DNA of 64,000 nt, taken from NCBI RefSeq assembly GCF_000092245.1, contig NC_014166.1:372001-436000 (forward strand), in the 5' to 3' direction. This document shows positions 1-64,000 of this stretch, piece by piece. A program made the position numbers and the translations under genes. The notes beneath the pieces are model-generated. The model was not told where the DNA came from. It was given only the letters and a program-made list of their open reading frames with translations, and did not search any database. Each line of letters opens with the position of its first letter. Within the stretch, counting starts at the first letter, position 1. The DNA is from Arcobacter nitrofigilis DSM 7299 (GTDB lineage Bacteria; Campylobacterota; Campylobacteria; Campylobacterales; Arcobacteraceae).

Positions 1-37
1 AAAAAAAGAAGAGATATAAAGTTAATTTATATCTCTT
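1..37 (-). terminator. Intrinsic terminator of the cbiX operon
   Basis: Read on the minus strand, arms AGAGATATAA and TTATATCTCT form a hairpin followed by a run of seven T. It overlaps the stop codon of the sirohydrochlorin chelatase gene and closes the three-gene minus-strand operon. Confidence 0.75.
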
Positions 38-383
38 CAGATATTATTGTACTTATTTTTTTTGATGAGCCAAAATGTGGGAATAATTTGAACTTTATAT
101 TTTGGTAGTTGCTTCCTAATTCTTCAATTATATTTGGAATATCATTTACAACATGTTTACCAGAGTTTAAAAAATATGGATAAAGACTAATTTCAGTAAT
201 ATTTTTTGAATTTAATTGTTCTACAATCTCTTCAATAGAAGGTTTAGCAAACTCTAGAAAAGCAGTTTCTATTTTTTCATATTTAATCGAATTTAGTTTT
301 CTTATTTCTTCTACCAAATCTTTAAATTCTTGATTTGATTTATATTTTTTACTACCATGGGCTACTAGTATTAATGCTTTCAT
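27..383 (-). CDS. cbiX: Small CbiX/SirB-type sirohydrochlorin chelatase
   Basis: A 118-residue protein starting LILVAHGS. It matches the short single-domain CbiX/SirB class II chelatases, which insert Co2+ or Fe2+ into sirohydrochlorin. The two metal-binding histidines expected for the family are visible at about residues 9 (AHGS) and 77 (GKHVVND). The length is normal for the short form that works as a homodimer. It is the last gene of an operon with a response regulator and a haem-type sensor kinase. Sirohaem is the cofactor of NirB, encoded about 9 kb away, so ferrochelation is a plausible role (inference); cobalt chelation for cobalamin cannot be excluded. Confidence 0.8.
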   Translation of the reverse strand: MKALILVAHGSKKYKSNQEFKDLVEEIRKLNSIKYEKIETAFLEFAKPSIEEIVEQLNSKNITEISLYPYFLNSGKHVVNDIPNIIEELGSNYQNIKFKLFPHFGSSKKISTIISEEI

Positions 384-413
384 TATCTTCCTTAGCTTTT
401 CAATAACTATTCT

Positions 414-1514
414 TTACTCAAGGCTAATTTGCTTGAATTCTTTTACTATAGCTACTTCTCTTTGATAAATATATTTTTCTAAAATCTTTTTGTTTGCTAT
501 ACTTAAATCAAGTAGCATTACTATTTTAGTTAAATTATTTTCTAGTTTTTCTATTTTCAAAATAGTTGCTTTTGTATCAACTCTTTCTTTATGTGTTTGT
601 GTATCATGATATGAAGTACCATAATATGTATTAAAGCTTAGTGTTAAATTAACACTCTCATTTAGTTTAATTTTTTCATCGAAAAATTTAACTTCAAAAG
701 AGATAGCTTTTGTAGATATGGTTGATACTTCAAAAGAGTATCTATCATCTTTTTTAAAAACTGAAGCCGTAAAGTTTTCATCTGGAACGACTCTAATTAC
801 TTCTCTTTTTTTTGGTGAGTGTTCTAGTTTTTCTAAATTATCAAAAATTAATTCATTATTTTGTTCATCAAACTCTTTTAATCTGACTTTTATCGTAGAG
901 TTATTTGTCTCAATAGTGCTAGTTTTTTCTTTTAATATAACTTTTACTTGGACATTAAGTGTTTGTACTTTAATACTATCTTCTTTTACTAGAGTAATAA
1001 TCCCTTCATGAATAAAAGGTAAACCCTTGTAGTGATTAATCAAAGTAATTGGGGCTTTATTCTTTTTTATAATTACCAAGTTTTTTAATAATTCATCCTC
1101 AAAATTATCTTCATCTTTTTCTCCAACTATAACTTTTAATAGGGTATTTGTTAATTGGTCAAAATTTACAGGCTTTTGAATGAAATTTGTAATTCCTTCT
1201 TTTGAAAACTTTTCTATGTTTTCTGAGTAACCATAAGCAGAACAAACTATAATTTTAGAAGAATGCTTTGTTTTATTTAGATTTTCTATAAATTCATGAC
1301 CATCCATTTTAGGCATTTGAATATCTGTTAATATAATATTAGGATCATAGTTTTTGCAAATTTCTAGGGCCTCAAGGCCATTTTTAGCCACAAAAACTTT
1401 ATCAAAAAGTTTTTCTAAGAATACTCTCATTTGATTTTGAATAGCTATGCTATCTTCTACTATTAGTGCTGATAAATCTTTTGCAACCTCTTTTAGTGCT
1501 TTTAAGTTAGACAT
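414..1514 (-). CDS. Response regulator: receiver plus PilZ-like C-terminal region
   Basis: 366 residues. Residues about 14-130 are a CheY-like receiver: LIVEDS acidic pair, phosphoacceptor Asp64 in ILTDIQMP, and the conserved lysine in QKP (about 114). No helix-turn-helix follows. The C-terminal about 220 residues are beta-rich and contain REVIR, an RxxxR signature like the start of a PilZ (c-di-GMP-binding) domain, but the second PilZ motif (D/N-x-S-x-x-G) is not clear. The gene begins 4 bp after the upstream sensor-kinase gene, so the two form a two-component pair. The output is probably protein or ligand binding rather than transcription. Confidence 0.75.
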   Translation of the reverse strand: MSNLKALKEVAKDLSALIVEDSIAIQNQMRVFLEKLFDKVFVAKNGLEALEICKNYDPNIILTDIQMPKMDGHEFIENLNKTKHSSKIIVCSAYGYSENIEKFSKEGITNFIQKPVNFDQLTNTLLKVIVGEKDEDNFEDELLKNLVIIKKNKAPITLINHYKGLPFIHEGIITLVKEDSIKVQTLNVQVKVILKEKTSTIETNNSTIKVRLKEFDEQNNELIFDNLEKLEHSPKKREVIRVVPDENFTASVFKKDDRYSFEVSTISTKAISFEVKFFDEKIKLNESVNLTLSFNTYYGTSYHDTQTHKERVDTKATILKIEKLENNLTKIVMLLDLSIANKKILEKYIYQREVAIVKEFKQISLE

Positions 1515-1518
1515 TTAT

Positions 1519-3741
1519 TTATATATCCTTTGCAGAAAATCTTATTTCAAAACAAGCACCATCATCTTTATTTGATGCTTGTATTTGCCCATTTAAATGT
1601 TTTTCAATTATTACTTTTGACATATATAAACCCAGCCCTGTTCCTAATTCATCTTTAGTGGTGAAATAAGGATCAAAGATTTTGTTTAAAATATCTTCAT
1701 CTATTCCACCTGCATTATCACTTATTTGAATTATTATTTGATTATTATCCATAAATTCATTTATTTTTATTATTCTATCTTTTTGTCTTTTTTCAATTAA
1801 AGCTTCTTTTGCATTTTTTATAATATTTATAAACACTTGCAAAAGTTCTTTAGAATAAGTATAAATCTCATTTTGTGATTTATACTCTTGAAGAATAGTA
1901 ATGTTATTATTCTCTAACATTTTACCCATTACTTTAAAGGTTTCGTTAAATACAGATTTAACGGTAACTAAATCTTTCTCTTTATTTGGTTTAAAAAAGT
2001 TTTTAAAATCATCGATTGTTTGAGAAAGATATTCTGTTTGAGATATGATATCATCTAAATTTTCTTTTAATGAATCATTATTAACACTATCAAGTTCTAT
2101 GTCAGCTAGAATATTATTTGCACCCATAGCAACAACAGCAATTGGCTGTCTCCATTGATGTGCTATCATACTTATCATTTCTCCCATTGCTGCATGTCTT
2201 GATTGGGCAATCATTAGTTCCTCTTTATCTTGCAGTTCTTGTTTTAAATATACTTCTTTTGTGATATCTTGTATTGTACCTATTGTATTGACAATTTTTC
2301 CAGAAATAATTTCATGTTCAACATTACAATGTATATATCGTATATCATTTTCATTATATTTTTTAAATCTATATTCAATAGCGTAAGAGCTTTTTTCTTT
2401 TACACTATTGGTAAGTTTTTCTGATACTTCTTCTCTATCTTCTTCATAAACAAAAGTATTAAATAACTCTTTCATTCCAAATGTTGCATCTTCTTTTAGT
2501 CCAAATAATCTTCTTGTATTTTCAGATACAGTTATTTCCATTGTACTTATGTTTAAGCTCCAATGGGCTAAATTAGCTATTTTTTCAGCTTTTAAAAGAG
2601 TTTGTTGTGAATTACTCAGCGACATTTCTAACTCTTTTTGTTGTGTAATATCAGTGTGGAAACCAAGCATTCTTACTGGTTCATCTTCTTTATTAAAAAA
2701 TGTTTTCCCCCTATCTAATATCCAAACCCAATGACCGTCTTTATGTCTTAGTCTATGAGTATTTTCATAATATTTTGTTACTTTATTATGATTGTTTTGT
2801 ATATCACATACCGCATTTTCTTTATCTTCTGGATTTATAAGATTTTCCCAGGTTTTGATATCGTTTAAAAGTTCATCTGCTTTATAACCTAACATTTCTT
2901 TCCACTCTTTTGAAAAGTAAACTTTATTTTTAACTAAATCCCAATCCCATAAGCCACTGTTTGAGCCATCCACTGCTAATTTATATCTTTGGTATAACTC
3001 TTCTTGTTTTTTTGCCATTTCTTGAATAAGGTCTTGTCTTGTGTAAATATTATTAATAAACCAAATTAAAACCAATAAAACAAATATTGATAAAAGCACT
3101 ATTATAATTTTAGTAATACTTACTTTATTTTGTAATGATTCATAAAAGTTTTTATAATCACTTGTTGGAATAGTGATTCTAACTCCACCAATATAGTCAC
3201 CTATTTTATAATTTTGTTGATAGTGACAAGCCATACAATTTGCATCTACTTTTAAAGCACCTACATAAGTAAATCTTTTTAGATTTTTGCTAAAAGAGTA
3301 GTATTCATTTATTTTATCTTTTTCAAACTTTTTTAGAGCAACTTTTTCAAATTTATCAGGTGCATTATCAGGATTTATGGGTCTAAGACTAGTTAATTTA
3401 TAATAATAATCCCCTTGTTTATTAGAGATTTCAGAGATTTGTTTTGTCATCCACGCATGATTTATTTTTATTAATAGTTTATTATTTTGTGTAAAAATAT
3501 GATTATTGACTAAATATTTATTTGGTTTTAGTGTATTACTTTGTACATAGACTCCATCAAATTGAGTATTCCAATCTTTTATATGAATTGTATCTTTAAA
3601 GTGAGCCCTTGATTCATTTAAAACCATTTTTTTAGAAATATTAATTTGAGAACTTGCACTTTTATCAATAAAATAAAAAGTGATAATATTCCCTAAAATA
3701 ACAAAAAAGATTGTAAGTAAGATTGCTTTTGTTTTATTCAT
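1519..3741 (-). CDS. Sensor histidine kinase with periplasmic CxxCH haem-type domain and two PAS domains
   Basis: 740 residues. An N-terminal membrane segment (about 6-25) is followed by a periplasmic Tll0287-like (DUF3365) domain. That domain carries a c-type haem motif CMACH at residues 169-173. A second membrane segment lies at about 211-229, then two PAS domains (about 250-370 and 385-500) and a kinase core. The H-box is MIAHQWRQP (His528); the N and G boxes (NIIKNAKEAL, DNAGGIDE, GTGLGLYMSK) are intact. Its partner is the receiver/PilZ-like protein 4 bp downstream. A covalent haem suggests redox or gas sensing (inference). The sensor domain resembles that of the kinase at about 15.4 kb. 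Confidence 0.85.
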   Translation of the reverse strand: MNKTKAILLTIFFVILGNIITFYFIDKSASSQINISKKMVLNESRAHFKDTIHIKDWNTQFDGVYVQSNTLKPNKYLVNNHIFTQNNKLLIKINHAWMTKQISEISNKQGDYYYKLTSLRPINPDNAPDKFEKVALKKFEKDKINEYYSFSKNLKRFTYVGALKVDANCMACHYQQNYKIGDYIGGVRITIPTSDYKNFYESLQNKVSITKIIIVLLSIFVLLVLIWFINNIYTRQDLIQEMAKKQEELYQRYKLAVDGSNSGLWDWDLVKNKVYFSKEWKEMLGYKADELLNDIKTWENLINPEDKENAVCDIQNNHNKVTKYYENTHRLRHKDGHWVWILDRGKTFFNKEDEPVRMLGFHTDITQQKELEMSLSNSQQTLLKAEKIANLAHWSLNISTMEITVSENTRRLFGLKEDATFGMKELFNTFVYEEDREEVSEKLTNSVKEKSSYAIEYRFKKYNENDIRYIHCNVEHEIISGKIVNTIGTIQDITKEVYLKQELQDKEELMIAQSRHAAMGEMISMIAHQWRQPIAVVAMGANNILADIELDSVNNDSLKENLDDIISQTEYLSQTIDDFKNFFKPNKEKDLVTVKSVFNETFKVMGKMLENNNITILQEYKSQNEIYTYSKELLQVFINIIKNAKEALIEKRQKDRIIKINEFMDNNQIIIQISDNAGGIDEDILNKIFDPYFTTKDELGTGLGLYMSKVIIEKHLNGQIQASNKDDGACFEIRFSAKDI

Positions 3742-3767
3742 AAATTTTACCCTTATTCTTTAATTAC

Positions 3768-3773
3768 ATTATA
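3768..3773 (-). promoter_or_regulatory. Candidate -10 box of the haem-type kinase operon
   Basis: A TATAAT on the minus strand lies 27 bp before the kinase start codon in an AT-rich spacer. No convincing -35 box is seen, which is common for the main promoters of Campylobacterota. Confidence 0.4.
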
Positions 3774-3861
3774 GTTAAAAGTATATTTGTTTTATTTAAA
3801 CTAATAAAGAAATAAGAGAGATTTGTTTAATTTGATTGTATTAAAATGTAGATTAAACTAG

Positions 3862-3937
3862 TGGTGGCGCGGGGCAGAATCGAACTGCCGACACAAGGAT
3901 TTTCAGTCCTTTGCTCTACCGACTGAGCTACCGAGCC
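3862..3937 (-). tRNA. tRNA-Phe (GAA)
   Basis: A 76-nt cloverleaf with encoded CCA. The D-stem is GCTC/GAGC, the anticodon loop is CTGAAAA with anticodon GAA, and the T-arm is GGCAG/CTGCC around TTCGATT. The acceptor strands GGCTCGG and CCGCGCC pair at six of seven positions, leaving a U-C mismatch at 4:69. Confidence 0.95.
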
Positions 3938-3942
3938 ACTAG

Positions 3943-4027
3943 TGGTGGTGAGGGAAGGATTTGAACCTTCGAAGCCGTAGGCGGCGGATTTACAATCCGC
4001 AGGATTTGACCACTCTCCAACCTCACC
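3943..4027 (-). tRNA. tRNA-Tyr (GTA)
   Basis: An 85-nt class II tRNA with encoded CCA and a long variable arm. The acceptor stem GGTGAGG/CCTCACC is perfect. The anticodon loop TTGTAAA gives anticodon GTA. It lies 5 nt upstream of tRNA-Phe in the same direction, so the two are probably processed from one transcript. Confidence 0.95.
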
Positions 4028-4028
4028 T

Positions 4029-4061
4029 TTTGTTTGAAGAGCGTAATAATATTCAAACAAA
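4029..4061. repeat. Perfect 10-bp inverted repeat before tRNA-Tyr
   Basis: TTTGTTTGAA and TTCAAACAAA are separated by 13 nt. The repeat ends two bases before the mature 5' end of tRNA-Tyr, between it and the upstream Aat-like gene. No T-run follows, so it could be a precursor-leader stem or an operator rather than a terminator. Confidence 0.6.
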
Positions 4062-4092
4062 GATTAAAGTTATATGAAACTTGCACATAAAT

Positions 4093-4725
4093 TCAATCTT
4101 TTTTTGTATATTTTAACCATTGGCTTAAAAATTCATCTCTTTTTAAAATATTAGAACCCAAGTCAATCTTATATTGCAAACATGCATGACCTAAATTCCA
4201 AAATTCATAGTTCTCTTTTTGAAGCAGTTTTGCTAAAAGAACTAATTGTAGTTTACCATAATTATTATATTTTTTTTCTCTATTTGAAAAGCCAGTCAAA
4301 CTTGTATATACTTTCCCAATTTTATATCCAATCTCACCTGCAATTAGTGTAGAATCTTTTTTATCATATAATTCAAAAGTCAGTAATTCAAAATTATCAT
4401 ACTTGTTTGAAAAGATATCTAAAAGCATATCTTTATAATCTTCATTTATCCACGAATCTTTATGGAACTCATTTATTTGTTTAATAACTTCATTTAAGTT
4501 TCTGTTTTTCACAAATAAATAGTCATCTTTCTTTAGTAGTTTTTTTATTTTTTTACTTATGTGAAGATTTTCAAAGTATAAAATGGCATATTCAAATTGG
4601 ATTTCTGGAAGTAAATAGCTTCTATTGTTTGCTAAAGTAGCTGTAGTACTAATAAAACCTGCTTTGGCTAACTTTATGTATAAAGAAGGAGAAAACTGCT
4701 CACAGGCATAATAGTTTTCTTCCAT
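4093..4725 (-). CDS. Leucyl/phenylalanyl-tRNA-protein transferase (Aat)-like acyltransferase
   Basis: 210 residues. The C-terminal half has the order of motifs seen in Aat: an AGEIGYKIGK strand, a TSLTGFSN segment, a helix, and then WNLGHACLQYKIDLGS...ILKRDEFL. That last block resembles the Aat block around HLxSLGAxxIxRxxFL. The N-terminal half is divergent and lacks the usual WRHRPCL-type signature. Aat attaches Leu or Phe to N-terminal Arg/Lys of proteins to mark them for ClpS/ClpAP. Family membership is inferred from motif order only; another GNAT-fold aminoacyl-tRNA-dependent transferase is possible. It lies upstream of, and in the same direction as, the two tRNA genes. Confidence 0.6.
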   Translation of the reverse strand: MEENYYACEQFSPSLYIKLAKAGFISTTATLANNRSYLLPEIQFEYAILYFENLHISKKIKKLLKKDDYLFVKNRNLNEVIKQINEFHKDSWINEDYKDMLLDIFSNKYDNFELLTFELYDKKDSTLIAGEIGYKIGKVYTSLTGFSNREKKYNNYGKLQLVLLAKLLQKENYEFWNLGHACLQYKIDLGSNILKRDEFLSQWLKYTKKD

Positions 4726-4836
4726 ATTAGGATAAATATGATTTTCTAATATTTGTTTATTGGAAATTATTTCCTCATCAATTAGATAAATAATAAAATC
4801 CTTTTAAAAGAGTAAGGGAAAAGTAGAATACATCAG

Positions 4837-4867
4837 TTAAGACTTTTTCTTATGAAAGAAGTCTTAA
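4837..4867 (-). terminator. Hairpin overlapping the flagellin-like stop codon
   Basis: Perfect 9-bp arms (TTAAGACTT / AAGTCTTAA) are separated by 13 nt and flank the stop codon. No T-run follows on the minus strand, so it may stabilise the mRNA end rather than terminate transcription. Confidence 0.45.
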
Positions 4868-5689
4868 TACTGATTGTTGATTTATATTATTAGCTTGTGA
4901 TTGTCCAAAAGAACCAATTTGAGCTAAAATATTTTGTTTAGAGAAACTTGATACTTCTTTAGCAAAATCTACATTTGAAATAGTAGATAGGGCTGAACTG
5001 TTATTTACAACTTGTGCTGACATTGAAGTATATGAAGATTCTAATTGTTGTGCAGTAGAACCAATATCACTTCTAAAATCTTGAAGTTTCGCAGATGCTT
5101 GATCAATAGTATCTAAGAATGTTCTGGCATCATCAGCTGAAAATGTACCGTCTTGTAAAAATCCATCTAATCCTAAACCTTGGGTATTAGATTGAAGTGG
5201 ATTAAGGGAAGTACTATCTTGAGAATCAGTACCTGTTTGAGCATCAAAAGTATTACTTTCACCTTTGTCATCTTGATTTTTTTGTAAAATAGAATTATCA
5301 CCATAACTTGTACTTGAAGCAATGTTATCAAACTGTTCTAAAAGTTTAGAAATATCATTTCTAATAATATTTCTTTGATCATCACTTGTAGTATCTGTTG
5401 CTGCTTGTAAAGTTTTTTCTCTAATTGTATTTAAAATATCTGATTGCTCACCTAGCGCACTATCTCCTATTTGTAAATAAGATAAAGCACTATTGATATT
5501 TTGAACACCTTGTGTTAATCCACTTTGTTCATAATTTAATTGATCGGAAATAGCTAAAAGTGCAGGATCATCTGATGCTTTTGTTAATTCTTTATTTGTT
5601 GCAATCTTTTCTAAAGGATTGCTTGACCTAACTCCTTGAAGCTCTTCTGGTACATATAAATAATTGCTGTAATCATTTGATATAGTCAT
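4850..5689 (-). CDS. Flagellin-like protein
   Basis: 279 residues with flagellin D0/D1 features at both ends. The N-terminal part has LTKASDDPALLAISDQL and the coiled-coil-forming INSALSYLQIGDSALGEQSDILNTIRE; the C-terminal part has NVDFAKEVSSFSKQNILAQIGSFGQSQANN. The short middle (about residues 135-190) replaces a variable domain. The canonical start (MRINTN-like) is absent, so it is probably a minor or divergent filament protein. Flagellins export through the flagellar type III apparatus without a cleaved signal. The ribosome site AAGGAG lies 6 nt before the ATG. No other flagellar gene is in this window. Confidence 0.85.
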   Translation of the reverse strand: MTISNDYSNYLYVPEELQGVRSSNPLEKIATNKELTKASDDPALLAISDQLNYEQSGLTQGVQNINSALSYLQIGDSALGEQSDILNTIREKTLQAATDTTSDDQRNIIRNDISKLLEQFDNIASSTSYGDNSILQKNQDDKGESNTFDAQTGTDSQDSTSLNPLQSNTQGLGLDGFLQDGTFSADDARTFLDTIDQASAKLQDFRSDIGSTAQQLESSYTSMSAQVVNNSSALSTISNVDFAKEVSSFSKQNILAQIGSFGQSQANNINQQSVLRLLS

Positions 5690-5768
5690 TGAGTCTCCTT
5701 TCTTGAGGTTTTCTTTATTTTACAACTTCTAGTATTAAAGAAACTTTAAGGATTAATACTAATGTAAT

Positions 5769-5812
5769 GTTTTGTTAACCTTTTGTTAACCTTTGGTTGT
5801 TTCATAGTTAAC
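5769..5812. repeat. Four phased 11-bp repeats built on GTTAAC
   Basis: Four consecutive 11-bp units: GTTTTGTTAAC, CTTTTGTTAAC, CTTTGGTTGTT (degenerate) and TCATAGTTAAC. The GTTAAC cores start at 5774, 5785 and 5807, which is exactly one and then two helical turns apart. They sit between the divergent flagellin-like gene and the small-RNA promoter; the last core lies between that promoter's -35 and -10. This is typical of a cooperative operator array. A TTAAC-N5-GTTAA pair inside it resembles, with one extra spacer base, the C. jejuni NssR box as I recall it (TTAAC-N4-GTTAA). Confidence 0.65.
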
Positions 5813-5828
5813 TCAATAATTGTATAAT
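5801..5828 (+). promoter_or_regulatory. Promoter of the putative small RNA
   Basis: A consensus TATAAT at 5823-5828 and a 4-of-6 match to TTGACA (TTCATA, 5801-5806) are separated by 16 bp. Transcription would begin near 5836. Confidence 0.6.
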
Positions 5829-5835
5829 TTTTTTA

Positions 5836-5948
5836 TAAGTAAATAGGAAGCGCGAACACTAGGCTTGTTTACTAAGATTAAAGTTCTCCTTGAAATAAAA
5901 TTAAATCAGTTAAAAAAGGCACGCTAAAGGGTTAGGTGCCTTTTTTTA
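5836..5948 (+). ncRNA. Putative small RNA of about 110 nt
   Basis: A strong promoter box upstream and a textbook intrinsic terminator downstream enclose about 110 nt with no open reading frame. The RNA contains TTCTCCTTGAA, whose CTCCTT core is complementary to Shine-Dalgarno sequences, including the AAGGAGA before the divergent flagellin-like gene. I could not match it to 4.5S, 6S, tmRNA or RNase P RNA. Alternatively it is a long leader of truD with a transcription attenuator. The exact 5' end is estimated. Confidence 0.55.
5914..5948 (+). terminator. Intrinsic terminator of the putative small RNA
   Basis: Arms AAAAAGGCAC and GTGCCTTTTT with a 13-nt loop are followed by a seven-T run, on the plus strand, about 65 bp before truD. 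Confidence 0.85.
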
Positions 5949-6014
5949 TGTCTAAAATCTTTTTAAATCAATGATAATTTGGGTATTATGTCAAAATTAT
6001 TAAAAAGGTTAGAG

Positions 6015-7013
6015 ATGAAAAGAGTTTTTTTACAAAATTATAAACCCCTAGAATTTAAGTTCTATCAAAATATTGATGATTTTGTTGTTACTGAAAATCC
6101 AATAAATTTTACAAATAGAGGTAATTTTATAATTTTAAAAATAGAAAAAGAGAGATTAGGAACTTGGGATTTAATTGATTCACTTGCTAGAAATCTAAAT
6201 ATATATGATAATGAAATAGGTTATGCTGGATTAAAAGATAAAAATGCAACTACTACTCAACACATATCAATACCTAGAAAATATGCAAAAGATATAAAAA
6301 AATTCAAACATCCAAAAATAAAAATATTAGAAACTTATTTACACAGTACAAAACTAAATATCGGCGATTTGATTGGGAATTCATTTGAAATAAATCTTCA
6401 TGAAGTTGAATCTTGTGATGTGGGTATTATAGAAAAAAGATTACATGAACTTGCAAAAAATGGTATGCCAAACTTCTTTGGTTATCAAAGATTTGGTAAA
6501 GATGTAAAAGAGAACCTTGAAAAAGCAAATAAAATTATCTATGGCGATTTAAAAATAAGAGATAGAAAGCTAGAAAAGATGTTAATCTCGATTTATCAAA
6601 GTGATTTATTTAATAAGTGGCTTGCCAAAAGAGTTGAAATGTCTGATGGAAAATTTAAATTACTTGATGGTGAAGTTATGAAATCACTTGATGACTTGAA
6701 GTTCTTTACTCCAAATAAAATAAATGAAAAGATAATAAAAGACTTTGAAGACAAAAAAATAGTTCCTACTGGACTTTTATGTGGAAGAGAAGTTTATCGA
6801 GCAAGAAATGAAGCACAACTTATTGAAAAAGAGTTTGATGATACTTATATTCAAGAAAAAGGCTTAAGAAGAGATGCTATTATTTTTCCAAAAGATATTT
6901 TTGTAAATTATGATGTTGAAAATAAAAAGTGCAAACTAAAATTCACACTTCCAAAAGCTTCATATGCTACGGTTGTAGTTGAGAATATAGCAAATCAAAA
7001 TCTAAGAGTTTAA
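6015..7013 (+). CDS. truD: tRNA pseudouridine(13) synthase TruD
   Basis: 332 residues from the chosen ATG. TruD converts U13 of tRNA-Glu to pseudouridine. The family block containing the catalytic aspartate is clear (GYAGLKDKNATTTQHISIP, near residue 70), as is FFGYQRFGKD further on. This start is preferred over an in-frame TTG 12 codons upstream because AAAAGG sits 6 nt before it and the protein then begins MKRVFLQNY. It is preceded by the small RNA/attenuator region, and its 3' end overlaps the convergent kinase gene by 12 bp. Confidence 0.93.
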   Translation: MKRVFLQNYKPLEFKFYQNIDDFVVTENPINFTNRGNFIILKIEKERLGTWDLIDSLARNLNIYDNEIGYAGLKDKNATTTQHISIPRKYAKDIKKFKHPKIKILETYLHSTKLNIGDLIGNSFEINLHEVESCDVGIIEKRLHELAKNGMPNFFGYQRFGKDVKENLEKANKIIYGDLKIRDRKLEKMLISIYQSDLFNKWLAKRVEMSDGKFKLLDGEVMKSLDDLKFFTPNKINEKIIKDFEDKKIVPTGLLCGREVYRARNEAQLIEKEFDDTYIQEKGLRRDAIIFPKDIFVNYDVENKKCKLKFTLPKASYATVVVENIANQNLRV

Positions 7014-9101
7014 AACAATTGGTATTTTTATTTTAAAATTTGCTCCAGAGTATTCTTTATTTTTATAAAAGTAGTTTATATTTTGAACACTAATCTCGCC
7101 ATCAAAATGTTTTGTGATAATTTGCTCACTCATATAAAGACCAATACCAGTTCCTTGGGCTTGGTGTTTAGTTGTAAAATAGGGTTCAAATATCTTTTCA
7201 ATGTTTGATTCACTTATTCCTCCTGCATTATCTAAAATAGAAAATATTATATTTTTGTCAACTTTTTTTATCTCTATTTTTATTAGTTTATTAGTATTTC
7301 TTGCTGTGTTTAGAGCATCTTTAGCATTACTAAAAAAATTCAGTAGCACTTGAATCAATTCATTTTTATATCCAAGAATTTCACAATCTTCATATAATGT
7401 AACTATTTCAATATCTGTATTTTTAATATTAGCTAATTTTATTGAAGTATTTAACAGTGTAGAAAGTTTAAATCTTTCTTTATTTTTACTTTGTTTAAAA
7501 AAGTCTCTAAAGTCATCAATTGTTTGTGAAAGATAACTTGCAGCTCTTACTATTAAGTCGACAGAATCATAAAAAAAATCATCATCCAAGTCTCCAAACT
7601 CTTTTTTTATTTTTGCTCCACTCGCTGCTGTTGTTATAGTTGAGAGGGGCTGTCTCCATTGATGTGCAATATTCTCAAGCATTTCACCCATTGATGCCAT
7701 TTTTGCTTGTTGGTAAAATAGTTTTTGTTTTTTATTAAATTCATCTTTTTCTTTTAGTTCATCTGTAATATCTCTAATAATAGAATAAACAAAAGTCTTT
7801 TTATCTATTTGTATTGCTGAAGCGTATATCTCCACATCTTTTATTTCTCCACTTGATAAAATATTTTTGGAAATAAAGACATTTTGTTTGTTTTCTAATA
7901 TATCAAGGAACTCTTTTCTTTGATTATCTGCTGTAGACATTGATATATCATCTGCTTTTAATTTTAAAAAATCAGTTCTCTTATACCCATAAAATTTACT
8001 TGCAGCTGCATTAATATCAATAATATTTAGTGTTGTTGGATCATATATTATTTTTATAGCTTTTGAGCCTTCAAAGATTTGATGATATTTTTTTGTTAAT
8101 TCATTTAACTCTTGGGTTCTTTTTTTAACGTTTTTTTCTAATTCCGTGGCATATTTTGATTTATTATAAAAATGGATTGAAGTAAAAATAGCAAGTACTG
8201 CTAAGGCTAGAAGAATACCAATAAACTTGATAAACTTATCAAATTCATAAATATCACTTAAGTCTATCTCTTTTTTTTGTTTAAAAATAATGCAATAACC
8301 AATATTTTGGTCTTCTAAACTTTTTAAAACATAAGTAGTAACTATATATTTATCTAATAATTTATAGCTTTTTATTGTCAAAAATTCATTGATATTTTCT
8401 TTTATTAAATTTTTTAGTTCACTTTTAGCATCAAGATTTGCCACATAATAATCACCTATAAAATCTTTAGTAAAAGGTTTTTTGATTTGATTCTTATATT
8501 TTTTATCTGCAAGAATAATTAAATCAATTCCTTTACTTTTAAACTCTTCTGCAATAGAGTTCATCTTTGTAATTACTTCAACTAAACCTAAAAATTTATC
8601 TCCATCATAAATTGGAACAATATTTTTAAAAGTTATGTCAAATATACCTACACTTATTATTGATACAACTCTTGGATTCTTAAGTAAAGGTGGTAACTCT
8701 TTTCTTATTGTTGCTATATTATCACCTTTTTTATTTGTCCAGCTTCTATATTTACTTATTCCATCTTTATTTATTAACTGTATCCATAGATTTTTAAAAT
8801 TACTATATTTTTTAATTTTTTCAGATACAACATTTAAGTTAGAATATGGAATTTTTTCATTTTCTAAGAATTTTTTGAAATTATTATCTTCTGATAGTGT
8901 TAGTGCAACATTAAAAGTAGAATTTTTTTTATTAAATATTGCTTCGTTAATTTGACTTTTTAAACTATTTGACATCTCTATATATTTATTTTCAGACAAT
9001 CCTTCTATTTTATTTGATAAAAAATAGTTAACAGATATGAAGGCAGAAATTATTATTATACTTAATAAAATTATATAAATTGGTTTTATTGAAGAGTGCA
9101 C
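7002..9101 (-). CDS. Orphan sensor histidine kinase (Cache-like sensor, PAS)
   Basis: 699 residues from a GTG start with AGGAT 7 nt upstream. A membrane segment (about 7-29) is followed by a large periplasmic region of about 240 residues with Cache-like features (NLWIQLINKDGISKYRSW, VPIYDGDKFLGLVEVITKM). Then come a second membrane segment (about 290), a coiled coil, one PAS domain (about 335-445) and a kinase core. The H-box is NIAHQWRQP (near residue 470), with N/G boxes FFSNAKDAL, DNAGGISE and GTGIGLYMSE. No response regulator is adjacent. Cache domains usually bind small extracellular ligands, but which one cannot be told. Confidence 0.87.
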   Translation of the reverse strand: MHSSIKPIYIILLSIIIISAFISVNYFLSNKIEGLSENKYIEMSNSLKSQINEAIFNKKNSTFNVALTLSEDNNFKKFLENEKIPYSNLNVVSEKIKKYSNFKNLWIQLINKDGISKYRSWTNKKGDNIATIRKELPPLLKNPRVVSIISVGIFDITFKNIVPIYDGDKFLGLVEVITKMNSIAEEFKSKGIDLIILADKKYKNQIKKPFTKDFIGDYYVANLDAKSELKNLIKENINEFLTIKSYKLLDKYIVTTYVLKSLEDQNIGYCIIFKQKKEIDLSDIYEFDKFIKFIGILLALAVLAIFTSIHFYNKSKYATELEKNVKKRTQELNELTKKYHQIFEGSKAIKIIYDPTTLNIIDINAAASKFYGYKRTDFLKLKADDISMSTADNQRKEFLDILENKQNVFISKNILSSGEIKDVEIYASAIQIDKKTFVYSIIRDITDELKEKDEFNKKQKLFYQQAKMASMGEMLENIAHQWRQPLSTITTAASGAKIKKEFGDLDDDFFYDSVDLIVRAASYLSQTIDDFRDFFKQSKNKERFKLSTLLNTSIKLANIKNTDIEIVTLYEDCEILGYKNELIQVLLNFFSNAKDALNTARNTNKLIKIEIKKVDKNIIFSILDNAGGISESNIEKIFEPYFTTKHQAQGTGIGLYMSEQIITKHFDGEISVQNINYFYKNKEYSGANFKIKIPIVLNS

Positions 9102-9154
9102 TAAAAATCCTATTTTAACTATTTTCTTCGTTAATACTATGAATAAAGCGACTT

Positions 9155-9160
9155 ATTATA
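9155..9160 (-). promoter_or_regulatory. Candidate -10 box of the orphan kinase
   Basis: A minus-strand TATAAT lies about 55 bp upstream of the GTG start, in the 96-bp spacer below nirD. No -35 box is evident. Confidence 0.35.
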
Positions 9161-9197
9161 CTCAATTAATATTAAAGAATGAACTAAAAAAATAGAA

Positions 9198-9506
9198 TTA
9201 AATTTTTAAATAAATATAATTATCTTTTAATTGTGTCTCATAAATTGTAGAATAATTACAGTTTTCACCTTTCGCTTCTCCATTTTTCAAATCAATATCC
9301 CAATTATGTAAAGGACAAGTAACCATACTTTCATGAACCAATCCCTCACTCAATTTCCCTTTTTTATGTGGACATATGTTATTAATGGCATGAATTTCAC
9401 CATCTTTTGTTTTAAAAATTGCAATTTCTTCTTCTTTGTAGTATAAAACTCTTGAACCCATAATTGGTACTTCATCTATTTTTAGCGCTTGTATCCATGT
9501 TTTCAT
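9198..9506 (-). CDS. nirD: Nitrite reductase (NADH) small subunit NirD
   Basis: 102 residues from the ATG giving MKTWIQAL. That start has AAAGGAA upstream inside the end of nirB and follows the nirB stop by 1 bp. An in-frame ATG seven codons earlier would overlap nirB. NirD is a Rieske-like partner of NirB. Both Rieske half-motifs are intact: CPHKKG (C-x-H) and CPLHNW (C-x-x-H), so a [2Fe-2S] cluster is possible; many NirD proteins lack these residues. It is the last gene of the nirB transcript in the cytoplasmic nitrite-to-ammonium step. Confidence 0.9.
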   Translation of the reverse strand: MKTWIQALKIDEVPIMGSRVLYYKEEEIAIFKTKDGEIHAINNICPHKKGKLSEGLVHESMVTCPLHNWDIDLKNGEAKGENCNYSTIYETQLKDNYIYLKI

Positions 9507-9507
9507 A

Positions 9508-11967
9508 TTATATTTCCTTTGCTTCAAAACTGTGAGATTCTTCAGGATTTAATACAATGGGAGAAAACTCTTTTGTAAATCCCTCTTCAATAGCTTTTGC
9601 CCAAGGGTCAATTTGTGCATGTTTTTGTGACTCTTCAAATCTTTTTGCATAGAAATTAACTTTTTGTTTATCAAGCATTACATCTTTTACATATTCTAAT
9701 CCAACCCTTTCAACCCAATGGGCAGTTCTTTCTAAATAATAAGCATCCTCTCTATAAAATTGCATAAAGGCTTTTACATATTCAAGTAACTCTTCATCTG
9801 TTTCAACTTTGCATAAAAGGTCAGTTACTCTAACTTTTATACCACCATTTCCAGCAATATGTATCTCCCAACCAGAATCAACACCAATTACACCTAAATC
9901 TTTTATTGTAGCTTCTGCGCAATTTCTAGGACATCCTGAAACTGCTATTTTAAATTTATGTGGAGTCCAAGATCCCCACGTAAGCTTTTCTATAATTACA
10001 CCCATTCCCATAGAATCTTGGGTTCCAAATCTACACCAAGTATTGCCAACACAGGTTTTTACAGTTCGAAGACCTTTTGCATAAGCTTGTCCAGATACAA
10101 ATCCACAATCATTTAAATCCTTCCACATGGGTTCAAGCTGTTCTTTTTTGACTCCTAACATATCAAGTCTCTGTCCACCGGTGAATTTTACAGTTGGAAC
10201 ATCATATTTAACTGCAATATCAGCTATATCTTTTAACTCTTGCGGAGAAGTTAATCCTCCCCAAATTCTAGGAACTACTGAATAAGTACCATCTTTTTGG
10301 ATGTTTGCTAAAACTCTGTCATTTACTAAAGCACTTCGTTTATCATTTTTATATTTGTCATCATTATATTTAACTAATAAATAGTAATTTATAGCTGGTC
10401 TACATTTAACACAACCATCTTGGGTTTTCCAATCAAGTTTTTTAAATACATCATATACAGTTTTAAACTCACCATTATCAATTGTACTTTTAATCTCTTT
10501 GTGACCTAATGTTGTACAATCACAGATTCCCTCTTCTATATTTTTGTATTCATCACCTAAAGTATTTACTAAAATTTGTTCAACAAGTCCAAGGCAAGAA
10601 CCACATGAAGCTCCAGCTTTTGTGCATGATTTTACATCACTTAGTGATTTTAAGTCTTTTTCTTTTATAGCAGAAACAATATCACCTTTACAAACACCAT
10701 TACATCCACATATCTCTTCATCATCACTTATAGAGTTTATATCATTTCCTCCATGTCCACTATCTCCAAGTGCTGATTTACCAAAAAGAATTTTTGTTCG
10801 TAAGTCAGAAATATCAGTCTCTTCTTTTAAGAGTTTTAAATACCATGAAGCATCTGCTGTTTCTCCATATAAAACCATCCCAATAATTTTATTATTGTAA
10901 ATCACTAGTTTTTTATAAATACCAACTTTTTCATCCAGCAAGATAAGATTTTCTGTAGTCTCATCTCCTAAATAATCACCAGCACTAAATAAATCAACTC
11001 CTGAAATTTTAAGTCTAGTTGATAAAGTTGAACCAGAGTAACCAACTGTTTGTTTTGTAGCTAAAACTTTTGCCAAAACTTTTGCTTGTTCATATAACGG
11101 TGCCACTAAACCGTATGTATTTCCACTATGTTCAACACACTCTCCAATTGCATAAATAGAATCATCACTTGTTTTTAAATAATCATTTACAACAATCCCT
11201 TTATTACATTCAAGTTCTGCTTCTTTGGCAAGTGAAGTATTAGGGATGATTCCTGTAGCAAAAACTACAATATTAGAATCCACTAAAGTTCCATCAGAAA
11301 AATTTACTTTTTCAACTACTTCATCTCCATAGATTTCAGAAACAGTAGTGTTTAGTTTGAATTCTATTCCATATTTTTCAAGATTTTGTTGAAGAAGTTT
11401 CCCTCCTGTTGAGTCTAATTGTTGAGATAAAATTGAAGCACTTCTATGAACTAAAATAGTTTTAATACCATGCATAGCTATTCCATAAGCAGCTTCAAGA
11501 CCAAGAAGACCACCTCCTACAACTACAGCGGTTTTTTCTTTATCTATTAATCTTAAAATAGTATCACTATCTTCTTTAGTTCTAAAAGCAATAACATTTT
11601 TTAAATTACTTCCAAAAGTATTAGGGATAAAAGGTTTTGAACCAGTTGCTATAAGAAGTTTGTCATAAGATTCTATTTTTCCATTTTGGCTAGTGATAGT
11701 TTTAGAGTTTTTATCTATAGATATTACTTTATCGCCTTTATTAAGAATTATATTATTTTGTTCATACCAAGTTTCATGATTGATAATTGTATCTTCAAAA
11801 CTTTTTTCACCACTGAGTAAATATGAAAGCATAATTCTATTATAGTTTACATAGGGTTCTTCTCCATAAATTGTAATATCATATTTGTTTTTTTCTAATT
11901 CTAGTAAATCTTCTATGGTTCTTAAACCACTCATTCCATTTCCAATTACTACTAATTTCTCTTTCAT
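9508..11967 (-). CDS. nirB: Assimilatory nitrite reductase NAD(P)H large subunit NirB
   Basis: 819 residues in the usual NirB order. First comes an FAD/NAD(P)H oxidoreductase module (VVIGNGMSGLRTIEDL; second dinucleotide site VVVGGGLLGLEAAYG). Two BFD-like [2Fe-2S] modules follow (CGCNGVCKGD...CGSC and CDC...CVKCRP). Last is a sirohaem/[4Fe-4S] sulfite/nitrite reductase module with TCVGNTWCRFG and SGCPRNCAEA supplying the four cysteines. It reduces nitrite to ammonium with NAD(P)H. A shared palindrome (12031-12047) lies 64 bp upstream, and nirD follows by 1 bp. The upstream kinase/phosphatase, cyanase and channel genes run in the same direction. Confidence 0.95.
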   Translation of the reverse strand: MKEKLVVIGNGMSGLRTIEDLLELEKNKYDITIYGEEPYVNYNRIMLSYLLSGEKSFEDTIINHETWYEQNNIILNKGDKVISIDKNSKTITSQNGKIESYDKLLIATGSKPFIPNTFGSNLKNVIAFRTKEDSDTILRLIDKEKTAVVVGGGLLGLEAAYGIAMHGIKTILVHRSASILSQQLDSTGGKLLQQNLEKYGIEFKLNTTVSEIYGDEVVEKVNFSDGTLVDSNIVVFATGIIPNTSLAKEAELECNKGIVVNDYLKTSDDSIYAIGECVEHSGNTYGLVAPLYEQAKVLAKVLATKQTVGYSGSTLSTRLKISGVDLFSAGDYLGDETTENLILLDEKVGIYKKLVIYNNKIIGMVLYGETADASWYLKLLKEETDISDLRTKILFGKSALGDSGHGGNDINSISDDEEICGCNGVCKGDIVSAIKEKDLKSLSDVKSCTKAGASCGSCLGLVEQILVNTLGDEYKNIEEGICDCTTLGHKEIKSTIDNGEFKTVYDVFKKLDWKTQDGCVKCRPAINYYLLVKYNDDKYKNDKRSALVNDRVLANIQKDGTYSVVPRIWGGLTSPQELKDIADIAVKYDVPTVKFTGGQRLDMLGVKKEQLEPMWKDLNDCGFVSGQAYAKGLRTVKTCVGNTWCRFGTQDSMGMGVIIEKLTWGSWTPHKFKIAVSGCPRNCAEATIKDLGVIGVDSGWEIHIAGNGGIKVRVTDLLCKVETDEELLEYVKAFMQFYREDAYYLERTAHWVERVGLEYVKDVMLDKQKVNFYAKRFEESQKHAQIDPWAKAIEEGFTKEFSPIVLNPEESHSFEAKEI

Positions 11968-12030
11968 ATTATTCCCTTGTATCTTATTTTATAATTATTC
12001 CCAAAATTGTATATTTTTTATCATTATATC

Positions 12031-12047
12031 TGTATATATTTTATACA
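12031..12047. promoter_or_regulatory. 17-bp palindromic operator upstream of nirB
   Basis: TGTATATATTTTATACA, an inverted repeat TGTATA-N5-TATACA preceded by C. It is 64 bp before the nirB start codon and about 58 bp before a start inferred from the minus-strand TATAAA at 11988-11993. The identical 17-mer occurs at 15282, and a one-spacer variant at 19668. Confidence 0.8.
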
Positions 12048-12116
12048 ATTTTCTTAAATTAAGATTAAATTAGCTCAAAATAAGACTATTGGACTTTAAA
12101 ATACTTATCTTAAAGC

Positions 12117-13838
12117 TTAAATTTTAATTAAATTATTTATTAATAAAAGTATGATTAAAAATAAAATCAAACTAATACTTTGCCAAAAAACTATTGGGCT
12201 TTTTTCTATTAAAGGTGGAAGTTTTTTATTCAAAAACTTCTTATTTGGTTGTTTTAAGTCAAATAAAAACTCACTTAACTCAGAATATCTTTCATTTGGA
12301 TTTATATTTAAAGCTTTTCTTATTGCTCCATCAATCCACAGTGGAAATTCTGGATATAAAGTTATATATTTAAGTTTGTTTTGAGCACTTTTTGTATTTG
12401 CACGTGCAACTTGAACTCCATATGGAAGTTTGTTTGATAACATCTGATATGTTATTGCACCAAGAGAAAAAATATCAGATTTTACGCTTCCTTCTTCTCC
12501 TAAGAAATACTCAGGTGCAGAATATAAAGCAGTTCCAAGTAACTTTTCTTGCTGCATAAAAGTATTTATTTCTAAAATACCTTCAATTCTTGTAGAGCCA
12601 AAATCTATGATTTTTACTGAACCAGTTTTATCTATCATAATATTTTCAGGTCTTATATCTTGGTGAATCATCTCTAATCTATGAAATGCCATAAGACCTC
12701 TTGCTATTTGTTCAAGGATATTTCTCACAACTTCAATTTTAGGTTTTGGGTTATCAATCATCCATTGGCTTAAGGTAATGGCATCAATATATTCAAAAAC
12801 AGTATAAATATAATTTTGTTTTCTATTTGCATTATAAGCCTTTGCAACATAGGGATTATTAACTCTTTTTGCAATCCACTCTTCCATTAAAAAACGCTCC
12901 AAATAAGCTTTGTCATCTTGCAAGTCTATTGAGGGAGTTTTTATTACAACTGTTTGATTGTTATCATTATCTTTTGCTAAATAGACATGACTTCTACTTG
13001 TAGCACTTAATTCTCGTATAATGAAGTAACCTTCAAATTCTTTTCTTGCTTCTAAAATAGGAGGTATTGCTTTGTTTAAAATTTGTTGATGAATCTCATT
13101 TGAGTCTTTATTTGCTAAAGAATCTATTTTAATTATTTGAATAGTTAAATTATCATCACTGTGATTTTTTAAGGCTTTTTGAACAATAACTTTTGCTGCT
13201 TCATTATAATCATCACAATTTTTTAAACTTTTATTAATAAACTCCACATCAATAAATTCATAAACACCATCTGTCATAAGTAAAAAAATATCATCTTTTT
13301 CAATTTCTGTTGTTTCATAATCAATGGTAAGTTGAGAATCAATACCTAAAGCACGACTAAGATAACTTTTTTCATTTGAAATCCAAGTTCTATGATCAGT
13401 TGTAAGTTGTTCTAGATTATTATTTTTTAGTTTATATACTCTTGTATCTCCCACATGAAAAATATGTGCCGTATTTGATTTTATAATCAAAGCACTAAAA
13501 GTGCATACAAATCCTTTGTCTTTGTCAAGGTGATATTTACTTTGCCTATTTTGAGAATAAAGCCAAGAATTTGTGGCTTTTAAAACTTTATTTGCAGAAT
13601 TCTTAACACTCCAAGATTCAGAAGTTGAGTAATAATCTTGTAAGAAAGAAATAACAGATAATTTACTAGCTTCTTGGCTTACTTTACTACTACTTATTCC
13701 ATCTGCAATAGCGATTGCTATTCCTTTACTTGTAAGTAGAGGTTCACTAGGAATATAAATATCATAAAAGTCTTGGTTGATATCTTTGATACCTTTAATT
13801 GAGTATTGACCAATAGATACTTTTAGTTGATTATTCAT
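12117..13838 (-). CDS. Fused PP2C phosphatase / Ser-Thr protein kinase, membrane-anchored
   Basis: 573 residues. Residues about 1-245 form a PP2C-type phosphatase (AIADGISSS, HVGDTRVYKL, SDDNLTIQI metal-binding motifs). Residues about 260-520 form a Hanks-type kinase with VVIKTP lysine, HQDIRPENIM catalytic loop, KIIDFGSTRI (DFG) and LYSAPEYF (APE). The last about 25 residues are one membrane helix, leaving both domains in the cytoplasm. Bifunctional proteins of this layout accompany nitrate-assimilation genes in pseudomonads (established knowledge), which fits its place between cyanase and nirB. The substrate is unknown; the nitrate reductase, the transporter or a regulator are reasonable guesses. 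Confidence 0.9.
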   Translation of the reverse strand: MNNQLKVSIGQYSIKGIKDINQDFYDIYIPSEPLLTSKGIAIAIADGISSSKVSQEASKLSVISFLQDYYSTSESWSVKNSANKVLKATNSWLYSQNRQSKYHLDKDKGFVCTFSALIIKSNTAHIFHVGDTRVYKLKNNNLEQLTTDHRTWISNEKSYLSRALGIDSQLTIDYETTEIEKDDIFLLMTDGVYEFIDVEFINKSLKNCDDYNEAAKVIVQKALKNHSDDNLTIQIIKIDSLANKDSNEIHQQILNKAIPPILEARKEFEGYFIIRELSATSRSHVYLAKDNDNNQTVVIKTPSIDLQDDKAYLERFLMEEWIAKRVNNPYVAKAYNANRKQNYIYTVFEYIDAITLSQWMIDNPKPKIEVVRNILEQIARGLMAFHRLEMIHQDIRPENIMIDKTGSVKIIDFGSTRIEGILEINTFMQQEKLLGTALYSAPEYFLGEEGSVKSDIFSLGAITYQMLSNKLPYGVQVARANTKSAQNKLKYITLYPEFPLWIDGAIRKALNINPNERYSELSEFLFDLKQPNKKFLNKKLPPLIEKSPIVFWQSISLILFLIILLLINNLIKI

Positions 13839-13865
13839 ATTTTTCCTAATAAAATATTTAGAGTT

Positions 13866-14306
13866 TTACCATGATTTATAAGGTAAGAATTTACCATTCA
13901 TTGTAATTTTTACTCTGTCACCAGCTGGGTTTTTTTCTTTATCTATATCCATTGAAAAATCAATGGCACTCATAATACCATCACCAAATTTTTCCCCAAT
14001 AATTTCTTTTATAGTTTCACCATAAACACCAACTATCTCATAAAATCTATAAATTACAGGATCATTGGGAATTGTTTTATCCCAGTTTTTCATTGGATAC
14101 TCTTGCAATAAAATTGCAATTTCATCTGATAGCTCTAAAACTTCACAAAGCTTTTTTGCGTATTCTTCTTTTAGACTATTCATTCCAAGACAGGCTGATG
14201 TGAGAAACACAGGAGCTAAACCTACTTTTGCGGCTATTTCTTCCCATGAGATATCAAGATTTTTTTTAGCCAAAATTATTTCTTCTGTCATTTCTACTTT
14301 ATTCAT
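13866..14306 (-). CDS. cynS: Cyanate hydratase (cyanase)
   Basis: 146 residues, the usual length. An N-terminal helical region like a POU/HTH fold (SWEEIAAKVGLAPVFLTSACLG) is followed by the catalytic C-terminal segment. That segment carries the expected Arg, Glu and Ser in YRFYEIVGVYGETIKEII and GIMSAIDFSMDI. The enzyme turns cyanate plus bicarbonate into ammonia and CO2, so the cell can use cyanate as a nitrogen source. It lies between the FocA/NirC-type channel gene and the kinase/phosphatase gene, with 27 bp to the latter. The channel may therefore also serve cyanate (inference). Confidence 0.95.
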   Translation of the reverse strand: MNKVEMTEEIILAKKNLDISWEEIAAKVGLAPVFLTSACLGMNSLKEEYAKKLCEVLELSDEIAILLQEYPMKNWDKTIPNDPVIYRFYEIVGVYGETIKEIIGEKFGDGIMSAIDFSMDIDKEKNPAGDRVKITMNGKFLPYKSW

Positions 14307-14328
14307 TGTATATTCCTTTTTTTTAAGG

Positions 14329-14355
14329 ACTTTATAGGCTTTTGACCTATAAAGT
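14329..14355. repeat. Perfect 10-bp hairpin between channel gene and cynS
   Basis: ACTTTATAGG and CCTATAAAGT enclose a 7-nt loop just after the channel-gene stop codon. On the minus strand it is followed by an A-run, not a T-run, so it may protect or process the channel mRNA, or attenuate, rather than fully terminate. Confidence 0.6.
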
Positions 14356-14359
14356 TCTT

Positions 14360-15196
14360 TTATGCTGCATTATTAGATAAAGAATTATTTAATGTTCTTT
14401 TCTCACCAGTTTTGATATGTGTTGCATATAGTGTAAGTCCTGTAAAAGCTAATCCACCAACTAAATTTCCTGCTGCAACAGGTAATTCATTCCATAATAA
14501 ATAATCAGCGATTGTAAAGTTTCCACCCATAATTAATGAGAACGGAAATAAAAACATGTTTACGATAGAATGTTCAAATCCCATAAAGAAGAAAAGCATA
14601 ATTGGCATCCACATAGCTATGGCTTTACCACTTACTGTTGTTGATATCATTGCTCCAACAACACCCATTGAGACCATCCAGTTACATAACATAGCTCGAA
14701 TAAATACAGTAATCCAACCTTCAAGTCCATACGCAGAATATCCAAGAGTTCTAGCTTCTCCAATACCTGCTACTTTTTTAGCTATTGGTCCTCCATCAGT
14801 ATTAAAACCATATGTGAAAATAAAAGCCATCATAAAAGCAACAGTTAAAGCTCCTAATAAATTACCAAGAGCAACTAGTCCCCAATTTCTAAGAACTTGT
14901 TTTACTGTAACACCTGGTCTTTTATCTAAAAGAGCCAAAGGAACTAACATAAATACACCTGTTAAAAGATCAAACTTCATCAAATAAAGCATAATAAATC
15001 CAACTGGGAATAAACATGCTCCTAATATTGGAGAACCAGATTTCATAGCAACTGTTATTGCAAATATTGCAGCAAGAGCAAGAATTGCTCCAGCCATATA
15101 TCCTCTAATTAAAGTGTCTTTTGTAGACATGTATATTTTTGACTCTCCTGAGTCAACCATTTTAGTAACAAATTCAGATGGTTCTAAATAAGCCAT
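14360..15196 (-). CDS. Formate/nitrite transporter family (FocA/NirC) channel
   Basis: 278 residues with about six membrane helices and the family's glycine-rich repeats (GAILALAAIFAITV, GNLLGALTVAFMMAF, AGNLVGGLAFTG). The GFEHSIVNMFLFPFSLIMGG segment resembles the family block that carries the gating histidine. These pentameric channels pass formate, nitrite or similar small anions. In this cluster, nitrite (uptake or release of excess) or cyanate are the likely substrates. The ribosome site AAGGAG is 7 nt before the ATG. A shared palindrome lies 86 bp upstream. Confidence 0.9.
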   Translation of the reverse strand: MAYLEPSEFVTKMVDSGESKIYMSTKDTLIRGYMAGAILALAAIFAITVAMKSGSPILGACLFPVGFIMLYLMKFDLLTGVFMLVPLALLDKRPGVTVKQVLRNWGLVALGNLLGALTVAFMMAFIFTYGFNTDGGPIAKKVAGIGEARTLGYSAYGLEGWITVFIRAMLCNWMVSMGVVGAMISTTVSGKAIAMWMPIMLFFFMGFEHSIVNMFLFPFSLIMGGNFTIADYLLWNELPVAAGNLVGGLAFTGLTLYATHIKTGEKRTLNNSLSNNAA

Positions 15197-15281
15197 AAAT
15201 ACTCCTTTTTATATTTGTATTTTTAAGATAAGGAATTAAAACAAATAAAGTGAGGAAAAAAATGGGAAAAATAAATTTTTC

Positions 15282-15298
15282 TGTATATATTTTATACA
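15282..15298. promoter_or_regulatory. 17-bp palindromic operator between channel gene and sensor kinase
   Basis: TGTATATATTTTATACA, identical over 17 bp (and in the preceding C) to the copy upstream of nirB. It lies 86 bp before the divergent FocA/NirC-type gene and about 55 bp before the proposed start of the kinase gene, so it could control both. Confidence 0.8.
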
Positions 15299-15352
15299 TA
15301 AAAATAAAAATAGATAATACATTAGTGTTTATAATAGTAAAAAAGGATTGTT

Positions 15353-16879
15353 ATCAAAAAATCTATTATTTATCTATTTGTATTCTTTTTATTGTCACTA
15401 TTTTTTTTAATTGGTATTACAATTAAAAATTCATATCAATTACAAGAAAAATCTTTAATTGATAATTTGAGAAATAAAGCTCAAACAATATTTAACTTAA
15501 TAGTTGATGTGAGACACTGGAATGCTCAATATAATGGAGTATATGTAAAATCAGAAGACTTAAAACCAAATCCATATTTAAATCCAAATTTCATAAAGTC
15601 AAAAAATGATGAAACAATGGTCTGGATAAATCCAGCTTTTATGACAAGACAAATTTCTGATATTGCTAGTCAAAGAGATGGATTTAAATTAAAAATTACA
15701 AGTAATAAACTTATTAATAAAAATAATGCTCCAGATGAGTATGAAAAAATATTACTCGATTATTTTGAAAAAAATCCAAATAAACAAAGTTATTGGGATA
15801 TAAAAGATAATAAATTTAAATTTATGGGAGCCTTAAAGATTGAAAAAGATTGTTTAAAATGCCATGCGAAACAAGGCTACAAAGTTGGAGATATAAGAGG
15901 TGGTATTAGTGTTACTTTTGATGTATCAAATGAGTTTGAACAATTAAAAGAGATTAATAAAGAAAAAAAATTAACTATTATTTTTCTGATTATTGCTGCT
16001 ATTGGAGGTGTAATTACTCTAATTATTCATGAAACTATGAAAAGAAGAGATGAACAAAAAATCTCAAAACTAAATGAATCTTTAGAAACAAAAGTAAATG
16101 AGTTAGATGATTTTAATAAAACTTTACACAAAAAAGTACAAGAAGAAGTAAAAAAACAAAGGGAAAAAGAGAATCTCTTAATCCAACAATCAAAAATGGC
16201 AGCACTTGGAGAGATGATTGGAAATATTGCCCATCAATGGAGACAACCAATAAGTGCGGTAAGTGCAATTATGATGAATATAAAATGGACTGCAATAGCA
16301 GAAGGAATGAATAAAAAGTTTATAGATGACAGAATGAAAGAAGCAAATGAACAGTTAGGATATATGTCTCAAACAATTGATGATTTTAGGAACTTTTTTA
16401 AACCAAATAAAGAAAAAGAATTATTTGATTTGGATTTAGAAGTTAGAAAAACATATAAAATATTAAAAGATACCCTTCAAAATAATAATATAAATTTCCA
16501 AATATTTTCAAATAAAGAGATAATAGTTTTTGGTTATCCCAGTGAATTTTCTCAAGTGGTATTAAATATTATTTCAAATGCAAAAGATGTTTTAATAGAA
16601 CGAAATACTGATAAACCAAAAATAGAAGTACATATTTTAAAAGATGAAGAAAATATATATTGTAAAATCACAGATAATGCAGGTGGGATAGAAGAAGAAA
16701 TTATCAATAAAATTTTTGAGCCATATTTTACTACTAAAGAGTCAAGAGGTACAGGAATAGGATTATATATATCTAAAGAGATAATACAAAAACATATGAA
16801 TGGCTTATTGATAGTTAAAAACAATGAAGTAGGTGCAGAGTTTACAATTTCTATACCTAAAAAAGAGGAAGAAGTATGA
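15353..16879 (+). CDS. Sensor histidine kinase with periplasmic CxxCH haem-type domain, nitrogen cluster
   Basis: About 508 residues. After one membrane helix comes a Tll0287-like (DUF3365) periplasmic domain with NAQYNGVYVKSEDLKPNPYL and a CLKCH c-type haem motif. A second helix, a coiled coil and the kinase core follow (H-box NIAHQWRQP; NIISNAKDVL; DNAGGIEE; GTGIGLYISKE). The first membrane helix only becomes complete if translation begins upstream of the TTG at 15392. The frame stays open to before 15347 with no ATG, GTG or TTG. An ATC at 15353, 6 nt after AAAAAAGG, would give a typical KKSIIYLFVFFLL start. The start is therefore uncertain. The partner regulator gene overlaps by 4 bp. Confidence 0.82.
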   Translation: MKKSIIYLFVFFLLSLFFLIGITIKNSYQLQEKSLIDNLRNKAQTIFNLIVDVRHWNAQYNGVYVKSEDLKPNPYLNPNFIKSKNDETMVWINPAFMTRQISDIASQRDGFKLKITSNKLINKNNAPDEYEKILLDYFEKNPNKQSYWDIKDNKFKFMGALKIEKDCLKCHAKQGYKVGDIRGGISVTFDVSNEFEQLKEINKEKKLTIIFLIIAAIGGVITLIIHETMKRRDEQKISKLNESLETKVNELDDFNKTLHKKVQEEVKKQREKENLLIQQSKMAALGEMIGNIAHQWRQPISAVSAIMMNIKWTAIAEGMNKKFIDDRMKEANEQLGYMSQTIDDFRNFFKPNKEKELFDLDLEVRKTYKILKDTLQNNNINFQIFSNKEIIVFGYPSEFSQVVLNIISNAKDVLIERNTDKPKIEVHILKDEENIYCKITDNAGGIEEEIINKIFEPYFTTKESRGTGIGLYISKEIIQKHMNGLLIVKNNEVGAEFTISIPKKEEEV

Positions 16880-17559
16880 CTGATATAATTTCAAGATTAA
16901 AAAGTAAGACAATTCTTCTAGTGGAAGATGAAAAAGTTATAAGAGAGAATATTGCATCAATGTTAAAATTCTTTTTTAAAGAAGTTTATATAGCAAATGA
17001 TGGATATGATGGAATTGAGAAATATGAAAACTACCTTCCTGATATAGTAATGACAGATTTAAAAATGCCTAATATGGGTGGTTTTGAATTAATTACAGAG
17101 CTTAAAAATCGCAAATCAACTTCTTTTACAATAATTGTATCTGCCCATACTGATACAGATCTACTTATAAATGCCATACACAATGGAGTAGATAGGTATA
17201 TAGTTAAACCAGTGATAGAAGATGATTTATTTGATACGTTTAAAGCCTTTTTAGAAAAACTTGACAATGTAATGCCCCAAATTATAAAATTGTCTGAGAA
17301 TCTGTTTATAGATATTGATAAAAGTGAAATAATTCTAGATGAAAAGTCTATTCATTTAAATAAAAAAGAGAATATGCTTTTAAAACTTTTATGTAAAGAC
17401 TTAAATAAAACTATCTCTTATGAAGAGATAGAGTATCAAGTTTGGGGTAGCGAATCTATGAGTTTGTCTGCTATTAGAAGTGTGGTTAGGGATTTGAGAA
17501 AAAAAATAGGGCAAGAGTATATTTCAAATGTTTCTGGGGTTGGATATAGAATGAAATGA
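16876..17559 (+). CDS. OmpR-family response regulator, nitrogen cluster
   Basis: 227 residues. The receiver (about 12-125) has the LVEDEK acidic pair, phosphoacceptor Asp in VMTDLKMP, and the lysine in VKPVI. The winged-helix DNA-binding domain (about 140-227) has a recognition region SLSAIRSVVRDLRKKIG and ends in SGVGYRMK. Its ATG overlaps the kinase stop (ATGA). It is the only DNA-binding transcription regulator encoded in the nitrogen island, so it is the first candidate to bind the TGTATA-N5-TATACA palindromes (inference). Confidence 0.93.
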   Translation: MTDIISRLKSKTILLVEDEKVIRENIASMLKFFFKEVYIANDGYDGIEKYENYLPDIVMTDLKMPNMGGFELITELKNRKSTSFTIIVSAHTDTDLLINAIHNGVDRYIVKPVIEDDLFDTFKAFLEKLDNVMPQIIKLSENLFIDIDKSEIILDEKSIHLNKKENMLLKLLCKDLNKTISYEEIEYQVWGSESMSLSAIRSVVRDLRKKIGQEYISNVSGVGYRMK

Positions 17560-17606
17560 AATCTTTATATTTAATCACTCATTAAGACCTTTATATTTAA
17601 AAATAC

Positions 17607-19601
17607 TTATAACCTTGTTATACTTTTAACTCTAACTGCACTATGATTATAATCTGGTTCAAAAGACTCTTTATCTACTAAATCAAGTGTCAGATAATTT
17701 ATCTTTCTTACACTTACTGGTATAAAAACAGTCTTTTCTTTTACATCAGGGGTAATTTTTGCTTCTAAAGTAATTTCACCTCTTACTGAAGTTACATCAA
17801 CCATATCTCCATCTTCTATCTCCAAATTTTTTGCATCATTTGGGTGTATTTCTACATATTCTAAGGCTTTGAATTTTTTAAGGTTATCAAGTAGAGCTGT
17901 TTTTGTACCACTATGCCATTGATCTCTAGTTCTTCCAGTTAGTAAAATAAAGGGAAACTCTTTTGAGGTTTTTTCTGATAGATTCTCATTTTTTACAAAA
18001 TGTAAATTAGCTTTTTCATTTTGTGTTAAAAATTTATTATCTTTAAAAAGCTTTTCTCCCCAAATAAAAGTTTCTCCTTTCATATTATGCATATCAAGGT
18101 GTCTTTTTTTACTTATTTTTGTCATCTCTTTAAATTCATTAAATATATCTTCAACAGTGGAATAGTCAAATGATTTTTTAAATCCTAACTCCCAAGCAAT
18201 AAGTTTAAAAACTTCCCAATCAGGTTTACAATCAATAGAGGTTCTTGTTACTTTTTTTTGTTTGGTTATTGTTCTATCCATATTTGTTTGCGTTCCATCT
18301 TTTTCTCCCCAAGGAGAAGCGGGTAATCTTATATGTGAAAACTCAGATGTTTCTGAATTTTCATAGGCGTTAATTTCAACTATAAGAGGAATATTTCTAA
18401 AAGCTTTTTCAACTTTTGCTCTATTTGGAAGATGATATATAGGATCTGTATGTGAGATAATTAAAACTTCTACATTTCCTTTTAAAGCTTCATCAACTAT
18501 TTCACAAGAGGTTAGTCCTCTTTTATTTTTTATTCCAGATGTTTTCCAAAATTCTTCTACTTTTTTTATTGATTCAGCTTCAAAATCCAAATGAACAGCT
18601 AGCGTTGTAGCCAATCCTCCTACTTCTCTTCCTCCCATGGCATTTGGTTGACCTGTTAGTGAAAAAGGTCCATTTCCTTCTTTGTTTATTTTCCCTGTGA
18701 TTAGGTGCATATTAATGAGGCTTAAATTTTTATCTACTCCTTGAACACTTTGATTTAATCCCATTGTCCAAGCACTTATGATATTTTCATTTTCATAAAA
18801 CATTGTAATAAACTCTTCAAACTGCTCTTTTGATAAACCAGTCCTTTTTAGCATTTTAGTTTTTGCTTCTCTTGAAAGCTTATTTTTATATGTTTCAAAA
18901 TTATTTGTGTATTTTTCTATATAGTTGCTATCTATTTTTTCATCAGTAATTAATCTTTGACAAACAAGATTGAAAAAGTCGATGTCACTTCCTACATTTA
19001 TTTGTAGATGTAAATGGGCAGCTTTTGTTGTGGGGGTAACTCTTGGGTCTATTACAACAAGTTTTAATCCTCTTTTTAACTCTTTTTTTATTTTATTAAA
19101 AAAGACTACATGGGCTTCTGCTGCATTTGAACCTACTAGAATTAATAAATTTGCTTTTTTAATATCTCTCATTCTTACAGGAACATAATCAACTCCAAAA
19201 GCTTTCTTGTGAGCTACTACGGCACTTGCCATACAGGTTCTACTATTTGTGTCTACATTATTTGTATTTATAAAACCTTTTGCTAATTTATTAGCAATAT
19301 AATAATCTTCTGTTAAAAGTTGCCCAGATAAATAAAAGACAACTCTTTCTGGCTCACTTTTTTTTATTTTAGAACTTATATATTTAATTGAAGTATCCCA
19401 ATCTATTGTATTAAATTTACCATCTTGTTTTATCTGTGGTCTTAATAATCTTGATGATGTTTCAATTGTATGAAGTTCTGATGCTCCTTTTGCACATAAT
19501 AATCCTTCATTTGTAGGATATGATATGTCTCCAATAAGTTTAGAAGTATCAAATTCTATTCCACAACCAACACCACAATAGCCACATACAGACTTAATCA
19601 T
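17607..19601 (-). CDS. nasA: Assimilatory nitrate reductase catalytic subunit (NarB/NasA type)
   Basis: 664 residues, a molybdopterin oxidoreductase. The N-terminal [4Fe-4S] site is C6-x2-C9-x3-C13-x22-C36, followed by the conserved CAKG lysine. The molybdenum-ligand cysteine is in NSRTCMASAVVAH. GLNQSVQG, GKINKEGNGPFSLTGQPNAMGGREVGG and the C-terminal MGD-binding region (LLTGRTRDQWHSGTKT; HPNDAKNLEIEDGD) are all present. It lacks the C-terminal [2Fe-2S] extension of Klebsiella-type NasA and has no NADH subunit beside it. That is closer to cyanobacterial NarB, which takes electrons from ferredoxin or flavodoxin. No signal peptide is seen, so it is cytoplasmic. It is divergent from the nitrate transporter operon. 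Confidence 0.93.
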   Translation of the reverse strand: MIKSVCGYCGVGCGIEFDTSKLIGDISYPTNEGLLCAKGASELHTIETSSRLLRPQIKQDGKFNTIDWDTSIKYISSKIKKSEPERVVFYLSGQLLTEDYYIANKLAKGFINTNNVDTNSRTCMASAVVAHKKAFGVDYVPVRMRDIKKANLLILVGSNAAEAHVVFFNKIKKELKRGLKLVVIDPRVTPTTKAAHLHLQINVGSDIDFFNLVCQRLITDEKIDSNYIEKYTNNFETYKNKLSREAKTKMLKRTGLSKEQFEEFITMFYENENIISAWTMGLNQSVQGVDKNLSLINMHLITGKINKEGNGPFSLTGQPNAMGGREVGGLATTLAVHLDFEAESIKKVEEFWKTSGIKNKRGLTSCEIVDEALKGNVEVLIISHTDPIYHLPNRAKVEKAFRNIPLIVEINAYENSETSEFSHIRLPASPWGEKDGTQTNMDRTITKQKKVTRTSIDCKPDWEVFKLIAWELGFKKSFDYSTVEDIFNEFKEMTKISKKRHLDMHNMKGETFIWGEKLFKDNKFLTQNEKANLHFVKNENLSEKTSKEFPFILLTGRTRDQWHSGTKTALLDNLKKFKALEYVEIHPNDAKNLEIEDGDMVDVTSVRGEITLEAKITPDVKEKTVFIPVSVRKINYLTLDLVDKESFEPDYNHSAVRVKSITRL

Positions 19602-19630
19602 AATTTGCCTTTTTTATTATATATAGTGTT

Positions 19631-19636
19631 ATTATA
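19631..19636 (-). promoter_or_regulatory. -10 box of the nitrate reductase gene
   Basis: A minus-strand TATAAT 30 bp before the start codon. The palindrome centre (19676) would lie near -52 of a start at about 19624, an activator-like position. Confidence 0.5.
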
Positions 19637-19667
19637 TAAAAAAAATTCATTAAAAATTAAGAATAAC

Positions 19668-19684
19668 TGTATATAAAATATACA
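19668..19684. promoter_or_regulatory. 17-bp palindromic operator between nitrate reductase and transporter genes
   Basis: TGTATATAAAATATACA, the same TGTATA-N5-TATACA dyad as upstream of nirB and the channel gene. Its centre is about 52 bp from the inferred start site on both sides, so one site could serve both divergent promoters. Confidence 0.8.
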
Positions 19685-19715
19685 ATTAAGTTAAATTTTA
19701 CATTAAAAAATAGTA

Positions 19716-19721
19716 TATAAT
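19716..19721 (+). promoter_or_regulatory. -10 box of the nitrate transporter operon
   Basis: A TATAAT 43 bp before the nrtA start codon and 31 bp after the palindrome. No -35 box is evident, as expected for an activated promoter. Confidence 0.5.
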
Positions 19722-19763
19722 TTATCCATCATTATTTGAAATAAATAAAATTAAGGAAATTTC

Positions 19764-21143
19764 ATGTTGAAACAAGTGTTAAAAATAGGTCTTGGTATTT
19801 CAGTTGTAGCATCAACTTTAATGGCTACACCAGAAAAAACTAAATTAAAAATAGGGTTTATCGCTTTAACTGATTGTGCTCCACTAGTAATTGCTAAAGA
19901 AAAAGGTTTTTTTAAAGCAGAAGGTTTAGATGTACATGTTGTAAAAGAGGGAGGTGGATGGCCTGGAATTCAACAAAAAGTAATTAGTGGCGAATATGAT
20001 TTTTCTCATGCACTTGCTGGTATGCCAATTGCAGCAACTCTTGGAATAAATGGAAATGCAAACCTTGTAGCCCTTTTATCACTTGATTTAAATGGTAATG
20101 CAATTACTTATGGTAATAACATTATAAAAGAGATGGAAAAATATGGTTTGGATAAAACAAAAAGACCAGTAAGTGCTGAGAGTTTAAAAAAGTACATTGA
20201 TGCTAAGCACAAAGCTGAGGGAGCAAACTATAAACCTCTTACTTTTGGTATGGTACATCCTGTTTCAACTCACAACTATGAATTAAGATATTGGATGGCA
20301 GCAAGTGGTATTAAGCCAGATGAAGATTGTACAATCAAACCTTTTCCACCTCCAACGATGCCTTCAAATTTGATTGCTGGAAATATTGAAGGTTATTGTG
20401 TTGGTGAACCTTGGAATTCAAGAATTGTATTAAAAGGTGAAGGAAGTGCCCTTGTAACAAATTATGATATTTGGAATAACAATCCAGAAAAAGTTTTACA
20501 AGCAAGAGCAGATTTTGTAAAGAAAAATCCAGAAACAACAAAAGCAGTTATGAGAGCTGTATTAAAAGCTCAAATGTGGTTAGATGAATCTTGGGAACAT
20601 AGAGAAGAAGCTATAAAATATTTAGCACAAAATAATTATGTTAAAGCACCAGTTAGTGTTTTACGAAAATCAATGAGTGGAACTTTCCTTTATAATAAAG
20701 GTGTTGATAGTAAAAATCCTATGTTTAATGTATTTGCAAATGATTATGCAGCTTATCCGTTTTATTCACATGGGATGTGGTTTATTACTCAAATGTACAG
20801 ATGGGGACAACTTGACCATGCTGTAAATATGAAAGAAGTGATAGAAAAAGTTTATAGACCTGATTTATTTGCAGTTGTTGCAAAAGAGGTTGGCTATACA
20901 TTGCCTCCAAGTCCTTGGAAAAAAGATGGCGTTGATGAATACAATAAATTTTTAGATGGAAAAGTTTGGGATCCAAATAAAGCAGTTGATTATATTTATG
21001 ATTTTAAAGTTCAAAACTCATTAGTATCAAAAGAAGAGTTGGCTAAAGCAAATAATTGGACAGTTGAAACAAAACAACCTGCATATGTATGTCCTTATGG
21101 ACCAGCTGGGTGCGCAGATCCGAAGTATGTAACAAAAAAATAA
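19764..21143 (+). CDS. nrtA: Nitrate ABC transporter substrate-binding protein (NrtA-like)
   Basis: 459 residues. A Sec signal peptide (KQVLKIGLGISVVASTLMA) without a lipobox cysteine is followed by the NrtA/CmpA family start KLKIGFIALTDCAPLVIAKEKGFF. Further family blocks are GGGWPGIQQKVISGEYDFSHAL, MVHPVSTHNYELRYWMA and NIEGYCVGEPWNSR. The length is that of NrtA/CmpA, longer than taurine-type SsuA proteins. Nitrate is favoured over bicarbonate because of the divergent nitrate reductase. It is periplasmic and made first in the operon, with a hairpin directly behind it that may raise its dose over the membrane components. Confidence 0.92.
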   Translation: MLKQVLKIGLGISVVASTLMATPEKTKLKIGFIALTDCAPLVIAKEKGFFKAEGLDVHVVKEGGGWPGIQQKVISGEYDFSHALAGMPIAATLGINGNANLVALLSLDLNGNAITYGNNIIKEMEKYGLDKTKRPVSAESLKKYIDAKHKAEGANYKPLTFGMVHPVSTHNYELRYWMAASGIKPDEDCTIKPFPPPTMPSNLIAGNIEGYCVGEPWNSRIVLKGEGSALVTNYDIWNNNPEKVLQARADFVKKNPETTKAVMRAVLKAQMWLDESWEHREEAIKYLAQNNYVKAPVSVLRKSMSGTFLYNKGVDSKNPMFNVFANDYAAYPFYSHGMWFITQMYRWGQLDHAVNMKEVIEKVYRPDLFAVVAKEVGYTLPPSPWKKDGVDEYNKFLDGKVWDPNKAVDYIYDFKVQNSLVSKEELAKANNWTVETKQPAYVCPYGPAGCADPKYVTKK

Positions 21144-21163
21144 AAGAGGAATTTTCCTCTTTT
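21142..21163 (+). terminator. Terminator/attenuator hairpin between nrtA and nrtB
   Basis: AAAAGAGGAA and TTCCTCTTTT form a tight hairpin overlapping the nrtA stop codon, with its T-rich 3' arm ending in TTTT. Partial termination here would give more binding protein than permease. Confidence 0.65.
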
Positions 21164-21249
21164 AATAATTATTGATATTAATATTTAAAGTACACATATT
21201 CAAGTATTAGTATGAGTAATCTCTTAAAGCAAAAAATCAAAGGTAAAGT

Positions 21250-22059
21250 ATGAATACAAATAATTTAAAAAAAATAGTTCTGCCAGCTATTGTATTTTTT
21301 ATAATAGTAGCTATATGGTCAACTATTGCACAAAATGTTCACAATTTTCCAACACCAACAGATACTTTTGTACATGCATTTGGTGGAACAGATAGTAATG
21401 GTGATGAAGTAATAGGTGTGTTATCAGACCCTTTTTATATAACAAATCAAGATGATAAAGGTATCTTTTGGCAAGTATTAAATTCACTTGAAAGAGTTTT
21501 TTCTGGATTTATTTTAGCGATTATTATAGGTGTTCCTGTTGGTTTAGCTATTGGTATGAGTAAAAACTTTCAAATTGCACTTGAACCATTTATTCAGATT
21601 TTTAAACCGGTATCTCCATTAGCTTGGTTACCACTTTTACTTTTTGTATTTCAAGATATAAATGCAACTGCTATTTCTACTATTTTTGTAACCTCAATTT
21701 GGCCAATTATTATAAATACTTCACTTGGTGTAAAAAGTGTAAGTGAAGATTATATGAATGTTGCCAAGGTTTTACAGTTTACTCCTTTAGAGAAAATAAG
21801 AAAGATAATTTTGCCAGTTGCAGTTCCATATATTTTTACAGGTATGAGACTTAGTCTTGGTATCGCTTGGCTTGTAATTGTTGCAGCTGAGATGTTAACA
21901 GGTGGTATTGGAATTGGTTTTTGGATTTGGGATGAATACAATAATTTAAACTACTTTAATATTATTATAGGAATTATTATTGTGGGTTTGGTTGGATTTA
22001 TGTTAGATATTATTATGGGAAAAATTGCAGATTTTTTTGATTATAGAAAGAGAGTTTAA
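21250..22059 (+). CDS. nrtB: Nitrate ABC transporter permease (NrtB-like)
   Basis: 269 residues with about six membrane helices. It carries a BPD-type inner-membrane domain with the EAA loop (VAKVLQFTPLEKIRKIILPVAVPYIFTGMRLSLGIAW) that contacts the ATPase. An early periplasmic segment of about 45 residues follows the first helix (PTPTDTFVHAFGGTDSNG). The weak-looking leader AAAGGTAAAGT precedes the ATG. The ATPase gene begins 2 bp after its stop. It forms the membrane pore of the nitrate importer. Confidence 0.9.
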   Translation: MNTNNLKKIVLPAIVFFIIVAIWSTIAQNVHNFPTPTDTFVHAFGGTDSNGDEVIGVLSDPFYITNQDDKGIFWQVLNSLERVFSGFILAIIIGVPVGLAIGMSKNFQIALEPFIQIFKPVSPLAWLPLLLFVFQDINATAISTIFVTSIWPIIINTSLGVKSVSEDYMNVAKVLQFTPLEKIRKIILPVAVPYIFTGMRLSLGIAWLVIVAAEMLTGGIGIGFWIWDEYNNLNYFNIIIGIIIVGLVGFMLDIIMGKIADFFDYRKRV

Positions 22060-22061
22060 TT

Positions 22062-22856
22062 ATGGAAAAGAAGTTTTTGAGTTTAGAATTTGTAGATAAA
22101 GTTTTCCCTTTACCAAATGGCAAAGAGTATGTTGCAGTAAAAGATGTAAATTTGCAAATTAAAAAAGATGAAATAGTAGCAATAATTGGACATAGTGGTT
22201 GTGGTAAGAGTACATTGTTGAATATGATTGCAGGGCTTGATACGGTTAGTTGTGGTGGAGTATTTTTAAACAATAAAGAGGTAAATGGACCAGGTCCAGA
22301 AAGGGCTGTAGTTTTTCAAAATCACTCATTACTACCTTGGCTTACTGTATTTCAAAATATTGAATTAGCAGTTAAAAAGGTGATGCCAGAACTTAGCAAA
22401 AAAGAGCTAGAAGAAAGAGTCGATAAATTTGTAAATATGGTTAATCTAACTCATGCTAGAGATAAGTTTCCAAGTGAAATATCAGGTGGTATGAAACAAA
22501 GAGTAGGTATTGCAAGAGCTTTATCAATTAGACCAGAAGTTTTACTTATGGATGAACCTTTTGGAGCATTGGATTCATTAACTAGAGCAAATTTACAAGA
22601 GCACTTAATGCGAATACAACAAAGTGTAAAAAACACAGTAATTGTCATTACTCATGATATTGATGAAGCTGTTTTATTAAGTGATAGGGTTGTAATGATG
22701 ACAAATGGTCCAAGTGCAACAATTGGAGAAGTATTAGAAGTAAACTTACCACACCCAAGAAATAGAGTTGAACTTCAAAAAGATCCTGAATATATAAGAT
22801 GTAGAGAGACAATACTTAGTTTTTTATATGAAAAATTTGCTAAAGAAGATGAATAG
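22062..22856 (+). CDS. nrtC: Nitrate ABC transporter ATP-binding protein (NrtC/NrtD-like)
   Basis: 264 residues, one nucleotide-binding domain. It has Walker A GHSGCGKST, Q-loop VVFQNHSLLPWLT, signature ISGGMKQR, Walker B VLLMDEPFGALD and switch VITHDIDEA. It lacks the substrate-binding-like C-terminal fusion of cyanobacterial NrtC, so it resembles NrtD in layout and probably works as a homodimer. It lies between the permease and chemoreceptor genes with 2-bp and 16-bp gaps. Confidence 0.92.
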   Translation: MEKKFLSLEFVDKVFPLPNGKEYVAVKDVNLQIKKDEIVAIIGHSGCGKSTLLNMIAGLDTVSCGGVFLNNKEVNGPGPERAVVFQNHSLLPWLTVFQNIELAVKKVMPELSKKELEERVDKFVNMVNLTHARDKFPSEISGGMKQRVGIARALSIRPEVLLMDEPFGALDSLTRANLQEHLMRIQQSVKNTVIVITHDIDEAVLLSDRVVMMTNGPSATIGEVLEVNLPHPRNRVELQKDPEYIRCRETILSFLYEKFAKEDE

Positions 22857-22872
22857 TTATTAAAGGGAAAAA

Positions 22873-24801
22873 ATGAATACTATATTAAATGCAATTAATT
22901 TAAAATCGAAATTAATTTTATTAATGATATGTCCACTTTTGGCATATTTAATTGTAGCAATTGGATTTATAAGTGAGAATTATACTAAATACAATGATTA
23001 TGGGAAAATGAAAATTGATATTCAGAAAAAAGCGGAACTATCAAAAGAAGATCAGATAAATTTATTATTTATGAAACAAAATGAAAAAATTGATTATATT
23101 AAAATAATAGATCAAAGAATTGAATCTTCTTATAATAAATTTATAGTAAGTTCAATTATGGCTGTTGTCATACTTATACTTTGTTTTTTATTTTTTGTTA
23201 TTATTCTAAAAGACATAAGCCAATCAATTTTTTTAATTAGAGATGGGATGAGTAGATTTTTCAATTATTTGACTTCTACAGAAAAGCATTTAAAAGAGAT
23301 TGAATTAAATTCAAAAGATGATTTTGGGAAAATGGCAAATGAACTGAATTTAAATATCCAAAAAGTAAAAGATGGACTTGTTCTTGATAATGAAGTTATA
23401 GCTGAAGCCAAATTTGTATCAAAAATGGTAGGTCGTGGTTTTTTAGTTTATAGAATAAATTCACAAGCAAGTAATTCTTATATAAATGAATTAAAAGATA
23501 ATGTAAATCATATGATTGATAGTTTAAGGTTTAATATTGTTAACTCTTTTCAAACTTCAGTAAATTATGCAAATTGTGATTTTAAAGTAAAAGCTGATAA
23601 AAGCGACATTGGGGCTATAGTAAATACTCTTCTTAGTTGTTTAAACATGATAGGAACTAATATTTCTGAATTTTTGGCAATGGTAAATATGAATGGAAAA
23701 ATATTAGATAAACACTCTCAAGAATTGTTAGAATTAGTAAATCAACTACATACAGCTTCTATAAATCAAGCAGCTTCTTTAGAACAAACAACAGCTTCCA
23801 TACATGATATAACTAATAGCATTACTGAAACTTCATCAAAAGCTGTGAATATGTTAGAAATAGCCAATTCAACAAAATCATATGCCAATGAAGGAATAAA
23901 ACTAGTTGAAAATACACAAAATTCAATGGCAGAGATAAATGATTCAACAAAAGCAATTTATGAAGCAATTTCAATTATTGATAATATTTCTTTTCAAACA
24001 AATATTTTATCTCTTAATGCAGCAGTAGAAGCAGCAACTGCTGGAGAGGCAGGAAAAGGATTTGCAGTAGTGGCTCAAGAAGTGAGAAACCTAGCAACTA
24101 AAAGTGCAGAAGCAGCAAAAGATATAAAAAACTTGGTAGAAATAGCAAATACAAAATCAGCTGAAGGAAAAAAATATTCAGAAGAGATGATGAATAGTTT
24201 TAATAAATTAAATTCTATGATAGAAGAAAATAGAAATATTATTGATGAAGTTGCCTCAGCAAATGAGACTCAAATGTTAAATCTATCTCAAATAAACGAA
24301 ACAATGAATAGTTTGGATAAAATTACTCAAGAAAATGCAAATATGGCAAGCAATACAAAAAATGTTGCAGTTTTAACAAATAAAGTTGCAAAAGAAATGA
24401 TTTATGCTGTTTCTCAAAATGAGTATGACCCAAGTGTAGAAAAAAGAGTTGTTAATTTTGCTTTTACTCAAAAACTAAATAACATAAAAATAGAGTTCAC
24501 AAAATATAAACAAGCTATATTAAATCAAGTTAATAATAACTCAAATACTATAGATATGGATATAAATCATAGAAGAAATATAGAAAAATTTATAAAGGAA
24601 TATGACTCTAAAATGAAAAGTAAAACTCAACTTTGGACTACCTTTAAAGATAAGACAGAGTTGTTAAATAAAGAGTTAAATGAGTATGGAATTTATCTTA
24701 AGAATAAAGATGAAATAAATATTTTAGAATCTTCTTCTAGGCTTGAAGCAATTTTGGATGAGGTATATGAAAATATTAATATGTTTAAAGAGTTAAATTA
24801 A
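22873..24801 (+). CDS. Methyl-accepting chemotaxis protein in the nitrate transporter operon
   Basis: 642 residues. Two membrane helices (about 13-33 and 94-113) bracket a short periplasmic segment of about 60 residues, too small for a Cache or full four-helix domain. A long cytoplasmic linker region leads to the signalling hairpin tip [32 protein letters not shown]. After it come about 140 extra helical residues I do not recognise. It starts 16 bp after the transporter ATPase with AAAGGG upstream, so it is probably co-transcribed. The small sensor region suggests it reads a periplasmic partner such as NrtA, or an internal signal (inference). Nitrate taxis is a natural guess. Confidence 0.88.
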
Positions 24802-24821
24802 AGTAGAGTTTTCTACTTTAA
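24798..24821. terminator. Bidirectional terminator between convergent operons
   Basis: Perfect 10-bp arms TTAAAGTAGA and TCTACTTTAA with loop GTTT span the chemoreceptor stop and the end of the convergent lipoprotein gene. It is T-rich on the plus strand after the stem. Confidence 0.7.
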
Positions 24822-25784
24822 TTTAACATATTCATCATTGATATACATAGTATCACCAAAAGCTATTACTCTATCTTCTTCATCAAAAGAGAAATCATAT
24901 ATCTTGTCAGTTTTAAAATCATCAGAAATATTTATCATATATCCTTGAGATTCTAAAGCATATAAAGAATCCCCATATGCTAGGGCATAAAATTTAGCAA
25001 ATTTGTATTTTTTTCTATTCATAACATTTAATGAAATATCAGTTTTGATGATTTGTCCATCAATTGTTGCTAAATAAATATCTTTTCCATGGGCAATAAT
25101 ATCTCTTAAATCATATTGTTTGATATTTAAAACACCATCTCCCACAGAGATAACTTTTTTTGAAGTTGCAGCTATAAGAGTATCATTTACAACATTTAAG
25201 TAAATGATATTGTTAAATTGACTATCTGCATCAACGATGATATTTCTAACTACTTTATAGTTTTGTGCAGATACAACTAAAATCTTACCATCTAAAGTTG
25301 GAAATAAAATAAGATTTTGCATAAAATAAGGAGCTGCAATTCTTGTATCATTTGCTAAAGATTTTGTTAAGTACTCTTTAAATATGATTTTTCCATCTCT
25401 TAAATCATAAGCCATAATTGAATTATCACTATTTACTATTGCTAAAATATCATCTTTAAGTGATGCTGCAACAACAGCTGTATTTGTAACTATTTCTTTT
25501 TTATCCACATAAATTTTATCTTTTATGTTTGTAGAAAGTACTTTCCCTTCACTTAGGTTTAAAAATTGAAAACCTTCAGGTATCTTTATCTTTGAAACAC
25601 CTTTTGCACTAATGAATTGACCATTCTCAAGTGTTGCACCATCTCTATTAAATGAGACAATATCTGAATCAATAGATTTAGTACTTTTATTAAAAGATAA
25701 AGTATCTTCTGGTTCAAAATATTGTTTTTTAGAACAAGCAGTAAATAAAATGATTGCTGAAATCAAAATTAATAAATGTCTCAT
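24813..25784 (-). CDS. BamB-like beta-propeller lipoprotein
   Basis: 323 residues. The signal ends in the lipobox FTAC, so Cys17 should be lipidated. The rest consists of repeated beta-strand units of about 40 residues like PQQ/BamB blades (LAIVNSDNSIMAYDLRDGKIIFKE; DGKILVVSAQNYKVV; DIYLATIDGQIIKTD). The upstream gene, 9 bp away, looks like YfgM. The yfgM-bamB order is the same as in gammaproteobacteria, supporting a role with the outer-membrane protein assembly machinery. BamB assignment is by fold and context only. Confidence 0.7.
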   Translation of the reverse strand: MRHLLILISAIILFTACSKKQYFEPEDTLSFNKSTKSIDSDIVSFNRDGATLENGQFISAKGVSKIKIPEGFQFLNLSEGKVLSTNIKDKIYVDKKEIVTNTAVVAASLKDDILAIVNSDNSIMAYDLRDGKIIFKEYLTKSLANDTRIAAPYFMQNLILFPTLDGKILVVSAQNYKVVRNIIVDADSQFNNIIYLNVVNDTLIAATSKKVISVGDGVLNIKQYDLRDIIAHGKDIYLATIDGQIIKTDISLNVMNRKKYKFAKFYALAYGDSLYALESQGYMINISDDFKTDKIYDFSFDEEDRVIAFGDTMYINDEYVKLK

Positions 25785-25793
25785 TATATACCT

Positions 25794-26372
25794 TTATTTT
25801 GTGATTAAGTAATGATTTAATAAAGCAACTAAATCTTTAACTTTTGATGTTTCAGGGATTAGTTTTAAAGCATCTTTTGACTCTTTATATTTCCCATTTT
25901 CTGCTAAAATTAGTGCTTTATTAAATATAGCAAACTCTTTTAATAAAAAATCATTTTCCATTGAAAGATCACCTAATTTATTTACATTTTGCTCTTTCAT
26001 TGCTTTTTCGTAGGCATATAATTCTTTGAAAAACTTAGCATTGATAGAAATGTCTTTTTTAGTATCTCTTTGACTATAAAGTATTATGTCATATAGATTT
26101 GAATTAAGACCTTTTAAAGTTTCTAATGCTTTCTCATCATTCGGATTTTTCAATAATTCTTGAAAAATAATGTTTGCTTTTATCGTATTTTGTTCTTTAA
26201 AATATGAAGTAAGACTTATAGCTATTATTGCAAGTACAATTATTACAATAGCCGATATAATTATAAGTTTATATTTTTTGAAAATTCTTTCAACCCTAAC
26301 AAAGCTTTCTAGGAATTTTTCTTCACTATTAAGCCCTTCTTTTACGAAATCCATATTGTCTTTTAAACTCAT
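25794..26372 (-). CDS. YfgM-like membrane-anchored TPR protein
   Basis: 192 residues. A cytoplasmic N-terminus of about 35 residues, one membrane helix (KLIIISAIVIIVLAIIAISL) and a periplasmic helical C-terminal domain with TPR-like helices (FAIFNKALILAENGKYKESKDALKLI). This layout matches YfgM, an inner-membrane periplasmic chaperone partner of SecYEG/PpiD in E. coli. It is followed by the BamB-like lipoprotein gene in the same operon. Confidence 0.65.
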   Translation of the reverse strand: MSLKDNMDFVKEGLNSEEKFLESFVRVERIFKKYKLIIISAIVIIVLAIIAISLTSYFKEQNTIKANIIFQELLKNPNDEKALETLKGLNSNLYDIILYSQRDTKKDISINAKFFKELYAYEKAMKEQNVNKLGDLSMENDFLLKEFAIFNKALILAENGKYKESKDALKLIPETSKVKDLVALLNHYLITK

Positions 26373-26480
26373 TGATTAACCTTATAAAAAATTAGTTATA
26401 AGTGTACAAAAATTTTCATAAAATCTTACTTTTATAAAAAATTCTATATAATACAAACCTATTAAAGCACTGGGGTTAAA

Positions 26481-27779
26481 ATGAATAAATTTATATTATC
26501 AATTATAGTTTTAGTTATTTCACTAAATTTTTTACATGCTGATGTAAAAGCAGATAAAAAAGAAGAACAAAGTAGATTTGAATCATTGTCTAAATTAACA
26601 AATGTTATTGGCACTGTTGAAAAATATTATGTAGATGATCTAAAATTACAACAAATCGTAGATAAGGCATTAAAAGGTTTAATGCAAGAATTGGATGCAC
26701 ATTCAACATATATGGATAAAAAATATTTCAAAGAGATGCAAATCCAAACTGATGGTGAATTTGGGGGATTAGGAATTACTGTTGGAATGAGAGATGGAGC
26801 ATTGACTGTTATCTCACCAATTGATGGAACACCTGCATTTGAAGCTGGAGTTAAATCAGAAGATATTATATTAAAAATTGATGATAAATCAACATTAAAT
26901 ATGAGTTTAGACGAAGCTGTTAGTCTAATGCGTGGAAAACCAAAAACATCAATAACATTGACTGTTGTTAGAAAAGATGTGAGAAAACCTTTAGAAATAA
27001 AAATTGTAAGAGACATCATCAAAATTGAATCTGTAAAAGCAAAAACTATTGGAAAAGATATTTTATACCTAAGAGTTACAAGTTTTGACAAAAATGTTGT
27101 AGATGGATTAACTAAAGCAATTAAAGATGCAAAAGGTATTAAAGGAATTATTTTAGACTTAAGAAATAATCCAGGTGGACTATTAACTCAAGCAATAGGA
27201 ACAACTGATTTATTTGTAGACAAAGGAATCATTGTCTCACAAAAAGGTAGAGATGATTCAAGTGAAGAAACTTTTAATGCAAACTATTCAAAAACATTGA
27301 CAAGAGTTCCTTTAATTGTCCTTGTAAATGGTGGTAGTGCATCTGCTTCAGAAATCGTAAGTGGTGCTTTACAAGATCATAAAAGAGCAATTTTAGTTGG
27401 AGAAAAAACTTTTGGAAAAGGTTCTGTTCAAGTTGTATTACCAATTACTGCTGATAAGAGTGAAGCTATTAAATTAACTATTGCAAAATATTACTTACCA
27501 AGTGGAAGAACAATTCAAGCAACAGGTATTACTCCTGATGTAATTGCATATCCAGGAGAAGCTGTAAAAGCACCAGATATGGATTTCATGATAAAAGAAG
27601 CTGATTTGAAAAAACACTTAAAAAGTGAATTAGAAAAAGTTGATGGAAAAGATAAAGACGTAAAAAAAGAAACTAAAAAAGATGATAAAAAAATCATCAC
27701 AGATGAAGAGTTATTTAAAGACAATCAGTTAAAAACTGGTGTTGATATATTAAAAAGTTTAATAATTATTAACAAATAA
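26481..27779 (+). CDS. ctpA: C-terminal processing protease CtpA (S41 family)
   Basis: 432 residues. Signal peptide (MNKFILSIIVLVISLNFLHA), then a helical domain, a PDZ domain (GGLGITVGMRDGALTVISPIDGTPAFEAGVKSED) and the tail-specific protease core. The catalytic serine lies in NGGSASASEIVSGAL and the general-base lysine in GEKTFGKGSVQVV. A lysine-rich acidic tail ends the protein. It cleaves periplasmic proteins from exposed C-termini. It begins the transcript leading into the purine genes. Confidence 0.94.
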   Translation: MNKFILSIIVLVISLNFLHADVKADKKEEQSRFESLSKLTNVIGTVEKYYVDDLKLQQIVDKALKGLMQELDAHSTYMDKKYFKEMQIQTDGEFGGLGITVGMRDGALTVISPIDGTPAFEAGVKSEDIILKIDDKSTLNMSLDEAVSLMRGKPKTSITLTVVRKDVRKPLEIKIVRDIIKIESVKAKTIGKDILYLRVTSFDKNVVDGLTKAIKDAKGIKGIILDLRNNPGGLLTQAIGTTDLFVDKGIIVSQKGRDDSSEETFNANYSKTLTRVPLIVLVNGGSASASEIVSGALQDHKRAILVGEKTFGKGSVQVVLPITADKSEAIKLTIAKYYLPSGRTIQATGITPDVIAYPGEAVKAPDMDFMIKEADLKKHLKSELEKVDGKDKDVKKETKKDDKKIITDEELFKDNQLKTGVDILKSLIIINK

Positions 27780-27803
27780 AAAAGAATAAGTAAAGGAAAC
27801 TAA

Positions 27804-28772
27804 ATGAATATAAGTGATATTGTAGCACTTGGTCTTTGGCCCCAATCAAAGAAAACTACAACAAAAAAGGGTATTCAAGAGTTAGAAGATTTAGGATATA
27901 ATTTATTTTATATAGGGAAAAATGCGGATCTTTATACTTGCCCAGGAGATGAAGCAAAAGTATTACTTGTAAGAAGTGATAGATGTTCTGTATTTGATAT
28001 TCCTTTAAATTTAGAGATTAAAGAAAAGGGAGTTTGGCAAACGGCTATTTCAAATAGTGGGGCAAAATTTGCAGAAAAATCTGGTATAAAAACAGCTGTT
28101 TTATCTGAAAATGTAGATCCTTCTTTAATTATAGCTCCAAGATGTCAAATAATGGAGTTATGTAAAGCCTTAGAAGCCCAAATTGATGGAGATGTTGTAC
28201 AATTTGAGTTTATCTTCAGAAACTATTTAACAGGTTCTTTATTTGAAGCTACAAAAAATGGTAATGATCCTTATGGTTTAAACTTACCATCAACTTTAAA
28301 TGAGTGGCATAAATTTGAAACTCCAATCTTTACTCCAACTACAAAAGGTGTAAAAGATATTCCTCTAAATTCTCAAAATGTAAGAGAAAAATTTCCTGAA
28401 ATAATTTCTAGTTTAGAAAAACTTTTTAAAGAATTTACTCAATATGCACAAGACAATGGCATAGTTGTTGTGGATACAAAACTTGAAGTATTTGTAAATG
28501 CAAAAGGTGAGTGGATTTTGGGTGATGAAATCTTAACACCAGAGAGTTCAAGATTTATTTCAAAAGAGAATTTTGATGCAAAAAATTTCATCTCAATGGA
28601 TAAACAAATTCTTAGAAATTTTGCTAAAGAAAACAATTGGAAAGAAAAAGCAAAAGATTTAAAAGCAGGTGAAAAACTAGATGTGGAAGTTCCAGATTCT
28701 ATTAAAAATGAGGTTTTAAAAGGATATAAAACTATCCATGAAAGATTAAGCAGTAGTATAATAGATCAGTAA
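27804..28772 (+). CDS. purC: SAICAR synthetase PurC
   Basis: 322 residues, longer than the E. coli enzyme (237) but like other long PurC forms. Recognisable blocks are LLVRSDRCSVFDIPL (phosphate-binding region), FEFIFRNYLTGSLFE, VVVDTKLEVFVN and ILGDEILTPESSRF. It joins CAIR and aspartate using ATP in de novo purine synthesis. AAAGGAAA precedes the ATG, and purS and purQ follow. Confidence 0.93.
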   Translation: MNISDIVALGLWPQSKKTTTKKGIQELEDLGYNLFYIGKNADLYTCPGDEAKVLLVRSDRCSVFDIPLNLEIKEKGVWQTAISNSGAKFAEKSGIKTAVLSENVDPSLIIAPRCQIMELCKALEAQIDGDVVQFEFIFRNYLTGSLFEATKNGNDPYGLNLPSTLNEWHKFETPIFTPTTKGVKDIPLNSQNVREKFPEIISSLEKLFKEFTQYAQDNGIVVVDTKLEVFVNAKGEWILGDEILTPESSRFISKENFDAKNFISMDKQILRNFAKENNWKEKAKDLKAGEKLDVEVPDSIKNEVLKGYKTIHERLSSSIIDQ

Positions 28773-28853
28773 TTTTTAAAGAAGTTTCTTTTTGGAAAAA
28801 CTACTTCAGCTAGTTTTAGATATAATCGCAAAAATATAAATTGAAGGTAATAA

Positions 28854-29099
28854 ATGAAAGCAATCGTAAATGTAGCATTAAAACAAGGTGTTTTAGATGA
28901 TCAAGGTAAAGCAACACACCATGCTTTAGATACTTTAGGATTTAAAGAAGTTGTAAAAGATGTAAGAATTGGAAAACAAATTATTTTAGAATTAAATTCT
29001 AGCTCAAAAGAAGAAGCACAAGCTGAAGTTACAAAGATGTGTGAAAAATTACTAGCTAATACTGTAATTGAAGATTACAATATTACAATTACTGAGTAG
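28854..29099 (+). CDS. purS: FGAM synthase small subunit PurS
   Basis: 81 residues, the normal size. The start is KAIVNVALKQGVLDDQGKATHHALDTLGF and the DVRIGKQIILEL strand follows. PurS bridges PurL and PurQ in the multi-subunit phosphoribosylformylglycinamidine synthase found outside gammaproteobacteria. purQ begins 4 bp after its stop. Confidence 0.95.
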   Translation: MKAIVNVALKQGVLDDQGKATHHALDTLGFKEVVKDVRIGKQIILELNSSSKEEAQAEVTKMCEKLLANTVIEDYNITITE

Positions 29100-29103
29100 A
29101 ATT

Positions 29104-29778
29104 ATGAACGTAGCAGTATTACAATTTCCAGGTACAAATTGTGAGTATGATACAAAATATGCCTTTGAAAAAATAGGTGCAAATGTTCAAATTATATGGC
29201 ATAAAGAGAGTAAATTACCAGAGAATATTGATTTAGTAGTTATTCCTGGTGGATTTTCTTATGGTGATTATTTAAGATCAGGTGCGATTGCAAGATTTGC
29301 AAATATTATGGAATCTGTAAAAGAGTATGCAGCAAATGGTGGAAAGATTTTAGGTATTTGTAATGGTTTTCAAATCTTACTTGAAGCTGGACTTCTTCCA
29401 GGTGCTATGAAAAGAAATAGCTCATTACATTTTATTTCTAAATTTAACCATTTAAAAGTAATAAACAATAACAATAAATTTCTAAACAAATTAGAAATAA
29501 ACGATGTAGTAAATATCCCAATTGCTCATCATGATGGAAATTATTTTATAGATGAAGCTGGTTTAAAAGAGCTTGAAGAAAATACTCAAATATTATTAAA
29601 ATATTGTGATGAAAATGGAAGCCTTGCAAATGTAAATGGTTCTGTTTCAAATATCGCAGGTATTTGTAATAAAGAAAAAAATATTTATGGACTTATGCCT
29701 CATCCTGAGAGAGCAATTGAAACACTTCTTGGATGTGATGATGGTGTTAAGATGCTAGAAGGTTTTTTAAATAATTAA
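29104..29778 (+). CDS. purQ: FGAM synthase glutaminase subunit PurQ
   Basis: 224 residues from the ATG giving NVAVLQFPGTNCEYD. This start is chosen over an in-frame upstream one lying inside purS. It is a class I glutamine amidotransferase: nucleophile cysteine in GICNGFQILLEAG, and the His-Glu pair in MPHPERAIE. It supplies ammonia to PurL; purL itself is not in this window. Confidence 0.95.
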   Translation: MNVAVLQFPGTNCEYDTKYAFEKIGANVQIIWHKESKLPENIDLVVIPGGFSYGDYLRSGAIARFANIMESVKEYAANGGKILGICNGFQILLEAGLLPGAMKRNSSLHFISKFNHLKVINNNNKFLNKLEINDVVNIPIAHHDGNYFIDEAGLKELEENTQILLKYCDENGSLANVNGSVSNIAGICNKEKNIYGLMPHPERAIETLLGCDDGVKMLEGFLNN

Positions 29779-29801
29779 GAAGTAGTTTTTCTACTTCTTA
29801 A
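29775..29801. repeat. Perfect 11-bp hairpin after purQ
   Basis: TTAAGAAGTAG and CTACTTCTTAA enclose TTTTT and overlap the purQ stop codon. An A-run rather than a T-run follows on the plus strand, so it looks like an mRNA-end stabiliser or processing site inside the operon. Confidence 0.6.
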
Positions 29802-29814
29802 AAATAGGAAAAAT

Positions 29815-31014
29815 ATGAAGAATATTTTTTATTTACTACTCATTTCACTTACATTATTCGCAAATGAACCACAAGATAGTACTGATTTAACTAATAAAGA
29901 AACTTCAGTTTTTGATACTACAAATAGTGTTAAAGCGGAAGAAATAAAACCGGATTATTATCAAGAGATAACAAAACCAGATACCCAAGATATATCAGCA
30001 GAAAAAAATATATACCTAACTTATAAATCTTTTCCAAACAAGATTTTCAAAAATCAAAGATTTGAGATTATTCTAAAAGCAATAATTACAAGTGATGATT
30101 ATGACAAAATAGAAACAAGATTTATCAATTCGAAAAATATGAATGTACTAAATCCAGAATCTCCTTGGACAGAAGTAGAAGATAAAACTTTTGAAAACAT
30201 GTTTTATTTTAAAGCAAATCAAGCTGATTTTGTGCTACCAACTTTTCAAGTTGCAATATATAAAAACAATGTTTTAATAGAAGTTGAGAGTATACAGCCA
30301 AAAGAAGTCTCTTTTACAGAAATTGGTAAAAATATAGAAAACTTTTCATCAGTAATTGCAAAAGACTTAGTAATAAATGCGTATAAAACAAAACAATACA
30401 ATAATGATGAATTAATCACAATTATGGATATAAATGCAAAAGAATCTAATCTAGAAGATTTTTATATAAAAAATGTGAAAGAACAAGGTGTATCAACGAT
30501 TGATGATAAGTATCCTGAACAAAACTTATTATACTATTTAGTTTTACCAGTTCACACTAAAAAGATTGATTTTTCTTATTATAATAGTGATCAGAAAAAA
30601 TTTATAACTATTAATATCCCAATAGTATTGGAAAATGAATTAGTAAGTACTCAAACAGATTTAAATCCAAATAAAAGTAATATTTTATTTTATAAAAGAG
30701 TTGTTTTTGGATCTTTATTTGTACTGTTTTTTATAATCTTTATTTGGAAAAGAAAAAAGATTTACTTAATTATTGCCTTAATAAGTGCTGTTATCTTATT
30801 ACTTTATTCTATTCCTAATAAAACTGAAATATTAAAAAAGGATAGTTATATTTATATACTTCCTACAAAAAAATCAACAATTTTCCAAAAAACTGATACT
30901 GAACATGAAGTTCAAGTATCTATTAAAAGAGGTGATTTTGTAAAAGTTATTTTAGGAGAAGGTGATAAAAGCATGATTGGATGGGTTAAAGAGAATGATC
31001 TTAGCAAGAATTAG
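29815..31014 (+). CDS. Membrane protein with C-terminal SH3-like domain, function unknown
   Basis: 399 residues. Signal peptide (KNIFYLLLISLTLFA), a low-complexity acidic stretch, and a long beta-rich periplasmic region with a BatD-like flavour (NIYLTYKSFPNKIFKNQRFEIILKAI). Two close membrane helices lie at about 295-345. The C-terminal SH3-like segment (YILPTKKSTIFQKTDTEHEVQVSIKRGDFVKVI...GWVKENDL) would be periplasmic. I do not recognise a named family. The next gene, plsC, begins inside its last codons, so the two are translationally coupled. Confidence 0.75.
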   Translation: MKNIFYLLLISLTLFANEPQDSTDLTNKETSVFDTTNSVKAEEIKPDYYQEITKPDTQDISAEKNIYLTYKSFPNKIFKNQRFEIILKAIITSDDYDKIETRFINSKNMNVLNPESPWTEVEDKTFENMFYFKANQADFVLPTFQVAIYKNNVLIEVESIQPKEVSFTEIGKNIENFSSVIAKDLVINAYKTKQYNNDELITIMDINAKESNLEDFYIKNVKEQGVSTIDDKYPEQNLLYYLVLPVHTKKIDFSYYNSDQKKFITINIPIVLENELVSTQTDLNPNKSNILFYKRVVFGSLFVLFFIIFIWKRKKIYLIIALISAVILLLYSIPNKTEILKKDSYIYILPTKKSTIFQKTDTEHEVQVSIKRGDFVKVILGEGDKSMIGWVKENDLSKN

Positions 31015-31684
31015 AGGAATTATTGTATTAATACAATTTACAATTAGTGTAGCATTTGTTGTTATTGGAATGTACACTTTTAAAAATCATGTACACAAAA
31101 TTATAAAACTTTGGATGAGACTTCAAATATATTTTTTAGGTATTACTTTTGAGCAAGTTGGGAAAATGGATGAATCATGCGATATGGTAATAATGAATCA
31201 TCAAAGTTTATTAGATATTATTGTAATAGAACATATTCATAATAAACACTTAGCTTGGGTAGGTAAAAAAGAGATTACAAATCTAATCTTTTTTGGTCAT
31301 ATTATGAAAGCTCCAAATATGATTACAATTGACAGAGAGAACAAAACTGGTTTATTAAAACTGATAAAAGATGCAAAAGATAGATTAGCAAAAAATAGAC
31401 CAATCGCAATTTTTCCAGAAGGTACAAGAGGTGATGGAAAAACTATGGGTACTTTTAAACCAGGAGCTGCAATGGTTGCCAATAAGTTAAACTTGAGAGT
31501 ACAACCTTTGATAATAATAAATACAAAAAATATTCTTGATTCTCAAAAACTTGACGCAAATCCAGGTGTAGTTAAAATCATCTATTTAGAACCAATTCAA
31601 GCAGATAAAGCAACTAATTGGTATAAAGAAACAGAAGAAAAAATGAGAGAAATTTTAGCTAAAGAAATGAAAAAAGAGCAATAA
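30995..31684 (+). CDS. plsC: 1-acyl-sn-glycerol-3-phosphate acyltransferase PlsC
   Basis: 229 residues from the ATG giving MILARIRGIIVL, which overlaps the previous gene by 20 bp. An N-terminal membrane helix is followed by the acyltransferase motifs NHQSLLD (HxxxxD) and FPEGTRG. It adds the second acyl chain to lysophosphatidic acid in phospholipid synthesis at the inner membrane. Its stop overlaps the crcB start (TAATG). Confidence 0.92.
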   Translation: MILARIRGIIVLIQFTISVAFVVIGMYTFKNHVHKIIKLWMRLQIYFLGITFEQVGKMDESCDMVIMNHQSLLDIIVIEHIHNKHLAWVGKKEITNLIFFGHIMKAPNMITIDRENKTGLLKLIKDAKDRLAKNRPIAIFPEGTRGDGKTMGTFKPGAAMVANKLNLRVQPLIIINTKNILDSQKLDANPGVVKIIYLEPIQADKATNWYKETEEKMREILAKEMKKEQ

Positions 31685-32070
31685 TGACACTATCATGGCA
31701 AACAATTTTAGCAGTAGGTTGTGGAGGCTTCTTTGGAGCAATTTCTAGGGTTTATATAACTCATAGTATGAATGTATCCATGAAGTCAGAATTTCCTTGG
31801 GGAGTTCTAACAGTAAATGTTGTTGGAAGTTTCATAATTGGAGTTTTATTCGCAATATTTTTACATTATACTGTTTCAGATACTTTAAAATCTTTTTTAA
31901 CAACAGGATTTTTAGGGGCTTTTACTACTTATTCAACTTTTGCAATTGAAAGTTACTTTTTACTTAATACTTCAATCTTTCTTGCAGCTACAAGTATGTT
32001 TTTAAATCTTTTTGGAACAATCGTAGCAGCTGGTGGAGGATATAAGCTTATTCACTTTTTACTTAGATAA
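31684..32070 (+). CDS. crcB: Fluoride exporter CrcB/Fluc
   Basis: 128 residues, four membrane helices. Family blocks are GGFFGAISRVYI, PWGVLTVNVVGSFIIG (the conserved Asn) and TTGFLGAFTTYSTFAIES (the phenylalanine/threonine track). Fluc channels act as antiparallel dimers that let fluoride out. The start overlaps the plsC stop by one base, so it is made from the plsC transcript. No fluoride riboswitch is visible. Confidence 0.93.
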   Translation: MTLSWQTILAVGCGGFFGAISRVYITHSMNVSMKSEFPWGVLTVNVVGSFIIGVLFAIFLHYTVSDTLKSFLTTGFLGAFTTYSTFAIESYFLLNTSIFLAATSMFLNLFGTIVAAGGGYKLIHFLLR

Positions 32071-32099
32071 AAGTGCAATTTATTTAAGGATTAAGAAGA

Positions 32100-32105
32100 T
32101 ATAAT
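32100..32105 (+). promoter_or_regulatory. Candidate -10 box for tatA
   Basis: TATAAT 43 bp upstream of the tatA start, in the 77-bp gap after crcB. It would give tatA-argS its own promoter. Confidence 0.4.
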
Positions 32106-32147
32106 AACCTCTTAATTTTTAAAATAAGTTCAATATAGGAGAATATT

Positions 32148-32381
32148 ATGGGTATGCCAGGTGGTATGGAATGGATATTAATTGCGTTGGTTGTATTATT
32201 ACTTTTTGGTGGTAAAAAAATACCAGAATTAGCAAAAGGTTTAGGTTCAGGAATCAAAAACTTTAAAAAAGCAGTTAAAGAAGATGATGAAGAAGAAGTA
32301 GTTAAAGCTGATAAAGCAGATGAAATAGAAGATAAAAAAGCTGAGAAATCAGTTAATACTGAAGATACAAAAAAAGTTTAG
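32148..32381 (+). CDS. tatA: Twin-arginine translocase subunit TatA/E
   Basis: 77 residues. One short membrane helix ([21 protein letters not shown]), the hinge [23 protein letters not shown], and a charged amphipathic acidic/lysine tail. TatA oligomers form the pore for folded proteins. tatB and tatC are not in this window. AGGAG lies 7 nt before the ATG. argS follows after 10 bp. Confidence 0.93.
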
Positions 32382-32391
32382 GGATTAATAG

Positions 32392-33984
32392 TTGCAAATC
32401 TTAGTTAAAAAAAATATAGAAGAAATATTAGAATTAGAAAATTTAGTTTTAGAAAAGCCTAAAGATATATCTTTAGGCCACTTTGCAACACCTGTTGCAT
32501 TCTCTTTAGCTAAAGAATTACGAAAAAATCCAATGCAAATTGCACAAGAATTAGCTGATAAGTTTAAAGACTCAGAAATTTTTGATAGTGTAACAGCAGT
32601 AAAAGGATTTGTGAATTTTAAACTTTCTAATACATTTTTAGAAAATCTTATTTCAAAACTTTTTGAAGATGAAAACTCATTTGCAAAAGGTGAAAATAAA
32701 AATGAAAAAATTCTTTTAGAATATGTAAGTGCAAATCCTACGGGACCACTTCATATTGGACATGCAAGAGGTGCAATTTTTGGAGATACACTTGCTCGTG
32801 TTGGAAGACACTTAGGTTATGATGTACAAACAGAATATTATATCAATGATGCTGGTGCTCAAATGGATATGCTTGGTCTTTCTGTATCCTTAGCTGGACG
32901 AGAATTCTTATTAAATGAAACTGTTGAGTATCCAGAGTCTTATTATAGAGGTGAATACTTAGTTGATATTGCAAAAGAGATTCAAAAGAATTTTGGTGAT
33001 GACATTTTTAATGATGAGTCAAGATTCAGAGAAATGGCAATGTTTGCTAAAGATGAAGTTCTTAAAATCATAAAAAAAGATTTAAAAGATATTGGAATAG
33101 AATTTGATACATTTATTTCAGAAAATTCTTTATACTCTTCTTGGGAAGATACAAAAAATGTTTTAGAAAAAAATGGTTCTTTATATGAAAAAGATGAAAA
33201 AGTATTTTTAAGATCAACAGCACATGGTGATGATAGTGATAGAGTTGTTGTAAGAGACAATGGTATCCCTACCTATCTTGCAGGTGATATAATTTATCAT
33301 AAAAATAAATATGATAGAAACTTTGATAGATATATAAATATTTGGGGTGCGGACCACCATGGATATATCACAAGAGTAAAAGCTGCAATCGAATTTTTAG
33401 GAAATGATTCTTCAAAATTAGAGATTATTCTTTCTCAAATGGTACAACTTTTAAAAGGTGGAGAACCCTATAAAATGAGTAAGAGAAAAGGTAATTTTAT
33501 TCTTATGAGTGATATTTCCGAAGAGATTGGTGCTGATGCTTTAAGATTTGTATTTTTGACAAGAAAAAGTGATACACACTTGGAATTTGATTTAGAAACT
33601 TTGAAAAATCAAGACTCTTCAAATCCAGTATTTTACATAAACTATGCCCATGCTAGAATAAATCAAGTATTTGTAAAAGCAAACTTAACTCCAAAAGATG
33701 TGTTAAATGAGAAATTTGGAGATTTAAACGAAGATAGTATAAACTTAATTTATGAAGCCTTACTTTTACCAACAGTTATAAGTGAAGCTTTTGAAAAAAG
33801 GGATATGCAAAAAATAACTGATTATTTGTATAACCTTGCATCTTCAGTTCATAAGTTCTATAATGAACACAAGATATTAGAAACACAAGAACAAAACAGT
33901 TATTTAAAAGTATTAAGTGTAGTTTCTTTATCAATAAGAACAGGTTTAAAACTATTAGGAATCGAGGCCAAGGAGGTAATGTAA
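32392..33984 (+). CDS. argS: Arginyl-tRNA synthetase
   Basis: 530 residues from a TTG start with AGGGA 6-7 nt upstream. The class I motifs are present: PTGPLHIGHARGAIFGD (HIGH) and YKMSKRKGN (KMSK). An N-terminal additional domain (about 1-85) and a C-terminal DALR anticodon-binding domain are recognisable. Its stop overlaps the start of a 38-residue membrane protein gene (TAATG). Confidence 0.95.
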   Translation: MQILVKKNIEEILELENLVLEKPKDISLGHFATPVAFSLAKELRKNPMQIAQELADKFKDSEIFDSVTAVKGFVNFKLSNTFLENLISKLFEDENSFAKGENKNEKILLEYVSANPTGPLHIGHARGAIFGDTLARVGRHLGYDVQTEYYINDAGAQMDMLGLSVSLAGREFLLNETVEYPESYYRGEYLVDIAKEIQKNFGDDIFNDESRFREMAMFAKDEVLKIIKKDLKDIGIEFDTFISENSLYSSWEDTKNVLEKNGSLYEKDEKVFLRSTAHGDDSDRVVVRDNGIPTYLAGDIIYHKNKYDRNFDRYINIWGADHHGYITRVKAAIEFLGNDSSKLEIILSQMVQLLKGGEPYKMSKRKGNFILMSDISEEIGADALRFVFLTRKSDTHLEFDLETLKNQDSSNPVFYINYAHARINQVFVKANLTPKDVLNEKFGDLNEDSINLIYEALLLPTVISEAFEKRDMQKITDYLYNLASSVHKFYNEHKILETQEQNSYLKVLSVVSLSIRTGLKLLGIEAKEVM

Positions 33985-34100
33985 TGAAATGGGTCATTAT
34001 TATTTTCGCAGCAATAATTACTTTCGCAATAGTTACAGGTTACATGGGTGGAGCAAAAGAAGCCGCAGGTAATTATGGAAAAGTTATGAGAGGAGGGTGA
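33984..34100 (+). CDS. 38-residue single-helix membrane protein
   Basis: ATG at 33984 overlaps the argS stop (TAATG), with a perfect AAGGAGG 7 nt upstream. The protein is a membrane helix (WVIIIFAAIITFAIVTGYMGG) followed by a short basic tail ending KVMRGG. The strong ribosome site and translational coupling argue that it is real. No family is recognised. A terminator hairpin overlaps its end. Confidence 0.7.
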   Translation: MKWVIIIFAAIITFAIVTGYMGGAKEAAGNYGKVMRGG

Positions 34101-34114
34101 ATTAACCCTCTTTT
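34093..34114 (+). terminator. Terminator after argS and the small membrane protein
   Basis: GAGGGT and ACCCTC with a 6-nt loop, then TTTT. It lies between the convergent small protein gene and rsfS. Confidence 0.7.
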
Positions 34115-34428
34115 GTAATCTCTAATTCACTTAAAAACTCTTCTAATGAGTATTTTTCTCTTGTTTTTTCTGTCATTAGGTGTATAAAAGCATCCCCTAA
34201 ATCAATAACTGTCCAATCATCATTTTCATCAACTCTTAAGAATTCTTCACCCGCTGGTTTTAATTCTTCTTTTAAGTAGTTTAACAAAGCAAATCCATGT
34301 TTGGCATTTAATGTTGTTGCTATTACAACAAAATCTACAATATAATCTTTGTCTTGGAGATTAATAACTTCAACATTTACTGCTTTTTTATCTTCTAAGA
34401 CTTTTACAATTGTTTCTTCTCTAGTCAA
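34102..34428 (-). CDS. rsfS: Ribosomal silencing factor RsfS
   Basis: 108 residues from a TTG start that has AAAAAGG 8 nt upstream. This fits the family length; two in-frame ATGs at 34462-34467 would extend it into nadD without a clear ribosome site. Family blocks are DKKAVNVEVINLQ, DFVVIATTLNAKHGFAL and DWTVIDLGDAFIHLMTEKTREKYSLEEF. RsfS binds L14 of the 50S subunit and blocks subunit joining. The nadD-rsfS order is widely conserved. Confidence 0.9.
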   Translation of the reverse strand: MTREETIVKVLEDKKAVNVEVINLQDKDYIVDFVVIATTLNAKHGFALLNYLKEELKPAGEEFLRVDENDDWTVIDLGDAFIHLMTEKTREKYSLEEFLSELEITKEG

Positions 34429-34441
34429 TATGTGTACCTTT

Positions 34442-34978
34442 TTAGTGCCAAAACTTTTTGACATCATCTTTTATTTTATCTGGAACAAAACTTAAATCTA
34501 AGTTTTTTCTTAATTCAGTAGAACTTATATCAATATCTACGTCTAAAGTCAATATATTATCATAAATATCATTACAAAAACCATTTCTTGTAACAACGAC
34601 TAATTCAACTTCATCTAAAATTTCATCAACCTTGTACCAAGTATTTAGTTTTTCATAATTATCAGCACCGATAATAAAATATGTTTTATCAGGTTTGTAA
34701 TGCTCTTTTAAATATTGTATTGTTTCTATAGAGTATACAGGTCTATTTTTATTTATTTCATAATCACTAACTATAACTTTTTCATGATCTTTAAAGTTTT
34801 TACTTAATAAATATAGTCTTTCATTTGGACTTAAATGTGAAGTTATCTTTTGAGGATTTAAAAAAGTCGGAACTAAAATAATTAGATCTAAGTCAAGTTT
34901 GTTTAAAGCTTCTATTACGATAGTCTCATGGGCGATATGCACCGGGTCAAAACTACCACCAAAAATTGCAATTTGCAC
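34442..34978 (-). CDS. nadD: Nicotinate-nucleotide adenylyltransferase NadD
   Basis: 178 residues. The nucleotidyltransferase start GGSFDPVHIAHE (HxGH-type motif), FIIGADNYEKLNTWYKVDEIL and the ISSTELRKNL motif are present. It makes deamido-NAD from nicotinate mononucleotide and ATP. rsfS lies directly downstream with its ribosome site touching the nadD stop. Confidence 0.93.
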   Translation of the reverse strand: MQIAIFGGSFDPVHIAHETIVIEALNKLDLDLIILVPTFLNPQKITSHLSPNERLYLLSKNFKDHEKVIVSDYEINKNRPVYSIETIQYLKEHYKPDKTYFIIGADNYEKLNTWYKVDEILDEVELVVVTRNGFCNDIYDNILTLDVDIDISSTELRKNLDLSFVPDKIKDDVKKFWH

Positions 34979-35068
34979 TTAATATAATCCTTTGTATTAT
35001 ACTTAAATTATATTATAGCAACTTTTAGATAAAATGCCTAAAATATATATAAAAATAAGAGGGACAAA

Positions 35069-36067
35069 ATGGCTATAAAAGTTGCTATAAATGGTTTTGG
35101 AAGAATTGGTAGATGTGTTGCTAGAATTATTGAACAAAGAGATGACGTAGAATTAGTTGCGATTAATGATACAGCTTCTACTGAGATGCTAGAGTATATC
35201 ACGAAATATGATACTGTTCATGGAACTTTTAATGGAGAGGTTAAAGTTGTAAATGGATTTTTAAAGATGGGAAAAATCAATGCAAAGCTTTATTCAACAA
35301 GAGATGCTAAAGAATTAACTTTTACAAAAGAGTGTGGAGCAGATGTAGTTTTAGAATGTACTGGTGCATATTTAACACAAGAATCTTGTCAAGTGCATAT
35401 TGATAATGGTGCAAAAAAAGTAGTTATGTCTGCACCTGCAAAAGATAATACTCCAACTTTCGTATTGGGTGTAAATGAAAAAGAGTACAAAGGGCAATTA
35501 ATAGTTTCAAATGCTTCTTGTACAACAAATTGTTTAGGACCAATTGCAAAAATTATAGATGATGCTTTTGGAATTGAAAAAGGTTTAATGACAACAATTC
35601 ACTCATATACAAATGACCAAAATATCTTAGATGTAAAACACAATAAAGACAAAAGAAGAGCAAGAGCAGGGGCTCAAAATATGATACCTACTACAACAGG
35701 TGCTGCAAAAGCTATGAAATTAATCATGCCTCAACTTGATGGAAAATTACATGGTCAAAGTGTTAGAGTACCAACACCAAATGTTTCTATGGTAGATGTA
35801 AATTTTGTAGTTAAAAAAGATACAACAAAAGAAGAATTAAATACTTTATTTGAATCAAAAGCAAAAGAGTTTGCTGGAATAGTTGCAGTTGACAATGAAA
35901 TGATGGTATCAAGTGATTTAGTAGGAAATACAAACTCTACAATTATAGCTTCAGATTTAACACAAGTAATTGGTGGGAATATGATAAAAGTTATGAGTTG
36001 GTATGATAATGAGTGGGGATACTCTTCTAGATTAATTGATATGGCTGTTTACGTAGCTAAAAACTAA
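35069..36067 (+). CDS. gapA: Glyceraldehyde-3-phosphate dehydrogenase
   Basis: 332 residues. N-terminal Rossmann fold (VAINGFGRIGRCVAR), catalytic Cys in SNASCTTNCLGPIAK, histidine in TTIHSYTNDQ, and the C-terminal SWYDNEWGYSSR. It is the first gene of gapA-pgk-tpiA-fabI, with 8 bp to pgk. AGAGGGAC precedes the ATG. Confidence 0.96.
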   Translation: MAIKVAINGFGRIGRCVARIIEQRDDVELVAINDTASTEMLEYITKYDTVHGTFNGEVKVVNGFLKMGKINAKLYSTRDAKELTFTKECGADVVLECTGAYLTQESCQVHIDNGAKKVVMSAPAKDNTPTFVLGVNEKEYKGQLIVSNASCTTNCLGPIAKIIDDAFGIEKGLMTTIHSYTNDQNILDVKHNKDKRRARAGAQNMIPTTTGAAKAMKLIMPQLDGKLHGQSVRVPTPNVSMVDVNFVVKKDTTKEELNTLFESKAKEFAGIVAVDNEMMVSSDLVGNTNSTIIASDLTQVIGGNMIKVMSWYDNEWGYSSRLIDMAVYVAKN

Positions 36068-36075
36068 GGATATAA

Positions 36076-37272
36076 ATGAAATTACAAGAGCTTAAGAATA
36101 TTGACATATCTGGTAAAAAAATATTTATTAGATGTGATTTTAACGTTCCAATGGATGAAGATAATAATATAACTGATGATAGAAGAATAAGAAGTGCACT
36201 TAATACAATAAGATATTGTATTGACCATGATTGTTCAGTTATTTTAGCTTCTCACTTTGGAAGACCAAAAGAGCCTTTTGATGAAAAATATTCTTTAAAA
36301 CCTATTGCAAAAAGATTGCATACTCTTTTAAAACAAGAGATAAAAATGGCAAAAAATATTGTTCAAGATGACACTTTAGAAATTGCAAAAAACTTAGAAA
36401 TAGGTGATATTTTACTTTTAGAAAACCTTAGATTTCACGAGGGTGAAACAAAAAATGATGAAGAGTTTGCAAAAAAACTTGCATCTATGGCAGATGTTTA
36501 TGTAAATGATGCTTTTGGTGTATCTCATAGAGCTCATGCTTCTGTTGAAGGTATTACAAATTATTTTGATATGCAACATAAAGCAGCTGGATTTTTACTA
36601 GCAAAAGAGATTAAATTTTTCCATCATATTGTACATAACCCAAAAAGACCTTTTGTATCAATAGTAGGTGGATCAAAAGTTTCTGGAAAACTTGAAGCCT
36701 TACACAATCTTGTACCAAAAGTTGATAAAATATTAATTGGTGGAGGAATGGCTTTTACTTTCCTAAAAGCTTTAGGATTAGAAGTTGGAAAATCTTTAGT
36801 GGAAGAGCATTTGATTCCTGAAGCAATTAAGATTATGGATGAAGCTAAAAATCTTGGTGTAAAGCTATATTTACCTGTTGATGTAGTTGCTGCTGAAGCT
36901 TTTGATGCAGAAGCGATTGCAAAACTTGTAACTGTTCAAGAGATACCAAAAAATTGGTTTGGATTGGATATTGGACCTGCAACTGCACAACTTTTTAAAT
37001 TGGCATTAAATGATGCAAATACAATCCTTTGGAATGGACCAATGGGTGTTTATGAAATGGATAAATTTGCAAAAGGAAGTACAAGAGTTTCCCATGCAGT
37101 TGCTCAATCATTTGCTACAACTGTTGTAGGTGGTGGAGATACTGCTGATTTAGTAAGAATAACTGGTGATGAAGATGAGATGACTTTCATCTCAACAGGT
37201 GGTGGAGCTTCTTTAGAATTGATTGAAGGCAAAATTCTTCCAGGTGTAAAAGCCCTACTTTTAGAGGAATAA
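36076..37272 (+). CDS. pgk: Phosphoglycerate kinase
   Basis: 398 residues. N-domain substrate-binding motif [12 protein letters not shown] and the ASHFGRP segment; hinge and C-domain ATP site [11 protein letters not shown] and GGGDTADLV; the C-terminal [15 protein letters not shown]. It acts between gapA and tpiA; tpiA begins 2 bp after its stop. Confidence 0.96.
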
Positions 37273-37274
37273 AA

Positions 37275-38808
<1,534 letters not shown>

Positions 38809-38812
38809 TCAT

Positions 38813-38934
38813 AAAGCGTGAGCTTTTGGCGAATTTCTGCGTTGTCAAACAAGTTTTAGACACTCACTTACTAATGTAAGCTCCTGCCTAAAATTTGTTT
38901 TCCGCCTTGAACTTCACTCAAAATCTCACACTTT
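38813..38934. repeat. Long intergenic palindromic element, copy A
   Basis: A nested imperfect palindrome. Outer arms 38813-38837 and 38909-38934 pair at about 20 of 25 positions. Inner arms 38848-38860 and 38888-38900 pair at 12 of 13. A terminal hairpin CTTAC-TAAT-GTAAG lies at 38867-38880. Conserved blocks CTGCGTTGTC (from 38837) and TCCGCCTTGA (38901-38910) face each other between outer and inner stems. The same blocks recur in copy B at 45 kb with different, but again complementary, arms. The last 80 bp before lysA hold only short T/A-rich repeats of TTTAGATTTAA. Confidence 0.75.
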
Positions 38935-39017
38935 CTAACTGCTTATGTTTAATATAAAAGTTTTAGATTTAAATTTTTGGAATTTAGATTTAAGATTTTA
39001 GAAAACATAGGAATGAA

Positions 39018-40226
39018 ATGAATATTAATTTTAAAGAATTAGCAAACAAATATAAAACACCTTATTATGTGTATGATTTTGATCATATTACAAGTCAATA
39101 TAATGAATTAAAAGATGCTTTTAGAGCTAGAAAATCATTGGTTGCATATGCTGTTAAAGCAAACTCGAATTTATCTGTTATTAAACACCTTGCAAATCTT
39201 GGTGCTGGGGCTGATTGTGTATCTATTGGTGAAGTAAGAAGAGCATTAAAAGTTGGAATTGCTCCTTATAAGATTATTTTCTCAGGGGTTGGGAAGATTG
39301 ATGCTGAGATAAGAGAAGCTCTTAGTTTAGATATTTTGATGATAAATGTTGAAAGTGATGCTGAATTAAATAGAGTAGAGATGATTGCAAAAGAGTTAGA
39401 TAAAATTGCTCGAATCTCTATTAGAGTTAATCCAAATATTGACCCTCAAACACATCCATATATTTCAACTGGTTTACATGAGAATAAATTTGGAGTTGAT
39501 ATTGATACTGCAAAAAGAATGTATATCCAATGTAAAAACTCTGATAATCTGGACCCTGTTGGAATTCATTTGCATATTGGTTCTCAATTAACTCAATTAG
39601 ACCCTATAAAAGAGTCTGTAAAAATTGTAGCTGATTTAGTTAGAAACTTAAAAGCTATAAAAATAGAGCTATCTTTTATGGATATTGGTGGAGGGCTTGG
39701 TATTGTTTATGATAATGAAAAACTTATTGATACAAATGAGTATGCACAATCAGTATTAGAGACTATGTTTGGACTTGATATCACAGTTGTATGTGAACCA
39801 GGTAGATTTATGGTTGGAAATGCTGGAATTTTTATTACAAAAGTGTTATATGAAAAAGTAAATGGTAATAAAAGATTTGTGATAGTTGATGGAGCTATGA
39901 ATGACTTAATTAGACCAGCTTTATACAACGCTCAACACAAAATTGAAGTTATAGATAAGAGTTCAGATATCTCTGATTGCAATTTAGTTGGACCTATTTG
40001 TGAAAGTGGAGACTTTTTTGCAAAAAATATTGAGTTGCCTAAAACTGAGCATAATGATTTAGTGGCTATTTATTCTGCAGGAGCTTATTGTTTTACTATG
40101 GCATCAAACTACAATACAAGAGGTAGAGTTGCTGAGATTGCTGTAGAAAATGGTAAAGATAGACTTATAAGAAAAAGAGAAACTTTTGAAGATATAATTG
40201 CACTTGAAGAGGAATTTATAAAATAA
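39018..40226 (+). CDS. lysA: Diaminopimelate decarboxylase
   Basis: 402 residues. PLP lysine in VAYAVKANSN, phosphate-binding GGGLG in DIGGGLGIVY, and CEPGRFMVGNAG. The decarboxylase signature cysteine lies in GPICESGDFF. It is the last step of lysine synthesis. The next gene starts directly after its stop. Confidence 0.95.
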   Translation: MNINFKELANKYKTPYYVYDFDHITSQYNELKDAFRARKSLVAYAVKANSNLSVIKHLANLGAGADCVSIGEVRRALKVGIAPYKIIFSGVGKIDAEIREALSLDILMINVESDAELNRVEMIAKELDKIARISIRVNPNIDPQTHPYISTGLHENKFGVDIDTAKRMYIQCKNSDNLDPVGIHLHIGSQLTQLDPIKESVKIVADLVRNLKAIKIELSFMDIGGGLGIVYDNEKLIDTNEYAQSVLETMFGLDITVVCEPGRFMVGNAGIFITKVLYEKVNGNKRFVIVDGAMNDLIRPALYNAQHKIEVIDKSSDISDCNLVGPICESGDFFAKNIELPKTEHNDLVAIYSAGAYCFTMASNYNTRGRVAEIAVENGKDRLIRKRETFEDIIALEEEFIK

Positions 40227-41006
40227 ATGAATAAAGCTTATTTCATTGATGTACAAGGTACATTAATTGATGATATTAATAAAGATCCAATAAATGGTGC
40301 AATAGAGTTTATTGATACTTTAAATGAAAAAAATATACCTTATGTTGTAATTACAAACAACACTAAATTTAAAAGCGAAGATTTTAAAAAGTTTTTAAAT
40401 GACAAAGGATTTAATATAAAAAATTATATTGATCCTTTTTATATCTTAAACACTGTAACAAAAGAAAAAAGAGTTGCAGCATTTGGAGTAGATGAATTTT
40501 TAAAAACTATGGTTGATTTGGGTTATGTTTTAGATTATGAAAATCCAAAAGAATTAATAGTCTCTATTAAAAAAGATTACACAAATGAAGATTATGCTTC
40601 TATGATAGAGATTGCTTTAAGAGTAAATAGTATAATTGGTATGCATGATACTTCTATATACTCAAAAGATGGAAGAAGATATCCAGGTGTTGGGGCAATT
40701 ATGAAGATGATAAAATTTGCTACAAATAAAGATTATAAAGTAGTTGGAAAGCCTTCTATTGGATTTTTTCAAAGTGCTAAAAATATTATTAATGTAGATT
40801 TTAAAGATATAATGATAGTCTCTGATGATATGATAGGTGATTTAATAGGAGCTCAAAATTTGGGTATGAGTTCTTGTTTAGTATTAAGCGGAAAAATAAA
40901 AAGTGAAGAAGAGATACTATCTACTTTAGATGAAAAAGATAAACCTAATTTTGTATGTAAAGATATGGGTGGAGTTTTGAATCTTTTAAATAAAGGTGAA
41001 ATATGA
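40227..41006 (+). CDS. HAD-superfamily hydrolase (NagD-like)
   Basis: 259 residues. HAD motif I is slightly unusual (FIDVQGTLIDD, with Gln after Val). Motif II is VVITNNT, motif III lysine is KVVGKPS and motif IV is IMIVSDDMIGDLIGAQNLGM. The C2-type cap and PGVGAIMKMI resemble NagD sugar-phosphate phosphatases. The substrate is unknown. It sits between lysA and pheA as in Campylobacter, and its stop overlaps the pheA start (ATGA). Confidence 0.85.
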   Translation: MNKAYFIDVQGTLIDDINKDPINGAIEFIDTLNEKNIPYVVITNNTKFKSEDFKKFLNDKGFNIKNYIDPFYILNTVTKEKRVAAFGVDEFLKTMVDLGYVLDYENPKELIVSIKKDYTNEDYASMIEIALRVNSIIGMHDTSIYSKDGRRYPGVGAIMKMIKFATNKDYKVVGKPSIGFFQSAKNIINVDFKDIMIVSDDMIGDLIGAQNLGMSSCLVLSGKIKSEEEILSTLDEKDKPNFVCKDMGGVLNLLNKGEI

Positions 41007-42070
41007 GTGAAGCTGGATTATTAGAGTTAAGAAAAAAGTTAGATGCAATTGATGATGAGCTTTTAGAACTTATTAATAAAAGAATGGATTTAGTTCATGA
41101 AGTGGGACTTTTAAAAGCAAAAAGTGGTGGGGCAATTTATCGACCTGAGAGAGAAAAAGCTATTATTGATAGACTTGATACTCTAAATAAAGGTAAATTA
41201 AATAGAGCTGCAATTGAAGCCTTCTTTTTAGAGATATTTGCAATAAGTAGAAACTTTGAATTACCAGAAAATATTGCATATTTAGGACCTGAAGGAAGTT
41301 TTACTCACCAAGCTGCGGAGGCTAGATTTGGGGCGATGAGTTCATATATCTCTATTGGTTCTATAAAAGGCGTATTTAGAGAAGTTAATACAAAAAAAGC
41401 AAGATTTGGAGTTATTCCTATTGAAAACTCTTCTAATGGAATAGTATCAGACACAATAAATTGCCTAAGCACTTATGATCTAAAAATTATCGCAGAAGTT
41501 GTTCTAAATATACATCATACTCTTGCAACTACTTGTGATAAAGTAAAAGATATTAAAAAGATATATTCAAAAGATATCGCCTTTGAACAATGTAGAAGAT
41601 TTTTAGAAAATTTTGGACTTGATGAGGTGGAGCATATTCCAGTAGAATCAACAACAAAGGCTGCAAAGTTAGCTCTAAATGAACCAAATAGTGCTGCTAT
41701 TTGTTCACATGTTGGTGCAAAACTCTATAATCTTCCAATCTTATTTGAAAATATAGAGGACAAAGACAACAATAAAACTAGATTTTTTATTATAAGTGAC
41801 TTTGAAAATGCTCAAAGTGGAAATGATAAAACCTCTATTTTAGTAAAATTACCAAATCTACAAGGTGTTTTAGTAGAGTTTTTAACTGATTTTGATAAGG
41901 CTAAAATCAATTTAACTAAGATAAAATCACATATTGTAGAAGGTGACTCTATCTTTTTTATTGATTTTAACGGTCATAAAGATGATGAAAATGTAAAAGA
42001 GATATTTAAAAAACATAAAGAATCTATCAAATTCTTAGGTTCATATGTTAAAGAAATAGACGATATTTAA
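41003..42070 (+). CDS. pheA: Bifunctional chorismate mutase / prephenate dehydratase
   Basis: 355 residues. The N-terminal chorismate mutase has [19 protein letters not shown]. The prephenate dehydratase is at about 95-275 ([41 protein letters not shown]). A C-terminal ACT domain ([19 protein letters not shown]...IKSH) is the expected phenylalanine feedback site. It makes phenylpyruvate; hisC downstream may supply the aminotransferase. Confidence 0.95.
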
Positions 42071-42084
42071 TTTTAGGAAAATTG

Positions 42085-43191
42085 ATGAAATTTAATGAAG
42101 TTTTAGAAAATGTTACAACTTATGAAGCTGGAAAACCAATTGAATTAGTTGTTAGAGAGTATGGTGTAAATCCAAAAGATGTTATAAAATTGGCTTCAAA
42201 TGAGAATCCATATGGAACAAGTTCAAAAGTTACTGCTAAAATTCAAGAGTTAGCAAAAAATATGTTTGTTTATCCAGATGATTCTATGTATGAGTTAAAA
42301 GAGGCTTTAGGTAAAAAGTTTGATGTAGACTCATCTAATGTAATTATTGGTTCTGGAAGTGATCAAATTATAGAGTTTTGTGTACATGCAAAATGTGAAA
42401 AAGATTCAAAATTACTTATGGCAAAAACAACCTTTGCCATGTATGAGATTTATGGTAAACAAACAGGTGCAAAAATAATAAAAACAGAATCACATACTCA
42501 TGATTTAGCACAATTTTTAGCTTTATACAAAGAACATGGTGCTGATGTTATATTTTTATGTTTACCAAATAATCCTTTAGGAGAAGCTGTAGATACAAAA
42601 GATGTATATGAGTTTTTAGAACAAATTGATAGTGAAACTTTAGTAGTAGTTGATGGAGCTTATCAAGAGTATGCTGCATATAAAGATGAAAATAAAAGAA
42701 TAGTACCAAAAGATTTAATTACTAAATTCTCAAATTGTATCTATTTAGGTACTTTTTCAAAAGCTTATGCTTTGGGTGGGATGAGAGTTGGATATGGTAT
42801 TGCACAACCTGAGATTATAAAAACTCTTTATAAATTAAGAGCACCATTTAACATCACAACTTTAACTCTAGCAGCTGCTATTGAAGCTTTAAAAGATGAA
42901 GAGTTTGTAACTGCTTGTATTGCTAAAAACTTTGAAGAGATGACAAGATATGAAGAGTATGCTAAATCAAGAGGTTTTGAATATATTCCTTCTTATACAA
43001 ACTTTATAACTATCAAGATGGGTGATAAGTTTGTATCTAAAGAAGTTGCACAAAAACTTTTAGAAGTGGGTATTATAGTTAGAGATTTAACTGGATATGG
43101 ACAAAATGCGATAAGAATTACAATTGGTACAAATGAACAAAATACAAAAGTATTTTCTGTGCTGGATGAAGTGTTAGAAAAATTAAAATAG
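42085..43191 (+). CDS. hisC: Histidinol-phosphate aminotransferase HisC
   Basis: 368 residues from the ATG at 42085 (AGGAAA 3-4 nt upstream; an adjacent TTG is less likely). PLP-dependent fold [28 protein letters not shown], and the Schiff-base lysine in [17 protein letters not shown]. In this operon it may also transaminate phenylpyruvate. dxs begins 13 bp after its stop. Confidence 0.93.
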
Positions 43192-43204
43192 ATTAAGAAG
43201 AGAT

Positions 43205-45007
43205 ATGAAAATAAAAAACAAATCGCCAAAAGAATTAGAAGAAATTAGTCAAAAAATTAGAGATAGAATAATAGATGTTGTATCTAGAAAAGGTGGACAT
43301 TTTTCTTCAACTCTTGGTGCAGTTGAACTCACCGTTGGTATGCATTATGTTTTTGATTCAAGTAAAGATCCCTTTATTTTTGATGTATCTCATCAATGTT
43401 ATCCCCACAAGCTTATAACTGGTAGATGGGAAGAGTTTGAAACTATTAGACAATTTAATGGTCTTAGTGGTTTTACAAAACCAAAAGAGAGTGATGCTGA
43501 TTATTTTGTAGCAGGGCATAGTTCTACTTCTCTTTCCCTAGCTGTAGGTGCAGCTAAAGCTATCAAACTAAAAAAAGAAGATAGAGTGCCAGTTGTTATG
43601 ATTGGTGATGGTTCTATGACTGCTGGAATGGTTTATGAAGCACTAAACGAAATAGGTGATTTAAAACTCCCTATGGTAATTATCTTAAATGATAATGAGA
43701 TGTCAATAGCAAAACCAATTGGTGCGATTTCTAAGTACTTATCTAAGTTATTAGCTGGAAAATATTATCAAGGTTTTAAAACAAAAGTTGATAAATTTAT
43801 AAAAAATAATATGCCAGAAGGTACAACATATATAGCTAAAAGAATGGAAGAAGCTATGAAGTTAATCACTCCTGGAATTTTGTTTGAAGAGATGGGTGTT
43901 GATTATATTGGACCCATTGATGGACATGATATAAAAGAAGTAATTGAAACTTTAGAAATAGCAAAAGCTATGAAAAAACCAGTTATCGTTCATGCACATA
44001 CTGTAAAAGGAAAAGGTTATAAAATAGCTGAAGGTCAACATGAGTGTTGGCATGGAGTTGGCCCTTTTAATGTGGAAGATGGAGCATTTGTAAAAAAAGA
44101 AGCACCAAAATCAGCAACTGCTGTTTTTGCTGATGCTTTATTAGACCTAGCTTCAAAACATGAAAATGTAGTTGGAGTAACAGCTGCAATGCCAAGTGGT
44201 ACAGGTATAGATAAACTTATGAAAGAGTTTCCTGAAAGATTTTGGGATGTTGCAATTGCAGAACAACATGCTATTACTTCAATGGCAGCTATGGCAAAAG
44301 AGGGATTTAAACCTTTTATTACTATTTATTCTACTTTCTTACAAAGAGGATTTGACCAAATTATTCATGATGTATGTTTGATGAGTATGCCAGTTGTATT
44401 TGCTATAGATAGAGCAGGGATAGTTGGAAATGATGGAGAGACACATCAAGGTGCCTTTGATATTTCCTTTTTAAGATTTATTCCAAATATGATTCTATTT
44501 GCCCCAAGATGTAATGAAACTTTAAAATTAGCTCTTGAATTTGCTTATACTTTAAAAAGCCCAAGTGCCATTAGATATCCAAGAGGTGCATTTAAAGAAG
44601 TATGTGCACCAGCTTCACCTTTTGAATTAGGAAAAGCAGAACTTTTAAAAGAGGGAACTTCAAATAAACTTTTTATAGCTTATGGAGCAGGAGTTGGAAG
44701 AGCCTGTGAGACAGAAAAACTTCATAGTGAAGATATTGCAATCTTAGATTTAAGATTTGTAAAACCACTAGATAAAGATACTTTAAAAGAGTTAGCTAAA
44801 AAATATGATGATTGGTATATTTTCTCAGACTCACAAAAACAAGGTGGAGTAGGAAGTGCTATTTTAGAGTTTTTAAATGAAGAGAAAGTTTGTGTAAACT
44901 TGACAAGCTTTGAATATGAAGATGATTTTATACCGCATGGGGATACGAAAGTGGTGGAGGAGTCGTTAGGCTTGCTACCTGCTCAACTAGCTGATAGAGT
45001 AAAATAA
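43205..45007 (+). CDS. dxs: 1-deoxy-D-xylulose-5-phosphate synthase
   Basis: 600 residues. Transketolase family: DVSHQCYPHKLITGR, thiamine-diphosphate motif VMIGDGSMTAGMVYEALN...LNDNEMS, pyrimidine-binding AIAEQHAITSMAAMA, and DRAGIVGNDGETHQGAFD. It feeds the MEP isoprenoid route as well as thiamine and PLP. In Campylobacter jejuni fliF-fliG-fliH lie between hisC and dxs; here the gap is 13 bp. A palindromic element begins at its stop codon. Confidence 0.95.
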   Translation: MKIKNKSPKELEEISQKIRDRIIDVVSRKGGHFSSTLGAVELTVGMHYVFDSSKDPFIFDVSHQCYPHKLITGRWEEFETIRQFNGLSGFTKPKESDADYFVAGHSSTSLSLAVGAAKAIKLKKEDRVPVVMIGDGSMTAGMVYEALNEIGDLKLPMVIILNDNEMSIAKPIGAISKYLSKLLAGKYYQGFKTKVDKFIKNNMPEGTTYIAKRMEEAMKLITPGILFEEMGVDYIGPIDGHDIKEVIETLEIAKAMKKPVIVHAHTVKGKGYKIAEGQHECWHGVGPFNVEDGAFVKKEAPKSATAVFADALLDLASKHENVVGVTAAMPSGTGIDKLMKEFPERFWDVAIAEQHAITSMAAMAKEGFKPFITIYSTFLQRGFDQIIHDVCLMSMPVVFAIDRAGIVGNDGETHQGAFDISFLRFIPNMILFAPRCNETLKLALEFAYTLKSPSAIRYPRGAFKEVCAPASPFELGKAELLKEGTSNKLFIAYGAGVGRACETEKLHSEDIAILDLRFVKPLDKDTLKELAKKYDDWYIFSDSQKQGGVGSAILEFLNEEKVCVNLTSFEYEDDFIPHGDTKVVEESLGLLPAQLADRVK

Positions 45008-45123
45008 AACAGCATATTTTACCTCTATCTGCGTTGTCGAATTTTTTTACTCAGTCACTTACTTGTAGTAAGCTCCTTCACAAAAAACTTCTCCGCCTTG
45101 ATATAGAAAAAATCTACTATTTT
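45006..45123. repeat. Long intergenic palindromic element, copy B
   Basis: The same architecture as copy A at 38.8 kb. Outer arms 45006-45029 and 45100-45123 pair at about 18 of 24 positions. Inner arms lie near 45039-45048 and 45081-45090. A terminal hairpin CTTAC-TTGTA-GTAAG lies at 45058-45072. The conserved blocks CTGCGTTGTC (from 45029) and CTCCGCCTTGA (45091-45101) are kept, while both arm pairs differ in sequence from copy A yet remain complementary. Confidence 0.75.
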
Positions 45124-45198
45124 CTTTTACCCTATCTTTGGTATACTTTTTGTTAAGAAATATAATAAGAAATTTCGTATCAAAATAAGTAGGTATAA

Positions 45199-45357
45199 AT
45201 GAAAATCTTATTTAATAGCATAATTATTATTTTAGGGTTTATTATTTTATTTAATGAAATATTTATTCCAGATAATCTTTTTTATTCTTACAAGTTGTTA
45301 GGTATACCTTTTATTGGCTTTGGTTTTATTAATTTAAAAAAAGAGTTAAAGGATTAA
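45199..45357 (+). CDS. 52-residue membrane protein
   Basis: ATG with AAGTAGG 6 nt upstream. The protein has two hydrophobic stretches (IIIILGFIILFNEIFI and LLGIPFIGFGFINL) and a basic tail ending KKELKD. AAAGGA at its end could serve the next small frame 2 bp further on. No family is recognised. Confidence 0.5.
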   Translation: MKILFNSIIIILGFIILFNEIFIPDNLFYSYKLLGIPFIGFGFINLKKELKD

Positions 45358-45359
45358 AT

Positions 45360-45557
45360 ATAGAAGAAAAAAAATTTAAAAAAGCAGGTATCTACTTATT
45401 TGTACCAGTGATAGTTGTTCTTATCAGTAAATACTTTTTTGGTGAATTTATTACAATTTTAGTTTTATTGATTATATTACCAATATATGTATATGGTGCA
45501 TATAAATTGTATGGATATTTAAAAGAACTTGACGACTATAATAAGAGATTCAGATAA
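45360..45557 (+). CDS. 65-residue membrane protein with no standard start codon
   Basis: The frame encodes a lysine-rich start (EEKKFKKAG), two membrane helices (IYLFVPVIVVLIS and FITILVLLIILPIYVYGAY) and a charged tail, a typical small membrane protein layout. Between the upstream stop (45330) and the first helix there is no ATG, GTG or TTG. AAAGGA lies 4 nt before an ATA at 45360. It may start at that rare codon, be coupled to the preceding frame, or be a remnant. Confidence 0.4.
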   Translation: MEEKKFKKAGIYLFVPVIVVLISKYFFGEFITILVLLIILPIYVYGAYKLYGYLKELDDYNKRFR

Positions 45558-45597
45558 TATGGGCGTATGAAACGATTTAAAAAACTTTTAATTTATT

Positions 45598-46146
45598 TTA
45601 ATCCAAAAACACCTTCAATTTCTCCACACAAAGTCCCATTGCCGTACTCTCATATCCTATCACTTCTTTGATATATGGCTTACAAAATCCCTCCACCATA
45701 ATAGCTCCTGCTTTTCCCATCCATTCATTTGAGTCTAAGTAGTTTTGCATATCTTTTTCATCGAACTTTTCGAAGATGTAGGTTGTGATGGATATGTCTA
45801 TTAGTTCTAGGGTTTTGCTTTTGTATTTCATGCAACTTATTACTGAGGTTTGGTTACCACTTTGTAGTTCTAACATTCTTTTGGCGTCGTTTTTGTCTTT
45901 TGCTTTTCTAAGTAGCAGGTTATTTGCAGTAACTACTGAATCAGATACTAAGAGGGGATATTCTTCTATACCATATTTTTTGTATAGTTCATCAAACTTT
46001 CCTAAGGTTGCTTGGTAGGCGAAACTTTTTGGGTTTTGGGTCGTGATTGTGTCTTCATCAAACTCTCCTCCACTTTGGATGAACTCAATATTATGAGCTT
46101 TTAGAATCTTAGCTCTAGTGGGTGATTTTGAACCTAATCTTATCAA
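45598..46146 (-). CDS. maf: Maf-family nucleotide pyrophosphatase
   Basis: 182 residues from a TTG start with AAAAAGGAAG just upstream. The Maf signature is LGSKSPTRAKILKAH, followed by SFAYQATLGKFDELYKKY, VSDSVVTANN and MEGFCKPYIKEVIGYESTAMGLCVEKL-type C-terminal blocks. Maf proteins hydrolyse non-canonical or modified nucleoside triphosphates. It is divergent from the transporter gene at 46186, leaving only a 39-bp shared promoter region. Confidence 0.87.
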   Translation of the reverse strand: MIRLGSKSPTRAKILKAHNIEFIQSGGEFDEDTITTQNPKSFAYQATLGKFDELYKKYGIEEYPLLVSDSVVTANNLLLRKAKDKNDAKRMLELQSGNQTSVISCMKYKSKTLELIDISITTYIFEKFDEKDMQNYLDSNEWMGKAGAIMVEGFCKPYIKEVIGYESTAMGLCVEKLKVFLD

Positions 46147-46185
46147 TAAACTTCCTTTTTAATTCAATTATGATATTTTACGCAA

Positions 46186-47358
46186 ATGAAACAAAATATT
46201 AAATATAACTTACCAAAAGGTTTCGTTTTTATACTTGCAATGTTGGGTTCAATTACTCCTCTTGCTATTGATGTATATCTTCCAGCTTTTAAAAATATTG
46301 CAAATTATTTTTATACTTCTATTGATGAAGTTGAAATTACTTTAAGTGTGTACTTATTGGGTTTTTCTCTTGGACAATTAATTGGTGGTCCCTTATCTGA
46401 TAGATATGGAAGAAAGATTTTTATATTTACAGGTTTATGTATATATATTACTTTTTCTTTATTGATATCCCAAGCTTCATCTATCCATGAACTTTGGACT
46501 TTTAGATTTTTTCAAGCTATTGGTGGTGGCTTTGCTGTTGTAAATACAAATGCTATTATTAGAGATATTTACCATGGAAAAGAATCAGCAAGAGTATTTT
46601 CTATCATCTCTATGATTATGATGGTGGCACCTATGATTGCCCCTATTATTGGAACTACGATTTTAAGTTTTTATTCGTGGAAGTATATCTTTATATTTTT
46701 AGCTATTTATACATTTTGTATAATTTATTTTATTACAAAATTACCAGAGACTTCGCCTAAAACAAAAAACAAAAATATCTTTAAAAGTTATGGAAGAATC
46801 TTTTTGAACAAAAAAGCGATACTTCTTATTTTAGCTGGTGGATTTGGTTTTTCTGGGATGTTTGTTTATATTACTAAGTCTTCATTTATTTATATGGATT
46901 ATTTTGGAGTTGATGCAAAATATTTTACATTTTTGTTTGGACTAAATGTATTTACTTTGATTATTTTTAGTAGATTAAATATGCACTTCTTAAAAAAATA
47001 TGCAACCTTTACTTTACTTCGTTTTGGAGTATCTTTACAGTTATTAAGTGCCATAGGTTTATACACTTTTAATGAACATAATACCATAATAAGCGTTGCG
47101 ATTTTTATTATGATATATGTAGGTGCCTTGGGATTTATTTTTGCAAATGCTATTGCTTTGGTTCTTGAAGATTTTGGGGATATAAGTGCTACAACAAACT
47201 CTTTATATGGAGTGATAGGTTTTATTATTGCCTCATTTGTTGGATTTTTAGCAAGTTATTTCCATGATGATACTTTAAGCCCAATATTTATTTTGATGGC
47301 TACTACTTCTACTTTATCATTTCTAATATTACTATATATAAAAAAATTTAAAGTGTGA
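46186..47358 (+). CDS. Bcr/CflA-type MFS drug exporter
   Basis: 390 residues with 12 predicted membrane helices. Drug:H+ antiporter-1 motifs: LPAFKNIANYF, motif A GGPLSDRYGRKIF, and the motif C-like GGGFAVVNTNAIIRDI and MMVAPMIAPIIGTTI that typify Bcr/CflA proteins. The substrate cannot be told. No good ribosome site precedes the first ATG. The next gene starts 3 bp after it. Confidence 0.85.
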   Translation: MKQNIKYNLPKGFVFILAMLGSITPLAIDVYLPAFKNIANYFYTSIDEVEITLSVYLLGFSLGQLIGGPLSDRYGRKIFIFTGLCIYITFSLLISQASSIHELWTFRFFQAIGGGFAVVNTNAIIRDIYHGKESARVFSIISMIMMVAPMIAPIIGTTILSFYSWKYIFIFLAIYTFCIIYFITKLPETSPKTKNKNIFKSYGRIFLNKKAILLILAGGFGFSGMFVYITKSSFIYMDYFGVDAKYFTFLFGLNVFTLIIFSRLNMHFLKKYATFTLLRFGVSLQLLSAIGLYTFNEHNTIISVAIFIMIYVGALGFIFANAIALVLEDFGDISATTNSLYGVIGFIIASFVGFLASYFHDDTLSPIFILMATTSTLSFLILLYIKKFKV

Positions 47359-47361
47359 TTT

Positions 47362-48255
47362 ATGAGATATTATATTTATTTGGTTTTAGCAGTTTTATTT
47401 TGGTCTGGAAATGTTGTTGTAGGGAGATATGTTTCTACAGATATTTCACCCATGGAACTATCATTTTTTAGATGGTTTTTTGTGGTATTGATACTTTCAC
47501 CTTATACTATTAAAAATAGAAAAAGATTAATATCTATATTTAAACAAAATCCACTATTATATTTACTTTGTGGGACCTTGGGTATTAGTGCTTATAATAC
47601 TTTTATTTATTTGGGAGTAGAGCATTTAACAGCTACAAATACTTTATTAATAAACTCTTCAATTCCTATTTTTATAATTATTTTATCTTCAATATTAATA
47701 AATACAAAAATAACAAAACTACAAGGTTTTGGAATATTCCTATCGACTATAGGAGTTATATATTTACTATTAAAAGGTGAATACGAAGCCTTAATGAAAT
47801 TAGAGTTTACAAGATATGATTTGTGGATTATTTTAGCTTGTATTACTTGGGCTATATATTCTATATATTTGAAGTTTAAACCAAAAGATATAAAGCCTTT
47901 AGAGTTTTTATCTATTATTACTTTTATTGGGGTTGTGATACTATTTTTAGTTTGCGTAATATTTGGATTTAAATTTGAGTATGGATTTTTGCATGATGAT
48001 AAATTATTATTTACTTTAATGTATGTATCAATCTTTCCTTCTGTATTGTCATTTTATTTTTGGAACAGTGCAACATATGAAGTTGGAGCTACAAAGGCTG
48101 GTCAATTTATTCATCTGATGCCAGTTTTTGGATTTATTTTGGCATACATATTTTTAAATGAGTCTTTACATCCTTATCATATTGTAGGAATTGCTTTTAT
48201 TGCTACAGGTATTTATTTATCAATCTTTTTTAAAAGGGTTCCAGTTGTTAAATAG
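47362..48255 (+). CDS. EamA/DMT-family permease
   Basis: 297 residues with ten membrane helices made of two EamA repeats (LFWSGNVVVGRYVSTDISPMELSFFRW; TWAIYSIYLKFK). This superfamily exports amino acids or other small metabolites. The substrate is unknown. Its last codons overlap the next gene's start. Confidence 0.87.
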   Translation: MRYYIYLVLAVLFWSGNVVVGRYVSTDISPMELSFFRWFFVVLILSPYTIKNRKRLISIFKQNPLLYLLCGTLGISAYNTFIYLGVEHLTATNTLLINSSIPIFIIILSSILINTKITKLQGFGIFLSTIGVIYLLLKGEYEALMKLEFTRYDLWIILACITWAIYSIYLKFKPKDIKPLEFLSIITFIGVVILFLVCVIFGFKFEYGFLHDDKLLFTLMYVSIFPSVLSFYFWNSATYEVGATKAGQFIHLMPVFGFILAYIFLNESLHPYHIVGIAFIATGIYLSIFFKRVPVVK

Positions 48256-49519
48256 TATTTCTGGAGTATTGATATTTTTATCTTTTCTATTTACAAATAT
48301 TGCATATTTTATAGATAGTAATCTTTTGATTTATGCAAGTTGTTTTGCTTGGATTGCTTTTTTATTACTTTTTATTACCTTAGGTAAAAAGAAGATAATA
48401 GTTACACTTTTAGTTTTAAGTTTATTGTGCTTTTTATTTTCATACATAAAAGGTTTTGATATAAATATTATAAAAGCTTTGAGTATAAATCAGTACCTTC
48501 TTACTTTACTTATAGGAGTTACCTTTTTAAAACTTATTGCCACACCAAAGTTTGAAAAAAAAGCAAAAGTAGAATCAGGTAAAAGCTCTTTTTTTAAAAC
48601 CTATTTAGGAGTGCATCTTTTTGGTTCAGTGATAAATCTTTCATCTTTGATTTTAATAGCAGATAAGATGTATAAAAAAGGTCCACTATCAAAACTACAG
48701 TTAGTAGTACTTACAAGAGCCTTCTCTTCGGATGCTTATTGGTCACCATTTTTTGTAGCCTTTGCAGCTGCTTTAACTTACTTGCCAAACTTTGATAAAT
48801 CAACAATCTTTTTTACTGGAATCATACTTGCTCTTATAGCTTTAATAGTAACTTACTTAGAAGTTGGTAAAAAGTTTGAACTAGAGAGTTTCCAAGGTTA
48901 TCCTATCTCTTTAGAAACACTTTATATTCCAGTATTATTGGTAATATTTATTTTAATTACAAAATATTATGAAGAGAACTTGAAAGTTATTATTTTAGTG
49001 AGTATCTATTCTTTATTATTGACTATTTTTATTTCACTAATAAAAGTAAATTTTACAAAAACACTTCACTTATTTAAACAACACATCACAAGTGATTTAC
49101 CTAAAATGAAGATGGAAATATCACTATTTTTGGTTGCTGGTTTATTTGGTGTTTCTGTAAGTACAATTTTAAATGGATACCATGTAAGCGTTCCATTTAC
49201 GCAGTTTACTTATATAGAAGCAGCAATTACATTATTTACTTTTATAATATTATCTTTTATTGGAATTCATCCTATCATTACTATTGCTGTAATTGCCAGT
49301 TTTTTACTTCAATTCAATCATACTTTGTTGGCAGTTACTTTTTTAATGGCTTGGGCGATTACTGTTTCTTCTTCACCTTTTAGTGGATTAAATCTGACTA
49401 TTCAAGCAAGATATAATGTAGAAGCAAAAGAGGTATTTTTATTAAATCTTCCATTTGTAATAAAGATGTACATAGTTTGCGTAATAGCACTTTATATTTT
49501 AGATAAGTTTATACTATAA
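48245..49519 (+). CDS. Polytopic membrane protein, function unknown
   Basis: 424 residues from a TTG that has AAAAGGG 6 nt upstream, overlapping the previous gene by 11 bp. It has about 11-12 hydrophobic segments. A cytoplasmic-looking stretch (FEKKAKVESGKSSFF) leads into conserved-looking SVINLSSLILIADKMYK, RAFSSDAYWSPFFVAFAAAL and WAITVSSSPFSGLNLTIQARY. The paired serine/proline-rich re-entrant-like segments recall ion-transporter permeases, but I do not recognise the family. Confidence 0.75.
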   Translation: MLNSISGVLIFLSFLFTNIAYFIDSNLLIYASCFAWIAFLLLFITLGKKKIIVTLLVLSLLCFLFSYIKGFDINIIKALSINQYLLTLLIGVTFLKLIATPKFEKKAKVESGKSSFFKTYLGVHLFGSVINLSSLILIADKMYKKGPLSKLQLVVLTRAFSSDAYWSPFFVAFAAALTYLPNFDKSTIFFTGIILALIALIVTYLEVGKKFELESFQGYPISLETLYIPVLLVIFILITKYYEENLKVIILVSIYSLLLTIFISLIKVNFTKTLHLFKQHITSDLPKMKMEISLFLVAGLFGVSVSTILNGYHVSVPFTQFTYIEAAITLFTFIILSFIGIHPIITIAVIASFLLQFNHTLLAVTFLMAWAITVSSSPFSGLNLTIQARYNVEAKEVFLLNLPFVIKMYIVCVIALYILDKFIL

Positions 49520-49591
49520 GATAATATCATACATATTTCATACATAATTTATATACTTAATAAAACTAACAATAAGAAGGGCAAATAAACT

Positions 49592-50521
49592 ATGAGTCTA
49601 TTTTTTTTAATTTTACTAAAAGTATTCCCTATTTATATCAATGTTATTTTGGGATATTTAGCTACAAAATATCTTCATGTAAAAAGAGAATCAATAGCAG
49701 CTCTACTTATTTATATTTTAGGTCCTATTGTAGTTTTTTCAGCAACTTTAAGTGTGAAGATTAACTTTGCAGTTGCTTTTTTACCTATATTTTTATATAT
49801 ATTTTGTTCAGTTTTAGCTTTTGGTTCACTTTATTTGTTTAAAAATTCTTGGTCTGATCCTACAGGAAATATCTTAGCCTTTTCAGCAGGGACAGGAAAT
49901 ACTGGATATTTTGGTATTCCCCTTGCGATTATATTTTTTCCTCCTGCTTTAGCAGATATTTATATTTTTACAGTATTGACTTCTTTATTATATGAAAGTA
50001 CGACAGGTTTTTATGTAACAGCAAAGGGTAATTTTACAGTTTCTCAAGCTTTAAAGAAAATGTCAAAGTTACCAATTCTTTATGCTTTTATTTTAGGAAT
50101 TATATTAAACTTAGTAGGTTTTGAAATACCTCAAGCTATAAGCTCTTATACTGCACAATTCAAAGGTGCTTATGGAATCTTAGGAATGATGATGCTTGGT
50201 ATGGGATTAATTGGTTTAAAAAATAGTGATGATAATTTTGATGTGAAGTTTATCTCTATAGCATTTTTTATGAAATTTATTTTTTGGCCTTTATCAATTG
50301 TAGGATTTATATATTTAGATAAAACATTTTTTATGTTTTTAAATGAAGATTTATATAAAGTTTTATTTCTTTTTGCAATTGTACCTCTTGCTGGTAATAC
50401 GGTAACTCTAGCAGTGTTATTAAATGCTAAACCAGAAAAGGCAAGCTTGGCTGTGTTTTTAAGTACAGTAGTCTCTGTTATAGCAATACCATTATATATA
50501 TTTTGGTATGGAGGGTTTTAA
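49592..50521 (+). CDS. Auxin efflux carrier (AEC)-family transporter
   Basis: 309 residues with about ten membrane helices in two halves of five. Family features are INVILGYLATKYL near the start, GNTGYFGIPLAIIFFP in the middle and PLAGNTVTLAVLLNAKPEKASLAVFLSTVVSVIAIP near the end. Bacterial members move organic acids such as malate or malonate. Its end overlaps the convergent NlpC/P60 gene by 4 bp. Confidence 0.87.
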   Translation: MSLFFLILLKVFPIYINVILGYLATKYLHVKRESIAALLIYILGPIVVFSATLSVKINFAVAFLPIFLYIFCSVLAFGSLYLFKNSWSDPTGNILAFSAGTGNTGYFGIPLAIIFFPPALADIYIFTVLTSLLYESTTGFYVTAKGNFTVSQALKKMSKLPILYAFILGIILNLVGFEIPQAISSYTAQFKGAYGILGMMMLGMGLIGLKNSDDNFDVKFISIAFFMKFIFWPLSIVGFIYLDKTFFMFLNEDLYKVLFLFAIVPLAGNTVTLAVLLNAKPEKASLAVFLSTVVSVIAIPLYIFWYGGF

Positions 50522-51018
50522 TTAGTATTTAAAATTCTTCTTGCTTTCCAATAGTGAGCTCTCCAATATGGATTGGATAAACTAGATATCATCACTCCAT
50601 TTGATGTTGATACATGCATAAAATCACCATGACTTAGATATATTCCCACATGTCTAGAGCCCTTTTTATTTGTGAGAAAAAATACTAAGTCTCCAGTTTT
50701 TAAATCTTTTTTCTTGACACTTTTCCCACTTATTGACTGATAATATGTAGTTCTTGGAATGTTTTTTCTTAATTCTTTTCTATATACATCATAAACTAAA
50801 TATGAACAATCAATTCCACTTCTATCTTGTCCACCATATTTATAACCCACTCCTTGCCATTGTCTATAGTGAGCAAGTAGGGCATCTGAGACATTTATGT
50901 GATTATATGTAGTATTAGTTTTATATGCAGATAGGGGTTTTGTTGGAGTATAAGGATTCTTTGTAGAACAAGCAGTTATAAAAAATAATAAGAAAATTGA
51001 AAAGATTATAGTTCTCAT
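50518..51018 (-). CDS. NlpC/P60 peptidoglycan hydrolase lipoprotein
   Basis: 166 residues from the ATG giving RTIIFSIFLLFFITAC. It has AGGAT upstream and makes a proper lipoprotein signal (lipobox ITAC); an ATG 11 codons earlier would spoil it. The NlpC/P60 domain has the catalytic Cys in SGIDCSYLVYDVY and His in GSRHVGIYLSHGDFMHVS. It is probably a D,L-endopeptidase of cell-wall remodelling, like E. coli MepS. Confidence 0.9.
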   Translation of the reverse strand: MRTIIFSIFLLFFITACSTKNPYTPTKPLSAYKTNTTYNHINVSDALLAHYRQWQGVGYKYGGQDRSGIDCSYLVYDVYRKELRKNIPRTTYYQSISGKSVKKKDLKTGDLVFFLTNKKGSRHVGIYLSHGDFMHVSTSNGVMISSLSNPYWRAHYWKARRILNTN

Positions 51019-51075
51019 GATATATCCTAAAAGAATTATGTAATATATCAAAAAAGAGCTAAAGAGTAAAGAGGA

Positions 51076-51555
51076 TTAAAATCCTCTTAGTGTCACTCCT
51101 ATAAAAATGGCAATAAGGCCTAAGATAATATTTGTAGGTATAAATATTTTTGCAATTGGCTCTAAAGTAGCTTTTGCAAGGGGAAGTTCACCTTTATCAA
51201 AATATTTTTGAGCTTTTATTCTTTTTATATAAATATATATAAAGATTAAAGTCATAACAGTCCAAATAATCTCTTTTGCGATGGCAAAGCTATATAAAGG
51301 AGTTGCTTTTAATTCAAGTCCCAAAATCATCATAATAGCTGTTAATAAAAGAATTAAAATAGCAGGAATAACCATATTAAAAAATCTTTGTAAGTTTTCT
51401 AAGGTTCTTCCTAGTTTGATTTTAGGGTCTTCTATATTTTGCATAGAGTAATGAATCGCAAATCTAATAGCTATCATTCCTCCTACCCATAATACAGCTG
51501 ATACTACATGTAAAAATATAATCATATTTGGCATTGCCAAAAATAACTCTTTCAT
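51076..51555 (-). CDS. CopD-like four-helix membrane protein
   Basis: 159 residues with four membrane helices. The start MIIFLHVVSAVLWVGGMI carries a histidine in the first helix, as in the CopD/DUF4149-type superfamily, many members of which bind haem or copper. A specific role cannot be assigned. It lies 9 bp downstream of alaS in the same direction. Confidence 0.65.
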   Translation of the reverse strand: MKELFLAMPNMIIFLHVVSAVLWVGGMIAIRFAIHYSMQNIEDPKIKLGRTLENLQRFFNMVIPAILILLLTAIMMILGLELKATPLYSFAIAKEIIWTVMTLIFIYIYIKRIKAQKYFDKGELPLAKATLEPIAKIFIPTNIILGLIAIFIGVTLRGF

Positions 51556-51564
51556 TTTAAAGCC

Positions 51565-54117
51565 TTATAAATTTTCTTTTGCATAAGTTAGTGCTTTTGC
51601 TTTTGCCTCATCTACTTTTGATACATCTTTTCCACCAGCTTGTGCGAAGTCAGGTCTTCCACCTCCACCTCCACCTACGATTGGAGCAATCTCTTTTATC
51701 CAATTACCAGCTTTAATATTTGTGTTTTTACTTCCAGCTACAAGCATAACTTTGTCGTCTTTTGCTTGGATTAAAAGTATTGCTACTTTTTCATTTCCAT
51801 TTTTTGCATCATCAACTATTTTTTTAATATCACCATTTTTTACAATGTCTACTATTACTTTAGTATCACCAATCATCTCTTCAGCTATTGGTGTAGTTGA
51901 GGCACTTTGAGCTTCAATAACTTCTTGTTTTAAAGTTTTAATTTGCTCTTTTAGTTTTTTAATACCAGAGATTACATCAACATTTTTGATTTCGCTTTCT
52001 ATCTCATTCATTTTAGAAATTATAGAATTAGTATATTTAATAGCAGCAGATCCACAAACAGCTTCTATTCTTCTTACTCCTGCACTAACACCTGATTCTT
52101 TTAAAATATAAAAACTTCCAATATCAAGTGTATTCCTTACATGTGTTCCACCACAAAACTCTACAGAAACATCACCAAAGTTTACAACTCTAACCATATC
52201 TCCATATTTTTCACCAAACATTGCAATAGCACCTCTTTGTTTAGCTTCTTCTATAGGAAGTTCTTCAACACTTCCTTTAAGTCCTCTTGTAATCATAGAG
52301 TTAACCAAATCTTGTACTTCTTCTATTTGCTCGTTTGTCATAGCTTTAGGATAAGTAAAGTCAAATCTTAATCTTGAAGAATTATTTAATGAACCAGCTT
52401 GTGAAACGGTATCACCTAAAACCATTTTAAGTGCACTTTGTAAAAGGTGAGTAGCACTATGGTGTTTTGCAATTTCATATCTGTTTACTACAACTGCATT
52501 TACAACTTCACCTTTTTCTAAACTTGAAGTTTCAACTTTTATTTTAGATAAATTGATTCCATGGAATTTTGAAGTCTCTTCAATAATTGCAATATGTTGT
52601 TTATCTTCTAAAGCTCCAATATCTCCACTTTGCCCACCACTTGTAGCATAAAATGGTGTTTTATCAAGCATTATCCAACCAGTTTGTCCTTTTTCTAAAG
52701 AATCAACTTCATTGAATTTTTCATCAAGTAGAGTGACAATTGTACTTTTATATGAAGTATTTTCGTATCCAACAAATTCATTTACGCCATATTTTTCAAG
52801 TAATACTTTAAAATCACCCTCGCTAGCTTCATCTCCACTACCTTTCCAAGCAGCTTTAGCTTTAGCTTTTTGGGCATTCATAAGCTTATCAAATGTTTCA
52901 ATATCAACTTTTAAATCTTTTTCTCTTAACATATCTTCTGTTAAGTCTAAAGGGAATCCATAAGTATCATATAATTTGAAGGCAACTTCACCTGAGAATA
53001 GTTTTTTAGTATTTATTAATTCTTCATTAAATAGAGTCATTCCTGAAGCAATAGTTTTGAAAAATCTTTCTTCTTCAAGCATTATTTGCTCTTTTATAAA
53101 TGAAGCTTGTTCTTTTAAGTCTGTATAATGTTCACCCATTATTTTAATTAAAACATCAACAAGTTTTGACATAAATGCTTCTCTAAATCCTAATAAATAA
53201 CCATGTCTAACAGCTCGTCTAAGAATTCTTCTATTTACATAAGGACGACCTTCATTTCCAAATAAAATACCTTGAGAAAGCATAAAAGATACAGCTCTTA
53301 AGTGGTCTGCTATTACTCTATATGAACCAATAGTCTCTTTTGTTGGTTGTTTTTTAGCTAATTTTGCAACTTCGTTTACAAGTGGTTTGAAATTTGATGA
53401 ATCAAAGTTATTTAAAACACCTTCTTTTATTGCAATAACTCTCTCTAATCCCATTCCTGTATCAATTGATGGTTTTGGAAGTGGAGTTCTAACTCCATTA
53501 CTTTGTTCATATTGCATAAATACTAAGTTCCAGATTTCTAAAAATCTATCACCTTCTCCACCTAAATAGTCTTCATCACTTCCAAAGTTTTCAACACCTT
53601 GATCATAAAAGATTTCACTACATGGACCACATGGACCTGTATCACCCATAGCCCAGAAGTTATCTTTATCTCCAAATCTTTTGATTCTTGAAGGCTCAAT
53701 ATATTTTTTCCAAATATTAAAAGCTTCATCATCACTTTCATGAATAGTTACCCATAATTTATCAATAGGTAAGGCTAGATTAACTGTAATAAATTCCCAA
53801 GCATAAGCTATAGCATCTTCTTTGAAATAATCTCCAAATGAGAAGTTACCTAACATTTCAAATAATGTATGATGTCGTGCTGTATATCCTACATTTTCTA
53901 AGTCATTGTGTTTACCACCAGCTCTAATACACAACTGGCATGATGTTGCAGTTGGGTTTTTTGGAGCTGGAATAGCACCTGTAAAAATGTCTTTAAATTG
54001 AACCATACCTGCATTTGTAAAAAGAAGCGTTGGGTCATCTGGGACTAGTGGCATAGAAGATATTACTTCATGTCCTTTGTTTTTAAAAAAATCTAAATAC
54101 TCTTTTCTAATATCCAT
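51565..54117 (-). CDS. alaS: Alanyl-tRNA synthetase
   Basis: 850 residues from the ATG giving [11 protein letters not shown], with GGAA 8 nt upstream; an ATG four codons earlier is less likely. Class II catalytic core ([45 protein letters not shown]). The editing domain zinc-type motifs are HHSATHLL and CGGTHVRNT. The C-terminal DHHA1 domain has the [15 protein letters not shown] glycine stretch. Confidence 0.96.
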
Positions 54118-54255
54118 GTAAATTTCCAATTATAATTTAAGAGCAATTATTCTAGCTAAAATATAATTTATTAAAGATTATATGCAAAAAAGTACAAGTT
54201 TATTTAAAGTTTAAGTATGTATAATTTTTGAAATAATACACATAAAGGAACGTTG

Positions 54256-54573
54256 ATGGGTAAATATAAAGAATTGACACAAGATAACTTTGAAGCAACA
54301 GTAAAAGAAGGAATCTCAATGGTAGATTTCTGGGCACCATGGTGTGGACCTTGTAGAATGTTAGCTCCAGTAATTGACGAATTAGCTGGTGATTTCGAAG
54401 GAAAAGCAAATATTTGTAAAGTAAATACTGATGAAGAGCAAGATTTAGCTGTTAAATTTGGTGTTAGATCTATCCCTACAGTAATTTTCTTGAAAGATGG
54501 AGAAGTTGTTGATCAAATGATTGGTGCTGCTTCTAAACAAGCTTTCTCTGATAAAATTAACTCTTTATTATAA
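54256..54573 (+). CDS. trxA: Thioredoxin
   Basis: 105 residues from the ATG after AAAGGAACGTTG. Active site WAPWCGPCRM at about 29-36, and cis-proline segment VRSIPTVIFLKDG. It is a reductant partner of TrxB, encoded 200 bp downstream, with its own strong terminator between them. Confidence 0.97.
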   Translation: MGKYKELTQDNFEATVKEGISMVDFWAPWCGPCRMLAPVIDELAGDFEGKANICKVNTDEEQDLAVKFGVRSIPTVIFLKDGEVVDQMIGAASKQAFSDKINSLL

Positions 54574-54592
54574 TATAAAAACAAATACTTCT

Positions 54593-54627
54593 AAAAAGGG
54601 TAAGAGATTTTCTCTTACCCTTTTTTT
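54593..54627 (+). terminator. Intrinsic terminator of trxA
   Basis: A perfect 15-bp stem (54593-54607 with 54611-54625) with loop TTT, ending in a seven-T run. trxB therefore needs its own promoter. Confidence 0.9.
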
Positions 54628-54721
54628 ATTTCTAATATTAAATTTTCTTTAAAAATAGATTCTAAAAAATAAATCAATTGCAATATTTATCTCTTTTATT
54701 GTTTAATTCAATAAATATTAT

Positions 54722-54744
54722 TAAAGGATAAAAATTATCCTTTA
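54722..54744. repeat. Perfect 10-bp inverted repeat in the trxB leader
   Basis: TAAAGGATAA-AAA-TTATCCTTTA, 29 bp before the trxB start. It contains an SD-like AAGGA distinct from the functional AAAAAAGGA at 54757-54765. It could be an operator or a leader hairpin. Confidence 0.55.
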
Positions 54745-54772
54745 TAGAATAAAACAAAAAAGGAAAAAAGAA

Positions 54773-55702
54773 ATGTTAGATTTAGCGATAATAGGTGGAG
54801 GACCAGCAGGGTTAACAGCAGGATTGTACGCAACAAGAGGTGGACTAAAAAATGTTACGATGTTTGAGATGGGTATGCCAGGAGGACAAATCACAGGAAG
54901 TAGTGAAATAGAGAATTACCCAGGACAAGTAGAGATAGTAAGTGGAATGGACTTGATGGAGTCTTGGCCAAAACAAGCTATGAGATTTGGACTAAAACAT
55001 GAGATGAATCAAGTATCAAAAGTAACAAAATCAGGTGATGTGTTTACAGTAGAATTAAGTGATGGAACAAAACAAGAAGCAAGATCAGTATTACTAGCAA
55101 CAGGATCTGTTCCTAAAAAAGGTGGATTCAAAGGAGAGAAAGAACTTTTCGGAAGAGGAGTATCAACTTGTGCCACTTGTGATGGGTTCTTCTATAAAAA
55201 TAAAGAAGTAGCAGTAATAGGAGGAGGAGACTCAGCCTTAGAAGAAGCAGTTTACCTAGCAAAGATGTGTTCAAAAGTATACTTAGTTCATAGAAGAGAT
55301 ACATATAGAGCAGCACCAAGTACAATAGAACATATGAAAGCTTGTGAGAATATAGAAGAAGTAACAAATGTAATAGTAGAAGAAGTATACGGTGATGCCT
55401 CAGGAGTACTAGGATTAAAAGTAAAAAGTAAAGAGACAGGTGAGATAAGAGATTTAGAAGTACCAGGAGTATTTACGTTCGTAGGAAGAGATGTATTAAG
55501 TGATAGCTTAAAACAAGATGATGGAAGTTACCTATGTGAAGTAAATGAAGCAACAGAAGTAGTGGTAGACTTAAAGATGAGAACAAATGTACCCGGATTA
55601 TATGCAGCAGGAGATGTAAGAATCGATGCAGCAAAACAAGTAGTATGTGCAGCTGCTGATGGTGCTACTGCTGCTGTTAATATTATTGAATACCTTGGTT
55701 AA
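54773..55702 (+). CDS. trxB: Thioredoxin reductase
   Basis: 309 residues. FAD-binding [37 protein letters not shown], redox-active CATC in [15 protein letters not shown] site [18 protein letters not shown] and the C-terminal [23 protein letters not shown]. Codon choice is odd. Over nearly the whole gene Val, Ile and Ala are almost always GTA, ATA and GCA, while the last about 17 codons switch to GCT, GTT and ATT like the neighbours. Confidence 0.96.
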
Positions 55703-55858
55703 AATAGATAATAAAACTACTTTTTAAAAGAAGATAGAGGAATTCTTTATCTTCTTTTTAACTTAAATTAAAAAATTAAAAAAATAAATTAAAAAATGTC
55801 ACACTAATGCCATATCAAACCTATATCATTTCATAAATAACAAAATGAAAGGTTTATT

Positions 55859-57265
55859 ATGAGCAATAATATGAAAATGGTACTTCCAATTTTAGTCGCA
55901 ATTATTGTAGCACTTCTTCCTACACCTGAAGGTTTAGCTGTAAATGCACAATATTTCTTTGCAGTATTCTTAGGAGTAATTGTAGGTTTAATTTTAGAAC
56001 CAATTCCACCTGCATTAATTGGTTTAGTGGGTGTTGCTTTTTCTGCAACATTTGGATTAGTAGGTGATAGTGCAAAAGCTTCAGCAAAATGGGCTTTAAG
56101 TGGGTTCTCTAATGGAGTTATCTGGTTGATCTTTGCAGCATTTATGTTTGCTCTTGGTTACAAAAAATCAGGACTTGGTAAAAGAATTGCATTGATTTTA
56201 GTTAAAAAATTAGGTAAAACTACTTTAGGATTAGGATATGCAGTAGCATTTGCAGATGGAATCCTTGCTCCTTTTATGCCGTCAAACACAGCAAGAAGTG
56301 CAGGAACAATTTTCCCTATTGCTATTAATATTCCACAAATGTTTGATTCATTACCAGATCATGAACCAAGAAAAATAGGTTCATATATCTCTTGGGTTGC
56401 AATTGCAGCAACTTGTGTAACAAGTTCTATGTTCTTAACAGCACTTGCACCAAATTTACTTGCAGTTTCACTTGTTGAAAAAAATATTGGTGTTTCAATT
56501 AGTTGGGGTAGTTGGTTTGGTACTTTAGCAGTTATTATGATTCCATTGTTTTTATTAGTACCATATCTTGCATATATAGTATATCCACCAGAACAAAAAG
56601 TATCTCCAGAAGCTCCAACATGGGCAGCTAAACAACTTAAAGAGATGGGTTCTATTACTAAAAAAGAAATCACAATGTTATTTTTAGGTCTTTTGGCACT
56701 TGCAATGTGGATTTTTGGAAGTACAATTGGAGTAAATAGTACAGTTGCAGCTATTGCAGTACTTTGTTTACTTGTATTGTTTGATGTAATTAACTGGGAA
56801 GATGTTATTACTAATAAAGCAGCTATTAATGTATTTATTTGGTTCGCAACACTTGTAGCTATGGCATCTGGTCTTAAAGAAGTTGGTTACTTGAAATGGG
56901 CATCTGGATTAATTTCTAGTTGGTTAGTAGGAATGGATCCTATAATGATAGGAGTTGTGCTTTTAGTATTATTCTTCTTATTCCATTATTTATTTGCAAG
57001 TGTTACAGCTCATACAGTTGCCTTGTTACCACTATTTTTAGGAATAGCAGCAAATTTAGTTCCAGCAGCTATGCTTCAACCACTTGCGATTCTTTTTGTA
57101 GGGTCACTAGGGCTTATGGGTATTATAACTCCATATGGAACAGGACCTTCTCCAATTTGGTATGGTGCAGGATATATTTCACAAGCTACTTGGTGGAAAT
57201 TAGGTTTTATTTTTGGAGCTATATATTTAGGGGCATTAGTCGCTCTTGGATTTGTAATTCTTTAA
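55859..57265 (+). CDS. DASS/SLC13-family dicarboxylate symporter
   Basis: 468 residues with 11-12 membrane helices. It resembles the CitT/SodiT1 branch: FAVFLGVIVGLILEPIPPALIGL, a first SNT motif in MPSNTARSAGTIFPI, ITKKEITMLFLGLLALAMWIFG and the second substrate motif MGIITPYGTGPSPIWYGAGYIS. Likely substrates are C4-dicarboxylates or citrate/tartrate. The dicarboxylate choice is supported by the adjacent sensor system and the fumarate genes. It ends with its own terminator. Confidence 0.9.
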   Translation: MSNNMKMVLPILVAIIVALLPTPEGLAVNAQYFFAVFLGVIVGLILEPIPPALIGLVGVAFSATFGLVGDSAKASAKWALSGFSNGVIWLIFAAFMFALGYKKSGLGKRIALILVKKLGKTTLGLGYAVAFADGILAPFMPSNTARSAGTIFPIAINIPQMFDSLPDHEPRKIGSYISWVAIAATCVTSSMFLTALAPNLLAVSLVEKNIGVSISWGSWFGTLAVIMIPLFLLVPYLAYIVYPPEQKVSPEAPTWAAKQLKEMGSITKKEITMLFLGLLALAMWIFGSTIGVNSTVAAIAVLCLLVLFDVINWEDVITNKAAINVFIWFATLVAMASGLKEVGYLKWASGLISSWLVGMDPIMIGVVLLVLFFLFHYLFASVTAHTVALLPLFLGIAANLVPAAMLQPLAILFVGSLGLMGIITPYGTGPSPIWYGAGYISQATWWKLGFIFGAIYLGALVALGFVIL

Positions 57266-57282
57266 AATAATTATTTAAAAAT

Positions 57283-57310
57283 ATGGTGTCAACTTTGGCA
57301 CCATTTTTTA
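57283..57310 (+). terminator. Terminator of the symporter gene
   Basis: ATGGTG and CACCAT with a 10-nt loop, followed by six T. It lies between the symporter and the sensor-kinase gene. Confidence 0.8.
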
Positions 57311-57333
57311 TAAAATATGACTATAATTCTCTT

Positions 57334-59502
57334 ATGAAAAAACTTCTAATATTTTTAATTCTGCAAACATTTCTTTTTGCAAATAGTTCAATACTCATAA
57401 TAAATTCATATCACAAAGGTTATGAGTTTAGTGATAGTATAATAAATGGTATTGAAAAAGTTATATATCCTCACTCTAATATTGATGTAAATATTTTATA
57501 TATGGATTCAAAACGAGTTACTTCCAAAGAGTATTATGATAGTTTAGAAAAACTTTATAGAGTACAATTAAAAAATAGAAAATATGATTTAATAATTGCA
57601 ATAGATAGGTTTGCCTATGATTTTGTTTTGGATATTTACAAAGAGTTTTTTAAAAATGAACCAATTCTTGCAGTTGGAATAGAAAATTTTTCCTTTAAAA
57701 AAGCAAAATATTATGGAGTTGAAGATAAGGTATCAGCACTATTAGAAAAAAGAGATTTAGAAGGTAATGTAGACATTATAAGAACTATTTTCCCAAGTAT
57801 TAGGAAGTTATATATTATAAATGATAAAAGTCTAAATGCTCAACATACAGAACCCCTTATTGAAAAGTTAATAAATGACTTTAAAGGTAAGTTTGATATT
57901 GAGTATATAATTGAAGATAATTTAGAAATTTTGAAAAAGAAATTTTCTAAAAAAGAAGAGAATAGTGCTGCACTTTTTATAAGGTTTTATAAGAATAAAG
58001 ATGGAAAACTATATAAAAATCAAGAGATAGCAGATTTTATAAAAAATGCCCAAATACCTATTTTCGTAACAGATTCAATTTTTATAAAAAAAGGTGCAAC
58101 TGGCGGTAAAGTAATCGATCTAAAAGATTTTGGTAAATTATCAGGAAATATGGCTTTAGATATATTAAATAAAAAAGCCCATAAAGTAGTTACTTATAAA
58201 AATTTAACTTATATCTTTGATTCTCAAAAATTAAGCCAGTTTTATCTTCCTGTTGATGGTTTATCTATTCCGTATAAATTGATAAATAAAAGACTTACTT
58301 ATTATGAAAAACATAGGGGATTTATCAATTTTGTATTTACTATTTCTCCTTTGTTACTTTTTTTAATATTAGGACTTATTCATAATATTTATATGAGAAA
58401 ACAAGTAGAAAAAGACTTAAGAAGAAGAATAGAGTTTGATGAGACACTCTTAAATGCAATAGAAAGTCCAATATTTTGGCAAGATTCTAAAGGCATAGTT
58501 GTTGACTCCAATAAAACTTTTTGTAAGCTTTTAGGTATGAAATGCGATGATTTATATGGAAAAAAACTTGAAGATTTTATTGAAAATAGAAATGTTGAAA
58601 AAATTATAAAAGTAATTGAAAATTATAATTTAGACTCAGAAGAAAATAATGAATTTAATTTTGTAAATAGCAATAAAAAAAAGAAAATTTATCTTTTAAA
58701 ACAAGAACGATTTAAAGATGAAAAAACAAAATCAGAAGGTTATGTTACTATTTTTACGGATATTACAAAAGAGAGAGAAATAACCATTGAGAAACAAAAA
58801 AATAGACAATTTGTTATTCAACAAAGTAAATTAGCCGAAATTGGTGAAGTCTTCTCTTCTATTGCCCATCAATGGAAATCTCCCCTTGTAGAAATAACTG
58901 CCATAGCTCAAGAACTTTTTTATACAAAAAAATGTGAAGAAGTAAAAGAAGATGATAGTTTTGTAAAAGACATAATGAATCAAGTATCATATATGACAAA
59001 TACTATAAATGAATTTCAAAGATTTATTATGCCATCCAATAAAAAAATTGATTTTAATATAAAAGAAGCTATTGAAAGAATGCTTGAAATTATAAATCAT
59101 AATATCAAGTATAATAGTATTAATATAAATTTGGATATAAAAGATGATACAAACTTGATAGTATATGGTTATAAAAATGAGTTTATGCAGTCATTTTTGA
59201 ATATTGTAAATAATGCAAAAGATGCTCTTTTACATAATGATTATAAAAATAGAAAAATAGAAATAAAAGTTTTTAATGAAGATAATCAGTTAATTATTAC
59301 AATAAAAGATAATGCTGGTGGAATAAATGATAAAAGTATGGATAAGATTTTTGGAGCATATTATACAACAAAAGAAGATGGACATGGTATTGGCTTGTAT
59401 ATGACAAAAGTGATAATAGAAGATAAAATGAATGGTAAAATCTCTGTAGAAAATATAGATGGTGGAGCTATGTTTACTATAAAATTGGAACAAAATCAAT
59501 GA
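57334..59502 (+). CDS. Sensor histidine kinase with ABC-substrate-binding-like periplasmic domain
   Basis: 722 residues from the ATG giving KKLLIFLILQTFLFA, a signal-like start; an ATG-less extension upstream would cross the terminator. The periplasmic region (about 20-320) resembles the ABC-substrate-binding-like sensor family (ILIINSYHKGYEFSDSIINGIE; DLIIAIDRFAYDFV; GATGGKVIDLKDFGKL). One membrane helix (about 335-355), one PAS domain and the kinase core follow. The H-box is SIAHQWKSP, a variant of the HQWRQP form of the other kinases here. N/G boxes NIVNNAKDAL and GHGIGLYMTK are intact. Its regulator overlaps by 4 bp. It probably senses the symporter's substrate (inference). Confidence 0.87.
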   Translation: MKKLLIFLILQTFLFANSSILIINSYHKGYEFSDSIINGIEKVIYPHSNIDVNILYMDSKRVTSKEYYDSLEKLYRVQLKNRKYDLIIAIDRFAYDFVLDIYKEFFKNEPILAVGIENFSFKKAKYYGVEDKVSALLEKRDLEGNVDIIRTIFPSIRKLYIINDKSLNAQHTEPLIEKLINDFKGKFDIEYIIEDNLEILKKKFSKKEENSAALFIRFYKNKDGKLYKNQEIADFIKNAQIPIFVTDSIFIKKGATGGKVIDLKDFGKLSGNMALDILNKKAHKVVTYKNLTYIFDSQKLSQFYLPVDGLSIPYKLINKRLTYYEKHRGFINFVFTISPLLLFLILGLIHNIYMRKQVEKDLRRRIEFDETLLNAIESPIFWQDSKGIVVDSNKTFCKLLGMKCDDLYGKKLEDFIENRNVEKIIKVIENYNLDSEENNEFNFVNSNKKKKIYLLKQERFKDEKTKSEGYVTIFTDITKEREITIEKQKNRQFVIQQSKLAEIGEVFSSIAHQWKSPLVEITAIAQELFYTKKCEEVKEDDSFVKDIMNQVSYMTNTINEFQRFIMPSNKKIDFNIKEAIERMLEIINHNIKYNSININLDIKDDTNLIVYGYKNEFMQSFLNIVNNAKDALLHNDYKNRKIEIKVFNEDNQLIITIKDNAGGINDKSMDKIFGAYYTTKEDGHGIGLYMTKVIIEDKMNGKISVENIDGGAMFTIKLEQNQ

Positions 59503-60155
59503 AAATATTAGTATTAGAAGATAATGAAAGACTTAGTAATGTAATAAAACAAGCTTTAGTTAATGAAAACTATAAAGTTGATTGTTTTTATGACGGGGAG
59601 AAGGCTTCAGAGGCTTTAGGTAATGGATACTCTTGTTTTATCTTAGATATAAATGTTCCAAATTTGGATGGAATATCTATTTTGGAATATATTAGATTTA
59701 ATCATGCAAAAACACCTGTTATTATAATAAGTTCTAACCATGATTTAGAAAAAGTTCAAACTTCTTATGAAAAAGGGTGTGATGATTATCTAAAAAAGCC
59801 CTTTTACATTTTAGAACTTGTGCAAAAGGTAAAAAAACTCTGTGTTGTGCCTAAGCAATATTTACAATTTGATGAAAACTGTAAATATGATTTTATAAAC
59901 CATAAACTATATAAAGATAATGAAGAGATAGAATTAACAAAAAAAGAGATTTTATTCTTAGAGCTTTTTTCAAATAATTTACACCATGTTGCTACTTATG
60001 ATGAGCTAGAAGAGTATGTTTGGGAAGGTGAAGAGACGACTTTAGTAAATATTAGATCTATGATAAAAAGATTGAGAAAAAAACTTCCTGAAGATGGGAT
60101 TATTATTGTAAAAGGTTTAGGTTATTCTTTAAATAAGGATGTAAAAATATATTAA
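59499..60155 (+). CDS. OmpR-family response regulator, dicarboxylate cluster
   Basis: 218 residues. Receiver with LEDNERLSNVIKQAL, phosphoacceptor Asp in FILDINVP, and KKPFYILEL. The winged-helix domain (about 130-215) has VNIRSMIKRLRKKLP and ends in KGLGYSLN. The ATG overlaps the kinase stop (ATGA). It probably controls the symporter or the fumarate genes. Confidence 0.93.
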   Translation: MKILVLEDNERLSNVIKQALVNENYKVDCFYDGEKASEALGNGYSCFILDINVPNLDGISILEYIRFNHAKTPVIIISSNHDLEKVQTSYEKGCDDYLKKPFYILELVQKVKKLCVVPKQYLQFDENCKYDFINHKLYKDNEEIELTKKEILFLELFSNNLHHVATYDELEEYVWEGEETTLVNIRSMIKRLRKKLPEDGIIIVKGLGYSLNKDVKIY

Positions 60156-60187
60156 AAAAGCCTTGGATAAGATTTACCCAAGGCTTT
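60152..60187 (-). terminator. Terminator of the frd-fumarase transcript
   Basis: AAAGCCTTGG and CCAAGGCTTT with an 11-nt loop. Read on the minus strand it ends in six T, so it terminates the fumarate operon. On the plus strand it directly follows the regulator gene and may work weakly there too. Confidence 0.8.
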
Positions 60188-60269
60188 GAAAATTTAACTT
60201 TAAGATGGCTATAAGTGTTTGGTTTAATATTTTTCTTTATGACACCTCCTCAATATAGATTTTATATCT

Positions 60270-61760
60270 TTAAATAGTTCTCCACTTAGCAGGCCCAGTA
60301 GTATGAATAGAAACACCTTCAGTATCAACAGCTACAGTAACAGGCATGTCTTTAACCTCAAACTCATAGATAGCTTCCATACCAAGTTCTTCAAATGCTA
60401 ATACTTTTGCTGATTTAATTGATTGTGAAATCAAATAAGCAGCTCCACCAGTAGCAATTAAGTACATTGATTTATACTCTTTGATTAAATCAATTGTTGG
60501 TTGTTTTCTTTCAGCTTTTCCAATCATTCCCATGATTCCTATTTCCATCATGTCTTTAGTAAATTTATCCATTCTTGTAGATGTTGTTGGTCCCGCTGGT
60601 CCTACTGCTTCATCTCTTACAGGATCAACTGGTCCAACGTAATAAATAAATCTATCTTCTAATTTAACTCCATTTGGAAGATCTTTTCCAGCATTTTTAT
60701 ATTCAACTATTTTTTTATGTGCTGCATCCCTTGCAGTTAAAATTTTCCCAGATAATAATAGAGTATCCCCTGATTTAAATTGAGATAAATTCTCTTTTGT
60801 TAAATCTTCTATATTTACTCTTTTAATTGTATCCATTGGTAATTCAATATCTGGCCATAAATCTAAATCTGGTTTATTAAATACTGCTGGTCCATCACCT
60901 TTTAGTTTAAAGTGAATATGTCTTGTTGCTGCACAGTTTGGAATCATAGCAACAGGAAGTGATGCTGCATGACATGGGTAATCTAATATTTTAACATCAA
61001 GTACAGTTGTTATTCCACCAAGTCCTTGAGCTCCAATTCCTACTTTATTAATATCTTCATATAATTTAAGTCTTAATTCTTCTAAAGCATTTTTTGGACC
61101 CCTTGCTTTAAGTTCATGTATATCAACATGACTCATTAAAGACTCTTTTGCTAAAAGCATAGATTTTTCAGGATTTCCACCAATTCCAATTCCTAATATT
61201 CCAGGAGGACACCATCCAGCTCCCATATTTCTAACATTTTCCATAACCCAATCATAAATACTATCACTTGGATTTAATACAGCAAATTTAGATTTGTTTT
61301 CACTTCCTCCACCTTTTGCTGCAACTGTAATATCTATCTCATCTGAATTATCTACACTTACATGAATAACTGCTGGTGTATTGTTTTTTGTATTTACTCT
61401 TTTTCCTGCAGGATCTGCAACTACTGAGTATCTTAAAGTGTTATCTGGATCTGTATATCCTTTTGCAACACCTTCATTTAATAAATCAACTAACTCTTTT
61501 TTAATATCTAAAGGAGCATTTAATCCAACCTTTACAAAGATATTAACACTTCCTGTATCTTGACATAAAGGTCTATGACCCATTGCACACATTTTTGAAT
61601 TTATTAATATTTGTCCTATTGCATTTTTTGCAGCTTCACCTTTTTCTACATTATAAGCTTCTACCATCCCTTTTACAAAATCTTCTGGATGATAAAATGA
61701 TATATATTGACATGCATCTGCTATACTCTCGATTATATCTTCTTCGGTTATTTTTTTCAT
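60270..61760 (-). CDS. Class I (iron-sulfur) fumarate hydratase, fused alpha and beta
   Basis: 496 residues. The alpha part (about 1-285) has the cluster-cysteine blocks RPLCQDTGSVNIFV, GAGWCPPGILGIGIGG and IPNCAATRHIHFK. The beta part (about 300-496) has YVGPVDPVRDEAVGPAGPTTSTRMDKF and IGKAERKQPTIDLIKEY. It is shorter than E. coli FumA (548) and like a fusion of the two-subunit type. It interconverts fumarate and malate; the oxygen-labile cluster suits a microaerophile. AAGGAGG precedes the ATG, and frdB lies 10 bp upstream. Confidence 0.93.
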   Translation of the reverse strand: MKKITEEDIIESIADACQYISFYHPEDFVKGMVEAYNVEKGEAAKNAIGQILINSKMCAMGHRPLCQDTGSVNIFVKVGLNAPLDIKKELVDLLNEGVAKGYTDPDNTLRYSVVADPAGKRVNTKNNTPAVIHVSVDNSDEIDITVAAKGGGSENKSKFAVLNPSDSIYDWVMENVRNMGAGWCPPGILGIGIGGNPEKSMLLAKESLMSHVDIHELKARGPKNALEELRLKLYEDINKVGIGAQGLGGITTVLDVKILDYPCHAASLPVAMIPNCAATRHIHFKLKGDGPAVFNKPDLDLWPDIELPMDTIKRVNIEDLTKENLSQFKSGDTLLLSGKILTARDAAHKKIVEYKNAGKDLPNGVKLEDRFIYYVGPVDPVRDEAVGPAGPTTSTRMDKFTKDMMEIGIMGMIGKAERKQPTIDLIKEYKSMYLIATGGAAYLISQSIKSAKVLAFEELGMEAIYEFEVKDMPVTVAVDTEGVSIHTTGPAKWRTI

Positions 61761-61770
61761 AATGTCCTCC

Positions 61771-62496
61771 TTAAGAACCTTTAACAGTCGCTAATTTTCT
61801 TCTCATGTAAGCGATTTTAGTTTGTAATGGCAAATGTTTAGGACAAGTATCTTCACAACCAAGAAGTGTCATACATCCAAAGATACCATTATCATCACCA
61901 ACTAATTCATAATAATCTTCAATTGTTCTCTCATCATGTGGATCACATTCAAATCTAGCAATTCTATTTAATCCAACTGCACCTACGAAATCTTCTTTAA
62001 TAAGTTTTGTACCACATCCAGCAACACAACATCCACATTCAATACATCTATCTAACTCAAATACAGCATCAGCTACTTCTGGCTCAATAGGCATTTCAAT
62101 ATTTGCAATATCTACTTCATGAGAAGAGTGAACCCAAGATTCAACTCTTTTACTCATCTCATCCATCCAAACACCAGTATTTACAGATAAATCTTTGATA
62201 AGATTAAATGTAGGAAGAGGAAGTAAAATAATCTCTTTTGGTAGATCTCTTGTTAAAGTTCTACAAGCAAGTTTTGGTCTTCCATTTATCATCATTGCAC
62301 AAGAACCACAAATACCAGCTCGACATACAAAGTCAAAGCTCAAACCTGCATCTTGGCTCTCTCTAATTTGAGTAAGGGCAATATAAATTGTCATACTAGG
62401 AGCTTCTTGAATTTTAAATTCTTCAAAATAAGCTCTAACATTTTCTTTATCTTGTGGGTCATATCTAAGTATTTTAAAAGTTAGTTCTCTAGACAT
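61771..62496 (-). CDS. frdB: Fumarate reductase iron-sulfur subunit FrdB
   Basis: 241 residues. [2Fe-2S] ligands in [21 protein letters not shown], [4Fe-4S] in [11 protein letters not shown], and the [3Fe-4S]/[4Fe-4S] ligands in [18 protein letters not shown]. It passes electrons between FrdA and the dihaem membrane subunit FrdC, whose gene must lie beyond the window. Its start overlaps the frdA stop by one base. Confidence 0.93.
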
Positions 62497-64000
62497 TACA
62501 AATCTCCTAATCTAATATTTTTTCTTTTATATTCATCTTGAAGTGGAAAAGGCATAAGTTTATCTTGAATTTCATATCTATCTTTACCCTCTAACTCCAT
62601 TTTTTCAACCATTTCATCAACTTCATTTTGTCTTATAGCACTAATTGGATTTTCTATTAAATTACCTTTTGCTCCATATCCTCTAAATCCAGGAGGTATT
62701 TCCATTTTCATAATATCTAATGGTTCATACTCAACTGTTGGCATAGTATCTCCTTCTTTCCATGAAGTAAGAGTTCTTTTTAACCAATTTGCATCATCTC
62801 TTTTAGGATAATCTTCTCTTGTATGTGCCCCTCTAGATTCAGTTCTATCAAGTGCACCTTTTGCAACACAAAGAGCTACTTTTAACATCATTGGAACTCT
62901 ATATGCCTCTTCAAGTTCTGGATTTGCAGTAAGTTGTTTATTTCTTACAGCTACATTTTTAGATTTGATATATAACTCTTCAAGCTCTTTTACTGCTTTT
63001 TCTAAACCTTCTCCATCTCTAAAAATTCCAACATAATCTTGCATAATTTTTTTCATTCTATTTTTGATTTTAAATACATCATCTCCACTATTTTTAGAAA
63101 CTAAGTTTTTCATATAAGCTTCTTTTTCATGGACAAATTTCTCAATAACATCTGTTTGAATATCTATTTGAGTATTTATACAATAATCTGCAAAGTAATT
63201 CCCAACAATCATACCAGCAACAACTGTTTCAGAAACAGAATTTCCTCCAAGTCTATTGAATCCATGCATATCCCAACAAGCAGCTTCTCCACAAGAAAAT
63301 AATCCTTGTAAAGTTTGTGATTCTCCTGTTGGTTTTGTTCTAATACCACCCATAGAGTAATGTTGCATAGGGTGAACTGGTGCCCAACCTTTTTGACCTT
63401 CATCAGCTGGATCTATTCCTGCAAATGATTCACAAATCTCTTGAACATCTCTTAGATTTTTTTCAATATGCTCTCTTCCTAAAATAGAAATATCTAACCA
63501 AAGGTGGGTTCCATAAACTGAATCAATACCTTTACCTTTTCTCATATGTTCCATCATTCTTCTAGATACAACATCTCTTGAAGCTAGATCTTTTTTCTCA
63601 GGTTCATAATCTGGCATAAATCTATGTCCATCAACATCCCTTAGAACACCACCATCACCACGACAACCTTCAGTTAATAAAATACCTGATGGGAAAAGTG
63701 GAGTAGGGTGGAATTGCACAGCTTCCATATTTCCGAGTTTTGCAATACCTGTTTCTAAAGCAATAGCAGTTCCTATACCCTCACAAATAACAGCATTAGT
63801 TGTGATTTCATAAATTCTTCCATATCCACCAGTTGCTATTAAAGTACCTTTTGAAACATAAGCTACAATATCACCAGTAATTAAATCTCTAACAATAGCA
63901 CCATAACATTTATTATTGTGGTGAATTAATCCAATTGCTTCTTTTCTATCTTCAATATTTACATTTAATTTTAAAGATTCATTTGCAACGGCGAAAAGCA
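62496..64000 (-). CDS. frdA: Fumarate reductase flavoprotein subunit FrdA (5' end beyond window)
   Basis: About 501 codons of the C-terminal part. The open frame runs on past the Met at 63728 to the window edge, reading [18 protein letters not shown] at the cut. Recognisable are [37 protein letters not shown], the catalytic Arg/His region ([18 protein letters not shown]), MQHYSMGGI and [18 protein letters not shown]. Wording is very close to Wolinella and Campylobacter FrdA. It is the membrane-bound quinol:fumarate reductase, which can also run as succinate dehydrogenase. The N-terminal FAD motif lies outside. Confidence 0.94.

Follow-up and report, generated by a model that had tools for sequence, protein, structure and literature searches.

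The window analyzed here, a 64,000-nucleotide (64-kb) stretch of the Arcobacter nitrofigilis DSM 7299 genome, contains a predicted small-RNA gene between a flagellin-like gene and truD, and the promoter of this RNA carries an array of GTTAAC-type hexamers. The features of the locus, in window positions, are:

4850..5689, minus strand: flagellin-like gene (279 amino acids, Flagellin_N and Flagellin_C domains), probably outside the regulon
5774..5779, plus strand: array unit 1, GTTAAC, at about -61 to -56 of the predicted RNA start; RTT..C is conserved in 34 of 34 collected RNA promoters
5785..5790, plus strand: array unit 2, GTTAAC, at about -50 to -45; all 34 collected RNA promoters have RTTAA[C/T] here
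5796..5801, plus strand: array unit 3, GTTGTT, degenerate, at about -39 to -34; relatives conserve only RTT
5807..5812, plus strand: array unit 4, GTTAAC, at about -28 to -23; it ends 10 bp before the -10 box
5823..5828, plus strand: -10 box TATAAT of the small-RNA promoter, N10 from unit 4, a spacing that is fixed in relatives
5835..5947, plus strand: predicted small RNA of 113 nt, its start inferred from the -10 box and its end from the terminator
5838..5873, plus strand: 5' hairpin of the small RNA, predicted by folding, with GCGCGAAC (5850-5857) in its apical part
5884..5892, plus strand: CU-rich stretch TTCTCCTTG, single-stranded according to folding, with complementarity to Shine-Dalgarno sequences
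5912..5947, plus strand: intrinsic terminator hairpin AAAAAAGGCAC...GTGCCTTTTTTT followed by a T run, from sequence and folding
5997..7013, plus strand: truD, downstream neighbour of the small RNA, outside the system

As the initial annotation had described, four consecutive 11-bp units, one of them degenerate, follow one another with an exact 11-bp period (5774, 5785, 5796, where the sequence is GTTGTT, and 5807). The distance that it gave to the flagellin-like gene, 80-123 bp, is likewise correct, the array occupying 5769-5812 and the minus-strand start codon lying at 5689. By itself the hexamer GTTAAC shows no excess, the window having 8 sites where 15 are expected; the spaced triple GTTAAC-N5-GTTAAC-N16-GTTAAC is found once, where base composition predicts about 2e-6 occurrences per 64 kb. 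We scored the window with a 55-column matrix that covers the array and the -10 box and was derived from 36 training sequences. The array obtained 48.4 (the window copy and its two orthologues being among the training sequences), all other sites in the window scored 0 or less, and the best site in 20 Markov-simulated windows scored -8.8.

No Rfam family matched the window small RNA, and a comparison of this RNA with the start regions of the 53 window ORFs revealed no specific target for the CU-rich stretch, which, judging from its sequence, could pair with Shine-Dalgarno sequences in general. According to folding, the window RNA is an atypical copy, having GCGCGAAC in a wider and weaker apical loop than its relatives. 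Elsewhere in the window, Rfam reported a match to the Rickettsia sRNA47 family (27159-27469, minus strand), antisense inside a carboxy-terminal-protease-like gene (26481-27779, plus strand), which probably reflects protein-coding similarity rather than an RNA.

When the genus was searched with the array region, the orthologous place was recovered in all three genomes, along with a second place in each that consists of two tandem RNA genes, both having the identical promoter layout. The sibling promoters of A. nitrofigilis, at 270,370 and 270,575, align with the window promoter without gaps, as do all nine promoters of the three genus genomes from unit 1 through the -10 box. The RNAs of the genus have in common a hairpin loop (AAUGCGAA or AAUACGAA), a UUCUCC stretch and a terminator, and the orthologous RNA lies beside the flagellin-like gene in three genomes of the genus. 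Sibling RNAs under a common box thus number three in the A. nitrofigilis genome, with up to four R1 matches in other genomes.

Beyond the genus, a sequence model spanning the promoter and the beginning of the RNA had matches in 56 of 104 Arcobacteraceae genomes, representing 13 of 20 genera, and each of the 27 model-found loci that were read out shows the gap-free layout. In 34 distinct RNA promoters, RTT is invariant at all four units and TTAA is invariant in unit 2. Since RTT is present at every unit of every promoter and unit 3 varies freely in its right half, the array is a direct rather than an inverted repeat. It also has tandem half-sites with an 11-bp period, as in operators of the OmpR/PhoB family. 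The conserved loci had been gathered with a model, and pattern searches therefore serve as clean controls. The exact pattern RTTAAC-N5-RTTAAY-N5-RTT-N8-RTTWAY-N10-TAYAAT, drawn from some of the genomes searched, gave 93 matches (counted as listed rows) in 52 of the 104 Arcobacteraceae genomes; a reversed and a 10-bp-spaced pattern, both having its composition, gave none in the same 104 genomes. The exact pattern is missing from some Arcobacteraceae genomes, and some genera have no match at all. With the 11-bp period kept across genomes of the family and the 10-bp variant absent, the reading of the initial annotation as a helically phased, putatively protein-binding array of the small-RNA promoter is supported, and the alignment of relatives that it had proposed as a check shows the periodicity kept gap-free in Arcobacteraceae loci.

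A scan of 84,980 prokaryote species, one genome each, with the exact pattern yielded 91 stretches. Among the matches listed (80 of the 91), 74 belong to Campylobacterota, as judged by record title and gene content. These 74 loci, again among the matches listed, comprise 18 before htrA, 23 before a regulator-kinase operon (of which, in one truncated case, just the leader is visible), 24 before Arcobacter-type RNAs, and 9 that are leaders or RNAs of Sulfurovum-like genomes. In the 3.2-Mb A. nitrofigilis genome, only three sites reach E <1e-8. Two box-model matches that lie inside coding sequence (1,267,722 and 721,774) were dropped as chance.

The RNAs themselves share sequence features. Across 65 RNA-class sites, the window RNA among them, the count of GCGAA was 62 compared with 7.3 in dinucleotide shuffles, and that of CTCC was 52 compared with 9.0; the family has a repeated single-stranded pairing motif, a feature of LhrC/OmrAB-type RNAs. 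Exposure of the loop was assessed as a per-hairpin stem count against shuffled flanks, and 52 of 66 distinct occurrences of a GCGAA-type motif were located in hairpin loops on stems of 6 or more pairs (11.5 with shuffled flanks). The closing stems are of 27 different kinds, which, together with the loop excess over shuffles, points to conservation of the loop amid changing stems. RNAalifold detected no covariation in a mixed set of two-hairpin RNAs, the alignment of which mixed length classes. No description of these RNAs or of the operator was found in the literature searched, which did not extend to the bulk of subscription articles or to the principal study of CprRS; the RNA family appears to be undescribed.

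Using a promoter-only model, we also found boxes before htrA, the gene of a Do-family protease. RTT at four steps and the -10 box in place are kept at 43 of 50 inspected htrA loci, about 30-40 bp before the start codon. In A. nitrofigilis, htrA (its product matches TIGR02037) is followed by genes for an OmpR-type regulator of 219 amino acids and an ArsS-family kinase (NF038389, 423 bits). The placement of regulator and kinase directly behind htrA, as in the CprRS regulon, is seen in this genome and in other genera, and by gene order membership in a CprRS regulon is likely. The htrA promoter of A. nitrofigilis itself has a degenerate box, in which unit 2 is out of register by a single base (score -5.1), so the link to htrA rests on relatives. 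In Sulfurovum-like genomes, htrA and the regulator-kinase operon lie apart, and a box precedes each.

Among the matches listed, the box precedes the regulator's own operon (htrA-regulator-kinase or regulator-kinase) at 30 regulator-bearing loci. When compared with 30 of the 49 OmpR-type regulators that A. nitrofigilis encodes, the regulators behind the box at all 30 of these listed loci have the htrA-linked regulator as their best match (58-81% identity) and the 662-kb paralogue as their next-best (about 45-52%). The array is therefore most likely the binding site of the htrA-linked regulator. The genome is unusually rich in OmpR-type DNA-binding domains, with 49 matches in 3.2 Mb, two of them in the window (at about 17344 and 59922).

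The Sulfurovum-like genomes offer several further observations. A strongly conserved, CUCC-rich leader separates the box from the regulator-kinase operon (ATTGAACTCCTTTGAAATATACTCCCTTGATAGAACATATTTAGACC; L203, L206, L211, L213, L220, L224 and similar loci), and htrA leaders in these genomes are also CUCC-rich; such leaders may be RNAs in their own right. At six loci (L207, L208, L240, L247, L264, L273) the box stands before apparent stand-alone transcripts that have no gene close behind, start near GAAAGAT, end near ATCTTTC and contain several CUCC motifs. At two of the nine Sulfurovum-like leader/RNA loci (L257, L274) a gene for a TlpA-like periplasmic thioredoxin, a further envelope target, lies behind the box.

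The initial annotation had also suggested that the array coordinates the RNA with the flagellin-like gene, and the divergent arrangement of the two is indeed what a bidirectional control region governing both would have. On the minus strand, RTT recurs at four 11-bp steps in two of the three species of the genus, and flagellin, RNA and truD stay together in Arcobacter sp. EP1, a member of another genus, where a flagellin-like gene with 49% identity, the small RNA and truD follow in the same order (L227 5566-7999). However, the array scores only -16.8 toward the flagellin-like gene with the 55-column matrix, compared with 48.4 toward the RNA, there is no minus-strand -10 box at N10, and the third species of the genus no longer has minus-strand units 3 and 4. 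The RNA is located elsewhere in most genomes, a flagellin-like neighbour of RNA loci occurring only in the genus and in the one further genome, L227. Pairing of the window RNA with the start region of the flagellin-like gene is not notable either (rank 43 of the 53 window ORFs). Given the low minus-strand score, the missing -10 box, the lost units and the restricted neighbourhood, the flagellin neighbourhood looks incidental and the proposed coordination is not supported. We regard bidirectional control as very unlikely, regulation of the flagellin-like gene from such a distance being possible.

Which protein reads the array is a question to which other answers can be given. Another OmpR-type regulator of the same genome might use it, namely the paralogue encoded in a CpxP-like operon at 662 kb or that in an EptA...Spy-like operon at 3,180 kb. 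RTTAAC half-sites are common to the three systems: immediately ahead of each of these operons stands RTTAAC-N5-GTTAAC, two of only seven one-mismatch sites in the genome, which makes use by a paralogue or cross-talk possible, and in another family a box precedes a Spy-like/regulator/kinase operon (L139/L179). Yet these two promoters match the box partially (E 0.16-0.19) and have other distances to the -10 box, and the regulators behind the full box in other species, 30 of 30 among the matches listed, resemble the htrA-linked regulator most, not a paralogue; we therefore consider this assignment unlikely. The two operons are worth describing in their own right. At 3,180 kb (G000:C1:3180429, L015 3430-10482), RTTAAC-N5-GTTAAC and a -10-like TAAAAT precede an operon that begins with an EptA-type phosphoethanolamine transferase and also encodes a PAP2 phosphatase, DgkA, cytochromes, a Spy/CpxP-like protein, an OmpR-type regulator and an ArsS-family kinase. 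At 662 kb (G000:C1:662671, L016 3672-5975), genes for a small secreted protein, an OmpR-type regulator and an ArsS-family kinase are preceded by a comparable half-box, whose distance to the -10 box exceeds that of the RNA promoters by roughly one turn of the helix.

Considerably less probable is a role for the essential orphan regulator HsrA/HP1043/CosR. Its motif, TTTAAG-N5-TTTAAG on the coding strand with 11 bp between centres, has a similar geometry, and cncR1 is among its targets (PMC5253667, PMC8345958). In A. nitrofigilis the HsrA-like regulator gene adjoins a promoter of the form ATTAAC-N5-ATTAAT-N10-TAGAAT (G000:C1:596520, L092 about 1510-1560), which serves a PpiC/SurA-like periplasmic isomerase gene divergent from the HsrA/CosR-like gene. 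The half-site of the array, however, is RTTAAC/Y rather than TTTAAG, there are four units rather than two, and the box precedes a different regulator orthogroup. Because GTTAAC is palindromic, one pair of units also reads TTAAC-N5-GTTAA, from which the initial annotation drew a likeness to the box of NssR, a CRP/FNR-family protein; NssR, which is not a response regulator, was reported in a 2026 paper to bind the C. jejuni htrA promoter (PMC13189099). Binding of NssR, or of any other dimer that reads inverted TTAAC...GTTAA arms, strikes us as hardly credible: the NssR motif is TTAAC-N4-GTTAA (PMC1274295), placing units 10 bp apart, a layout with no match in the 104 genomes compared with 93 for the 11-bp layout, and unit 3 keeps only its left RTT, as expected of a direct repeat. 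The tie to NssR is thus largely refuted by spacing. The array could finally be the ordinary T-rich periodicity of Campylobacterota sigma-70 promoters that have no -35 box, since a periodic signal is present in C. jejuni promoters at -7, -17, -27 and -38 (PMC3847290). That signal reflects base composition, and its reported extent stops at -38; the array, by contrast, extends to about -61, has fixed G/C positions, has only three sites at E <1e-8 in the genome and precedes one regulon. Plain promoter periodicity is refuted as a full explanation, and we give it next to no weight.

We consider it likely that the array as a whole is an operator through which the htrA-linked, CprR/CpxR-like envelope-stress response regulator activates the small RNA, a reading drawn from comparative sequence analysis. 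Envelope stress, presumed to be the stimulus by analogy with CpxRA and CprRS, would activate the regulator, and two dimers would then bind head-to-tail along a single helical face, each to two of the four half-sites that begin with RTT (one dimer on units 1 and 2, the other on units 3 and 4), next to the promoter. The bound dimers would recruit sigma-70 RNA polymerase to the -10 box fixed 10 bp downstream. Campylobacterota promoters lack a -35 element (PMC3847290), and as the four units end 10 bp before the -10 box, the dimers may replace this missing element, which predicts activation rather than repression. The target would be the window RNA, together with the two tandem siblings elsewhere in the genome under the same operator. 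By exposing GCGAA-type loops and a CU-rich anti-Shine-Dalgarno stretch, these RNAs probably keep envelope or surface mRNAs from being translated, and HtrA would be raised by the same regulator. Several hairpins of the RNAs, with the terminator among them in some copies, show one and the same GCGAA loop. Instead of ordinary antisense regulators, the RNAs might therefore be multi-hairpin decoys that titrate an RNA-binding protein much as CsrB/RsmZ do, but by another loop code. Envelope stress would, under the decoy reading, release a titrating RNA; we think this rather doubtful.

If the regulator is assigned correctly, the envelope-stress response of Arcobacteraceae and Sulfurovum-like organisms would gain a precise, searchable operator tied to htrA and one regulator orthogroup, as well as an RNA arm like those in E. 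coli and Listeria. To our knowledge, Hfq is said to be missing in several members of Campylobacterota. With a repeated, structured GCGAA loop in these RNAs, small-RNA action in the phylum becomes testable.

Several known systems resemble this one in part. In E. coli, CpxR activates the periplasmic protease gene degP/htrA and its own operon, and CpxP/Spy-like proteins are encoded nearby. The link between regulator and htrA, and the CpxP/Spy-like proteins near regulators, are similar here; however, the kinase belongs to the ArsS family rather than being CpxA, and the half-site differs from the E. coli CpxR box, GTAAA-N5-GTAAA. In C. jejuni, cprR-cprS adjoin htrA, and the htrA-regulator-kinase order found here is like that arrangement, a likeness of gene order. 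We know of no RNA targets of CprR and of no four-unit box. The C. jejuni CprRS system, with its essential regulator CprR, exerts its action at the cell envelope (PMC7887314).

Regulators of the OmpR/PhoB family read tandem hexamers spaced by 11 bp in a head-to-tail orientation. One of them, PmrA of Enterobacteriaceae, binds as a head-to-tail dimer to hexamer half-sites (CTTAAG/XTTAAT) five bp apart and reads CTTAAT/CCTAAG in this way (PMC3973317). The 11-bp geometry and the TTAA core are common to both boxes, but the array has RTTAAC, four units instead of two and a fixed N10 to the -10 box, and is found in another phylum and before another regulon. The HP1043/HsrA box and cncR1 of H. pylori are similar in having 11-bp-spaced direct hexamers, sigma-70 promoters and a small RNA as a target, and different in having TTTAAG half-sites, two units and a phosphorylation-independent orphan regulator. 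The C. jejuni NssR box has the TTAAC and GTTAA arms, but differs in its N4 spacer and inverted symmetry. Multicopy tandem RNAs under a putative OmpR-family envelope-stress regulator recall LhrC1-5/LisRK of Listeria and OmrA/OmrB/OmpR of E. coli. In LhrC, a C-rich motif recurs in the two loops as well as in the single-stranded part (PMC4132741); the RNAs described here are unrelated in sequence to LhrC and OmrA/OmrB, having GCGAA as the loop motif and the CU-rich stretch outside the loops. On sequence grounds, we thus rate the array and its RNAs as representing a known kind of system, a response-regulator box driving multicopy stress RNAs.

Follow-up and report, generated by a model that had tools for sequence, protein, structure and literature searches.

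Multi-copy RNAs with C-rich anti-Shine-Dalgarno (anti-SD) segments and stress control are known as LhrC from Listeria and as the cuckoo/CUCCUCCC RNAs from alphaproteobacteria; these are set apart from the RNAs described here by description, as they belong to other phyla and have other promoters. In streptococci, the regulator CiaR drives htrA in addition to its csRNAs. The csRNAs are present as several RNAs per genome, with TTTAAG-N5-TTTAAG promoters placed 10 bp from the -10 element, and have two stem-loops around an unpaired SD-complementary segment, with a terminator at the end (PMC3091779, available part of the text). For C. jejuni, a 98-nt small RNA (sRNA), CJnc230, is described with two stem-loops around a single-stranded putative anti-SD (CCUU); it is RpoN-dependent and encoded downstream of flgE, and an array of the kind described below is not mentioned in the available part of the source (PMC11187230). 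HP1043/HsrA of H. pylori, a regulator of the OmpR family, binds two TTTAAG hexamers 5 bp apart at promoters (PMC8345958, available part), and CprR of C. jejuni is essential, its system likely affecting surface structures (PMC7887314, available part). Among the literature matches listed, no paper on such an RNA family in Arcobacter or Sulfurovum was found; Arcobacter sp. L was analysed in PMC6429828, which in its available part mentions unnamed motifs that could overlap.

The window, that is, the whole stretch of 64,000 nucleotides analysed here (Arcobacter nitrofigilis DSM 7299, NC_014166.1, positions 372,001 to 436,000), contains a self-contained unit at 5823-5947, made up of a TATAAT element, about 110 nt, and a strong terminator. 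The consensus TATAAT, as the sequence-only reading had claimed, is located at 5823..5828 on the plus strand, 10 bp past the last hexamer of a four-hexamer array, GTTAAC-N5-GTTAAC-N5-GTTGTT-N5-GTTAAC (5774..5812, plus strand, period 11 bp; single hexamers GTTAAC at 5774, GTTAAC at 5785, GTTGTT at 5796, GTTAAC at 5807). This promoter array is the key to the identity of the unit and was absent from that reading. The putative small RNA gene of ~110 nt (5836..5947, plus strand; start inferred 7-9 nt past the -10 element) comprises a predicted 5' hairpin with GCGAA inside (5838..5873, MFE fold), an anti-SD segment GTTCTCCTTG predicted to be unpaired from pairing probabilities (5883..5892) with TCTCCTT inside it (5885-5891), and an intrinsic terminator (5912-5947, T run to 5947; MFE fold, also in G001, G002, and G034), all on the same strand. 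The terminator had been called perfect; it is present, its stem being AAAAAAGGCAC paired with GTGCCTTTTTT and, further in, a helix of 4 bp with one bulged base, which makes it not quite perfect. Neighbours are a divergent flagellin-like gene of 279 aa (4850..5689, minus strand), which is not a favoured target, and downstream an open frame (6015..7013, plus strand), which we take from its protein to be truD and treat as a separate unit. Like CJnc230, as far as its available description goes, the window RNA has an anti-SD segment between two predicted stem-loops and belongs to the same phylum; unlike CJnc230, which lies downstream of flgE, it is located between the flagellin gene and truD and has a TATAAT element.

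The predicted fold of the window RNA (-24.7 kcal/mol) has a hairpin at either end, the 3' one being the terminator, and between them a largely open centre that holds GUUCUCCUUG; the whole-RNA z of -1.56 is unremarkable by itself. The core anti-SD 5-mer has an unpaired probability of 0.89 versus 0.54 across the pre-terminator RNA. The built-in terminator scan of the window reported none, presumably because of its bulge and loop limits, whereas the MFE fold does contain the terminator; sigma-70-like sites in the region were not enriched (20 versus 18.8 in shuffles). One 20-codon TTG frame is present inside the RNA and absent from the G002 orthologue, so there is no conserved reading frame, and the earlier description of about 110 nt without a frame applies in this narrower sense. 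The window RNA matched no Rfam 15 family at gathering score (best sub-threshold scores at the sRNA 23.7 bits versus 45 on the same strand and 29.5 versus 50 on the opposite strand), and Rfam gave no match on 17 related loci. Over the whole window, Rfam placed two tRNAs and Rp_sR47, all away from the sRNA; the match to Rp_sR47, a Rickettsia sRNA, at window 27159-27469 (minus strand; 64.8 bits, gathering score 60) is unexpected outside Rickettsia.

The unit was found by DNA search in all 3/3 genomes of the genus (own genome included), with 98% identity in G001 and 79% in G002. The G002 alignment retains the array, TATAAT, TCTCCT, the terminator, and the region past the terminator, and differs in the 5' half; the 5' hairpin and terminator are present in the MFE folds of G001, G002, and G034, and the 5' hairpin also in one paralogue. 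The window unit is beyond chance because G002, at 79% identity, retains the promoter, the anti-SD core, and the terminator, and because of the array; it is conservation that carries the case for it, the fold by itself being weak evidence. In the family-wide DNA similarity search 13 of 104 genomes matched; among the ten matching genomes outside the genus two alignments were read (G034 and G093), the other eight being 26-39 bases long. The G093 match (L032) is a terminator at another locus. The G034 match is the orthologous unit next to a flagellin gene; it has no anti-SD 5-mer, and a 354-aa gene on the opposite strand sits between the sRNA unit and truD.

Two tandem paralogues are present in the own genome (C1:270.2-270.6 kb, minus strand; L122 8576-8247, minus strand), in each of which four half-sites are followed after ten bases by TATAAT and then by a hairpin region, GTTCTCC, and a terminator; they lie >100 kb from the window unit and not near truD. 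The operon downstream of them was judged by eye to encode a TctCBA-like transporter, and it also encodes a kinase and an OmpR-type regulator; G002 retains the tandem RNAs, and the match to the TctD-like regulator there is weak. In other genomes, array units were found upstream of truD, two in tandem in each of G084 and G085 and a single one in G087 and G088, the latter with fewer matching positions.

These neighbourhoods bear on both links that the sequence-only reading had offered, that to truD and that to flagellin. That the truD mRNA begins with this RNA, as a leader with an attenuator, would agree with the position of the RNA directly upstream of truD on the same strand in g1 and with the array units that precede truD in G084, G085, G087, and G088; we consider it very improbable, as a complete terminator precedes truD (67 bases between it and the ATG), an opposite-strand gene intervenes in G034, tandem paralogues occur elsewhere in the own genome, and two tandem units precede truD in G084 and G085. 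The association with truD is, thus, interrupted in G034 and not shared by the paralogues. The complementarity of TCTCCTT (5885-5891) to AAGGAGA in the ribosome site of the divergent flagellin gene was described correctly, both sequences being present, and with this 7-nt match and a flagellin neighbour retained in G001, G002, and G034 the sRNA might mainly control translation of that gene. This is improbable: flagellin was 9th of 54 by duplex energy, G002 retains 5 nt of the match (by eye), G034 has the flagellin neighbour and has lost the anti-SD 5-mer, and the own-genome paralogues adjoin a transporter operon. Target prediction was a ranking by plain duplex energy over 54 start regions in the window, with starts from a crude caller; truD was 39th, and the best duplex was that at the start of a class I fumarate hydratase gene (window 61760, minus strand, -18.4 kcal/mol; one prediction in one genome). 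Flagellin was rejected as favoured target on its rank of 9/54. What stands of the earlier reading is a free-standing small RNA gene with a predicted exposed anti-SD segment, which the sequence comparisons support; for a special link to flagellin and for a truD leader they give no support.

The array was scanned for with the pattern RTTANY-N5-RTTAAY-N5-RTTRNY-N5-RTTNAY-N10-TATAAT; matches to the first-seen units are by construction, because the pattern was derived from these units, and other matches are not. The array in the window is the sole 0-mismatch match in the 3.19-Mb genome; with three mismatches allowed, 32 matches in the own genome versus 24 in the control are mostly chance. Array spacing is identical in orthologues, in paralogues, and upstream of htrA genes, and the 10-bp distance from array to TATAAT recurs in related units (9-11 allowed in the search). 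Among 84,980 species genomes (genome_contigs) the exact pattern was found in 57 stretches, of which 52 are titled as Campylobacterota lineages, four as other phyla, and one as 'bacterium' only; the last carries a Sulfurovum-type RNA and regulator, and all four from other phyla run into an open frame. With <=2 mismatches, the 104 family genomes gave 231 matches (summed from the table) versus 1 for the reversed control, 81/104 genomes being positive; with <=1 mismatch, 46 of 398 order genomes were positive and the controls 0, matches outside the family having mostly been counted from the pattern and few read individually. Some array matches precede mRNAs other than htrA or are AT-rich repeats. 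Array-like sites were also noted before a gene for a MoxR-like ATPase (name by eye) at L218 and L337, in two families; such genes are possible further regulon members. The array is proposed to be bound by two dimers of a response regulator.

At the loci read, 143 unique array units were counted: 52 had a terminator, 13 a terminator plus a long frame, 41 just a frame, and 37 neither of the two; 42 terminated units were left after removal of near-duplicates. The window RNA looks like a member of a multi-copy RNA family of Arcobacter-like bacteria; the RNAs of the 42 units have a predicted length of 68-132 nt (median 114). An anti-SD 5-mer (CTCCT, CCTCC, TCCTT, or TCTCC, picked after the sequences had been seen) is present upstream of the terminator in 40/42 units, whereas 200 dinucleotide shuffles gave 8.9 on average and 16 at most; it is missing from two terminated units, L261 and the flagellin-adjacent one of G034. 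As an internal control, a 5-mer was located <=130 nt from the -10 element in 100/102 units that have a terminator or lack a long frame, versus 14/41 units running into a frame, near-duplicates included in both counts. The mean unpaired probability of the 5-mer is 0.82 versus 0.52 for the pre-terminator RNA, and is the higher value in 37/40 units. Over the 5'-terminal 48 nt, the fold has z < -1 in 30/42 units and falls short of this in 12/42. A covariation check, also suggested by the sequence-only reading, was made with RNAalifold on 20 related RNAs and recovered the terminator, not the 5' hairpins; therefore, there is no formal covariation for the 5' hairpins, and their conservation rests on single-sequence folds.

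GCGAA is present in the 5' part of 23/42 family RNAs (shuffle mean 3.5, maximum 7) and could be a protein site, so that the CU-rich segment might bind a protein or keep the RNA open, the RNA then being a sponge that pairs with no mRNA. We regard this as quite unlikely, since the unpaired SD complement recurs in differing contexts (TTCTCC, CTCCTCC, TTTCCTTG), as expected for pairing and not for one protein motif.

The array also precedes htrA, followed by the genes for an OmpR-type response regulator (RR) and a histidine kinase (HK), in g2 genomes and others. In G034 the htrA product matches TIGR02037 (464 bits, cut-off 416) and the kinase the NCBI ArsS family (398.8 bits, cut-off 250); the RRs of G034 and of the own genome score below the cut-offs of the best 25 of 89 and 82 NCBIfam models, respectively, so that an assignment as CprR/ArsR orthologue is not proven. 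The gene layout resembles what we take to be the C. jejuni order, htrA-cprR-cprS. Own-genome htrA, RR, and kinase are 74, 82, and 63% identical to their G034 counterparts, respectively. In 22/22 htrA-RR-HK regions, the best coding-strand array match (0-4 mismatches) lies directly upstream of htrA; 20 of these regions were chosen from the regulator list, and for some of them (e.g. G035, G064, G069) the family-wide array scan had listed a match at this place before; two were known from array matches. The array at the own-genome htrA is degenerate (4 mismatches), with all four hexamers present, the second shifted by 1 bp, and TAAAAT as -10 element.

A close RR is encoded in 80 of the 104 family genomes, and the array was found in 75/80 RR-positive versus 6/24 RR-negative genomes (Fisher p 5e-11; the test ignores relatedness and the table was read by eye). 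RR-positive genomes with no array at <=2 mismatches are G014, G016, G031, G033, and G052 (RR of G052 59% identical); in these, the site may have diverged or disappeared. RR relatives at E <=1e-50 are common at the order level (352/398 genomes), and their presence alone is therefore uninformative there. The operon of the regulator and the sRNA share this array, which would place the sRNA with an htrA-linked regulon of the ArsRS/CprRS type; in the simplest reading of these sequences, the htrA-linked RR would bind the array and control its own operon as well as the sRNAs.

The array might instead be occupied, for the same RNA, by another OmpR-family regulator, either the orphan HP1043/CosR or the TctD-like regulator by the paralogues. 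HP1043, which is from the same phylum and family, binds TTTAAG-5bp-TTTAAG, that is, two-hexamer sites of the same format and 5-bp spacing at promoters (PMC8345958, available part); its regulon differs in the hexamer, the array having RTTAAC and not TTTAAG, and an anti-SD RNA family is unmentioned in that part of the source. A further OmpR-type RR belongs to the operon that follows the tandem paralogues, but its best matches in the array-keeping G002 and G034 (E 1e-55 and 2e-52) are far weaker than its close orthologues, and it was disfavoured as regulator on these weak matches. As the array upstream of htrA-RR and of RR itself fits autoregulation, another regulator seems unlikely, and the htrA-linked RR is preferred.

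Among the 54 units from the named scan, seven lie before htrA, one of them in Arcobacter EP1, and 25 lie 203-235 bp ahead of the start of this same RR, its kinase following. The latter belong to Sulfurovum-like genomes, many of them closely related, with an RR identity of 57-61%. Of their leaders (L199, L203, L167, and 22 other loci), most that were read have three CUCC segments; in the L199 leader fold (-42.4 kcal/mol, z -6.69) a long closing stem encloses them. Since the RNA in the Sulfurovum-like genomes is the leader of the regulator gene, it may have a cis role there; it could be a cis element, become an sRNA by processing, or do both.

Taken together, we consider it probable that the window unit encodes a trans-acting anti-SD sRNA that belongs to the regulon of an autoregulated two-component system, HtrA-linked and ArsRS/CprRS-like, and that has a design like that of the CiaR csRNAs. 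The OmpR-type RR encoded just downstream of htrA would bind the array as two tandem dimers; in its phosphorylated form it would activate sRNA transcription under envelope or acid stress, and GUUCUCCUUG of the sRNA would pair with Shine-Dalgarno sequences of target mRNAs, whose translation would thereby be lowered. We infer each of these steps, namely transcription, RR binding, activation, SD pairing, and translational repression; for activation by the phosphorylated RR we rely on the end of the array, 10 bp before the -10 element, which is the distance at CiaR sites (PMC3091779, available part).

Common to the Arcobacter RNAs and the CiaR csRNAs are multiple anti-SD RNAs, OmpR-type direct-repeat promoters of hexamer-N5-hexamer form placed 10 bp from the -10 element, and predicted two stem-loops flanking an unpaired SD-complementary segment with a 3' terminator. 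In contrast to the CiaR csRNAs, the Arcobacter hexamer is RTTAAC and not TTTAAG and is present in four copies and not two, and the family belongs to another phylum and another regulator; the likeness is one of design. Because hexamer, hexamer number, regulator, and phylum differ, the window RNA was not filed as a CiaR csRNA member.

Tentatively, the system may be an envelope-stress RNA system of the Campylobacterota's own, convergent with that of CiaRH and the csRNAs, in which one HtrA-linked regulator would drive htrA, itself, and multi-copy RNAs mimicking the 16S tail, and in which the Sulfurovum-like leader with its three CUCC segments would act in cis and, once processed, as a broad translation brake. 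To our knowledge, the Campylobacterota are a phylum without Hfq. If the reading is true, this phylum would have a stress-controlled, multi-copy anti-SD RNA family for which a candidate regulator and binding site are named, and sRNA repression without Hfq would become testable in culturable Arcobacter species. The CiaRH design would also have arisen a second time independently, with htrA and several anti-SD RNAs under one regulator, which would suggest a general logic for envelope stress.
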